The position numbers and the translations under genes are program-made. A model generated the notes under the pieces. It searched no databases and had not been told where the DNA came from. It saw nothing but the letters and a program-made list of their open reading frames with translations. DNA of 41,372 nt, from NCBI GenBank assembly GCA_010672585.1, contig JAAHGF010000008.1, positions 465,616 to 506,987 of the forward strand, written 5' to 3'. Source of the DNA: Okeania sp. SIO1I7 (GTDB lineage Bacteria > Cyanobacteriota > Cyanobacteriia > Cyanobacteriales > Microcoleaceae). This document shows, one piece after another, positions 1 through 41,372 of this stretch; position 1 is the first letter of the stretch, and each line of letters starts with the position of its first letter.

Positions 1-1
1 A

Positions 2-118
2 TTTAGACGCTTAAGCAAGGATTATGAGGTGTATTCAGATGTGAGTGAAGCCATGATTTATGGCTCTCTAATTCACCTTATGGTTAGGCGACTGGCCAAT
101 TTAATATTTACTTTATAA
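2..118 (+). pseudogene. IS transposase, C-terminal end only (cut by window edge)
   Basis: An open frame enters from the left edge and gives 38 residues before TAA at 116-118. It contains RRLSKDYEVYSDVSEAMIYG and then HLMVRRLA. This pattern (RLSKDYE, SEAMIY, then a basic hydrophobic tail) is the usual C-terminus of DDE transposases of the IS5 type. The rest of the gene lies outside the window, so it is not known whether the element is intact. An inverted-repeat terminus follows 59 bp downstream (ending at 177), which suggests the gene belongs to that element. Family assignment is by eye. Confidence 0.7.
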
Positions 119-177
119 ATCAGCTCTAAAACTAAAAGCAATAGCTGATGGCTGATAGCTGACCGCTGAATGCTTAC
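119..177 (+). mobile_element. Right end of the IS element (family 1 terminus)
   Basis: The non-coding tail after the transposase stop ends in GCTGAATGCTTAC at 165-177. The same 13-mer closes the short element at 38928-39132, and its reverse complement GTAAGCATTCAGC opens that element and the one at 36083. Its inner part (ATAGCTGATGGCTGATAGC) also matches, in reverse complement, the repeat starting at 17884. This looks like the right terminal inverted repeat of the IS. The left end is outside the window. Confidence 0.6.
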
Positions 178-321
178 CAAACTAGAAGACAAAATAATTA
201 TTCTGGGATTGTTGACTATGAACTAATTGAAAACTATCAATTTTATGACTTAATGGGGCTTTTAAACCCTGTTATTCATACAGAAGCATTACTGAATTTT
301 ATTTTCAATTCTGAAGATTGA
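178..321 (+). pseudogene. Gene remnant flanking the IS insertion
   Basis: Directly after the IS terminus an open frame without a start codon runs 47 codons to TGA at 319-321. It contains ELIENYQFYDLMGLLNPVIH. The composition looks protein-like and the frame begins abruptly at the element boundary, as expected for the 3' part of a gene cut by insertion. I do not recognise the family. It could be chance in AT-rich DNA. Confidence 0.3.
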
Positions 322-523
322 TAACTGAATTATTTTTTGGTAAATTAACATCTATCTAGATTAAATTTTTACTGAAAATTGTTAGTCTAGTTCTAAGTAT
401 TATACCAAGCGTAAAAAAAGAATGTTACGAATTAATTTGGGCAATTAAAATACTTTATAGGAGATGTCTCTTGGACAAAAAAGATAAATTCAGACCTAAA
501 AACTGCTATTAAAGCTATTCATT

Positions 524-552
524 CTGACTCCTGACTCCTGACTCCTGACTCT
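524..552. repeat. STRR heptamer repeat (CTGACTC)
   Basis: About four tandem copies of the 7-bp unit CTGACTC lie upstream of the aldo/keto reductase gene. This is a short tandemly repeated repetitive sequence of the kind typical of filamentous cyanobacteria. The same unit recurs at about 7603, 19968, 22975 and 27668. Confidence 0.85.
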
Positions 553-625
553 TAAGAAATATCCTAGCTATTTGTAGCAAACATTTATCAATTTGTATTA
601 TACACTAATTAGGATTTTTTTGAAC

Positions 626-1570
626 ATGGCAACAACTACTTTAGGTAAAACAGGAATAACTGTTAATCCCATTTGTATTGGCACTTGGGCATGGGGGGAT
701 AAATTTTTCTGGAATTATGGTAGTAATTATGGAGCTAATGAAGTAGAAGCTGCTTTTCAAACTTCCTTAGAAGCAGGGATAAATTTCTTTGATACTGCTG
801 AAGTTTATGGCAATGGTTTATCAGAAGAATTGCTGGGAAAATTTATGCAAAAAACTGAACAAACTGTGCAAATTGCGACTAAATATGGTCCTGTTCCTTG
901 GCGTTTTTTTCCAGAGTCTATTGCTGATGCTGTTACTGCTAGTTTGAAACGATTAATGTTGCCGAAAGTTACTCTTTATCAAGTACATTGGCCGTTTACT
1001 TTTTTTATGAGTCAGGAAACTTTATTAAATGCTTTGGCTGATGAAGTAAAACAGGGCAGAATTGAAGCGGTTGGTGTTAGTAATTATTCGGCGGAAGAGA
1101 TGCGTCAAGCTCATGCAATTCTGGAAAAACGAGGGGTAATTTTAGCAACTAATCAGGTGAGATATTCTCTGCTTTCTCGACAAATTGAAGCTCAAGGAAT
1201 TTTAGATACAGCGAGAGAATTAGGGGTGACAATTTTAGCTTATAGTCCTTTGGCTCAAGGTTTATTAACTGGGAAATATACTGTGGAAAAACCGCCGACT
1301 GGTGCTCGTCAATTTGACTCTCGTTTCCAGAAAAATGGTTTGGAAAAAATTGCTCCTGTGATGTCTTTGTTAAAACAAATTGGTGAAAAATATGACAAAA
1401 CTCTGGCTCAGGTTGCTCTGAATTGGTTGGTTTTTCAAGATGGTGTGATTCCTATTGCTGGTTGTAAAAATTCTGAACAAGTTCGACAAAATTTAGGGGC
1501 TATTGGTTGGGAGATGAGTCAAGAGGAATTTAATCAGTTGGAAGAAGTTACTCGTCCTTGGTTGAAATAA
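626..1570 (+). CDS. Aldo/keto reductase family oxidoreductase
   Basis: A 314-aa NADPH-dependent (beta/alpha)8-barrel oxidoreductase. The ATG at 626 (MATTTLGKTGI) was chosen over the in-frame one at 593 because the family starts at the first beta-hairpin and AGGA lies 11 bp upstream. The catalytic tetrad is visible: D56 and Y61 in FFDTAEVYG, K86 in ATKYG, H121 in YQVHWP. The C-terminal cofactor-binding part follows (GVIPIAGCKNSEQVRQNLGA). Length and motifs fit the YajO/Tas-like group common in cyanobacteria. The substrate cannot be told from sequence. It is monocistronic; upstream are repeats and downstream is degenerate DNA. Confidence 0.92.
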   Translation: MATTTLGKTGITVNPICIGTWAWGDKFFWNYGSNYGANEVEAAFQTSLEAGINFFDTAEVYGNGLSEELLGKFMQKTEQTVQIATKYGPVPWRFFPESIADAVTASLKRLMLPKVTLYQVHWPFTFFMSQETLLNALADEVKQGRIEAVGVSNYSAEEMRQAHAILEKRGVILATNQVRYSLLSRQIEAQGILDTARELGVTILAYSPLAQGLLTGKYTVEKPPTGARQFDSRFQKNGLEKIAPVMSLLKQIGEKYDKTLAQVALNWLVFQDGVIPIAGCKNSEQVRQNLGAIGWEMSQEEFNQLEEVTRPWLK

Positions 1571-1703
1571 TAGGAAAGGAAAGGTTGGAATTTTGCTTTT
1601 GTCTTTCCTACAACTACAACGTTGCAGTTAATTTAATTATTTATTAGTTCAGCTAGAATGGCGATCGCTCCTTTTTGTCTAAAAGTCTCTTTTTTTGTGT
1701 TGA

Positions 1704-1997
1704 ATAAAAAGTCATACTTGTGGGCGAACTCCCCCCAATATACTTATACTACCACGGCTTTTTACCGAATGCAATCTATCTTCCTCTCTAGATTTTTTTG
1801 AAGCTCCACAAAATGAAAATTTTGCTAATGTACTACCCATATATTGTGTAACCGGATTCTATATTGTGGGAATTGACCAATCAGAACCTACTATTATTAA
1901 ATTCATTCTGGGTCTGGGTCTTGTTTGGGCGATCGCTCTGACTAAATTCTATATAAATGGTGAAAATCATGTAGTGCGGGCATCTTGCCCGCCATAG
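1704..1997 (+). pseudogene. Possible degenerate membrane-protein fragment
   Basis: An open frame of 97 codons without ATG. Its second half reads as plausible protein: DFFEAPQNENFANVLPIYCV, then a hydrophobic stretch containing KFILGLGLVWAIALTKFYI. It ends inside a dispersed hairpin repeat (1976-1992). The lack of a start codon or ribosome site and its short length argue for a gene remnant. The family is not recognised, and it may not be coding. The rest of 1571-2027 shows nothing else. Confidence 0.25.
1976..1992. repeat. Short hairpin repeat
   Basis: A perfect GCGGGC/GCCCGC stem around a 5-nt loop. A related sequence with weaker pairing (GCGAGCATCTTGCTTGC) occurs near 27962, so it is a dispersed hairpin rather than a terminator. 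No T-run follows. Confidence 0.6.
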
Positions 1998-2027
1998 GTG
2001 TACCTCACAAAAACGGGAAGCGCTATA

Positions 2028-2184
2028 CTATTCCACCGTAACCGACTTCGCCAAATTCCGTGGCTAATCCACATCCAAACCACAATGAGCAGCAATATGA
2101 TAAGCTAACAACTGCAAAGGAATAACAGTCAACATCGGCGACAACAACTCATCCACCGCAGGCACCGCTAACACATTATCAAAC
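2028..2184 (-). pseudogene. Duplicated 3' end of glmS (remnant)
   Basis: This stretch aligns without gaps to the last 157 bp of the intact glmS gene (4418-4574), with 13 mismatches before the end of the match. It encodes the GlmS C-terminus, from the [20 protein letters not shown] region to SVTVE and stop. One substitution turns the Gln codon of DVDQPRN into TAG, so the copy is non-functional. It lies about 2.2 kb downstream of glmS in the same orientation. The intervening block carries a toxin-antitoxin pair and a membrane protein, so the copy may be the displaced 3' end left by a site-specific integration. Confidence 0.9.
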
Positions 2185-2208
2185 AATCGGCGATCGCACT
2201 GATAACTG

Positions 2209-2571
2209 TTAAATAGGCAAATTGCGAACTCGGAAAGCATCATCGCTGACTGAAATAATTACCCCTGCGAATAATTGATTTTGACATTGACTCAGAACAT
2301 TTTCTAATTGAGCGTTAACATTATTATAATTCTGATTTTTTAATCTAAAGATAATAACACTCGGTAAAGCACCCCCACTCCATGCTAGTAAATTGGTAAA
2401 ATCTAAGTCCATTGTTAATACAATTCGTTCCTAAGTTATAGCTTTAGCTAAGATATTTTCATCTGCCAATCTTTGTAACCCTTGTTCTCTTAAACGAACA
2501 ATATCATAGCCTTGATTTCGGAGCCATTATACAGTTCTTTGAGAAATACCCACATCTGCTAGAAACTTCAT
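2209..2571 (-). pseudogene. DUF5615 (PIN-like) toxin, inactivated by two nonsense codons
   Basis: Read on the minus strand from ATG at 2571 the frame gives MKFLADVGISQRTV, stop, WLRNQGYDIVRLREQG...AIT, stop, ERIVLTMDLDFTNLLAWSGG... and ends RVRNLPI at 2209. This is the full length (about 120 codons) of a DUF5615 protein, the PIN-like toxin partner of DUF433 antitoxins, with the family's MKFLAD start and LTxDxDF motif. Two in-frame TAA/TAG codons break it without any frameshift. Its ATG overlaps the stop of the upstream antitoxin by 4 bp (ATGA), the classic coupled arrangement. Only the last 67 codons remain as an open frame. The dead toxin is well supported; its former activity is inferred from the family. 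Confidence 0.8.
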
Positions 2572-2822
2572 TTTACCGATTCTAACTCCTGCCTTTTTTC
2601 AATAGGAATAACTCTTTCTTCAGCTAACCAAGCAGCATCAAACAAACATTGTTTAATATCCTCTAATTCTAAATCAGGATATTCCTCTAAAATTTCCTGA
2701 TTAGGTTTCCCATTAGCAACTAAATTCTGAATTAAATAAACAGGTATTCGAGGAATGCGAAGACAAGCTTTTCCTGTCATAACTTTCGGGTCAAAAGTGA
2801 TTCGGTCTAGTTGTTTGAACAT
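2568..2822 (-). CDS. DUF433 family antitoxin-like protein
   Basis: An 84-aa protein starting MFKQLDRITFDPKVMTGKAC, with the DUF433 pattern: a start on an Arg-Ile strand, the P-x-V-x-x-G-K/R-P/A-C core, and a helix-turn-helix-like tail (LVANGKPNQEILEEYPDLEL). DUF433 proteins pair with DUF5615 PIN-like toxins, and a DUF5615 pseudogene follows with a 4-bp overlap. A 27-bp tandem duplication gives a second in-frame ATG at 2849 with an identical AAAGGA site, so a form with nine extra residues can also be made. With the toxin dead, the antitoxin is an orphan. The frame is intact and likely translated. Assignment is by pattern recognition. Confidence 0.8.
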   Translation of the reverse strand: MFKQLDRITFDPKVMTGKACLRIPRIPVYLIQNLVANGKPNQEILEEYPDLELEDIKQCLFDAAWLAEERVIPIEKRQELESVK

Positions 2823-2864
2823 GATTCTATTTTCCTTTTGTTTGAACATGATTCTATTTTCCTT
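2811..2864. repeat. Perfect 27-bp tandem duplication over the DUF433 start
   Basis: Positions 2811-2837 and 2838-2864 are identical. Each unit holds the ribosome-binding sequence, the ATG and the first codons of the DUF433 gene. Because 27 is a multiple of three the frame is preserved, which doubles the translation initiation region. Confidence 0.9.
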
Positions 2865-3087
2865 TTTTTACAAAAAAAAATCAGTTTTTTCCACTCATAA
2901 CTCTGTAATATCAAGATATTCAGCACTTTTATAAAAATATCTTTCAGGTAGTCTTGTTATAATAAAGTTAAAGTTAGGAGGCCAAAAAATATCCAGTAAA
3001 AAGAAATATAAACCCCCAGTTATGATACAGATACTTTCGTATTATTTACTGTCTCAATAACCTTAACTATATATGGAGTAATTAAAA

Positions 3088-3813
3088 ATGAGTATTCTCT
3101 CTGAACTTAAAAGTAGGAAACTTGGATTAATAGAATTAATCTCTATGGGGTTTGATGTTTATCTGAAAAACTTGAAACCTATCCTACTGCTTTTTTGTAC
3201 AATAAGTTTGCCTTTCTCGATAATTATGTCAGCTTTGACAACTGAGGTTCAAAATAGTCCTTCTGGATTATTTTTAGCATTTTATTATGTTTTTTTGATT
3301 TTTTTCATTCTTGTAAGTTCTATCTATTACATAGCCGTATCAGTTATTACAGATAATTATGTTCACGAAAGAAATACCAATTATCAAAGTGTTGTCAAAA
3401 AAATATTTGCGAGCTTAGTTCCTCTATTTTTATTAAGTTTTAGGTTTTGGATTAATTATTTTCTCCGATGTCTACTACTTTTAATACCAGGAATAATTTA
3501 CCTCATCAATAATGGATATTATGGGCTTGCTTTTATTCTCCGAGACCAAAAGGGGGAAGCCTCTTTCCTTTATAGTCGCTCTATAGTTGAAGGTAATTGG
3601 TGGAGAGTTTTCTTCTTCAGTTTTTTAGTGGGTTTAATATCTATTGGATTACAAACAGTCTTTAGTCAATTCTTGAATACTATTCCTTTTATAAACCCTT
3701 TTTGGGTGTCCGTACTTTCAGAAACCTTACCCACATTTATCACAATTGGAATTAGCCTTGGTGATATACTTCTATTTCTTAACTTAGAGTTCCAAAAAAA
3801 TTTGGAGAGCTGA
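3088..3813 (+). CDS. Polytopic membrane protein of unknown function
   Basis: A 241-aa protein with about six hydrophobic segments (roughly residues 30-50, 63-88, 110-150 as two, 170-195 and 205-230). A TGGAG ribosome site lies about 10 bp upstream of ATG. The region FLYSRSIVEGNWWRVFFFSF resembles the 'S-x-x-L-V-K-G-N-W-W-R-V-F' motif of bacterial DUF975/GPDPase-membrane-domain-like proteins, which lack known catalysis, but this is only a resemblance. It stands alone in the block between the two glmS 3' ends and could be island cargo. No operon partner is seen. Confidence 0.7.
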   Translation: MSILSELKSRKLGLIELISMGFDVYLKNLKPILLLFCTISLPFSIIMSALTTEVQNSPSGLFLAFYYVFLIFFILVSSIYYIAVSVITDNYVHERNTNYQSVVKKIFASLVPLFLLSFRFWINYFLRCLLLLIPGIIYLINNGYYGLAFILRDQKGEASFLYSRSIVEGNWWRVFFFSFLVGLISIGLQTVFSQFLNTIPFINPFWVSVLSETLPTFITIGISLGDILLFLNLEFQKNLES

Positions 3814-3857
3814 TTAAATCCTAATCATTATAGAACCCATTTCCTATCTATAAATAG

Positions 3858-3954
3858 GACTTACGCAGAAACCGAGTTTATTTGCGGAAATTTCGTGGTT
3901 TTAACAACAAAATCGCGACAATAAACCCGGTTTCTTGAACACTTTGTGTAAGTC
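3858..3954. mobile_element. 97-bp element with inverted ends (GACTTACGCA)
   Basis: Left end GACTTACGCA and right end TGTGTAAGTC are inverted repeats with one mismatch. Inside them AAACCGAGTTTATT pairs with AATAAACCCGGTTTCT, giving one long hairpin-forming unit. It looks like a small palindromic MITE-like element. No clear target duplication was found. Confidence 0.6.
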
Positions 3955-4091
3955 TTGATTATATCCAACCTCCCTACTTTGTGGTCTACTCATACCATTT
4001 TAATTTTAATAAATTTACCCCGTAAATATAAATTATTAAGCCCCCTTTCAAAGCTATCCCTTATAAGGAACTCCTGAAACCCTTGTAGGAA

Positions 4092-4137
4092 GGTGGGGAA
4101 GAGGGGGAAGAGGGGGAAGAGGGGGAAGAGGGGGAAG
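4092..4137. repeat. 9-bp tandem repeat (GAGGGGGAA)
   Basis: Four to five copies of a 9-bp G-rich unit. The Phe-Pro-Leu repeat peptide it encodes on the minus strand is a by-product of the repeat. Confidence 0.8.
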
Positions 4138-4284
4138 TAAGAATTTTGTCTACAGTCCTCACACTTGCGTGTATTTTTCAATACAATTTTCTCCCGAAAA
4201 AGCCGCTCTTAGACTTACACATAACTTGTCTTTTTTGTCTACGTTTTATGTTAAGAAAGATGTTTATAAAGCATAGCTTTCAAA

Positions 4285-4402
4285 GTGGGGTTTGGGGGGA
4301 TTAAAAATCAAGTATTTCCACAGAAGATACTGATAACTGAAAAGGGGAGTTTGGTGAGATTAAAAATCAAGTATTTCAACAGAAAATACTGATAACTGAT
4401 AA
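4285..4402. repeat. 59-bp tandem duplication downstream of glmS
   Basis: Two near-identical 59-bp units (about 4285-4343 and 4344-4402) share GATTAAAAATCAAGTATTTC and a CTGATAACTGA tail. The second runs into a CTGATAA heptamer array (4388-4413) that ends a few bases from the glmS stop codon. Confidence 0.75.
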
Positions 4403-4417
4403 CTGATAACTGAAACA

Positions 4418-6301
4418 TTACTCCACAGTCACCGACTTCGCCAAATTTCGCGGCTGATCAACATCCAAACCACGGTGAGCAGCAATATGATAAGCTAACA
4501 ACTGCAAAGGAATAACTGTCAACATCGGCGACAACAACTCATCCACCGCAGGCACTGCCAACACATTATCAAAAACATCCGCTTCGGTACTTTCAGGAGT
4601 CACCCCAATTAACTGCGCATCTCTCGCTTTAGCTTCCTGAGCATTAGAAAGCACCTTTTCATAAACTAAACCAGGCATAGCTATCGCTACTACTGGCACC
4701 TTATCATCCAACAAAGCGATCGGACCATGTTTCATCTCACCAGCAGGATATCCTTCCGCATGAATATAACTAATTTCCTTCAGTTTCAAAGCACCTTCTA
4801 AAGCAATTGGATAATTAATTCCTCTACCCACAAATATAAAATCTTGAGTATCATTAAACTGGTGAGCAAAATCTTCTATTTGGCTATCTTGAGTTTCTAA
4901 TATCTGTTCCATTTGTGCAGGTATCTGTCGCAAACCATTAATAATTTCTGCAATTTCTTCACCAGATAAATATTGTTTTTGCCAGCTTAATTCTAAAGCT
5001 AATAAATAAAAAGCCATTACCTGTGCCACAAACGTTTTAGTTGCAGCAACACCAATTTCAATACCTCCCCGAATATCAATAATTTGAGTTACTAAATTAG
5101 CAATAGAACTTTCACTCCGATTAGTAATTCCTAGCAACCTTGATGAAAATTCGGCTGGTTTATCTAAACGCCGTTGTTGTTCCATTGCCAAAGCTGCCAA
5201 AGTATCTGCTGTTTCTCCAGATTGAGTCACACCAATTGTTAGAGTATTTTTTCTCAGAGGAGAAGGAGCATAACGAGCTTCAGAAGCATAATTAACTGTA
5301 GTAGAAATTCCCGCTAATTGTTCCAATAAATATTTCCCAATTAAACTAGCGTGCCAACTCGTACCACAGGCAAATATTTCAACTTGTTCTAAGTCTTGAT
5401 AGAGAGCAGGCGATAAATCTAAATTAGTCGGAGAAACAGCATCGTTATTAATATCCCAATCACTATTAATATAAGTTTCTAAACAACCCCGGATAACATT
5501 TGGTTGCTCGTAAATTTCCTTGAGCATAAAATGTTTAAAAATATTTTTCTCAACTAAAGTCGGACTCCAGTTAAGAATACGGGGAACTTTATTCAAGCGA
5601 TCGCCTGCAAAGTTATAAATTTCCACCCCCAGAGGTGTTAAACGAGCTATTTCACCATTTTCTAAACTGACAACAACTTGAGTATGAGATACAAGAGCAG
5701 GAGTATCAGAAGCACAGAAAAATTCTCCCTGTCCTAAACCAATAGATAGAGGTGCTTGCTGTCTAGCAACAATAAGTTCATTGGGATAGTCTGCACAAAT
5801 AACAGCGATCGCAAATGCTCCATCCAGTTTATTCACAGTTTGACGTACCGCTTCTAAAAATGCTTCCCTTTTGCCTTCAGCAAAACTAGATAAAAATTCT
5901 GCGATCGAGTGGGGGATAACTTCCGTATCAGTATCAGAAATAAATTTATGTCCCCGCTCTTCTAATTCTTTGCGTAACTCTCGGTAATTTTCAACAATTC
6001 CATTTTGAACTACTGCCACTCGTCCAGTATCATCAGTATGAGGATGAGCATTGTATTCTTCCGGTTTGCCATGAGTTGCCCAACGAGTGTGACCAATACC
6101 AATATTCGCTGGTGTTTCTATTCCGGTCAATTTTTCTCGTAGGTTGTGTAGTTTACCCTTAGCGCGGACAGATTTAATTTGACCCTCCCAAACAGTGGCC
6201 AATCCGGCAGAATCATAGCCCCGATATTCTAGTTTTTCTAGTCCAGATAGTAAAACTTCTGTAGCTGACTGCGTACCAATATAACCAACAATTCCACACA
6301 T
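4418..6301 (-). CDS. glmS: Glutamine--fructose-6-phosphate aminotransferase (isomerizing)
   Basis: GlmS converts fructose-6-phosphate and glutamine to glucosamine-6-phosphate, the first step to UDP-GlcNAc for peptidoglycan and lipid A. The 627-aa protein is full length. After Met removal the N-terminal Cys (MCGIVGYIG) is the Ntn nucleophile of the glutaminase half (residues 2 to about 240; GHTRWATHGKP and FAIAVI motifs visible). Two SIS sugar-isomerase domains follow (ACGTSWHASLIGK with VTQSGETADTL, then FVGRGINYPIALEGALKLKE), and the canonical tail DQPRNLAKSVTVE closes it. AGGAG lies 11 bp before ATG. No glmS ribozyme-like leader is evident. Its last 157 bp occur again at 2028-2184. Confidence 0.98.
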   Translation of the reverse strand: MCGIVGYIGTQSATEVLLSGLEKLEYRGYDSAGLATVWEGQIKSVRAKGKLHNLREKLTGIETPANIGIGHTRWATHGKPEEYNAHPHTDDTGRVAVVQNGIVENYRELRKELEERGHKFISDTDTEVIPHSIAEFLSSFAEGKREAFLEAVRQTVNKLDGAFAIAVICADYPNELIVARQQAPLSIGLGQGEFFCASDTPALVSHTQVVVSLENGEIARLTPLGVEIYNFAGDRLNKVPRILNWSPTLVEKNIFKHFMLKEIYEQPNVIRGCLETYINSDWDINNDAVSPTNLDLSPALYQDLEQVEIFACGTSWHASLIGKYLLEQLAGISTTVNYASEARYAPSPLRKNTLTIGVTQSGETADTLAALAMEQQRRLDKPAEFSSRLLGITNRSESSIANLVTQIIDIRGGIEIGVAATKTFVAQVMAFYLLALELSWQKQYLSGEEIAEIINGLRQIPAQMEQILETQDSQIEDFAHQFNDTQDFIFVGRGINYPIALEGALKLKEISYIHAEGYPAGEMKHGPIALLDDKVPVVAIAMPGLVYEKVLSNAQEAKARDAQLIGVTPESTEADVFDNVLAVPAVDELLSPMLTVIPLQLLAYHIAAHRGLDVDQPRNLAKSVTVE

Positions 6302-6376
6302 TTTATTTGTTGCTCCTAGTAACTTTAAAATAACTATTTAAGATATACTCGCCCAAAATTACTCATTCCGCAGCAC

Positions 6377-6406
6377 AAAAAAATAGGGGGACTGATTTCC
6401 CCCTAT
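6377..6406 (-). terminator. Second copy of the psaC-type terminator
   Basis: On the minus strand a stem ATAGGGGG/CCCCCTAT is followed by a run of seven T. It resembles the psaC terminator at 6653-6683, including flanking sequence up to the TATGTAAT at the far side, so the two appear to be duplicated copies with a small mobile element between them. It may back up psaC termination upstream of glmS. Confidence 0.65.
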
Positions 6407-6432
6407 CAATTTTGAATTACAAATGTATTATG

Positions 6433-6590
6433 TAATATACAAATCCGGTTGATTGGTTAAGTTTTTAGGAGTTAGATAGGGGAGCCGTCGGATTGACGAC
6501 GTAAAATAGAAGGAGAGAGAACTACAAAGATGAGCGTAGTTATGACGATTGGAGAATTTTTTGGTGTCCAATCAAACGGATTTGATATTA
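6433..6590. mobile_element. 158-bp element with CAAATCCGG-type inverted ends
   Basis: The left end reads TAATATACAAATCCGG then TTGATTGG. The right end is its imperfect inverse (CCAATCAAACGG, then ATTTGATATTA). The right half recurs in reverse orientation at about 19893-19967, over the Rieske gene 3' end, sharing CCAATCGTCATAACTAC. A 37-codon frame (6530-6643) with a good Shine-Dalgarno overlaps it but is probably not a gene. No target duplication was seen. Confidence 0.6.
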
Positions 6591-6652
6591 CACCCTTAAC
6601 CCTCAAGTTAAATTATCGGGATTACGGAAACACTCAAAAATAATGTAGAAAG

Positions 6653-6683
6653 CAAAAAAAACAGGGGGAATAATTTTCCCCCT
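6653..6683 (-). terminator. Rho-independent terminator of psaC
   Basis: On the minus strand AGGGGGAAAATTATTCCCCCT folds into a strong stem directly followed by eight T. It lies about 90 bp past the psaC stop codon, as expected for this highly expressed monocistronic gene. Confidence 0.85.
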
Positions 6684-6770
6684 ACCGAATTTTTGATTTT
6701 TAATTTTTATATGTAATTTTTCAACCCTCTATTAAATCTCAAATCAAAAATAAATAGAGGGAAGTTAGTA

Positions 6771-7019
<249 letters not shown>

Positions 7020-7232
7020 TTAAATTCTCCCAACAAATTGATTTTGCCGTACCTGCATAAAGGCAGATGAGACAGCAAGTTTTAGAAGTGAATGCTTCGA
7101 CTTAGTTTACCGCACCACTTCTCATCCTTGATAAACATTGTTGAAAAACTTAAAATATCTCAATGTTCGGGTAAATTAGTGGTGAATGACCAAACTTTTT
7201 CAGAGTAGAGAAGGGCGTCTCTGAATTTATTT

Positions 7233-7469
7233 AGGGTTTGCGCTCAAAAGTCTTTTAGTATGGGTAGGAGACAGGAGACAGGAGACAGGAGTCAGGGGAA
7301 TGAGCTAGGAGGTAGGAGCAAGAATTGTCCCAAGATTGTTCTGCCCAACTATGAGCCTAAAATACGCTCCTTTTTGAGCAAAATCAACTGAAACAGGCGC
7401 ACTTTTTTCGACCCAAAAAGGCTAAAACCCTTAGTCTGTAAATACTTTTAGATTTAATCAGCAAGCCCT
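7233..7469 (+). mobile_element. Family 2 short element, complete copy
   Basis: Ends are AGGGTTTGC and GCAAGCCCT, imperfect inverted repeats. The interior starts with a GGAGACA heptamer array (7266-7297) and contains CTCCTTTTTGAGC, CAGGCGCACTTTTTTCG, AAAAAGGCTAAAAC and a TTTAATCAGCAAGCCCT tail. The same architecture recurs at 28384, 37506, 37915 and 39391, all in the same orientation. Flanks share only short AT-rich matches (ATTTAT), so the target duplication is unclear. It has no coding capacity. Confidence 0.75.
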
Positions 7470-7602
7470 ATTTATGGGAAAAAGTAAATATTAGCAACTA
7501 GGGGATTTGCTTGAAAAGCTTCAGGCCAGGGGCAAGTTACTCAGACCAAAGCAAAAAAAATTTCCTAACTCCTGATTATACGGGCGAATGCCGTTCGCCC
7601 CC

Positions 7603-7644
7603 TACTCCTGACTCCTGACTCCTGACTTCTGAATCCTGACTCCT
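7603..7644. repeat. STRR array (CTGACTC variants)
   Basis: Tandem CTGACTC/CTGAATC/CTGACTT units end about 13 bp from the stop codon of the CCG-domain gene. Confidence 0.8.
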
Positions 7645-7656
7645 AACGAAGGCTGT

Positions 7657-8562
7657 TTAAAGTCCTAACTTTTCTAATACTGGACGAGTTGAGACTACAT
7701 GACGATCCAAACCCAATTCTGTTGGAGAAATGCCCAAAGCTAAAGCTATCAGTTGAGGTAAGTGCAACACTGGTAAACCTAACTTACGTCCAATCACTTT
7801 TTCTACCTCTGGTTGACGAGAATCTAAATTTAAGTGACACAAAGGACAAGGCGTTACCATACAATCTGCACCTCTGTCAATAGCTTCGCTCACATGATTT
7901 CCAGCCATTTGAAAAGCTTGATTAGTGGCATAACTAGAAAGAGGCCAACCACAACATTGAGTCCGGCCTCGGTAATAAATTGGAGTCGCCCCAATAGCCC
8001 GAAACACATTTTCCATAGATTCTGGTTGATAGGGGTCATCTAACGGCAAATTAGTTTGACCTCTAAGTAGATAGCAACCATAGAACGCAGCACATTTAAG
8101 GCCAGAAAGTTTACGGATAACACGATTTTGAATTTCTTCTAGACCATAATCTGCAACTAGGGCATGAAGTAAATGCTTGACCTCTGTACTGCCTTGATAG
8201 GGAGAACAAGTCTGTTTTTGTAAGAGGCCATTAATTTGATCTACGTAGTCAGGATTGACTTGTTGAGATTCCTTGAGACGTTCATCGACATGACCAATTA
8301 CCCCTTGACAAGTGCTACAGTGCGTTAGTAAGGCTAAATTTAACTCTTCGGCCAAAGCTATGTTACGAGCATTGACAGTATCTTCTAGTAGTTGAGAATC
8401 CTCCTTAAAAGTACCAGAACCACAACAGGCAGCTTTTTTCAGTTCTATTAGCTCTATTCCCAGAGCTTGAGTAAGAACTTGGGTAGATTGGTAAAGCTCC
8501 CGGCAAGCTCCTTGAGCAACACAGCCAGGGAAGTAAGCATATTTCAGTGTTTGAGAGGGCAT
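7657..8562 (-). CDS. CoB-CoM heterodisulfide reductase subunit B / SdhE-like CCG-domain protein
   Basis: A 301-aa protein with two CCG (cysteine-rich) domains. The first carries C14, C46-C47 (AACCGSGTF) and C82/C85 (THCSTC); the second C157, C163, C203-C204 (QCCGWP) and C239/C242 (TPCPLC). This is the HdrB / SdhE / GlpC-type fold, which binds non-cubane iron-sulfur clusters and contacts disulfides or quinones. In cyanobacteria such proteins are annotated as HdrB-like or as a succinate dehydrogenase-associated subunit; the true partner is not shown here. No other hdr or sdh gene is nearby. No clear ribosome site precedes the ATG. Confidence 0.88.
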   Translation of the reverse strand: MPSQTLKYAYFPGCVAQGACRELYQSTQVLTQALGIELIELKKAACCGSGTFKEDSQLLEDTVNARNIALAEELNLALLTHCSTCQGVIGHVDERLKESQQVNPDYVDQINGLLQKQTCSPYQGSTEVKHLLHALVADYGLEEIQNRVIRKLSGLKCAAFYGCYLLRGQTNLPLDDPYQPESMENVFRAIGATPIYYRGRTQCCGWPLSSYATNQAFQMAGNHVSEAIDRGADCMVTPCPLCHLNLDSRQPEVEKVIGRKLGLPVLHLPQLIALALGISPTELGLDRHVVSTRPVLEKLGL

Positions 8563-8791
8563 AACATTAACTAATTATATCAGGAAGGCAAGTATTATAG
8601 ACATAGCTTATTAGTATATATAATTTCTTTGTTACTTATTTATAATTAAAAGCTTATTCTGATACAAAATTTAACCACAAAATAAAAAAAGGCATTTAGA
8701 AGACTCATTTGCCTATATACCGTAATAGAGCGATCTCAGTTTTCAGATAAGATGATAGACGCGACATCCAAACTAAAAAGGAGAAAATTTT

Positions 8792-9043
8792 ATGAACCAA
8801 GATGAAATTTTGGACAAAGTACAAACAGTTGTGGCCAGCCAGCTAGAAAAAGAAAAAGAAGAAATCAAACCAGAATCTAACTTTGCCAATGATTTAGGAG
8901 CTGATTCTCTAGATACCGTAGAGTTAGTTATGGCATTGGAAGAAGAATTTGAAATCGAGATCCCAGATGAAGAAGCAGAAAAAATTTCTACTGTTCAAGC
9001 TGTTGTGGACTATATTAACGAACAACTAACAACCAAAGCATAA
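8792..9043 (+). CDS. acpP: Acyl carrier protein
   Basis: An acidic 83-aa carrier protein of type II fatty-acid synthesis. Ser39 in [12 protein letters not shown] is the 4'-phosphopantetheine attachment site, and helix II ([16 protein letters not shown]) is typical. AAGGAG at 8779-8784 lies seven bases before ATG, the strongest ribosome site in the window, which fits high expression. fabF follows after 61 bp on the same strand, the common cyanobacterial acpP-fabF order, and psaC lies close upstream on the other strand. Confidence 0.98.
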
Positions 9044-9104
9044 CATCATTCCCAAAACCCAAAGTTTCTGCCTTCTGGGTGTGGAATTTCTGGAAACGAA
9101 AATT

Positions 9105-10355
9105 ATGACAAATTTTGAGTTGAAACGGGTAGTTGTCACAGGAATGGGTGCTTTAACACCTATTGGCAACACCCTATCTGATTATTGGGATGCCTTGTTA
9201 AGTGGCAAAAATGGTATAGGCCTAATAACCCGATTCGATGCTTCTAAACACAAATGTCGTATTGCTGGAGAGGTAAAAGGATTTGACCCTCACGACTCTA
9301 TTGGTCCTAAAGAGGCAAAACGAATGGACAGGTTTTCCCAGTTTGCAGTTGCAGCGAGCAAACAGGCTGTAGCTGATGCCAAATTTGAAATCAATGACCT
9401 AAACGCAGAACAGGTGGGGGTAATAATTGGCACTGGGGTAGGTGGCCTAAAAGTATTAGAAGATCAACAAGAGATATATCTGAGTCGTGGTCCTTCTAAG
9501 TGTAGCCCCTTTATGATTCCAATGATGATTGCTAATATGGCTGCTGGTCTAACGGCAATTCATACTGGAGCTAAAGGACCTAACTCTTGTTGTGTGACTG
9601 CTTGTGCTTCAGGGTCCAATGCTGTAGGAGATGCTTTTCGTCTGATCCAAAGGGGATTTGCTCAAGCAATGATTTGTGGTGGGGCGGAATCTGCAATTAC
9701 CCCTTTAGGATTGGCAGGATTTGCTTCTGCTAAGGCCTTATCTAGGCGTAATGATGACCCAGCTCATGCAAGTCGTCCTTTTGACCGCGATCGCGATGGC
9801 TTTGTAATGGGTGAAGGTGCTGGAATTATACTTCTAGAAGAGTTGGAATGTGCCCTCAGTCGTGGGGCAAAGATATATGCAGAGATAGTTGGTTATGGTA
9901 TGACTTGTGATGCCTATCATATGACCGCTCCTGCTGCAAATGGAGAGGGGGCAAGTAGAGCTATACAGTTGGCCATGAAAGATGCTGCTTTAACTCCAGA
10001 ACAAATCAGTTACATAAATGCCCACGGTACCAGTACAGGAGCAAATGACCCAACAGAGACAAAAGCTATTAAAAAGGCATTAGGTAAAAGTGCTTATGAA
10101 GTAGCAATTAGTTCAACTAAGTCAATGACTGGTCATTTGTTAGCAGGGTCTGGGGGTATTGAAGCTATAGCAACAGTAATGGCGATCGCCCGTGACAAAA
10201 TTCCACCGACCATTAACCTAGATAATCCCGATCTAGAATGTGACCTAGATTATGTCCCCCATATAAGTCGTGCTCACAAAGTAGAAGCAGCCTTATCAAA
10301 CTCATTTGGATTTGGAGGCCATAATGTAACCCTAGTATTTAAGAAATATGTCTAG
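9105..10355 (+). CDS. fabF: Beta-ketoacyl-ACP synthase II
   Basis: FabF elongates acyl-ACP with malonyl-ACP. The ATG at 9105 gives 416 aa, the family's usual length; the GTG at 9081 would add eight atypical residues. The thiolase-fold catalytic residues are present: C167 in VTACASG, H307 in NAHGTSTG and H344 in KSMTGHLLAG. Also visible are MGEGAG and the closing SFGFGGHNVTLVF. It follows acpP on the same strand and is closed by a GNRA-loop terminator at 10378, so acpP and fabF probably form one transcript. Confidence 0.97.
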   Translation: MTNFELKRVVVTGMGALTPIGNTLSDYWDALLSGKNGIGLITRFDASKHKCRIAGEVKGFDPHDSIGPKEAKRMDRFSQFAVAASKQAVADAKFEINDLNAEQVGVIIGTGVGGLKVLEDQQEIYLSRGPSKCSPFMIPMMIANMAAGLTAIHTGAKGPNSCCVTACASGSNAVGDAFRLIQRGFAQAMICGGAESAITPLGLAGFASAKALSRRNDDPAHASRPFDRDRDGFVMGEGAGIILLEELECALSRGAKIYAEIVGYGMTCDAYHMTAPAANGEGASRAIQLAMKDAALTPEQISYINAHGTSTGANDPTETKAIKKALGKSAYEVAISSTKSMTGHLLAGSGGIEAIATVMAIARDKIPPTINLDNPDLECDLDYVPHISRAHKVEAALSNSFGFGGHNVTLVFKKYV

Positions 10356-10377
10356 AGGTTAGGACTAGAAATTATTC

Positions 10378-10401
10378 AGGGGGCGCAAGCCCCCTTTTTA
10401 A
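10378..10401 (+). terminator. Rho-independent terminator after fabF
   Basis: Stem AGGGGGC/GCCCCCT with a GCAA tetraloop, followed by TTTT, 22 bp after the fabF stop codon. Confidence 0.92.
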
Positions 10402-10568
10402 TACTTCAGGTAAATCTTTTCCTTTTTATTCAGCAGACCCTAAGTATTCAACCGAACATGATATTAGAAATTAATACTTTGAGGAATGCGACCTCAAAAT
10501 ATTAAGACGGATGTAGTAGATGAATAGCCTGATGGAAAGCGATCGCATTTCCCCCACTTTGCTATCTG

Positions 10569-12725
10569 CTAAATATTGATGCTTTGAGGAATTTGGGAAG
10601 GAAGTAAAAACTCGTAAGGCATTAAACGGTCAGGATTGCGATTTCGCTCCTTAATTGTAGTCTCAGCCGCTTTTAAATTGTGCTGGAATTTATTCAACGC
10701 CTCTTCCAATCTATCATTATCTGGAAATGCTGATAGGGAATATTTACCTAGCTGGGTGTAATAGACAGAGCCAAGTAAATAAAGCGTATCAATCTGGCTT
10801 TGAGCTTGACTGAGTGAAGGCAAACCTTTAATGAAACTCTCAGGATCTTGGGGATTTATTGGGGCTGGAAGATAGCGAGCCAAAGGAAATGCTGGCGTGT
10901 ACATCATTTCTTGTTGAGAAAAGTTCACCGCTGCGTGTTGAGCGCTCGCCGTAAAAATCACTGTCGAGATTGTTTTGACTAAACAATTTATGGTGTTAAA
11001 TTTGCCTTGTCCATCATCACCAAAGTTTTGCAACCGTCCCCCTTGTAAAGAGACTAATGTTGATCCCCAAGTTTGTAAATCGGTATCATTCTCAACTGCG
11101 GAGTCGTTGCTGTAGTAGATGCTGAAATAATCCCTTACCCAAATTTCAATGGCATTCCAAATTAGTAACCCGTCATCTCGGTAGGGATAGGTTGGTAACT
11201 TGCTAACATCAGTTACACGTCGATTGGCTAAAGTTTGGGGAAATGAAATTTCATTAAAGTTAAACAAATAACTCTGTGTAGCTTTAGCAGCCATAGCTTG
11301 ATCGCCACCGACGCTGCTGGCTAATAGAGAGTCTACCGAACCACCGGGCGCAACTAATATTGCATGAGCGCCATAATTGATCAGCACAGTCCCCTCGAAA
11401 TGAGGTACCAAAAGTTTTCTTACGCAATGATCTTCGGGTAAGTAATTAGTAGGGACAATAAAAGGCTCCACAACTAAATGAGTGCGCCCCAAATGGCTGA
11501 TGAGTTCATGATAGTTAGAATCAGTCATTTGGACGATGTTTTTAGCAGTCATCCAAGATTCCCCATCTAGGGGCGTAAACAAAATCCATTCAGTGCTAAT
11601 GGCTGTTCGTTGATAACTAATGGCAACCGGAAATAAAGGTCTAGACCAACTGTCAGCAGGTGGAACGGCAAATAGTGCCACTGGAGTAGCAATATACTTT
11701 TGTTGTTCTAATTCTTGGCTAATAAAAGAACCGTTGACCAAGCTATTCAAAAGCGCATAGTCGGCAACGTAAAGTCGATCGTCTGCTATTGCTGCCTCCA
11801 GTGAATCAGCGAACCCAAATTTGGCTGCAATTTGGGAATATTGTTCTGGGGTAACTGGTAAACGAGAATCACTGGCTTGGAATTGCTCAATTACCATGGG
11901 GTTTGGTCCAGCAACTTGTAAATAAGCAAATATCAGGTCTTGTTGGAAGTTATAGGCGATCGCCGGTTTGCGGATAATTGTGAATTGCTGGTCGTAATCA
12001 TCAAGAGTGGGAGACTGTGGAGAAAATTCTACACTTGAATCTGAAGTTGAAAACTTATTAGCATCAGCTATTTCTGCTAGTTTGGCACTGTATTTGACTA
12101 TTTTCTGAAGATTGTCTAATACAGTTTTTTCAGCAGTAGATGCTAACTCATCGATCTTTTCTTGGGGGATTTGAGATTGAATTTCTTTAAAGTCATTATC
12201 AATTATTTGTACAAGGTTTTCCTCGGCAGATTTTTGTTGAGAAAGTTCTTGCCATTGGCGTTCAATTTCCGGGTCTTTGTCAATTTTTTCTAAGTTTAAA
12301 TGTAGTTGCTCCACTACATCTTTTAAACTTTCCTCTGAGATATCGCCAAAATCATTACTAATTGGAAATAATTTAGTCCATTCAAAAGACTTTGCTTTTG
12401 ATAAGCCAGAATTTTGAGAAAGAGAGCTATTTATGAATATTTTGAGCAGGGATAATACTACCTTTATCAGCCATTGCAGTGTTGGAAATGTGCCTTTAGG
12501 TAGCTGTATTACAGGAAAACCTACAATTTTCTCTATAATTTTGTATCTTGGTACATTTGTCATCGCCAGAGGATTGAGATAGCTGTAATTATATTCATAT
12601 TCAGCTGGGCTGTCACGCTCTATGATGTACAACACTACTAAAAAAGCCGCTAATTTGACTAGATTCCTGGCAGTGTTTTTTTCGCTATTTTTAGATAAAG
12701 AATTTGCTAGTTGGATTTCAGACAT
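10569..12725 (-). CDS. Lipoxygenase family protein with N-terminal extension
   Basis: A 718-aa non-heme iron lipoxygenase, which adds O2 to polyunsaturated fatty acids to form hydroperoxides. The five iron ligands of the plant/bacterial family can be placed: H411 and H416 (HLGRTHLVVEPF), H597 and N601 (SAQHAAVNFSQ) and the C-terminal carboxylate of I718 (PQSINI). Supporting motifs are RKLLVPHFEGT and DGLLIWNAIEIWVRDY. The catalytic part spans about residues 250-718. The first 240 residues are not an obvious PLAT domain. They hold a hydrophobic segment (about 22-35), a second one (83-97) and helical charged sequence, so membrane association is possible. It is convergent with fabF. Regiospecificity cannot be assigned. 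Confidence 0.9.
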   Translation of the reverse strand: MSEIQLANSLSKNSEKNTARNLVKLAAFLVVLYIIERDSPAEYEYNYSYLNPLAMTNVPRYKIIEKIVGFPVIQLPKGTFPTLQWLIKVVLSLLKIFINSSLSQNSGLSKAKSFEWTKLFPISNDFGDISEESLKDVVEQLHLNLEKIDKDPEIERQWQELSQQKSAEENLVQIIDNDFKEIQSQIPQEKIDELASTAEKTVLDNLQKIVKYSAKLAEIADANKFSTSDSSVEFSPQSPTLDDYDQQFTIIRKPAIAYNFQQDLIFAYLQVAGPNPMVIEQFQASDSRLPVTPEQYSQIAAKFGFADSLEAAIADDRLYVADYALLNSLVNGSFISQELEQQKYIATPVALFAVPPADSWSRPLFPVAISYQRTAISTEWILFTPLDGESWMTAKNIVQMTDSNYHELISHLGRTHLVVEPFIVPTNYLPEDHCVRKLLVPHFEGTVLINYGAHAILVAPGGSVDSLLASSVGGDQAMAAKATQSYLFNFNEISFPQTLANRRVTDVSKLPTYPYRDDGLLIWNAIEIWVRDYFSIYYSNDSAVENDTDLQTWGSTLVSLQGGRLQNFGDDGQGKFNTINCLVKTISTVIFTASAQHAAVNFSQQEMMYTPAFPLARYLPAPINPQDPESFIKGLPSLSQAQSQIDTLYLLGSVYYTQLGKYSLSAFPDNDRLEEALNKFQHNLKAAETTIKERNRNPDRLMPYEFLLPSQIPQSINI

Positions 12726-12931
12726 CTTTTGCTCTTTCCGTTAGAAAACGTTAAAGCTATTTTAGTATAATTTGTACCTTGATTTTAAGGATAAGGAAGC
12801 TTCAGCAACATCTTCTAATGGGTGGGACTTAGACAAAACAGAGTCATTTCAGTTATCAGTTATCAGTTATCAGTACCTCTCTCTTCTGTGCCTGAAGCAT
12901 CGGGATTGAAATGAGGTTTCCTTGCCATATC

Positions 12932-13020
12932 CAATCGACTAAGAGAAGAAATAATATTTCCTTACATTAAATTCCGTAACGGTTTTAACCAGAGGTAATT
13001 ATCCATTATCCATTGATGAA
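12932..13020 (-). repeat. Dispersed repeat, inverted relative to the copy at 37802
   Basis: About 90 bp closely match the reverse complement of 37802-37905. Shared features are TTACCTCTGGTTAAAAC, AAGGAAATATTATTTCTTCT and GGATAATGGATAATT. The 37802 copy carries two extra GATAATT units. Confidence 0.8.
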
Positions 13021-13334
13021 TTTTCCTAGGTCATGCTCTGCAAAGAGACGTTTATTATACCATAAAATGTCTAAGTAACACTAAAAACTTTTTAACACCC
13101 GATAAAATTTAACCAGAGTTGCAGCATTGGGTCATTGATGACTCCCCATAAGTTGGACTATTTGAAGAAACTGCTGATTTTGAAGCTGTTAATCAACCCT
13201 TAACCTAACAATAAGAAATTAAAGTTCACACCATTAAGTTTAACTTCATCAGGGCCTGAAAACTTTTTGACTTGATATAGCATTACGCAAATAGGTTAGA
13301 GCAATTATAGACACTCAAACTCAGTCAGGGATTA

Positions 13335-13365
13335 CTTCTGACTTCTGACTTCTGACTTCTGACTT
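13335..13365. repeat. STRR array (CTGACTT)
   Basis: Four tandem copies of a 7-bp CTGACTT-type unit lie 175 bp upstream of the tkt start. Confidence 0.85.
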
Positions 13366-13539
13366 GCGCGTAGCGCCATAACTTCTCTTGCCTAGAGATC
13401 CCTACGATGAGATGATCTGTAATGTATATGGCCTGAGAACAATTCCAGAGTAGTATAAATGTAGTATTACTATATACAAATATCTGGTTTATTCGCTCCG
13501 GCATTCACACATTCAATTAAGTATATAGAAACGATAACT

Positions 13540-15558
13540 ATGGCTGTTGCAACTCAATCACTCGAAGAACTTTGTATTAACTCAATCCGCTTCTTAGCAA
13601 TTGATGCTGTCCAAAAAGCTAACTCTGGCCACCCTGGACTACCCATGGGTGCTGCACCAATGGCCTTTGTCCTCTGGGATAAGTTCATGCGCTTTAACCC
13701 CAAAAATCCTAAATGGTTAAATCGCGATCGCTTCGTTCTATCGGCTGGCCATGGCTGTATGTTACTTTACGCTCTCATGCACCTCACAGGTTTTGACAGC
13801 GTACCTATGGAGGAAATTAAACAATTCCGTCAGTGGGATTCTAAAACTCCTGGCCACCCAGAAAATCATATTACTGAGGGTATCGAGGTTACTACAGGTC
13901 CACTAGGACAAGGTATTGCTAATGCTGTAGGATTAGCTGCAGCAGAGGCCCATTTAGCTGCTACATTCAATAAGCCAGATTGTAACCTAATTGACCATTA
14001 TACTTATGTGATTATGGGTGATGGTTGTAATATGGAAGGAATTTCTGGTGAAGCTGCTTCCCTAGCTGGACATTGGGGTTTAGGTAAGTTAATTGCTTTC
14101 TATGATGATAACCACATTTCCATTGACGGTCATACAGACATCTCCTTTACTGAAGATGTAAGTAAGCGTTTTGAAGCTTATGGTTGGCACGTTCAGCACG
14201 TTACTGATGGTAATACTGGCTTAGACGCGATCGCCGAAGCAATTGAAAAAGCAAAAGCGGTTACTGACAAACCTTCCATGATCAAAGTTACTACTCTGAT
14301 CGGTTATGGTTCTCCTAATAAAGCTGACACTCACGATGTTCATGGTGCAGCACTCGGACCTGATGAAGTAGCAGCTACTCGTAAAAATCTTGGTTGGGAA
14401 TATCCAGAATTTGAAGTTCCTGCGGATGCTCTCAGTCATTTCCGTCAAGCAGTTGACCGAGGAGCAAAATATCAGGAAGAATGGGATAAGCTTTTCTCTG
14501 ACTATAAATCCAAATATCCTGAAGATGCAGCTACTTTGGAGCGGATGGTAAGTGGTAAATTACCTGAAGGTTGGGCAGATGCACTACCTAAATATACTCC
14601 TGAAAGCAAGAAGGATGCAACTCGTAACCAGTCTGGTGCAACACTAAATGCAATAGCTGGAGTTTTACCAGAATTAATTGGTGGTTCTGCTGACTTAGCA
14701 CCTTCCAACAAAACTCTACTCAAAGGTTTAGGAGATTTCCAAAAAGGTCAATATCAAAACCGGAATATGCGTTTTGGTGTTCGGGAACATGGTATGGGAG
14801 CAATTTGTAATGGTATTGCTCTACATGGTTCCGGGTTAATTCCTTATGGTGCAACCTTCTTGGTGTTTACCGACTATATGCGGAACTCTATCCGTTTATC
14901 TGCTTTAGCGGAAGCTGGTGTTATTTGGGTAATGACTCACGACTCTATCGCTTTAGGTGAAGACGGACCTACTCACCAACCAGTTGAGCATATTGCATCT
15001 TTACGTTTGATTCCACAATTACTGGTGATGCGTCCTGCTGATGGTAACGAAACTTCTGGTGCGTATAAGGTTGCAGTGGAAAAGGCTAAAGCAAGTCATC
15101 CTCAACCTACTTTGTTAGCATTGTCTCGTCAAGGTTTGCCTAATTTAGCTGGCAGTTCCATTGATGCTGTTGCTAAAGGTGCTTATATTTTGACTGACAG
15201 CGAAGGTACTCCTGACATTATTATTATTGGTACTGGTGGCGAAACTTACCAATGTGTTGACGCTGGTGAAAAACTTCGTGCTGAAGGTAAGAAAGTGCGG
15301 GTAGTTTCTATGCCATGTTGGGAATTATTTGAAGAGCAAGATGCAGCTTATAAGGAGTCTGTGTTCCCTGCGTCTGTGAAGAAGCGTTTGGCAGTTGAAG
15401 CTGGTGTTAGTTTTGGTTGGCATCGTTATGTGACTGATGAGGGTGCGACTTTGAGTGTTGATACTTTTGGTGCTTCTGCTCCTGGTGGTGTTGTACTGGA
15501 GAAGTATGGTTTCACTGTTGATAACATTGTTGCTAAAGCTAAGGAAGTATTGGGTTAG
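13540..15558 (+). CDS. tkt: Transketolase
   Basis: A 672-aa thiamine-diphosphate enzyme that transfers two-carbon units in the Calvin cycle and pentose phosphate pathway. It is full length. The ThDP/Mg site is clear ([18 protein letters not shown], then DDNHISIDG), along with the N-terminal signature [13 protein letters not shown]. The pyrimidine-binding domain has the catalytic Glu in [15 protein letters not shown] and [17 protein letters not shown], and [17 protein letters not shown] holds substrate-binding histidines. The C-terminal domain is intact to KAKEVLG. Codon usage looks biased to preferred codons, fitting high expression. No Shine-Dalgarno is obvious. A terminator lies about 180 bp downstream, past an inserted repeat. 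Confidence 0.98.
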
Positions 15559-15571
15559 TTTTGATGGTGGA

Positions 15572-15640
15572 TAAGCATTCAGCATTCAGCACTCAGCAGT
15601 CAGCTTTTCCTGCGGAATGCTTTGCAAGCAGCTAGAGTTA
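15572..15640 (+). mobile_element. Partial family 1 element (left end)
   Basis: ATAAGCATTCAGCATTCAGC, CAGTCAGC, then TTTCCTGCGGAATGCTTTGC matches the left part of the element at 38928 (GTAAGCATTCAGC... TTTCCTACGGAATGCTGCGC). No right end is recognisable. It separates the tkt stop codon from its terminator. Confidence 0.55.
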
Positions 15641-15738
15641 AAACTTTACAGGTAATAGCTTTAAAGTTTGACCTTAATTTTAGTGCGTAGTGCTATATCT
15701 GCTTATTAGCTATCTCAAAATATCAACTATAATTAAAG

Positions 15739-15766
15739 AGGTTCTCTAGAAATAGGGAGCCTTTTT
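15739..15766 (+). terminator. Terminator of tkt, first copy
   Basis: AGGTTCTCT and AGGGAGCCT pair (with G-U pairs) around a short A-rich loop, followed by TTTT. A second copy occurs at 16181-16229, so the sequence is duplicated. Confidence 0.75.
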
Positions 15767-15812
15767 AATTTGTGTTCTAAATTATGAAAATTTATTCGGG
15801 GGATTTTGTATT

Positions 15813-16001
15813 ATGTTTGAGCCAAGTACAGTTATTGTAATTTCTTTACTACTCGGTGTATTTAGAGTTGTAGCTTGGGAAGTTAGAAGCTTTTCTCTGA
15901 TTATTATTAGTAATGTTGTAGTAGGGTTTTATATTTTTTGGTTAATGCACCAAGCTTGGCTAAACTTTTTACTAACAATGAAAGAAATATCAGGCAATTG
16001 A
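15813..16001 (+). CDS. Small membrane protein of unknown function
   Basis: A 62-aa protein with two hydrophobic helices (about residues 5-22 and 26-50) separated by the charged WEVRS. GGGGGA lies about 10 bp before ATG. It lies between the two copies of the tkt terminator sequence. It has no recognisable family. The size and position near a toxin-antitoxin pair are noted, but no function is implied. Confidence 0.55.
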   Translation: MFEPSTVIVISLLLGVFRVVAWEVRSFSLIIISNVVVGFYIFWLMHQAWLNFLLTMKEISGN

Positions 16002-16068
16002 TTTGACTTTTTTCTAAAGCACTTTTTAGATTTATAAACCACGTTGTCATAACCAAAACCTTGTAGAT

Positions 16069-16084
16069 ACGTTCCATGGAACGT
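16069..16084. repeat. Palindrome ACGTTCCATGGAACGT
   Basis: A perfect 16-bp palindrome. The same core lies inside the longer perfect palindrome at 22833-22860, so it is a dispersed motif. Confidence 0.75.
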
Positions 16085-16180
16085 CTTTCATTAGAACTTA
16101 AACTAACACTAAAAAATGCTATTGGATACTGACAGTTAAAACTAAAGCATAAGTCGATTTGGTTTTTATTGACTTGGTTG

Positions 16181-16229
16181 TCAACTATAATTCAAGAGGT
16201 TCTCTAGAAATAGGAAACCTTTTAATTGT
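16181..16229 (+). terminator. Duplicated copy of the tkt terminator region
   Basis: TCAACTATAATTCAAGAGG, TTCTCTAGAAATAGG and AAACCTTTTAATT closely match 15723-15771. The stem AGGTT...AACCT followed by TTTT could still terminate. It ends about 20 bp before the antitoxin start, so it may insulate the toxin-antitoxin operon from upstream transcription. Confidence 0.65.
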
Positions 16230-16251
16230 TTTTATATAATTGGAGGAGATT

Positions 16252-16542
16252 ATGACTCAAGCTTCTACAGAAAAGAATACAGTTCTTAAAAGAATTTCAG
16301 CAATAATTGACCGAGTAATGGAAAGGGAAAGTATTTATCAAGAATTAGATCGAGATGAACTTATGGAGACTTTCTCAAAAATATTAGATAGAGTGTCACC
16401 TCAAATTCTCCTACCTCTCAATGATGAAAGGTTGAAAAAAAGAGTTCGGAGAGTTATGGCAACAGAATTATTATGGACAACACCTAATGATTTGACCCCA
16501 GAAGAAATAGAAATGTTTAATACTGTAGTAGAAGGGAGATGA
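16252..16542 (+). CDS. Putative antitoxin of a PIN-domain toxin
   Basis: A 96-aa, helix-rich, charged protein (MTQASTEKNTVLKRIS...). The ATG at 16252 has an ideal GGAGGAG five bases upstream, so the TTG at 16240 was not used. Its stop overlaps the start of the PIN-domain toxin by 4 bp (ATGA), the translationally coupled layout of vapBC modules. No AbrB, RHH or Phd motif was recognised. The assignment as antitoxin rests on position, size and coupling. The DLTPEEIEMFNTVVEGR tail is reminiscent of small antitoxin-like proteins found next to PIN toxins in cyanobacteria. Confidence 0.65.
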   Translation: MTQASTEKNTVLKRISAIIDRVMERESIYQELDRDELMETFSKILDRVSPQILLPLNDERLKKRVRRVMATELLWTTPNDLTPEEIEMFNTVVEGR

Positions 16543-16961
16543 GAAAGGTGAATTATCTATTAGATACTAATATAGTTTCAGCGTTTGTGAATCAGAATCA
16601 AAAAATTAGAGATAAATTATTGGAGGTATATACTAGAGAACAGGATATTTATATTAGCTGTATTAGCTTTTATGAAGTACAAAGAGGATTATTATATGTG
16701 AATGCTACTCGAAAACTCTCCCAGTTTAACGAATTTTGTCAAGAAGTTACAATTTTATTCTTAGACAATTTAGAAATCATTGAGAAAGCATCAGAAATTC
16801 ACATAGATTTGAGAAGGAAAGGCAGAATAATACAAGATGCCGATATACTTATTGCAGCAACGGCAATTATTCATAATTTAACTCTAGTTTCTAATGATTC
16901 TGATATGTCTAGGGTGGAGGGAATAAATTTAGAAAATTGGTTAGATGTGGAAAAGAATTAA
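16539..16961 (+). CDS. PIN-domain ribonuclease toxin, VapC type
   Basis: A 140-aa PIN domain: D9 in YLLDTNIVSAF, E46 in SFYEVQRG, D100/D102 in IIQDADILIAATA and the acidic pair D120/D122 in VSNDSDMSRVEGINLENW. The acidic residues that bind Mg in VapC nucleases, which cleave tRNA or rRNA, are all present. The length is normal and the frame intact, so the toxin is probably active. It is translated from a start overlapping the upstream small gene. The 3' end is followed without a gap by the broken PIWI-like sequence. Confidence 0.88.
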   Translation: MRKVNYLLDTNIVSAFVNQNQKIRDKLLEVYTREQDIYISCISFYEVQRGLLYVNATRKLSQFNEFCQEVTILFLDNLEIIEKASEIHIDLRRKGRIIQDADILIAATAIIHNLTLVSNDSDMSRVEGINLENWLDVEKN

Positions 16962-16969
16962 AGAGATTT

Positions 16970-17453
16970 TGCCCAAGTTATGGAACAGGAGGCAGATTAG
17001 TAGATAGGCAATTTGGAGAATCTATAAGTAAAGGTCCCATGAAGGGAGCAATAAAAAAACCAGAGTTACAAAAGCGTCTTACAGAATATATCAAAACTAT
17101 TGTTGTTGAAAAAAAGCTTCAGATAAACAACATGATAATTCATCGCGATGGTCGTTGGTGTCCTAGTGAAATTTCTGCACTTCAGCAAACAATAAAAAAA
17201 TCAAAAGAAGAAAAAAATTTACCCGAAAACTTTATTAAAAAGTATTGTAGAGATTGCTATTTTAAGCATTCAGGAATTATGACCAGGTTGTCAGCGTTAT
17301 GAAACACCTTTAATAGATGATAGTGAAATTGAAAATATACCAGATAATATTTTGCTAGAAGATATCCTCAATCAAGCAGTAAAACTTCTTTTGAATTATC
17401 CTGAACGTTATGAATATTGGGAAACAAAAATATTTAAAGCATTGAAATTTTAA
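16970..17453 (+). pseudogene. Remnant of a PIWI-domain (Argonaute-like) gene plus frameshifted tail
   Basis: The frame from about 16970 to 17302 reads YGTGGRLVDRQFGESISKG, PMKGAIKKPELQKRLTEYI, then NNMIIHRDGRWCPSEISALQ. A nucleic-acid-binding protein with 'hydrophobic-IHRDGR-x-x-x-x-E-x-x-x-L' fits the PIWI (RNase H-like) fold of prokaryotic Argonautes. There is no credible start and the N-terminal 400-plus residues and first catalytic Asp are missing. After KKYCRDCYFKHSG the frame stops, while a shifted frame continues GCQRYETPLIDDSEIENIP to TAA at 17451, suggesting one frameshift or fusion with another gene remnant. The PIWI call is by eye. Confidence 0.45.
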
Positions 17454-17883
17454 TCATAGTTTTAAGCAATGAAATTAGCAGGTGCAAGATTACCTTTAGT
17501 TCCAGTATTTTTTATTATTCTGCCTGTCAATCATATGATTTTGATATTTTGAGAGTTGAGAGAATAAATAGACATCTCCTCCAAAAGAGGGAATAGGGAA
17601 TAGGGAATAGGTATGGAGGGGGAAAGAACTGATAATTTCTGTACGATAATTGATTTAATTTTTGATTTTTGGAGATGTCTAATGTAGATAATTACTTACA
17701 GGCTGAATAGAGCGATCGCAATTACTTAATATTTTTTAATAATTCCTCATACTTGTATAATTATACTTATTTTTATTGATTGCTTGAGATTTTGAGTTAG
17801 GGGAAATTAATGATATCTTAAAAAGATAATGGAATAATAGTTATTAATATTAAGTAAAATTATCATGTATATACTAACTCCAT

Positions 17884-17930
17884 GTAACCATTCAGCCGTC
17901 AGCTATCAGCTATTGCTTTTAGTGAGTGAT
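17884..17930 (+). mobile_element. Family 1 left end, unpaired
   Basis: The first roughly 40 bp match the reverse complement of the IS right end at 131-177 (shared CAGCTATTGCTTTTAGT). A matching right terminus or target duplication was not found, so this is a truncated or diverged copy. Confidence 0.5.
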
Positions 17931-18141
17931 GAAAGCTTTATTAATTGAGAAACGAAAAATCTTGCTACAAAAGTCAGCTCCAAAATCTATATTCATTTAA
18001 ACCTCGTCCCTAAGCACAGGGTCTGATTGCTGAAGTCCGCAGTTCCTCCGGAGGAGACTAGCTGATGGCTAATAGCTGTTTGTGCAGCATTCCGTTCGTC
18101 TTTCAGTCATTTAATAATCTTGACAAAATTTATAAAATAGT

Positions 18142-18249
18142 CTAGTGCAGGATGGCGGAAATAACTGGTTATAAAATCCTAAAACAATTACAAATCAAAA
18201 ATGATTGACTTTTGGCTTTTGACTTTTAACTTCCGCGTAGCGGCACTAG
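18142..18249. mobile_element. Small element with CTAGTGC/GCACTAG ends
   Basis: CTAGTGC at the left and GCACTAG at the right are perfect inverted repeats, with inner CGGAA/TTCCG also inverted. The interior has TTTTGACTTTT-type short repeats. The length is about 108 bp. Confidence 0.45.
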
Positions 18250-18451
18250 GGAGAAAAATCTCACTAGGATAAATATCATTATTAAATATATTTTTTGGTA
18301 TAGTAATTAGCCGGAATTAACTCACATCGCCAAGAATAGTTAAATTAAAGCATCCGCGATAATTTCTTGAGAAAATGTTAAACATTAAAAATCATCTTTG
18401 AAGTAAAATAACTAAAGATTAAGAATTGTAAAAAATGGGAGTTATGTAGTA

Positions 18452-19639
18452 ATGAAAATTCTTGTATTAAGCTGGGAGTTTCCACCAAGAATTATTGGAG
18501 GTATAGCACGTCATGTTGCAGAATTATATCCAGAAATGGTGAAATTAGGACATGAAGTGCATTTAATCACAGTCAAGTCTGGCGAAGCGCCAATGTATGA
18601 AATTGTAGAAGGAATAGAAGTACATAGAGTGCCAGTCGGACCAAGTCAAAACTTCTTTCATTGGATAGCAAATATGAATGAAGCTATGGGTCGTCATGGA
18701 GGCAAACTAATAAAAGAAGAGAAAAATTTTGATATAATTCATGCCCATGATTGGTTAGTCACCGATGCAGCGATCGCTCTTAAACATATCTTTAAACTAC
18801 CGTTAATAGCGACAATTCATGCCACAGAAAATGGTCGTCACAATGGTATTCATAATCATAGCCAACAGTACATAAATGAAAAGGAAAAAGAGCTAGTTTA
18901 TAATGCTTGGCGAGTCATTGTTTGCTCTAGATATATGCAGGTAGAAGTAGCAAGAACTTTGGACAGTCCTTGGGATAAAATAGATATAATTTATAATGGT
19001 ATTTGTGCGGCAAAAAAACCAAGTAGAGATGAGTTTGATGCAGTAAATTTCCGCAGGCATTTTGCAGAAGATCGAGAAAAAATTGTCTACTATTTAGGTA
19101 GAATGACCCCAGAAAAAGGTCTTTCTGTGTTAATTCATGCAGCGCCGAGAGTAATTTCAGAAATGGGAGACCGGGTAAAATTTATTATGATCGGTGGCGG
19201 AAAAACAGACCTTTGGAAAAAAGAAGTATGGCATTTGGGAGTTTCTGAATGGTTTCATTTTACTGGGTTTATGTCTGATGAAAATTTAGATAAGTTTCAA
19301 GCGGTCGCTGACTGTGCAGTATTTCCCAGTCTTTACGAACCTTTTGGTATTGTTGCCCTAGAAAGTTTTGCCGCGCGGGTGCCTGTAGTGGTTTCGGATA
19401 CGGGTGGTTTGCCAGAAGTGGTGGAACATGGTAGAACAGGTATTGTGACGAAAGTTGGTAATTATGCTTCTTTGGCACAAGGCATTTTGGAGGCGTTGAG
19501 AGACTCTGGTTATATGCAAAAATTGGTTAGTAATGCTTATCAGGAATTAGAGTATAAATTTTGTTGGGGTAGGATAGCGAAACAAACAGACACGGTTTAT
19601 CAGAGAGTTGCAGCAGAAAGGTTACAAGTCGTGTGGTAA
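18452..19639 (+). CDS. Glycosyltransferase family 4 protein
   Basis: A 395-aa GT-B retaining glycosyltransferase. The N-terminal domain begins MKILVLSWEFPPRIIGGIAR, the Gly-rich acceptor loop of starch/glycogen synthase-like GT4 enzymes, and includes HAHDWL. The C-terminal domain has GRMTPEKG (R217/K222, phosphate contacts), MIGGG and the E-x7-E motif EPFGIVALE (E296/E304), then SDTGGLPEVV. GGGAG precedes the ATG at 18452. It is not glycogen synthase proper (too short), and the sugar donor is unknown. It is monocistronic; the stop is followed within a few bases by a TATCATATCCGG repeat. Confidence 0.9.
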   Translation: MKILVLSWEFPPRIIGGIARHVAELYPEMVKLGHEVHLITVKSGEAPMYEIVEGIEVHRVPVGPSQNFFHWIANMNEAMGRHGGKLIKEEKNFDIIHAHDWLVTDAAIALKHIFKLPLIATIHATENGRHNGIHNHSQQYINEKEKELVYNAWRVIVCSRYMQVEVARTLDSPWDKIDIIYNGICAAKKPSRDEFDAVNFRRHFAEDREKIVYYLGRMTPEKGLSVLIHAAPRVISEMGDRVKFIMIGGGKTDLWKKEVWHLGVSEWFHFTGFMSDENLDKFQAVADCAVFPSLYEPFGIVALESFAARVPVVVSDTGGLPEVVEHGRTGIVTKVGNYASLAQGILEALRDSGYMQKLVSNAYQELEYKFCWGRIAKQTDTVYQRVAAERLQVVW

Positions 19640-19641
19640 TA

Positions 19642-19911
19642 TCATATCCGGTTGAATACTTACACTTTGGAGGAAGGAAGGCAGAAGGCAGGAGGCAGCT
19701 ATGCTGAAGACAGAAGGGAAGAAAAGCTTATATCAAGTCATCCCCCAAGCCAAGAAATAAATTTCTTGGCTGAAAGCAGAAGTCATCTAAAGATGACTAA
19801 AGATAGCTAATTTATTATGGCTAATTAATGAGACTTGATATTAGAAGGGATAAAGTTTTTTGAACGCGCTATTATCCGGACATGATATGATATCAAATCC
19901 GTTTAATTGGA
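19642..19911. repeat. TATCATRTCCGG-ended repeat region
   Basis: Starts with ATATCATATCCGGTTGAA right at the GT4 stop codon and ends with TTATCCGGACATGATATGAT. These are the ends of the family 3 type seen at 21138 and 28045. Inside are GGCAGAAGGCAGGAGG-like tandem repeats and an inverted pair AAATTTCTTGGC / GCCAAGAAAT near 19750. Target duplication is not clear. No gene is seen. Confidence 0.55.
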
Positions 19912-19940
19912 AATAAAAAAATATCCAATCGTCATAACTA

Positions 19941-21146
19941 CTAAATCTTTGTGATTCCCTCTCCTCCTGAATCCTGACTCCTGAATCCTGACTTCTTTTC
20001 TGAAAATTTCATATAATTTAGCAAATTTATTTGATATTGATAGACTGATTGTTCTAAATCTTTCGCGATCGCACCAATAGAAAAATAGGGAGACTTTAGT
20101 GACCGTTGTTGTTGTTCGCACACATAAATATCCTCAGCTATAAAATCGCCAGATGCGAGGGGGTCCTCCTCATTCCCCGTACCATACTTATCCCATTTCC
20201 GCTTCGCAAAATAATTCCAAGATTTCCATTCCTGCTGCATATACTTCCAGTTAGATACAGGCATCACCTTCGACCTAATTTCCACAATTGAGCGATCGGG
20301 AGCAACTGGAATTACATGAAACGTAGACCAGCTTGATTCAATTTCACTTAATCCCAGATTGGGAAATAGCATCGGTACATAAGCACCAATTTTATCTTTT
20401 GGCACATGATTAATCAGGGGTAGTGGGGAATTATTCTCTATTCCTTCCAGATAATCCTTTGCTAGTGGTTCATAAAAATGAAAATGTTCGCCGACAAACC
20501 CAGTCTGCTGTCGCCTATGGTTATACATAAACAGCGTTTGAGAATGGAGGTGAGGTAAATGATAACCGTCAATATAATTTTCGACAATAATTTTCCAGTT
20601 AGCGTTAATTTGGTGACGAATTCTAGCTTCAACATATTCTACCAGTTTTTCTGGCTGATGAGGGCCTAAGTATGGTTCAATAGGACTAAACCAATCAACT
20701 AAAGACCTGGCATTAGGATCGGGGTGAACAAAAATCATACCTCGCCAAATTCCTACTGAAGCTTTGTGGAGGGATAGGGTTTGGAAATCCAGACCGGGAA
20801 ATTGGGTTTTGCATTCTGGTACAGCAGTGAGGTTGCCATCAAGATTATAAGTCCAATCGTGGTAAGGACAAGCGATCGCTTTCTTACGTTTCCCAGAAGT
20901 CCGAAGTAGTTGCGTACCACGGTGACGACAGATATTGTGGAAAGCACGCATCTGTTTGTTATCATCCAACAGCACTAAAATATTATTAACTCCTGCTTGC
21001 ACAGTCAGATAATCTCCTGATTCACTCAGGTCTTCAACAAATCCACCAAATTGCCAGGTCTGACTAAAGATAGTTTCTTGTTCTCGGTCGAACCAATCTT
21101 GTGAGGTATATGCTTCAATTGGTAAAATGGGCTGTGTTATTGTCAT
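19941..21146 (-). CDS. Aromatic ring-hydroxylating dioxygenase alpha subunit (Rieske type)
   Basis: A 401-aa Rieske non-heme iron oxygenase. The Rieske [2Fe-2S] ligands are C73/H75 (CRHRG) and C93/H96 (CPYHDW). The mononuclear iron motif is N190-x-x-D193-x-x-H196-x4-H201 in ENYIDGYHLPHLH, and EDIYVCEQQQ may give the carboxylate ligand region. Substrates of the family range from aromatics to choline and carnitine; none can be chosen. Both gene ends look altered by repeats. The last roughly 18 residues (SGFRSQDSGGEGITKI) are encoded by STRR and mobile-element sequence. The DNA right before ATG is a TATCCGG-type repeat end with no ribosome site. Catalytic parts are intact. Confidence 0.88.
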   Translation of the reverse strand: MTITQPILPIEAYTSQDWFDREQETIFSQTWQFGGFVEDLSESGDYLTVQAGVNNILVLLDDNKQMRAFHNICRHRGTQLLRTSGKRKKAIACPYHDWTYNLDGNLTAVPECKTQFPGLDFQTLSLHKASVGIWRGMIFVHPDPNARSLVDWFSPIEPYLGPHQPEKLVEYVEARIRHQINANWKIIVENYIDGYHLPHLHSQTLFMYNHRRQQTGFVGEHFHFYEPLAKDYLEGIENNSPLPLINHVPKDKIGAYVPMLFPNLGLSEIESSWSTFHVIPVAPDRSIVEIRSKVMPVSNWKYMQQEWKSWNYFAKRKWDKYGTGNEEDPLASGDFIAEDIYVCEQQQRSLKSPYFSIGAIAKDLEQSVYQYQINLLNYMKFSEKKSGFRSQDSGGEGITKI

Positions 21147-21266
21147 TATGCTATCCGGTTGAACAGTTATAAATAAAGGAGTCAGAAGTCAGGAGAAAAA
21201 AAGAGGGGAGAAGAAGGAAAAAAAGGAGAAAGTTTTTTCATCACTAATTATCCGAACATGATATAA
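21138..21266. mobile_element. Family 3-type short element abutting the Rieske start codon
   Basis: Left end TATCCGGTTGAACAG lies within ten bases of the Rieske ATG, and the right end is TTATCCGAACATGATATAA. The interior has AGTCAGGAG and GGAGAAAGTTTTTTCAT, shared with copies near 28125 and 27625. It supplies the whole immediate upstream region of the oxygenase gene. Confidence 0.55.
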
Positions 21267-21417
21267 GTTAGACAATAGGGGAAAAAAGGTAAAAAAATGG
21301 GTAGTCCTGCGGAGCGGAATGGTATACAAGAACAAAGGATGTCTGGCACAGGAGCAAGATGCTCCCACTGCCGTAGGTAACAAAAATAATGAAAATGCAC
21401 CACCACCGAAAAATGCT

Positions 21418-21520
21418 CCCTACTCTCCTACTCCCCTACTCCCCCATTCTCCCACTCCCCTACTCCCCCACTCTCCCACTCCCCCACTCCCCTACTCCCC
21501 TACTCCCCTACTCCCCATCT
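21418..21520. repeat. Long STRR array (CTCCCCTA / CTCCCCCA units)
   Basis: About 100 bp of 7-8-bp C-rich units such as CTCCCCTACTCCCCCA. The array reaches the 3' end of the cysteine desulfurase gene and encodes its last few residues' downstream sequence. Confidence 0.85.
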
Positions 21521-22683
21521 TTATAAACGGTTGCTTTGCGTAAAGATGTAATAGTAGCGATCGCGTGTTCGACCACCAAGTCTATTTCTTCCGCAGTATT
21601 AAACCGCCCGATGCCAAAACGCACGGAAGCATAAGCTAATTTTTCTGAGCGCCCCAAAGCTGCCAAAACATGGGAAGGTGCAATTTTTGCAGAAGTACAA
21701 GCAGAACCGGAAGAGACCGCCACCACAGGTTGTAACCCCAATAACAATGCTTGCCCATCTACACCCTCAACGCTAATATTCAAATTTCCTGGCAAACGCT
21801 GAGTCGGATGTCCGTTGAGAAAAATATTTTCCACTTTTTGCAGTTTTTCCCACAACTGTTGTCGTAAAGTGGTTAACCGTTTTGCCTCTGATTCCATTTC
21901 TGCTATTGCCACTTCCACAGCTTTACCAAAACCGACTATTTGCGGAGTATACAAAGTGCCAGAACGCATACCTCTTTCGTGACCGCCCCCATGTATTTGA
22001 GGTGCTAATTTTACCCTGGGATGACGACGACGCACATAGAGAGCGCCAACACCTTTTGGTCCGTAAACTTTGTGGGCAGTTAATGATAGTAAATCAATAT
22101 TCATTGTCTGCATATCTAGAGGAATTTTCCCAATAGCTTGTGCAGCATCAGTATGGAAAATAATGGAATTTTCTTTACATATTTCTCCTATTTTTGCCAA
22201 GGGTTGTAAGACACCAATTTCATTATTTGCTGCCATAACAGAGACTAATATTGTATCAGAACGTAATGCAGTTTCTAGGGAAGTTAAATCAATAATTCCA
22301 TCTGTATTTACAGGTAAATAAGTAACTTCAAATCCCAAGTTTTGTAAATATGTACAGGGGTCGAGAACGGCATTATGTTCCGTGGCAATAGTAATAATAT
22401 GTTTACCTTTATTGAAGTAAGCTTCGGCGACTCCTTTTATTGCTAAATTATTTGCCTCTGTCGCTCCACTGGTAAACACAATTTCTTCGGGGGTGGCGTT
22501 AATAGCTGAAGCTAAAATTTCTCTAGCTTTTTTAACTGCTGCTTCTGCTTCCCAACCATATTGATGAGTAACACTGGCAGGGTTGCCAAAATGTTCGGTG
22601 AAGTAAGGCAACATTGTTTTTAATACTCGTTCATCAAGAGGAGTAGTCGCGTTGCAGTCGAGATATATAGGACGTTGTAACAT
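21508..22683 (-). CDS. Cysteine desulfurase, NifS/IscS family
   Basis: A 391-aa PLP enzyme that takes sulfur from cysteine for Fe-S clusters and thiocofactors. PLP-binding K205 lies in LTAHKVYGPKGVGAL, with H204 next to it. The catalytic Cys loop is SSGSACTSAKIAPSHVL (C329), the class I IscS/NifS-type loop, and ERGMRSGTLYTPQIVG is typical. The start MLQRPIYLDCNATTPLD is canonical. No nif genes are nearby, so it is more likely a housekeeping desulfurase, but iscS versus nifS cannot be settled. The end runs into an STRR array; no ribosome site was seen. Confidence 0.93.
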   Translation of the reverse strand: MLQRPIYLDCNATTPLDERVLKTMLPYFTEHFGNPASVTHQYGWEAEAAVKKAREILASAINATPEEIVFTSGATEANNLAIKGVAEAYFNKGKHIITIATEHNAVLDPCTYLQNLGFEVTYLPVNTDGIIDLTSLETALRSDTILVSVMAANNEIGVLQPLAKIGEICKENSIIFHTDAAQAIGKIPLDMQTMNIDLLSLTAHKVYGPKGVGALYVRRRHPRVKLAPQIHGGGHERGMRSGTLYTPQIVGFGKAVEVAIAEMESEAKRLTTLRQQLWEKLQKVENIFLNGHPTQRLPGNLNISVEGVDGQALLLGLQPVVAVSSGSACTSAKIAPSHVLAALGRSEKLAYASVRFGIGRFNTAEEIDLVVEHAIATITSLRKATVYKDGE

Positions 22684-22712
22684 AATAATTAATTGATAAT
22701 TTGACCTAATCT

Positions 22713-22757
22713 TTTTAACTGTTTGCGCAGCATTCCGTAGGAAATGCTTACCATCTA
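22713..22757 (-). repeat. Dispersed hairpin repeat (CTGTTTGCGCAGCATTCC)
   Basis: On the minus strand it begins GTAAGCATTTCCTACGG and continues AATGCTGCGCAAACAG, matching the inner part of the family 1 element at 38953-38984. Related copies lie near 15605, 18077 and 33762. The GCATTTCC/GGAATGC core is a hairpin. Confidence 0.7.
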
Positions 22758-22805
22758 ATTATACCGATGCTACCAGATATATAATTAGTAAATTACTTTA
22801 TCTTA

Positions 22806-22906
22806 CAGCGGTTTTCATTTGGGTAGACCACAGTAGGGACGTTCCATGGAACGTCCCTACAGGGTTTGATGTGTGAAGATGTGGTTCATCAATTTGAAAA
22901 GCGCTG
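22806..22906. mobile_element. Short element with TA-flanked ends and a 28-bp palindrome
   Basis: The ends CAGCGGTTTTCA and TGAAAAGCGCTG are inverted repeats with one mismatch, each flanked by TA, as for IS630/Tc1-type insertions. In the middle, 22833-22860 is a perfect 28-bp palindrome centred on GTTCCATGGAAC. The 101-bp unit has no coding capacity. Confidence 0.55.
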
Positions 22907-23004
22907 TAATAGAGATATTCTATTGAATACGAATTTAAAAATTCATGCTATTCAAATCCTTTATTTATCCTGACTCCTGACTCCTGTTAATACAGTTGTT
23001 AAAC

Positions 23005-26000
23005 TTACTCGATCACTGGATGAATTGGAATTTGAATAATAAATTCAGTTCCTTGACCTAGTTGAGAATTACAGAATAGTTGACCCCCATGTTTTTGTAC
23101 TATAATTTCATAACTAATAGAAAGTCCTAAACCAGTTCCTTTTCCCACCTCTTTAGTAGTAAAAAATAGGTCAAATATTTTGTCTTTTGCCTCTTGAGTA
23201 ATCCCCAAACCATTATCAGCAATTTTAATTAAAACTGTGTCAGGATTATCTGGATTAATTTCTGTAGTAATTGTAATAGTAGGAATAAAAAATTTATCTG
23301 TTTCCAGTTTTTCTTCCAATACATCTATGGCATTACTAAGTAGGTTCATAAATACCTGATTAATTGGAGCTGCATAACACGGAACTAAAGGTAAATCCCC
23401 ATAATTTTTAACAATAGTAATCTGAGGAAGTTCTGGTTTAAGTTTCAATCGATGTTGCAAAATTAACAAGGTACTATCAATCCCTGCATGGAGGTCTACT
23501 TCTTTCTTTTTAGACTCATCAAGGCGAGAAAATGTTCTTAATGATAATACTAATTGACGAATTCTTTCAGCTCCCATCTTCATAGAATCTATCATCTTAG
23601 GCAAATCTTTAATAATAAACTCCAAGTCAATATCTTCTGAAAAATCTTGAATTTCAGAAACTGGTTCAAGATAATGTTGATGATATAATTTCATCAAAGT
23701 GAGCAAGCTTTGTGCATACTCATCGACATGAGTCAGATTGCCAGAAATAAAATTTACAGGATTATTAATTTCATGGGCAATACCTGCTACTAACTGCCCT
23801 AAACTAGCCATTTTTTCACCCTGAATCATCTGCACTTGAGTTTGTTTTAACTCCTGCAGAGTTTTTGTTAACTCTTCAGTTTGGGTACGGGTTTTTTCCA
23901 GTAATTCAGCTTGTTGTAAAGCAATACCTAACTGCACTCCCACCTGTGCTAGCAAATTAATTTCTTCATCTTGCCAATAACGAGGGCTAGAATTTTGATA
24001 AGCAACCAGTAACCCCCAAAGTTGATCTCCCTGCAAAATGGGCACAAAAGTTTCATTTCTAGGAAGTGTACCAGCATGAGTCAGTTTACTGATTACAGGA
24101 TTAATTGCTAAAGGAGTCTGAACGATAGGAGTCCATTCATCAATCATTGAATCTGCCACAAATTCCCCACTCCAGTCTGGATAAAAACGATAAATAGCGA
24201 CTCTCTCAACTTCTAGTAACTGTCGTACCTCTTGAGTAGTCGTCTGAAAAATTGCATTAATATCAAGAGATTGCCGAATTCTGTCAATAGTAATTGACAG
24301 TGCCTTTTGTCGTTCCGTTGCTTTGGCTAACTCTGCTGCTTGAGTTTTAACTTGTTTGACATACTCAGCTTGTTGTAGTGCGACTCCCAACTGAACGCCA
24401 ATTTGAGTTAATAATTCTACCTCTGCTGTTTCCCACTCACGGGGTGCAGAATTTTGAAAAGCTGCTAGCAAACCCCAAAGTTTTTTGCCCTGATAAATAG
24501 CCACAATGGCATAAGCTCGAGCTTGGTAAGACTCTAAAGTCTCAATGTAACAGTCGCTAAAACCTGAATTATAGATATCGTTGCAGGTACGATAAACTAC
24601 TCCTTTGGTAAAATCTCCGCCTTGAGTTTCCTGCAAATAAGTATCAGTTAGGGAATTTGGCAAATCTCTAAGGGAACACTTACTAACATTTGCAGGAACT
24701 TTAGGATTTTCCTTTTGCTCCTGTATTAACTGAACCCAACCCTCAGCAACTGACTCAGCCATAAATTCCCCACTCCAATCATCATTGAAGCGGAAGATCG
24801 CAACTCTGTCTACATCTAAAAGTTGCTGCACTTCTTGAGTAGTTGTTTGGAAAATTGTCTTAATATCCAGAGACCGACGCATTTTGTCAACAATTGCAGC
24901 CAGAGTTTTTTCACGTTCTGCAGATTTTTCTTGCTCTGCTGCTTTTGCTAGTTGTACCGACTGCTCCTGAACTTTCTGAAAATACTCAGCTTGTTGGAGA
25001 GCAACTCCCAACTGAGCAGCTATTTGAGCTAGCAAGTCTACTTCATCCTTTTGCCAATGACGAGGAGCCGAATTTTGATAAGCTGCCAGCAAACCCCAAA
25101 GTTTTTCTCCAGGTAAAATTGGCACAAGTGCATAAGACCTGGCTTCAAATTGTTCTAAAAGTTGAACATAACACTCATCATGACCCACCTGATAAATATC
25201 GTCAACGGCAAAAGTTTCATTGTTTACATACCGCCCCCCCTGAGTTTCTTGTAAAAAAGTATCTTCAATAATCGGCTGAACTCCGACTAGAGGAGTCCAT
25301 CCTTCCGCAAAAGACTCGGCAACAAATTCCCCACTCCAGTCAGGCAAAAACTGATATATTGCCACTCGCTCTGCTTGCAGAAGTTTTCTTACTTCTTCGG
25401 TTGCAGCCGCAAAAATTGTCTCAATATTAAAAGATCGGCGAATTTTGTCAAATAATTCACCTACAATTTTCTGGCGTTCGGCTAACTTTTCCTTTTGTCT
25501 ACTTATCGCCAGTTGTGCTGCCTGTTTTTCAAGTTGTATCAGAGCATCTTCTTGTTGTAGCGCTACACCAAAATGATCGGCTATTTGTTGAACAAATTCT
25601 ATTTCGTACTCTTGCCAATGACGGGGACTACTGCATTGATGAATGCACAGCAAACCCCAAAGTTCGGGTAATATTTCTGTACCTGCACCTTTGAGTAGAG
25701 GCACAACTAGATTAGCTCGTACTTGAAATTGCCCCAAAATTTCTGCATGGCAATCACTTAATCCTGCTTGATAAATGTCTGCCACTGCTTGTACTCTACC
25801 TTCTTGATAATAAACAGCAAATTGTTCCCCAAAACAGTGGTCGTATACTTTAACTGCTAATGCTGAATTCCACTCTGTTCCTACATCTTCAGAAACCAAT
25901 TCTCCTTCCCAGTCTCTTTCTGGATAAAAACGAAACACTCCCACGCGGTCAGCTTTGAGTAGTTGACGTACTTCTGTGGCAGTAATCTTAAAAATTTCTT

Positions 26001-26634
26001 CTAAATCTAGTGGGGTACGAATTCTCTTGATTACTCTAGCTAAGGCTTTTTGTTGTTGTACTTGGTAATGTGCTGCTTCTAGAAGGTCTGTATTTTTGAT
26101 GACTACTCCTAGATTTTGAGCCATTGTCTGAGCAAGTTCAATCTCCACATCTTGCCATTCCCGAGGTCTGCTACATTGATGTATACAAAGTAATCCCCAC
26201 AGTTCGGGTTTAGTTAATGTTGTAGCATCTTTGGTGTTATCTACTTTTGTGAGTATGGGAACTACTAAATGAGCTTGTACCTGAAACTGTTGGAAAATTT
26301 TGGCTTCAGATTCACTGAGTTTTGCTTGCTCAATATCCGTTACAGTTTCAATGTATCCTTCTGTATTGTATACAGCTAATTCTTCCCCAAAAGGCCAATG
26401 CTCTACCCTCTCCCCTAAAATAGAATTCCAATCATCTGCTACATCTTCGCAAAGAAATTCTCCTTGCCAATTTAACTGAGGATAGAAGCGCAGCAAGGTC
26501 ACTCTGTCTGCATTGATTAACTGTCGTACCTCTGTAACAGTAGTTTTGAAAGTAGTTTCTTGGTCTAGAGATGCTGGAATACGAGCGATCGCTGTTGCTA
26601 ATTTTTTTTTATATTCTTGATTTTCTACAGACAT
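23005..26634 (-). CDS. Multi-GAF sensor histidine kinase with candidate cyanobacteriochrome domains
   Basis: A 1209-aa soluble hybrid-free sensor kinase. Five GAF domains lie at about residues 20-180, 205-362, 395-548, 585-756 and 785-908, joined by helical linkers. The kinase core follows: H-box H954 (ASLGQLVAGIAHEINNP), N-box N1097/N1101 (NLLSNAID), G1 D1140-N-G-L-G and G2 GKGTGLGLS. GAF2 carries the DXCF motif D265-H-C267-F plus C295-H296, with a 28-residue spacing as in TePixJ-type blue/green photoreceptors. GAF3 (C488-Y489) and GAF4 (C695-Y696) have a Cys at the bilin position. GAF1 has Ser there, and GAF5 is shortened and lacks the region. It ends in the kinase; the response regulator is not adjacent. 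Bilin binding is inferred. Confidence 0.92.
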   Translation of the reverse strand: MSVENQEYKKKLATAIARIPASLDQETTFKTTVTEVRQLINADRVTLLRFYPQLNWQGEFLCEDVADDWNSILGERVEHWPFGEELAVYNTEGYIETVTDIEQAKLSESEAKIFQQFQVQAHLVVPILTKVDNTKDATTLTKPELWGLLCIHQCSRPREWQDVEIELAQTMAQNLGVVIKNTDLLEAAHYQVQQQKALARVIKRIRTPLDLEEIFKITATEVRQLLKADRVGVFRFYPERDWEGELVSEDVGTEWNSALAVKVYDHCFGEQFAVYYQEGRVQAVADIYQAGLSDCHAEILGQFQVRANLVVPLLKGAGTEILPELWGLLCIHQCSSPRHWQEYEIEFVQQIADHFGVALQQEDALIQLEKQAAQLAISRQKEKLAERQKIVGELFDKIRRSFNIETIFAAATEEVRKLLQAERVAIYQFLPDWSGEFVAESFAEGWTPLVGVQPIIEDTFLQETQGGRYVNNETFAVDDIYQVGHDECYVQLLEQFEARSYALVPILPGEKLWGLLAAYQNSAPRHWQKDEVDLLAQIAAQLGVALQQAEYFQKVQEQSVQLAKAAEQEKSAEREKTLAAIVDKMRRSLDIKTIFQTTTQEVQQLLDVDRVAIFRFNDDWSGEFMAESVAEGWVQLIQEQKENPKVPANVSKCSLRDLPNSLTDTYLQETQGGDFTKGVVYRTCNDIYNSGFSDCYIETLESYQARAYAIVAIYQGKKLWGLLAAFQNSAPREWETAEVELLTQIGVQLGVALQQAEYVKQVKTQAAELAKATERQKALSITIDRIRQSLDINAIFQTTTQEVRQLLEVERVAIYRFYPDWSGEFVADSMIDEWTPIVQTPLAINPVISKLTHAGTLPRNETFVPILQGDQLWGLLVAYQNSSPRYWQDEEINLLAQVGVQLGIALQQAELLEKTRTQTEELTKTLQELKQTQVQMIQGEKMASLGQLVAGIAHEINNPVNFISGNLTHVDEYAQSLLTLMKLYHQHYLEPVSEIQDFSEDIDLEFIIKDLPKMIDSMKMGAERIRQLVLSLRTFSRLDESKKKEVDLHAGIDSTLLILQHRLKLKPELPQITIVKNYGDLPLVPCYAAPINQVFMNLLSNAIDVLEEKLETDKFFIPTITITTEINPDNPDTVLIKIADNGLGITQEAKDKIFDLFFTTKEVGKGTGLGLSISYEIIVQKHGGQLFCNSQLGQGTEFIIQIPIHPVIE

Positions 26635-26939
26635 AATTTATTGATTTTTATTAAATATTTTATAGAACCCATTTGGTATCTTCATAAATATGCGCGTTTT
26701 TTTAGCTAGGAGTCAGGAGACAGGAGACAGGAGACAACCCACCCCTCGCCCCTCCCCCTCCCTGGAGGGGAAGGTAAGAGGGAAGAGGGAAGATGTGGGG
26801 AGAAATAATACAAAAAATTCAACACTCCTTCAGATGATTTTTCCTCAAAATTGATGCACGAAAAGACTTTACTACCATAATTATTATAGATCTCAAATGG
26901 GTTTTATAGATAATGTTTAAGCTTGAGTTAAGAAAATAA

Positions 26940-27298
26940 GGCGTTGCTGAATTGAAGTATGAATATGCGATTTTTTGGTTCTCGCCTTCGCCCCCGCGCA
27001 TCCCCCATTCAACAAAAAGCGAAGCATCCTCTGGCTTCCCATCCTTCAAATGCGCAGCATCCTCTGGCTTTCCCATCGTTCAAAAGCGCAGCATCCTCTG
27101 GCTTCCCCATCGTTCAAAAGCGAAGCATCCTCTGGCTTCCCCCTTCCCAAGGGGGACGGGAGGGGGATTTCCAAGGGGGACGGGAGGGGGATTCCCAAGG
27201 GGGACGGGAGGGGGATTAAAGGGGGACTTTTAGAGTTTTATTCCCCCCAAATTTGGGGGGATAGGGGGGCTTGCATCATACCCAGAATCAGCAACGCC
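26940..27298. mobile_element. Family 4 element (359 bp) with 8-bp target duplication
   Basis: Ends GGCGTTGCTGA and TCAGCAACGCC are inverted repeats that extend imperfectly to GTATGA. GAAAATAA is directly repeated on both sides (26932-26939 and 27299-27306). The interior consists of tandem repeats: about four units containing AGCATCCTCTGGCTTCCC (27010-27138), then three 26-bp G-rich units (27145-27220). The frames through the repeats have no ribosome site and are not considered genes. Confidence 0.8.
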
Positions 27299-27552
27299 GA
27301 AAATAATAATTTGCTTGAATTGCATAATTTAGTTGAGTTTTTATACAAAGTAGCTACATACGGTATTAATTTCTGACGAAATCAAGGTATTTAAAAAAAA
27401 TTATTCCTGTTACGCTAAAGAATTTAGAGCAACTAAATTTATTTTTGGGGTCTCTCTTCTATGTTTCTACCTCCCGATCGAATAACTATGATTTATTTGT
27501 GATGAATCTACATTTTTTGTATACAATAATTTGGATTTTATTTAACAATTAT
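27299..27552. other. AT-rich spacer
   Basis: No gene, hairpin with a T-run or recognisable motif was seen between the two mobile elements. Confidence 0.5.
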
Positions 27553-27768
27553 GGCGTTGGTAAAAAGAGGTATGATATCATGTCCGGATAAGAGCGCGAT
27601 AGAATTTCATAACCTTTACGCGACCAAAAAACTTTCTCCTTCTACTCGGAGTTTCTTCTTTCTTCTCTCCTGACTCCTGACTCCTGAGTTCCCCTCCTGG
27701 GAGGGGCGCGCGGGTGGGTTGACTCCTAAAGAATTAAGATTAATATCATACACTAATTTACCGACGCC
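27553..27768. mobile_element. Family 3 element (216 bp) with 8-bp target duplication
   Basis: The left end GGCGTTGGTAAA is followed by GGTATGATATCATGTCCGG. The right end inverts to GGCGTCGGTAAA and GTATGATATTAATC. ACAATTAT flanks both sides (27545-27552 and 27769-27776). The interior has AAAAAACTTTCTCCTTCT, a CTGACTC STRR and a CCCCTCC/GGAGGGG hairpin. A related but larger copy lies at 28237-28612. Confidence 0.82.
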
Positions 27769-28044
27769 ACAATTATTTATAGAACATGGTATGATATAAT
27801 TTAAAAAGTGTCAATTTCATGGAAAAGTTTTTAGTAAAATGTTGAGCATTTAAACTATGTCTTTTAGGGAGGAATTAGTATTAGAGTTGTTGTCAAATAA
27901 ATGTTAAAATTGTTCAAAAGTTTAATATATAAAACTTTCTCATAAAGAAAAAGATAAATAGTGCGAGCATCTTGCTTGCAATTGGCAATTAAGGAAAAAG
28001 ATTTGAAATCAGGAAGAAGTAGATATTTCCCCAGTTTTTACACA

Positions 28045-28165
28045 AACGATACCATTTGGAGTAAGTAAGGCAGAAGCCAGAAGGCAGAAGCCAGAAGAAA
28101 AGAAAAGGTGAGAAGGGAGAAAGTTTTTTTATAACTGATTATCCGGACATGATATAAGTCCTATA
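28045..28165. repeat. Family 3-like inverted fragment
   Basis: GGCAGAAGCCAGAAGGCAGA repeats lead to GAGAAAGTTTTTTATAACTG and then TTATCCGGACATGATATAAG, the inverse of the family 3 left part. The outer GGCGTTGGTAAA end is missing, so the copy is truncated or belongs to a sub-family. Confidence 0.5.
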
Positions 28166-28236
28166 TAATTCAGAATTTAGTAATATCAAATCTAGTTGAA
28201 CAACTTCACTTCAATTTAGTAGTCATACCATTTCTG

Positions 28237-28612
28237 GGCGTTGGTAATTTGAGGTCTGATATCATGTCCGGATAAGATATCTACAGAGTTCCATTCCGTT
28301 TACCCGATGAAAAAACTTTCTCCTTCTATTCCTCTTTCTTCTTCTTTCTTCCCTCCTGACTCGGTCTTTCCCCTCCCAGGAGGGGAAGACAGGAGAAATG
28401 GGAATGAGCGATGAGGTAGGAGCGGGCGTTTTGTAAGAATGATTTTTCTGCCTAAATCTTGCCAAAATACTAAATTTTTGAGTGTGAAGAGCTGAAACAG
28501 GCGCACTGCAATCCGACCCTAAAAAGGCTAAAACCTTTATCTGTAAATGCTTTGATATTTAATCAGCAAGCCCTAATTAAGATTAATATCATACACGCGC
28601 TTTACCAACGCC
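28237..28612. mobile_element. Composite: family 3 element containing a family 2 copy
   Basis: Outer ends GGCGTTGGTAATTTGAG and CTTTACCAACGCC are inverted repeats of the family 3 type. From about 28384 to 28574 the interior is family 2 sequence (GAGGTAGGAGCGGGCG..., AGGCTAAAACCTTTATC, ending AATCAGCAAGCCCT). The family 2 left end is missing. Flanks CATTTCTG and CATCTGTG are similar but not identical. This looks like nesting: family 2 inserted in family 3. Confidence 0.65.
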
Positions 28613-28644
28613 CATCTGTGAATAGTAATGCTATGTTTGATTAC

Positions 28645-28850
28645 CATCTCCCCAAATTCCCCTCCCAGGAGGGGTCAGGGGTGGGTTCCCATCTCCCCAA
28701 ATTCCCCTCCCAGGAGGGGTCAGGGGTGGGTTCCCATCTCCCCAAATTCCCCATCTCCCCAAATTCCCCTCCCAGGAGGGGTCAGGGGTGGGTTCCCATC
28801 TCCCCAAATTCCCCTCCCAGGAGGAGTCAGGGGTGGGTTCCCATCTCCCT
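28645..28850. repeat. 45-bp tandem repeat, about four units
   Basis: Units contain TCCCCAAATTCCCCTCCC, then AGGAGGGGTCAGGGGTGGG. Each can fold through CCCCTCC/GGAGGGG. Both overlapping plus-strand frames are proline/glycine-rich repeat peptides without start signals, so it is treated as non-coding. Confidence 0.85.
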
Positions 28851-28948
28851 ATTACTAAAGATATATAGCAAACTTTTGAGATTTGATATTAGAACGGTAG
28901 CAAGATGCTCCCACTGGCTATACCATTACAATGACCACTACCTAAAAT

Positions 28949-28978
28949 TGTAGGGGCAAACGACCGTTTACCCCTACA
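28949..28978. repeat. Hairpin TGTAGGGG/CCCCTACA downstream of the protease gene
   Basis: TGTAGGGGCAAACGACCGTT then TACCCCTACA folds into a near-perfect stem. It lies 64 bp past the protease stop (minus strand) and could stop transcription, but it lacks a T-run. The form resembles a dispersed cyanobacterial hairpin. Confidence 0.5.
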
Positions 28979-29041
28979 GACGGTAGAAATTATATTACTC
29001 ACTACACCAAGGTTGAGGTCGCGGAGTCAGTTAAATCAGGT

Positions 29042-32000
29042 CTATTGAAAAGACCATAAAAAGTCTTGACCTGTACCTGGTCGATACCAGAGAATATCAG
29101 AGAAGACATTGCCGTTAAAGTCTCCAGTTATGGGGGTATAAGTTCCGTTAACTGTGAAAGGACTGCTCTCAAAAGTACCGTCAGAATTGAAAGACCAGAC
29201 AAAATCTTGAGCTGTACCTGGTCGATACCAGAGAATATCTGTGGTACCACTAGCATCAAAATCTCCAGCTACAGGGGTGTAAGTTCCGTTAACTGTGAAA
29301 GGACTGCTCTCAAAAGTACCGTCGGAATTGAAAGACCAGACAAAATCTTGAGCTGTACCTGGTCGATACCAGAGAATATCTGTGGTACCACTAACATCAA
29401 AGTCTCCAGCTACAGGGGTGTAAGTTCCGTTAACTGTGAAAGGACTGCTCTCAAAAGTACCGTCGGAATTGAAAGACCAGACAAAATCTTGACCTGTACC
29501 TGGTCGATACCAGAGAATATCTGTAGTACCACTAGCATCAAAGTCTCCAGCTACTGGGGTGTAAACACCGTTAACGGTGAAAGGACTGCTGGTACGATTT
29601 CCATCCTTATCAAAGAACCAGATGAAATCCTGGCCTGACCCTGGTTGATACCACAGAATATCTGAGGTGCTATCACCGTTAAAATCTCCTACTATCGGCG
29701 TGTAAGTACCATTGACGGTGAAAGGACTGCTATCGTAACTATTGTCAGAGTTAAAGAACCAAATGAAATCCTGGCTGGGTCCTGGTCGATACCACAGAAT
29801 ATCAGTATTGTTGTCCCCATTAAAGTCACCTGCAATGGGTTCATATTCCCCATTAATTGTGACTGGGGTGCTTGTGTAAGATGCTTCTTCTGAGATTGTA
29901 GTAGATATGGTTTCTGTATTTGTATTATTGGATTCGTCAGTCTCCGCAACAGCATCAAAACTGTCAACGAGCATACCAATCTGATAATCTGCGTCCTCAT
30001 CCCAAGAAAAACCGTCTATAGTAGGTAGGAAAAAACTTTCACTTAAGACTCCAGTATTACTGTTTCCTGGCAAACCTTCTATCCAGGTAAAACCAAGCAG
30101 ATAGTCTTCCTGTGGATCGATATCACCATCCTCAGATAAGAAGAAGTCTACCCAGAAACCAGTAGCATCATCGCTGCCAGTATTTTCTACGGAGAAGTCA
30201 ATATCAATAGAATCACCTGGACTAAGTTGTTGCGGAGTTACTTCAAAGACATCACTAGATAGATCAATTTGGTCTTCAAACGTAGAGAGAATCAGTTCCA
30301 GGTTAATATTACCAATGTCACCATCGAATCCATCCACTGCAATGTTGTAGGTTTCACCTGCAACTACATCAAAGATAATCTCACTCTGGAGACCGTAGTT
30401 TACACTATCATCATTGCTCGCTACCTCAGTTAAGTCCAAGAGAGATGAATCTGTATAAGCTGCTAGTATGGTGTCAAAATCACTACCGCCAGTATTGACG
30501 GTTAAAGTACCATCACTAGGAGCAGTCCAACTCCACCAAAGGGATGCACCACCAATGTTTCCTGCATGAAAAGGCTCTGCTGACTCTACTGTTGCGTTCT
30601 CGTTCGTAGCTGTTTCATTAATCTGTGAACCGCTTAAAGAAATCCTGTCAGCAAAATCATCATTTAAGGTCTCTGTCTCCAAGAACAAAGCTAACTCAAC
30701 ATTACCTGCTGCTCCAAAATATCCATCCACTGCTATTTGATAGTTAGTTCCAGCTTCAGCTTGGAAAGCAATTTGGCTTTGCAGATCAATAGTATCGTCA
30801 TTGCTAGCAATTTCAGTTAAGTTCGAGACTGAGGAACCTGTGTAGGCTGCCAAAATGGTGTCAAAATCGCTACCAAAGGTATCAATAGTTACTAATCCTG
30901 AACTAGGAGCTGTCCAATTCCACCATAGGGAATGACCACCAGGAATTCCAACATGATCAGGTTCTCCCGATTCTATGGAAGCGTTGATGCTACTAGCAGT
31001 TGCATTGTCAGAATTACCACTGAGGGTAGCACTGTCAGCAAAATCATCGTTAGATATCTCTGATGTTGCTAGGTCTAAATCTAAAACGATATTACCCTCT
31101 TCAGCAAAACCATTAAAGAAACTAAAATATCCATCAACTGCAATCTTATAATTTGTACCCTCAATAACCTCAAAAGTCACCTGACTTTGTAATCCATCAC
31201 CGCCATTATCGTCACTGGCGACTTCAGTCAGGTTTGACACAGAATCACCTGTATAAATTCCCAATAGAGTATCAAAATCACTGCCATCAGTTCCGATAGT
31301 TACTAATCCCGTACTGGGTGCCGTCCAATTCCACCAAACGGAACTACCACCATCATTTCCAGCATGAAAAGGTTCTCCGAATTCTACGGTGGCATCAATA
31401 TTACTGCCAGTGGTGCTAGCAGATGAACCACTTAGAGGAATACTGTTAGATAGGTTATCGTTTTCTACCCCTATTGTTTCCAGTGAAAGGTCGAGATCAA
31501 TATTGCCTGTAGCTCCCAAATATCCATCCACGGCAAAATGATATGTATTTCCCCCTACCGCATCAAAAACAATTTCGCTTTGGGTACCACCTCCACTATC
31601 GTCGTTACTGGCAACTTCAGTCAGGTTTGACACCGAAGCACCTGTATAGGCAGCCAATACAGTATCAAAGTCACTGCCGAAAGTATTGACTGTTACTTCC
31701 CCAGAAGTAGGAGCTGTCCAACTCCACCAAACAGAATTACCACCTCCAAGACCAGCGTGATTTGGTTCTCCAGACTGTTGAGTAGTATCAATGTTTGAAC
31801 CAAAGTCGCTGTCTGATGTACCAAACAGGATTTCGCTATCTAGGAAATTATCGTTGTCAGGTCGAGTAGTTTCTACCTCTAATGCAGCACCTAGATTAAG
31901 TCTGGGTTTAGTAATTCCGTTGCGGTGGTCTGTAATTGGGTCGCCAGAATTGAGCATCCGTTGCAGAATTTGGTCAGGACTTTCATCAGGGAAGGCTTCA

Positions 32001-33562
32001 GATAAAACCGCAACTGCTCCGGCAACGTGGGGTGCTGCCATTGAAGTGCCAGAATAGTTAGGTAATCCCCCAGCAGTAATTCTAGACCCTGGTGCGAGTA
32101 TGTCTAGAAATTGGGCACTGTTGGAGAAAATTGCTACTCGATCTGGTTCAGCGTTATCGTTTCCATAAGTCCCTGTGTAGTCATAGGTCGCGCCAACAGA
32201 TACCGCACTTTCAACAGCTGCAGGCCATGAAATCCCATCGGTATATCCATCATTGCCCGAAGCAACAATACTGAGAATGCCTGCTGATTTTGCTTGGGCA
32301 ATGGCTTGACCTAGAGAAGAGCTATTATCTGAGAGTGGAGCTGTATTTTTTTGGCTACCACCAAGACTCATATTGATGGCTTCAATATTGTAGGTATTTT
32401 TGTTTGCTATCGCCCAGTCAACTGCTTCAACAATATCATTTTCAGTAGCTAGACCATTACCGCCAAAAACATCTAGCGCAGCAATATCCGTATCGGGTGC
32501 AACTCCAGCAACAATGGCACTAACATTAGTTCCATGACCATCATCATCACTAACACCATCATTAATGGCAAAGTCTTGAGCTACTACTACTCGACCCTGA
32601 AGTCCTGGAGCATTTGGATCAGCACCTGTATCCAAAACGGCAACAGTTGTACCTTCTCCAGTATATCCACCTGCTTCTGCTTCTGGTTGGTTTATTATCG
32701 GTAGACTTTCTATTAGAGATTTTTCCAGGGTTTCGGGAATTGTAGCTTGTAAAACATCAGGATTTTCTAGTAGTTCTAGCAGAGGTTCTTCTGACTCAAA
32801 CCGAACGAAAGAAATTGCCAAGTTTTCATACTCTTCTATAATTTCAAATCCTTCTGGTAAATCAGAGAATAGCTCTTCTTTAAGTTCTGCCAGCAATTCT
32901 GCTTTGTATGCCAAAAGTTCGTCGCTACCTACCTCTAAACCTTCCTCGACCATTCGAGTTTCTACCAGTGCATCAACTTCACTGGTGTCTAATGAGACTA
33001 AAAGTTCTTGGTCCTCACCATCAGCGATCGCTTCTAAAACCTCTGGCGATACTTTCTCTTCTGGTTCTAATGAAGCAATACTACTTGGTGTCTCTGTGAA
33101 TTTTCCTTCTGGTGGAATATTTACGACATCTGTTTCAGATTTTTCTCCATCATCTACAGATATTTTCTCTTCTTTGGGTAAAGTAACATCAGTGGGTTTT
33201 TCTGGTGAATTATCAGAAGATTCTTCTTTGGGTAGACCTGTTAATAAATCGGCGTTTTCCGTTCCAAGGTCTTTCAAATCTTCTTGTTCAAACCGACCTA
33301 TAACTACTTCTTTCTCACCTGTAGAGCTTTGGTCAGTTGCATTTCTGAGGCCATCAAATGAATTTTCAAAATTGATATTACTTTTTAGTACAATATCATC
33401 AGTATCTTCTTTAACATTTAACACAGGAGGTAAATTGGTATCCCCATCAGAAGCTGAAAATTTATCTAAGGGAATATTAGGTTGTTCTCCTACAACAAAA
33501 TTATAGTTGAGAGGAGATTCTGGTTCATTTAAAGGGCCATATAGTTCTGTTGTTTCTGCCAT
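29042..33562 (-). CDS. Large subtilisin-like (S8) serine protease with PPC, CARDB and FG-GAP-type repeats
   Basis: A 1506-aa protein. Residues 1-180 are acidic and low in complexity; 185-290 resemble an I9-type propeptide (IIEEYENLAISFVRF). The S8 domain (about 298-560) has D311 (VAVLDTGAD), H343 (DDGHGTNVSAIVAG), N437 (VASGNDG) and S507 (YSGTSMAAPHVAGA). Four PPC-like beta domains of about 120 aa follow, each with a GEPxHAG...VWWxWTAP motif, then a CARDB-like domain (VENTGSDDATGFWVDFFLSE). The end has six 47-aa repeats (GDF-x-D/N...TDILWYRPG), as in FG-GAP/VCBS propellers. No classical signal peptide is seen; the acidic Ca-binding look suggests non-classical or type I secretion (inference). 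AGGAAA lies just before ATG. Confidence 0.92.
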   Translation of the reverse strand: MAETTELYGPLNEPESPLNYNFVVGEQPNIPLDKFSASDGDTNLPPVLNVKEDTDDIVLKSNINFENSFDGLRNATDQSSTGEKEVVIGRFEQEDLKDLGTENADLLTGLPKEESSDNSPEKPTDVTLPKEEKISVDDGEKSETDVVNIPPEGKFTETPSSIASLEPEEKVSPEVLEAIADGEDQELLVSLDTSEVDALVETRMVEEGLEVGSDELLAYKAELLAELKEELFSDLPEGFEIIEEYENLAISFVRFESEEPLLELLENPDVLQATIPETLEKSLIESLPIINQPEAEAGGYTGEGTTVAVLDTGADPNAPGLQGRVVVAQDFAINDGVSDDDGHGTNVSAIVAGVAPDTDIAALDVFGGNGLATENDIVEAVDWAIANKNTYNIEAINMSLGGSQKNTAPLSDNSSSLGQAIAQAKSAGILSIVASGNDGYTDGISWPAAVESAVSVGATYDYTGTYGNDNAEPDRVAIFSNSAQFLDILAPGSRITAGGLPNYSGTSMAAPHVAGAVAVLSEAFPDESPDQILQRMLNSGDPITDHRNGITKPRLNLGAALEVETTRPDNDNFLDSEILFGTSDSDFGSNIDTTQQSGEPNHAGLGGGNSVWWSWTAPTSGEVTVNTFGSDFDTVLAAYTGASVSNLTEVASNDDSGGGTQSEIVFDAVGGNTYHFAVDGYLGATGNIDLDLSLETIGVENDNLSNSIPLSGSSASTTGSNIDATVEFGEPFHAGNDGGSSVWWNWTAPSTGLVTIGTDGSDFDTLLGIYTGDSVSNLTEVASDDNGGDGLQSQVTFEVIEGTNYKIAVDGYFSFFNGFAEEGNIVLDLDLATSEISNDDFADSATLSGNSDNATASSINASIESGEPDHVGIPGGHSLWWNWTAPSSGLVTIDTFGSDFDTILAAYTGSSVSNLTEIASNDDTIDLQSQIAFQAEAGTNYQIAVDGYFGAAGNVELALFLETETLNDDFADRISLSGSQINETATNENATVESAEPFHAGNIGGASLWWSWTAPSDGTLTVNTGGSDFDTILAAYTDSSLLDLTEVASNDDSVNYGLQSEIIFDVVAGETYNIAVDGFDGDIGNINLELILSTFEDQIDLSSDVFEVTPQQLSPGDSIDIDFSVENTGSDDATGFWVDFFLSEDGDIDPQEDYLLGFTWIEGLPGNSNTGVLSESFFLPTIDGFSWDEDADYQIGMLVDSFDAVAETDESNNTNTETISTTISEEASYTSTPVTINGEYEPIAGDFNGDNNTDILWYRPGPSQDFIWFFNSDNSYDSSPFTVNGTYTPIVGDFNGDSTSDILWYQPGSGQDFIWFFDKDGNRTSSPFTVNGVYTPVAGDFDASGTTDILWYRPGTGQDFVWSFNSDGTFESSPFTVNGTYTPVAGDFDVSGTTDILWYRPGTAQDFVWSFNSDGTFESSPFTVNGTYTPVAGDFDASGTTDILWYRPGTAQDFVWSFNSDGTFESSPFTVNGTYTPITGDFNGNVFSDILWYRPGTGQDFLWSFQ
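29043..29640 (-). repeat. 141-bp coding tandem repeats at the 3' end of the protease gene
   Basis: The C-terminal 47-aa repeats are encoded by 141-bp units. Those from about 29180 to 29600 are nearly identical in nucleotide sequence (for example GAGAATATCTGTGGTACCAC spaced exactly 141 bp), while the outer units have diverged. This points to recent unit amplification or gene conversion. Confidence 0.85.
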
Positions 33563-34338
33563 TTTCCTAAAAATTTACTAATTGCTAATACTTTTCTTTT
33601 ATTTCTAGTTACTTCTAGCTTATGCAATGCCATAGTATGGGTTAAATAGCTAGAATGAAGGTCAATATATCAGTTTAAACCGTAAAACTTACGATGAAAT
33701 TAACTCCTAATATAGCACTACCTTCTTTGGCGTTTGACAATAAATCTGGGTTGTTTGCACAGCATTCTCGTAGGAAAAGGCAACAGCTCTCTTATGGCAA
33801 TAGGCAACAGAGGAATATCAAACGCCTTAGAGGTTGTTTGTCAAGAATTATGAAGTGTTTTTTCCTCTCACAAATTGGGTATTTCAGCCTATAAAGTCTG
33901 GGATAAATAACCAAGTTGTTACAGTTTAAAGCTCAATCATTGTACATGACAAAACTTTACAAGCAGTCTCTTAATGCGTAGCGCTATATAAATTTACTTT
34001 TCATCTCCAAGCAAATTATCTCTGATTACGGAAAATCATAATTTTTGAATTCTAAATACCCTGAGATTTCAATTTTTTTACTTATTTTTAGAATGAGGAT
34101 AGATATCTAAAATACTGTTATTTATCTTTTTCTTTTGGGTTTAATACCTCACCGTCTACACAGTGTTTACAATTGGTTGGCGTTTGAGTCCCCATTCACT
34201 TTTTCCTTTTTCCTTCTTCCTTCTTCCTTCTTTAATGTGATTTTTATGATTACTTAAATTTTTTCAGTTTAGCAGGTATAAAAGTTGTTAATATCTGAAT
34301 CAAGAAAATTATTTTAGGGTTAGCTAACTGACAAATAC
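33563..34338. other. Intergenic region without a gene
   Basis: A partial hairpin repeat (GTTTGCACAGCATTCTCG, near 33757) and TTAATGCGTAGCGCTATAT (33972-33990; related copies near 15681 and, inverted, 13276) are the only recognisable motifs. A 66-codon frame at 33694 overlaps the repeat and has no family. Confidence 0.5.
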
Positions 34339-34367
34339 TTGACATTTTGAGTAAAAGAATGTATTGT
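34339..34367 (+). promoter_or_regulatory. Sigma-70-type promoter candidate
   Basis: A perfect TTGACA (34339-34344) is followed after 17 bp by TATTGT (34362-34367). Transcription would start near 34374, just ahead of the intrinsic terminator at 34387. Confidence 0.5.
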
Positions 34368-34386
34368 ACTATTAATATCCACAACA

Positions 34387-34422
34387 ACAGCCCTACTTGT
34401 TCGCACTTTAGGGCTGTTTTTT
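34387..34422 (+). terminator. Strong intrinsic terminator upstream of the PMT gene
   Basis: ACAGCCCTA pairs perfectly with TAGGGCTGT across a 13-nt loop, followed by six T. No gene lies upstream on this strand within 4 kb, so it may end a very short RNA or act as an attenuator. Confidence 0.8.
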
Positions 34423-34467
34423 ATGTCTTTATACTAAAATAAAAACACTCTAAATTTTATTCTATTT

Positions 34468-35949
34468 ATGCAACTAATATCTCGTAAATTATCTAGATGG
34501 TTTATTGTTGGCATGGCGAGTATATTTATATTTTCAATCATGCTCAGATTCTGGCAATTAGGTCGTTTTAATACTCTCGTTTTTGACGAGGTTTATTATG
34601 CTAAATTTGCCAACAACTACCTAACTAAAACTGATTTTTTTAATGCTCATCCTCCACTCAGTCAATATATTATTGCTATTAGTATTTGGATCGGTTCTCA
34701 TCTGCCGTTCGGACAAGAAATAGTGAATACTGAAACAGGTTCTACTTTAGCTCCTTGGAGTTATCGATGGGTAAATGCTTTAACTGGTTCATTTATTCCA
34801 GTAGTAGTGGGAGCGATCGCTTATCAATTAACTCGCCGTCAAAGCTATGGTTTTATTGCTGCTTTACTAATTGCTTTGGATGGATTATTTTTAGTTGAAT
34901 CTCGCTACGCTTTAAATAATATTTATCTAGTAATTTTTGGATTATTAGGTCAGTTATGTTTAATTATTGCTTTGCAAGATTGGCAATTGAAACAAAACAT
35001 TTGGTTCGCTTTAGCCGGAATAAATTTTGGTGCAAGTGCGGCGATAAAATGGAATGGTTTAGGATTTTTGCTCAGTATTTATTTACTCTGGATATTTGCC
35101 TGGATTCTTGAATTTTTAGCACCACCCAAAAAGTCTGATTTTATATCTCCTTTACGAAATTTAACTCAACTAAATCTGGTTCAATTTACTTTAAACTTAT
35201 TTTTTATTCCCATAATAACCTACAGTTTACTCTGGATTCCCCACATTATTCTCAATCCGAAATATGGATTTTGGGAAATGCAAAAACAAATTTTCAGCTA
35301 TCATCAAAGAATTGGTAGTGGACCAGATATTCATCCTTATTGTGCTCAATGGTTTACTTGGCCTTTGATGCTCAGACCTGTGGTTTATTTCTATAAAAAT
35401 ACAGGATTATTAGATAAACCGGAACCTTCTTTACCACCATTACCTTCAGATATTGGAAATCCAAAAGTTAATCCATTAATTTATGATGTTCATGCCATGG
35501 GAAATCCCCCTCTTTGGTGGTTATCAGCAGTAGCAATTTTATCTTTAGTATTAATATTAATTAACCGCATTTTGGATTGGGAAAAAAAACGAAAAGCTAG
35601 ACGTAATAAAATTGTTATCAAGGCAAAAATGAAATTTATTCCTGCTTCAGAAATGTGGTTTTTACTATATTTATTATTAAATTGGTTAGCCAATTTTTTA
35701 CCTTGGTCAAAAGTGAGTCGTTGTACTTTTATTTATCATTATATGGGTGCTGCTGTGTTTGCTATTTTGGCGCTTGCTTGGTGGATTGATAGGTGGTTAA
35801 ATAATAGACAAATTCATCTTAGAGTAATAGGAGTTACAGTTATTTTTATCATTTTATTTGCTTTTGTTTTTTGGATGCCTGTTTATTTGGGATTACCTAT
35901 ATCTCCGCAAAATTGGCAGATGAGAATGTGGTTTCGTTCTTGGATATAA
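34468..35949 (+). CDS. PMT/ArnT-type membrane glycosyltransferase (GT39-like)
   Basis: A 493-aa polytopic GT-C enzyme that transfers a sugar from a polyprenyl-phosphate donor. The first luminal loop has the diagnostic acidic pair D40-E41 (LVFDEVYYAKFANNYL) and H61-P-P-L. About 10-11 hydrophobic segments follow, with a long loop at residues 270-345 (FSYHQRIGSGPDIHPYCAQW) and WPLMLRPVVYFY, as in protein O-mannosyltransferases. It is full length. The ATG at 34468 lacks a clear ribosome site. Upstream is a terminator hairpin, so its own promoter is uncertain. Acceptor unknown: protein or lipid. Confidence 0.88.
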   Translation: MQLISRKLSRWFIVGMASIFIFSIMLRFWQLGRFNTLVFDEVYYAKFANNYLTKTDFFNAHPPLSQYIIAISIWIGSHLPFGQEIVNTETGSTLAPWSYRWVNALTGSFIPVVVGAIAYQLTRRQSYGFIAALLIALDGLFLVESRYALNNIYLVIFGLLGQLCLIIALQDWQLKQNIWFALAGINFGASAAIKWNGLGFLLSIYLLWIFAWILEFLAPPKKSDFISPLRNLTQLNLVQFTLNLFFIPIITYSLLWIPHIILNPKYGFWEMQKQIFSYHQRIGSGPDIHPYCAQWFTWPLMLRPVVYFYKNTGLLDKPEPSLPPLPSDIGNPKVNPLIYDVHAMGNPPLWWLSAVAILSLVLILINRILDWEKKRKARRNKIVIKAKMKFIPASEMWFLLYLLLNWLANFLPWSKVSRCTFIYHYMGAAVFAILALAWWIDRWLNNRQIHLRVIGVTVIFIILFAFVFWMPVYLGLPISPQNWQMRMWFRSWI

Positions 35950-36082
35950 TATTAGGTTTTAGGTTGCGAAGATCGGAAAATTAGTTTCCTGAATTTTATT
36001 AGTTATTTGTCATATTATTAGAGTGTGCTTGGTATAAGTTGTCAAAGAAATGACTAATATCAAGTTATTTTGAAGACTTATA

Positions 36083-36277
36083 GTAAGCATTCAGCGGTCA
36101 GCTATCAGCTATCAGCTATTAACTTAATTATCCTTTTTTGAGGAATCATCGTTGAAAAATTTAACATAATTAAAAGTATGAAATAAATTAACTACTTGCT
36201 TACAACTCAATATTATTCAAATCCTCAAACTACTCATTTAATTCCTGAAAGCTGACCGCTAATCTCTGAATGTTTAC
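36083..36277. mobile_element. Family 1 element (195 bp) with 8-bp target duplication
   Basis: It begins GTAAGCATTCAGCGGTCAGC and ends GCTGACCGCT, then AATCTCTGAATGTTTAC. GACTTATA flanks it directly on both sides (36075-36082 and 36278-36285). The outer roughly 35 bp match the IS terminus at 120-177, so this is probably a non-autonomous derivative. The interior is AT-rich and has no frame. Confidence 0.85.
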
Positions 36278-36290
36278 GACTTATAAATAA

Positions 36291-36413
36291 TACCAAATCC
36301 GGTTATCATACATCACGTTTTTCGCCCTTCCTATCTAATTCTTCAGCATAGCTGCCCTCTGCCTTATTCCTCATCTTCATAAATATTGGTTCTGTCGATT
36401 GCCGGATTTAGTA
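36291..36413. mobile_element. Short element with TACYAAATCCGG ends
   Basis: TACCAAATCCGG at the left and CCGGATTTAGTA at the right are inverted repeats with one mismatch, 123 bp apart end to end. No target duplication was found. The ends resemble those at 6433-6590. Confidence 0.55.
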
Positions 36414-36421
36414 TAAGTTAT

Positions 36422-36625
36422 AAATCAAGTAAAAGTAGAAAAATAAAATTTCCACGAATCATCTAGAAGTTCTATATTTTGATTTTTTACTCATCATCAA
36501 AAACTAGAGATTTCATCTCTGATTCACTCCCATAACTTGAGATAATTTTCACCATCATTATAGTCCGATAAATTGAAGGTTAATCCTCAAACCATACCTA
36601 CCACCTAACACCTACCAGCTTTGAT
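36422..36625. repeat. Duplicate of the trmB 3' end and downstream region
   Basis: This block is a diverged copy of 36650-36850, with matches such as TATAGTCCGATAAATTGAAG, CATAACTTGAGA and AATCATCTAG. Its last part (about 36575-36622, CCTCAAACC...CACCTAACACCTACC) corresponds to the final codons and stop of trmB. The copies are offset by about 226-229 bp, so the trmB tail is tandemly duplicated downstream. Confidence 0.75.
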
Positions 36626-36805
36626 TTTGAGTACTTATCAATAAATTATCAATCAAGGGAAAGTAGAATAGGAGAATGTATACAAATCATCTAGGAGTTC
36701 TATATTTGGATTTTTTACTAATCATCAAAACTAGAGATTTTATCCCTGATTCATTCCATAACTTGAGAGACTTTTCGCCATAATTATAGTCCGATAAATT
36801 GAAGG

Positions 36806-37474
36806 TTAAACCTCACACCTACGACCAAGCGACCTAGCACCTACTATCTTCTTAAATAATGCTCTATACACAGGTTGATATTTAGCTAAAGTAGCAATTT
36901 CTCTTTCTGATAATACTGGCAAAATATTTTCAGTTAACCAATCATCAGAACTTCGAGAAAATGAACTATGAGCAGAGAAGCGTTTACACATTTCTTTTGC
37001 CACTTTCTCTACATCAGAATGGAGAAAAACTTTTCCTCCCACTTTTAAATGATTGGCTAAATCTTCGACTAATTTTGGTTGTACAACTCTGCGTATTTGA
37101 TGACGTCTCTTAAACCAAGGATCAGGAAATAAAATAGAGACTCTTTGTAATTTTCCTTCTGGCAAAGATTGTAATATTTTTTCCAGAGAAATATTGGCAT
37201 TACAAAATAAATAGTGCAAATTATTAAAACCCTTTTCATTTAGCAAATTATTAGCTTCTATAACTAATGGTTCCCTAATTTCTAAACCGAGAAAATTCCA
37301 TTCAGGTTCTGTCTGTGCCATCTGCCATAAAAATTTACCCCGACCACAACCAATATCTAAATGTAATGGCTTATTTATATCAGAATAAATATTACTAAAA
37401 TTTGGTAGAGTTACTAGCTGTTGATATTTACTAGAGAAAGGATTAACGTGTTGTCTTACTCTGACTCTTGCCAA
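36806..37474 (-). CDS. trmB: tRNA (guanine-N7-)-methyltransferase
   Basis: TrmB makes m7G46 in tRNA variable loops with S-adenosylmethionine. The 222-aa protein has the SAM motif [15 protein letters not shown] (from D40), LGLEIREP, and the family signature [18 protein letters not shown], plus [11 protein letters not shown] near the end. The start codon is TTG (37474-37472) with AGAGGTG upstream; the N-terminus [20 protein letters not shown] fits cyanobacterial TrmB and no ATG is near. The last residues ([10 protein letters not shown]) come from the duplicated 3' region and may be atypical. Confidence 0.95.
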
Positions 37475-37505
37475 AATTTACACCTCTATTTTTGCGTTAT
37501 AATTA

Positions 37506-37750
<245 letters not shown>

Positions 37751-37801
37751 AATTATACGATAATTATGTAAATTTTTACCACTAATTCAGATAGGGAGTA
37801 G

Positions 37802-37905
37802 TTCATTAATGGATAATGGATAATTGATAATTGATAATTACCTCTGGTTAAAACTGTTATGGAATTGAATATAAGGAAATATTATTTCTTCTCTTGATCT
37901 ATTGG
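37802..37905 (+). repeat. Dispersed repeat, mate of 12932-13020
   Basis: Contains GGATAATGGATAATTGATAA, TTACCTCTGGTTAAAAC and AAGGAAATATTATTTCTTCT. It is inverted relative to the copy near tkt and sits directly before a truncated family 2 element. Confidence 0.8.
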
Positions 37906-37914
37906 ATTGAGTAA

Positions 37915-38060
37915 CAATTGTAAGGATGATTTTTATGCCATAGTCAGCCCAAAATACTAGCTTTTTGAGCGTTTTCAACTGAAACAGGCACACTTTTTTC
38001 GACCTTAAAAATGCTCAAACCTTTATATATAAATACTTTAATAATTAATCAGCAAGCCCT
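37915..38060 (+). mobile_element. Family 2 element, 5'-truncated copy
   Basis: Starts within the GTAAGGATGATTTTTATGCC region and keeps TTTTTGAGCGTTTTCAACTG, CAGGCACACTTTTTTCGACC and the AATCAGCAAGCCCT end. The left end with the GGAGACA array is missing. It ends about 36 bp before the methyltransferase start. Confidence 0.65.
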
Positions 38061-38096
38061 AATTATTAATTATTAATTGTTGAATACCTATATATT

Positions 38097-38735
38097 ATGA
38101 AACTAAATTCATCACAAATAAAAAAAATTGAGAACTTCCTAGAAAAAATTAAAAATGATACCTATCCCGAACCTCCAACCAAACTTCATAATCAAATAAC
38201 TGAGCAAATGTTTGATGTATGTCTAAAGCAAATATTTTTACCACCAGCAGCAAAAATATTAGATATTGGTTGTGGTCAAGGCGTCGCTTTAGAGATATTT
38301 AAAAAACATGGTTTTTCACCAACTGGAATTACTCTAAATAGTGAAGATGTGGCTATTTGCCAACAAAAAGGTTATCAAGTTTATGAAATGGATCAATCTT
38401 TTTTAGAATTTGAAGATAACTATTTTGACTTTGTTTGGTGCAGACATTGTTTAGAACATAGTATTTTTCCATATTTTACTTTGCAGGAAATTTATAGAGT
38501 TATTAAACCAGAAGGTTATCTATATTTAGAAGTACCTGCTCCGGATACAAGTTGCCAACATCAAACTAATAAAAATCACTACAGTGTATTGGGAAAAACT
38601 ATGTGGTTAGATTTAGTTCAAAGAACAGGATTTGAAATTTTACAAGTGTTAGATATTCAATTTAATGTACCTGTAGGTCCAGATATCTATTGGGCAATGA
38701 TTCAGAGGAAAAATAGTTCAACTATAACTTCATAA
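38097..38735 (+). CDS. Class I SAM-dependent methyltransferase
   Basis: A 212-aa Rossmann-fold methyltransferase. Motif I is ILDIGCGQGVALEIF, followed by acidic beta2 GITLNSED. MDQSFLEFEDNYFDFVWCRH and IYRVIKPEGYLYLEVPAP are motifs II-III of the Methyltransf_11/UbiE-like group. The substrate is unknown; nearby FkbM and CsaB-like genes suggest a glycan context (inference). No ribosome site is seen before the ATG. After its TAA the same frame stays open into FkbM-type sequence that has no start of its own, so the two may once have been one protein. Confidence 0.85.
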   Translation: MKLNSSQIKKIENFLEKIKNDTYPEPPTKLHNQITEQMFDVCLKQIFLPPAAKILDIGCGQGVALEIFKKHGFSPTGITLNSEDVAICQQKGYQVYEMDQSFLEFEDNYFDFVWCRHCLEHSIFPYFTLQEIYRVIKPEGYLYLEVPAPDTSCQHQTNKNHYSVLGKTMWLDLVQRTGFEILQVLDIQFNVPVGPDIYWAMIQRKNSSTITS

Positions 38736-39390
38736 AATTCTACCAAAATTATCAATATCCAATGGCAATCTAATTCTGAACAACAAGAAATAAAGCTCTC
38801 CCTAGATTCTCATAAATTTACTCAAAAATTGATGCTTGACTATGTTCAAAAAGGGCGAGCTTATGAATCTGAAATTTTCCAATTAATTCGGAAATTTCTA
38901 CAAAATGGTGACTGTTTTATTGATATTGTAAGCATTCAGCATTAAGCATTAAGCATTTCCTACGGAATGCTGCGCAAACAGATACATGAACATATTCAAG
39001 AAATTACTAAGGTTAGCTGAAGACATTTTTTTTATAAGTTTTAATTCTCCTTGGAGACTAATTCCTATTTTGAGCTGATAACGAGCTAACAACTCATAGC
39101 TGATAGCTGATAGCTGATGGCTGAATGCTTACTTGATATTGGCGCTCATATTGGATATTATTCTGTTTTAGCTGCAAAAATAGTAGGCATTGAAGGTAAA
39201 GTTTTTGCTTTTGAGCCAGAATTATCAAATTATCAAAAAATCTTAGAGAATATTAGTCTCAACAATCTAAATAATATTAGCTTATTTAATCTTGCTGCTG
39301 GCTCAGAAACTAAACAAACACAACTATTTTTTAATCAAGATAACGATGGCGGTCATGCTTTGTGGGATGTCGTTCAACAATTAATAATTA
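38736..39390 (+). pseudogene. FkbM-family methyltransferase gene, split by a family 1 element and truncated
   Basis: Before the element (38736-38927) the frame reads KIINIQWQSNSEQQEIKLSL...IRKFLQNGDCFIDI. After it (39141 onward) the frame continues GAHIGYYSVLAAKIVGIEGK, VFAFEPELSNYQKILENISL... Removing 38928-39140 (element plus one target copy) restores DCFIDIGAHIGYYS, the SAM motif of FkbM enzymes. The 3' part stops at a family 2 element (39391), before the normal end. There is no start codon in the first part. The gene is therefore inactivated twice. An intact 110-codon frame remains from the ATG at 39117, inside the element's right end. Confidence 0.85.
38928..39132. mobile_element. Family 1 element (205 bp) with 8-bp target duplication
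   Basis: Perfect 13-bp inverted ends GTAAGCATTCAGC and GCTGAATGCTTAC. TTGATATT is directly repeated at 38920-38927 and 39133-39140. The target is a coding sequence, so the empty site can be inferred exactly. The interior contains the CTACGGAATGCTGCGCAAAC hairpin motif and AGCTGATAGCTGATAGCTG repeats. It has no transposase, so it is a MITE-like derivative of the IS whose end is at 1-177. Confidence 0.92.
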
Positions 39391-39618
39391 GGGTTTGCGT
39401 ATGGAAAGTCTTTTTGCTCTTTGTAGGAGACAGGAGACAGGAGAAATAGGAATGAACGAAGAGGTAGGAGCGGACGTTTTGTTAGAATGATTTTTCTGCC
39501 CTTGTCTGCTCAAAATGTGAGTATTTTGGGCAATTCGGAGCTAAAAGCTGACACTTTTTTCGCAACAAAAAGGCTAAAACCTTTATCTTTCAATGCTTTG
39601 ATATTTAATCAGCAGAGC
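39391..39618 (+). mobile_element. Family 2 element in the FkbM pseudogene
   Basis: Begins GGGTTTGCGTATGGAAAG, has two GGAGACA units, and ends AATCAGCAGAGC. AATAATTA occurs on both sides (39383-39390 and 39619-39626), consistent with an 8-bp target duplication, though the flanks are simple AT sequence. It removes or displaces the 3' end of the FkbM gene. Confidence 0.7.
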
Positions 39619-39640
39619 AATAATTATTAATTATTAATTG

Positions 39641-40678
39641 TTAATTATTAATTGAAGATAATACCTCTTGATGAATTAGCGATCGCTCTCTCAAAAAATC
39701 TATTCTTTCTGGAAATAAAGCATTCCCATTCGCATAATTTTCAATCCACATCTTACTAATTAAATTTGCATCTTCCGGCAATTCAGCTAACTCCCATCCA
39801 GGTATTTCCAACTCAGTCATTAACTGACTAACTTTCGGGTCGTAACTAATAGCAAAACAACGACATTCCTCCGCAGACCCCATAATTAAACTGTGGAAAC
39901 GCATACCTATTACCATTTCCACACCCCGAAAAACTCCCTTCAAAACTCTAGGGTCTTCTATACTTAAAATCTTGCTATGATTAGGCAATTTTTGATGAAT
40001 AGATTCAGCAATTTTTAAATCCTTTATCGGTTGAAAAGGCAACAACAAAATAAACGCTTTAGTTGCCTTTTGAAAAGAAACCAAAGCCTGAGTTAAAATT
40101 GCTAAACGTGCCGGAGTAAGTTGTGGGTGAGGTCTCAAACTGACCGCTACTCTTGGCGCAGGTAAATCCCAAAGACCAGGGACAGAGGAACTTTCCAAAG
40201 CCCAAACTGGGTCAGGAGCTAAAGTAAAAGGAATCTCCCACTTGGCAACTATTTTTGCCGAATTGGCATCTCTGACACTAACCGCAGTACAACCCTTAAA
40301 ACATTGCTTTGCCAAAAATTGGGTAGTTTGATGATGTAAAGGCCCAATACCCTGTGCCCAGGCAATTGTTTTTAAGCCCATTTTTTGAGCAATTCCCATT
40401 AGTCCGGCATAATAAAAAGGACTGGCAATACTGGTAGCATCTTGAATCAGACTTCCACCCCCCCAGATAAAAATATCGGAACGTTTCATTGCCTGGATAA
40501 TAGTAAATGTATTGAGGCGATCGCCTGCTTCGACTTGATATTGTTTTTGAGTTTCGATGGGGTTGCCAGACAAAATATAAGGTTGAATATTATCGGGCAA
40601 CATCTGCAACAAAGATGCTAATAATGCCTCATCTCCACTATTACCTTTTCCGTAGTAACCACACAAAATTGCTCGCAT
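39641..40678 (-). CDS. csaB: Polysaccharide pyruvyl transferase, CsaB-like
   Basis: A 345-aa member of the polysaccharide pyruvyl transferase family, which adds ketal pyruvate to cell-wall glycans; CsaB makes the ligand that anchors S-layer (SLH) proteins. Visible motifs are LCGYYGKGNSGDEALLASLL at the N-terminus, FIWGGGSLIQDATS, AWAQGIGPLHH, VRDANSAKIV, LAPDPVW, and GMRFHSLIMGSAE near the end. It is full length. The start at 40678 is preceded by a weak CAGG. The assignment to csaB rather than a paralogue is by overall resemblance to cyanobacterial proteins annotated so. Confidence 0.85.
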   Translation of the reverse strand: MRAILCGYYGKGNSGDEALLASLLQMLPDNIQPYILSGNPIETQKQYQVEAGDRLNTFTIIQAMKRSDIFIWGGGSLIQDATSIASPFYYAGLMGIAQKMGLKTIAWAQGIGPLHHQTTQFLAKQCFKGCTAVSVRDANSAKIVAKWEIPFTLAPDPVWALESSSVPGLWDLPAPRVAVSLRPHPQLTPARLAILTQALVSFQKATKAFILLLPFQPIKDLKIAESIHQKLPNHSKILSIEDPRVLKGVFRGVEMVIGMRFHSLIMGSAEECRCFAISYDPKVSQLMTELEIPGWELAELPEDANLISKMWIENYANGNALFPERIDFLRERSLIHQEVLSSINN

Positions 40679-40756
40679 TTGCCTGAGTAGTTTATTCTTT
40701 TGATATAACCTTATATAACACCAAAGTTGATACTTAAATTTTCAGATTTTTTAGAT

Positions 40757-41074
40757 ATGCACGCTTTATCAATTCCTACTTGGATTATTCATATTTCTAG
40801 CGTTATTGAATGGATAGCTGCCATTTGGTTTATTTCTATCTATGGCAATGTCACTAATAACCGTGCCTGGTATGGTTTATCTTTTGCCATGTTACCTGCA
40901 TTGGTCAGTGCGATGTGTGCCTGCACTTGGCATTATTTTGATAATGACCCAAATTTAGAATGGTTAGTTACTCTTCAAGCTTCAATGACTTTGTTGGGAA
41001 ATTTTACTCTATTAGCTGCTGCTTGGTTGATATTTTCTAATAGTAAAAAGGGAGTAGGGAGTAGGGAGGGTTAA
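40757..41074 (+). CDS. DUF2499 family membrane protein
   Basis: A 105-aa protein starting MHALSIPTWIIHISSVIEW. It contains W-x-G-L-S-F-A-M-x-P-A-L-x-S-A-M-C-A-C-T-W-H-Y-F-D-N, the core of DUF2499, a family restricted to cyanobacteria and plastids and of unknown function. Three hydrophobic helices are visible. The ATG at 40757 was preferred to the TTG at 40727 because the family begins here. The last nine residues (KKGVGSREG) are encoded by a GGGAGTA STRR and are not family sequence, so the native C-terminus has been replaced or extended. No ribosome site is evident. Confidence 0.88.
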   Translation: MHALSIPTWIIHISSVIEWIAAIWFISIYGNVTNNRAWYGLSFAMLPALVSAMCACTWHYFDNDPNLEWLVTLQASMTLLGNFTLLAAAWLIFSNSKKGVGSREG

Positions 41075-41090
41075 TTTTTCGGTACGACAC

Positions 41091-41372
41091 TTACTCTGGA
41101 GTAGAGGCTATTATTTTTTGAAAAATTAAATCAACTCAGCAGTGAGATATTTTTCAGCACTCCAGACTAGATATCTATAACGTTATAGTTTTGAGTTCCT
41201 ATATCCAGAGCATTTTGAATACTTAACTCCAGAGTACTGACTATGATTTTTTGAAAAATTAAATCAACTCAGAAGTGAGCTATTTTTCAGCGCTCCACAT
41301 CAAAGAATCTATAACGTTATAGTTTTGAGAGAGTCATATTCACAATATTTGGAATACAGACTCCTGAGTCTA
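41091..41372. repeat. 133-134-bp tandem repeat running off the window
   Basis: Unit 1 (41091-41223) and unit 2 (41224-41357) share TTTTTTGAAAAATTAAATC, AACTCAG-AGTGAG, TATTTTTCAGC and the perfect palindrome CTATAACGTTATAG (41175-41188 and 41309-41322). Each begins with an ACTC(C/T)(A/G)GAGT palindrome, and a third such sequence starts at about 41358, so the array continues beyond the edge. No coding frame. Confidence 0.85.

Follow-up and report, generated by a model that had tools for sequence, protein, structure and literature searches.

The locus studied here raises the question of which domains of a GAF-rich histidine kinase could serve as light sensors, and what the remaining ones do. The window, that is the whole stretch of 41,372 nucleotides analysed, carries on its minus strand, from 26634 to 23005, an open reading frame of 1209 residues; frame 1 of the plus strand over the interval 23005-26634 contains many stops. 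A Pfam scan of the protein gave five GAF stretches and HATPase_c (2.6e-21), with HisKA below its cut-off (20.6 bits vs 26.9), and the boxes of a histidine kinase are present (H954, N-box 1097, G1 1140, F 1154 and G2 1166), confirming the five-GAF histidine kinase described by the first-pass annotation. That annotation took the protein for a light-regulated kinase with GAF2 as its DXCF-type cyanobacteriochrome (CBCR) domain, a reading borne out below by tree, topology test, fold, Cys pair, kinase boxes and bilin enzymes. It was right for GAF2 and incomplete for the rest: it missed that GAF3 and GAF4 are CBCR domains too, and that GAF1 and GAF5 have no bilin site. The protein is very probably an NpR1597-type CBCR histidine kinase from a filamentous marine cyanobacterium resembling Okeania, with GAF2, GAF3 and GAF4, likely photosensors of three different kinds, as its bilin sensors (Table 1; the limits of GAF5 and of the kinase were set by hand). 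By sequence class the protein falls within photoreceptors of a known family; what is unusual in it is GAF5.

Table 1 Features of the CBCR histidine kinase in the window, with residue limits, positions and evidence
Feature	Position	Strand	Evidence
Multi-GAF CBCR histidine kinase, 1209 aa	23005..26634	-	single ORF, Pfam
GAF1 (aa 18-187), of DXCF lineage, both bilin Cys missing	26074..26583	-	alignment, tree
GAF2 (aa 204-367), DXCF CBCR, NpR1597g1-like	25534..26025	-	tree, fold, solved relatives, AU test
D265-H-C267-F motif of GAF2 (second Cys)	25831..25842	-	sequence, alignment, homologues
C295-H296, canonical bilin Cys of GAF2	25747..25752	-	sequence, alignment, homologues
GAF3 (aa 397-554), XRG-type CBCR, Ile for lid Trp of WXDXXL	24973..25446	-	alignment, tree, solved relative
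C488-Y489, canonical Cys of GAF3	25168..25173	-	alignment
GAF4 (aa 584-761), insert-Cys CBCR, NpR1597g2-like	24352..24885	-	tree, motifs, homologues
C653, insert Cys of GAF4 in CXXR (C-S-L-R)	24667..24678	-	sequence, alignment
C695-Y696, canonical Cys of GAF4	24547..24552	-	alignment
GAF5 (aa 784-912), XRG-derived, bilin-Cys segment deleted, most conserved domain	23899..24285	-	alignment, tree, identities
Kinase core (aa 940-1206) with phospho-acceptor H954	23017..23817	-	Pfam, alignment

The protein was compared with 73 homologues from 77 loci (L142-L145, with no multi-GAF frame, were dropped), and a tree of 90 GAF domains was built after domains shorter than 95 residues and duplicates had been removed; L080_d3, L080_d4 and L050_d1 were left out, and the chain 5zoh, whose alignment came in two pieces, was dropped as a row. 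The nearest named relative, in a listing that may omit the source's own record, is from Okeania sp. SIO2B3 and matches at 97% along the whole protein, and most of the GAF array is matched at 85-96% identity in all four same-genus genomes. The host genome, of 9.48 Mb, contains three Fe_bilin_red matches and one heme-oxygenase match; because these families occur in the same genome as the kinase, the host can probably make bilin.

Translation and alignment confirmed both cysteines of GAF2, at 267 in D265-H-C267-F and at 295 in C295-H296, and both sequence strings that had been quoted around these motifs, RANLVVPLL included, were found in the protein. The spacing between the two, counted on aligned residues, is 28, the same as in TePixJ. 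The DXCF motif is present in 70 of the 73 homologous proteins, and all 77 such motifs have a Cys at +28, the residue after it being H in 40 cases, Y in 36 and Q in one; on this sequence evidence, the pair is not a chance one. Three homologues are without DXCF: in L074 the contig start cuts it, in L116 both cysteines are gone, and in L140 the canonical Cys is gone and DXCF is split by an insertion. Because L116 and L140 have lost it, the Cys pair is not indispensable.

Structure prediction returned a confident AlphaFold2 model of GAF2 (pLDDT 89.3, pTM 0.86) with a CBCR-type GAF fold, in which C295 aligns with the canonical Cys and stands at the start of alpha-4 (helix 91-99 in domain numbering), with C267 in DXCF as the second Cys. 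The top Foldseek matches of this model were CBCR structures (6oaq/6oap/6ob8, 3w2z and 5zoh), TePixJ (4fof) coming at rank 20. The best match in both sequence and fold, the 'dual sensor histidine kinase' of PDB 6oap/6oaq, differs from GAF2 in having Tyr at the position of the DXCF Cys. At the strand beta-2 position, 76 DXCF motifs have F in 65 cases, I in 5 and L in 2, with 4 unread, and GAF2 has Leu instead of the usual Phe. Phylogenetic placement, a check that had been proposed, put GAF2 among CBCR domains, in a 22-row clade (support 96/86) where it joins the first GAF of each Nostoc homologue in the tree; this clade includes six rows of Cys-less GAF1 domains and, together with one further DXCF GAF of the same genome, is sister to a 41-row red/green (XRG) clade. 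A topology in which GAF2 had to group with ten own-genome GAFs without bilin Cys was rejected (AU p 0.0011, for groups chosen after the tree had been seen, several of the ten being long branches).

In GAF4, a long insert holds C653 within C-S-L-R, and D-T-Y-L and C695 follow in that order. These are the features by which the available part of PMC5240096 describes insert-Cys CBCRs, namely an insertion loop with a second Cys in CXXR/K, a DTYL-type Asp motif and the canonical Cys. GAF4 falls in the insert-Cys clade of the tree (14 rows, 100/100). Of the 73 homologues, 70 have an insert-Cys motif, and 64 of 78 such motifs fit CXXR/K, the remainder having Q, T, I or V. In 34 of the 73, all labelled Nostocales, counting from the first Met puts the insert Cys at residue 298, and C298 is named as a residue of NpR1597g2 in the same part of PMC5240096. 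Because of this Cys at 298 and the order of a DXCF GAF followed by an insert-Cys GAF, these Nostocales homologues were taken as NpR1597 and the window protein as its relative, an identity that rests on a residue number and on a domain order read in other Nostocales proteins. As read from these Nostoc homologues, NpR1597 shares with the window protein the order DXCF GAF, insert-Cys GAF, loop-deleted GAF and kinase, and with GAF4 the CXXR/K and DTYL motifs. In contrast to NpR1597, the window protein places an XRG GAF3 between its DXCF and insert-Cys domains and has a Cys-less GAF1 in addition; the GAF with which the Nostoc array ends is missing from it. In the available excerpts, NpR1597g2 is described with a UV/blue cycle and a second thioether kept in both states (PMC5578081), and NpR1597 with a red/orange cycle and, for NpR1597g4, a dark-reversion half-life of 3.5 h (PMC6121604). 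UG1 and UG2 of Microcoleus B353, compared by their description in part of PMC5240096, share the insert Cys and DTYL with GAF4 and are near-UV/green.

In addition, three Okeania relatives (L070, L071 and L073) have six GAFs, including two insert-Cys copies, and L098 has seven. The single insert-Cys copy of the window starts, at the 5' end, like copy 1 and finishes, at the 3' end, like copy 2, with a mixed middle, a mosaic such as crossing-over between copies would leave.

GAF3 lies in the 41-row XRG clade (100/99) and has the canonical Cys C488, but at the place of WXDXXL, the motif of XRG CBCRs given in the available part of PMC11284453, it reads I-E-D-T-F-L. Because this motif fails, GAF3 is termed XRG-type by lineage and not a typical red/green member. 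Its best solved relative is the red/green CBCR NpR6012g4 (PDB 6bhn, E 2.6e-62), from which it differs in having Cys-Tyr and Ile for the lid Trp. GAF4 likewise has Cys-Tyr where Cys-His is usual. Because of Cys-Tyr in both domains, the WXDXXL failure in GAF3 and the beta-2 Leu in GAF2, colours are not directly transferable from the relatives. GAF1, in which both bilin cysteines are missing, is nested by the free tree within the DXCF clade, and a Cys-bearing DXCF clade without GAF1 was not rejected (AU p 0.139, here too for groups picked with the tree in view); the alignment and tree point to DXCF kin, nested or sister, with both Cys missing.

How GAF2 should be read was weighed against the TePixJ-type blue/green sensor that the first-pass annotation implied. 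The TePixJ GAF (PDB 3vv4, 4fof) has DXCF, CH, the spacing of 28 and the fold in common with GAF2, and the DXCF group forced together with the TePixJ group was not rejected (AU p 0.33, likewise for groups picked with the tree in view); moreover, under the trapped-twist model as set out in the available part of PMC5240096, the beta-2 Leu could shift the photoproduct off teal. The unconstrained tree, however, groups TePixJ with five GAFs of the own-genome protein L044 (6 rows, 100/98), and places GAF2 with the Nostoc first GAFs, the place of NpR1597g1, which a figure legend of PMC5240096 labels teal-DXCF. TePixJ itself is a methyl-accepting-type protein. The shared motifs and spacing stand, but TePixJ is probably not the nearest lineage, and we consider a TePixJ-type GAF2 rather unlikely. 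The nearest characterised relative is probably NpR1597g1 of Nostoc punctiforme, and the colour of GAF2 should be better read from that domain, with caution over the beta-2 Leu. Another alternative holds that the cysteines are relics of a GAF array that has ceased to bind bilin, which would leave an ordinary GAF-domain kinase. The lack of a bilin site in GAF1 and GAF5 of the same protein, the loss of the GAF2 pair in L116 and L140, and Cys-Tyr in GAF3 and GAF4 are all in its favour. Yet Cys-Tyr also occurs in the near-infrared protein miRFP670nano, which binds bilin, and in the Nostoc domains matching photoactive NpR1597g2, while the DXCF pair and the insert-Cys motif are each retained in 70 of 73 homologues and GAF2 has a dN/dS of 0.18-0.40 in five more distant comparisons (with L070, L071, L073, L098 and L078). 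We regard relic cysteines as highly improbable. In the same five comparisons dN/dS is below 1 in all six domains; against the near-identical L069 the kinase gives 1.6 at a dS of 0.01, from too few changes to use.

The evidence on GAF5 bears on a further alternative, a decaying pseudo-domain without role. Aligned to GAF3, GAF5 runs from R-N-E-T-F directly into V-P-I-L, and the canonical-Cys segment is absent; in addition, its model is only fair (pLDDT 75, residues 52-72 under 50). Most Foldseek matches of this model were CBCR GAFs, with a TM of 0.6-0.7 and a high rmsd. Against decay, however, the deletion is present in all 73 homologues, none of which has an insertion of more than 8 residues in its GAF5 match when each protein is aligned (a text pattern caught 64 of them). 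Over the 66 more distant homologues, a set that leaves aside six Okeania and one Hydrocoleum, the median identity with the window protein is 73.6% for GAF5, 67.7% for GAF2, 62.9% for GAF4 and 59.5% for the kinase; medians for GAF1 and GAF2 cover 65 of the 66, one protein being under 80% coverage, and identities of GAF1 and GAF3 with Nostocales proteins, which are without both domains, are best local matches and not orthologues. GAF5 has a higher identity than the kinase in all 66 of these homologues and a higher one than GAF2 in 64, and its dN/dS of 0.11-0.16 is the lowest of the six domains in each of the five comparisons. We consider a decaying GAF5 very unlikely. Judged by alignment, GAF5 has no pigment-binding loop left and is a blind sensor domain, although no other part of the protein is so well conserved.

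In the tree, the rows with the loop deletion make up one clade within XRG (11 rows, 100/99), which fits a single origin. A GAF5 profile at E 1e-40 matched 13 of 194 cyanobacterial genomes, the source's own included, at 14 places and over all 129 positions each time. In the proteins at these places the upstream sensors vary in kind and order, and the kinase comes after GAF5 at once or following one more GAF (the order was read by pattern in 12, and from the sequences in L158 and L161). GAF5 would be a transmitter. More tentatively, as a possibility that we put somewhat below even, it may be a dedicated adapter, its pigment segment having been lost once, before the Nostocales and Oscillatoriales homologues split, and the domain then fixed as the part that couples sensor GAFs for UV, blue, teal and red, each exchangeable for another, to a common kinase; it might have a new ligand other than bilin or act as an obligate dimer interface. 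A literature search, which is no proof of absence, found no paper on a truncated GAF in cyanobacteriochromes and none on non-binding GAFs of this kind.

For bilin attachment, colours, signal integration and kinase output, we infer the following scheme. GAF2 would bind phycocyanobilin or its isomer phycoviolobilin via C295 and photoswitch as a second thioether between C267 and the bilin is made and broken, absorbing blue in one state and teal-to-green or longer in the other. In GAF4, the insert C653 and the canonical C695 would give a near-UV/violet-absorbing state. GAF3 would be an XRG-type sensor with one Cys whose dark state probably absorbs red, with an unsure photoproduct because its lid Trp is Ile. 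GAF1 and GAF5 would be blind, and GAF5, lying between the sensors and the kinase, would most likely relay the combined conformational change to H954. The cognate response regulator would be encoded elsewhere. None was found among the 16 other window ORFs scanned with Pfam; besides these 16, the window has a transketolase-like ORF and several short ones. Likewise, no shared partner gene was seen among ten flanking ORFs scanned with Pfam, out of 24 listed at six loci (L070, L093, L110 and L126, two each; L080 and L130, one each). Among these ten, a LuxR-type response regulator lies upstream at L070, and a hybrid kinase adjoins L126.

In summary, a marine filamentous genus gains a predicted multi-colour kinase; in the open-licence literature searched, no paper joining a cyanobacteriochrome with Okeania was found. 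The relatives have three or four GAFs in Nostocales and Trichodesmium and five, six or seven in Okeania, a natural set for asking how several photosensors combine into one output. The conserved blind GAF5 offers a clear place to test multi-sensor integration and is the part worth following.

Compared with the homologues at loci L069, L070, L071 and L073, GAF4, the single insert-Cys GAF of the window, appears to be fused from two tandem insert-Cys GAFs, both of which persist in congeners. Silent-site divergence from the near-identical L069 is higher in GAF1 and GAF4 than in the remaining domains of the kinase. Elsewhere in the same genome, a hybrid kinase (L051, contig C35) likely carries a second insert-Cys cyanobacteriochrome, with C-V-V-K and D-T-Y-L motifs. 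Separately, two Nostocales homologues (L116 and L140) retain the remaining array, but their DXCF GAF has lost both of its paired cysteines.

Scans of ORFs around five other loci did not include counterparts of the two genes that flank the kinase homologue at L070. In the window, the Rieske oxygenase-type gene adjoins the aminotransferase gene (19941-22683), and this pair shares the strand of the kinase gene and lies on its downstream side. The large subtilase is perhaps secreted.

Features of the window and of the L070 flanks
Feature	Location	Strand	Basis or context
Lipoxygenase-family protein, 718 aa	window 10569-12725	-	PF00305 match; cyanobacterial host
Rieske oxygenase alpha-subunit type gene	window 19941-21146	-	domain match
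Class-V aminotransferase, cysteine-desulfurase-like	window 21508-22683	-	domain match
GAF4 (insert-Cys)	window 24352-24885	-	
Subtilase, 1506 aa, with CARDB, PPC-like and FG-GAP repeats	window 29042-33562	-	domain matches
LuxR-type response regulator	L070:7853-8593		upstream of kinase homologue, Okeania sp. SIO2C9
TspO-family gene	L070:14786-15520		downstream of kinase homologue, Okeania sp. SIO2C9
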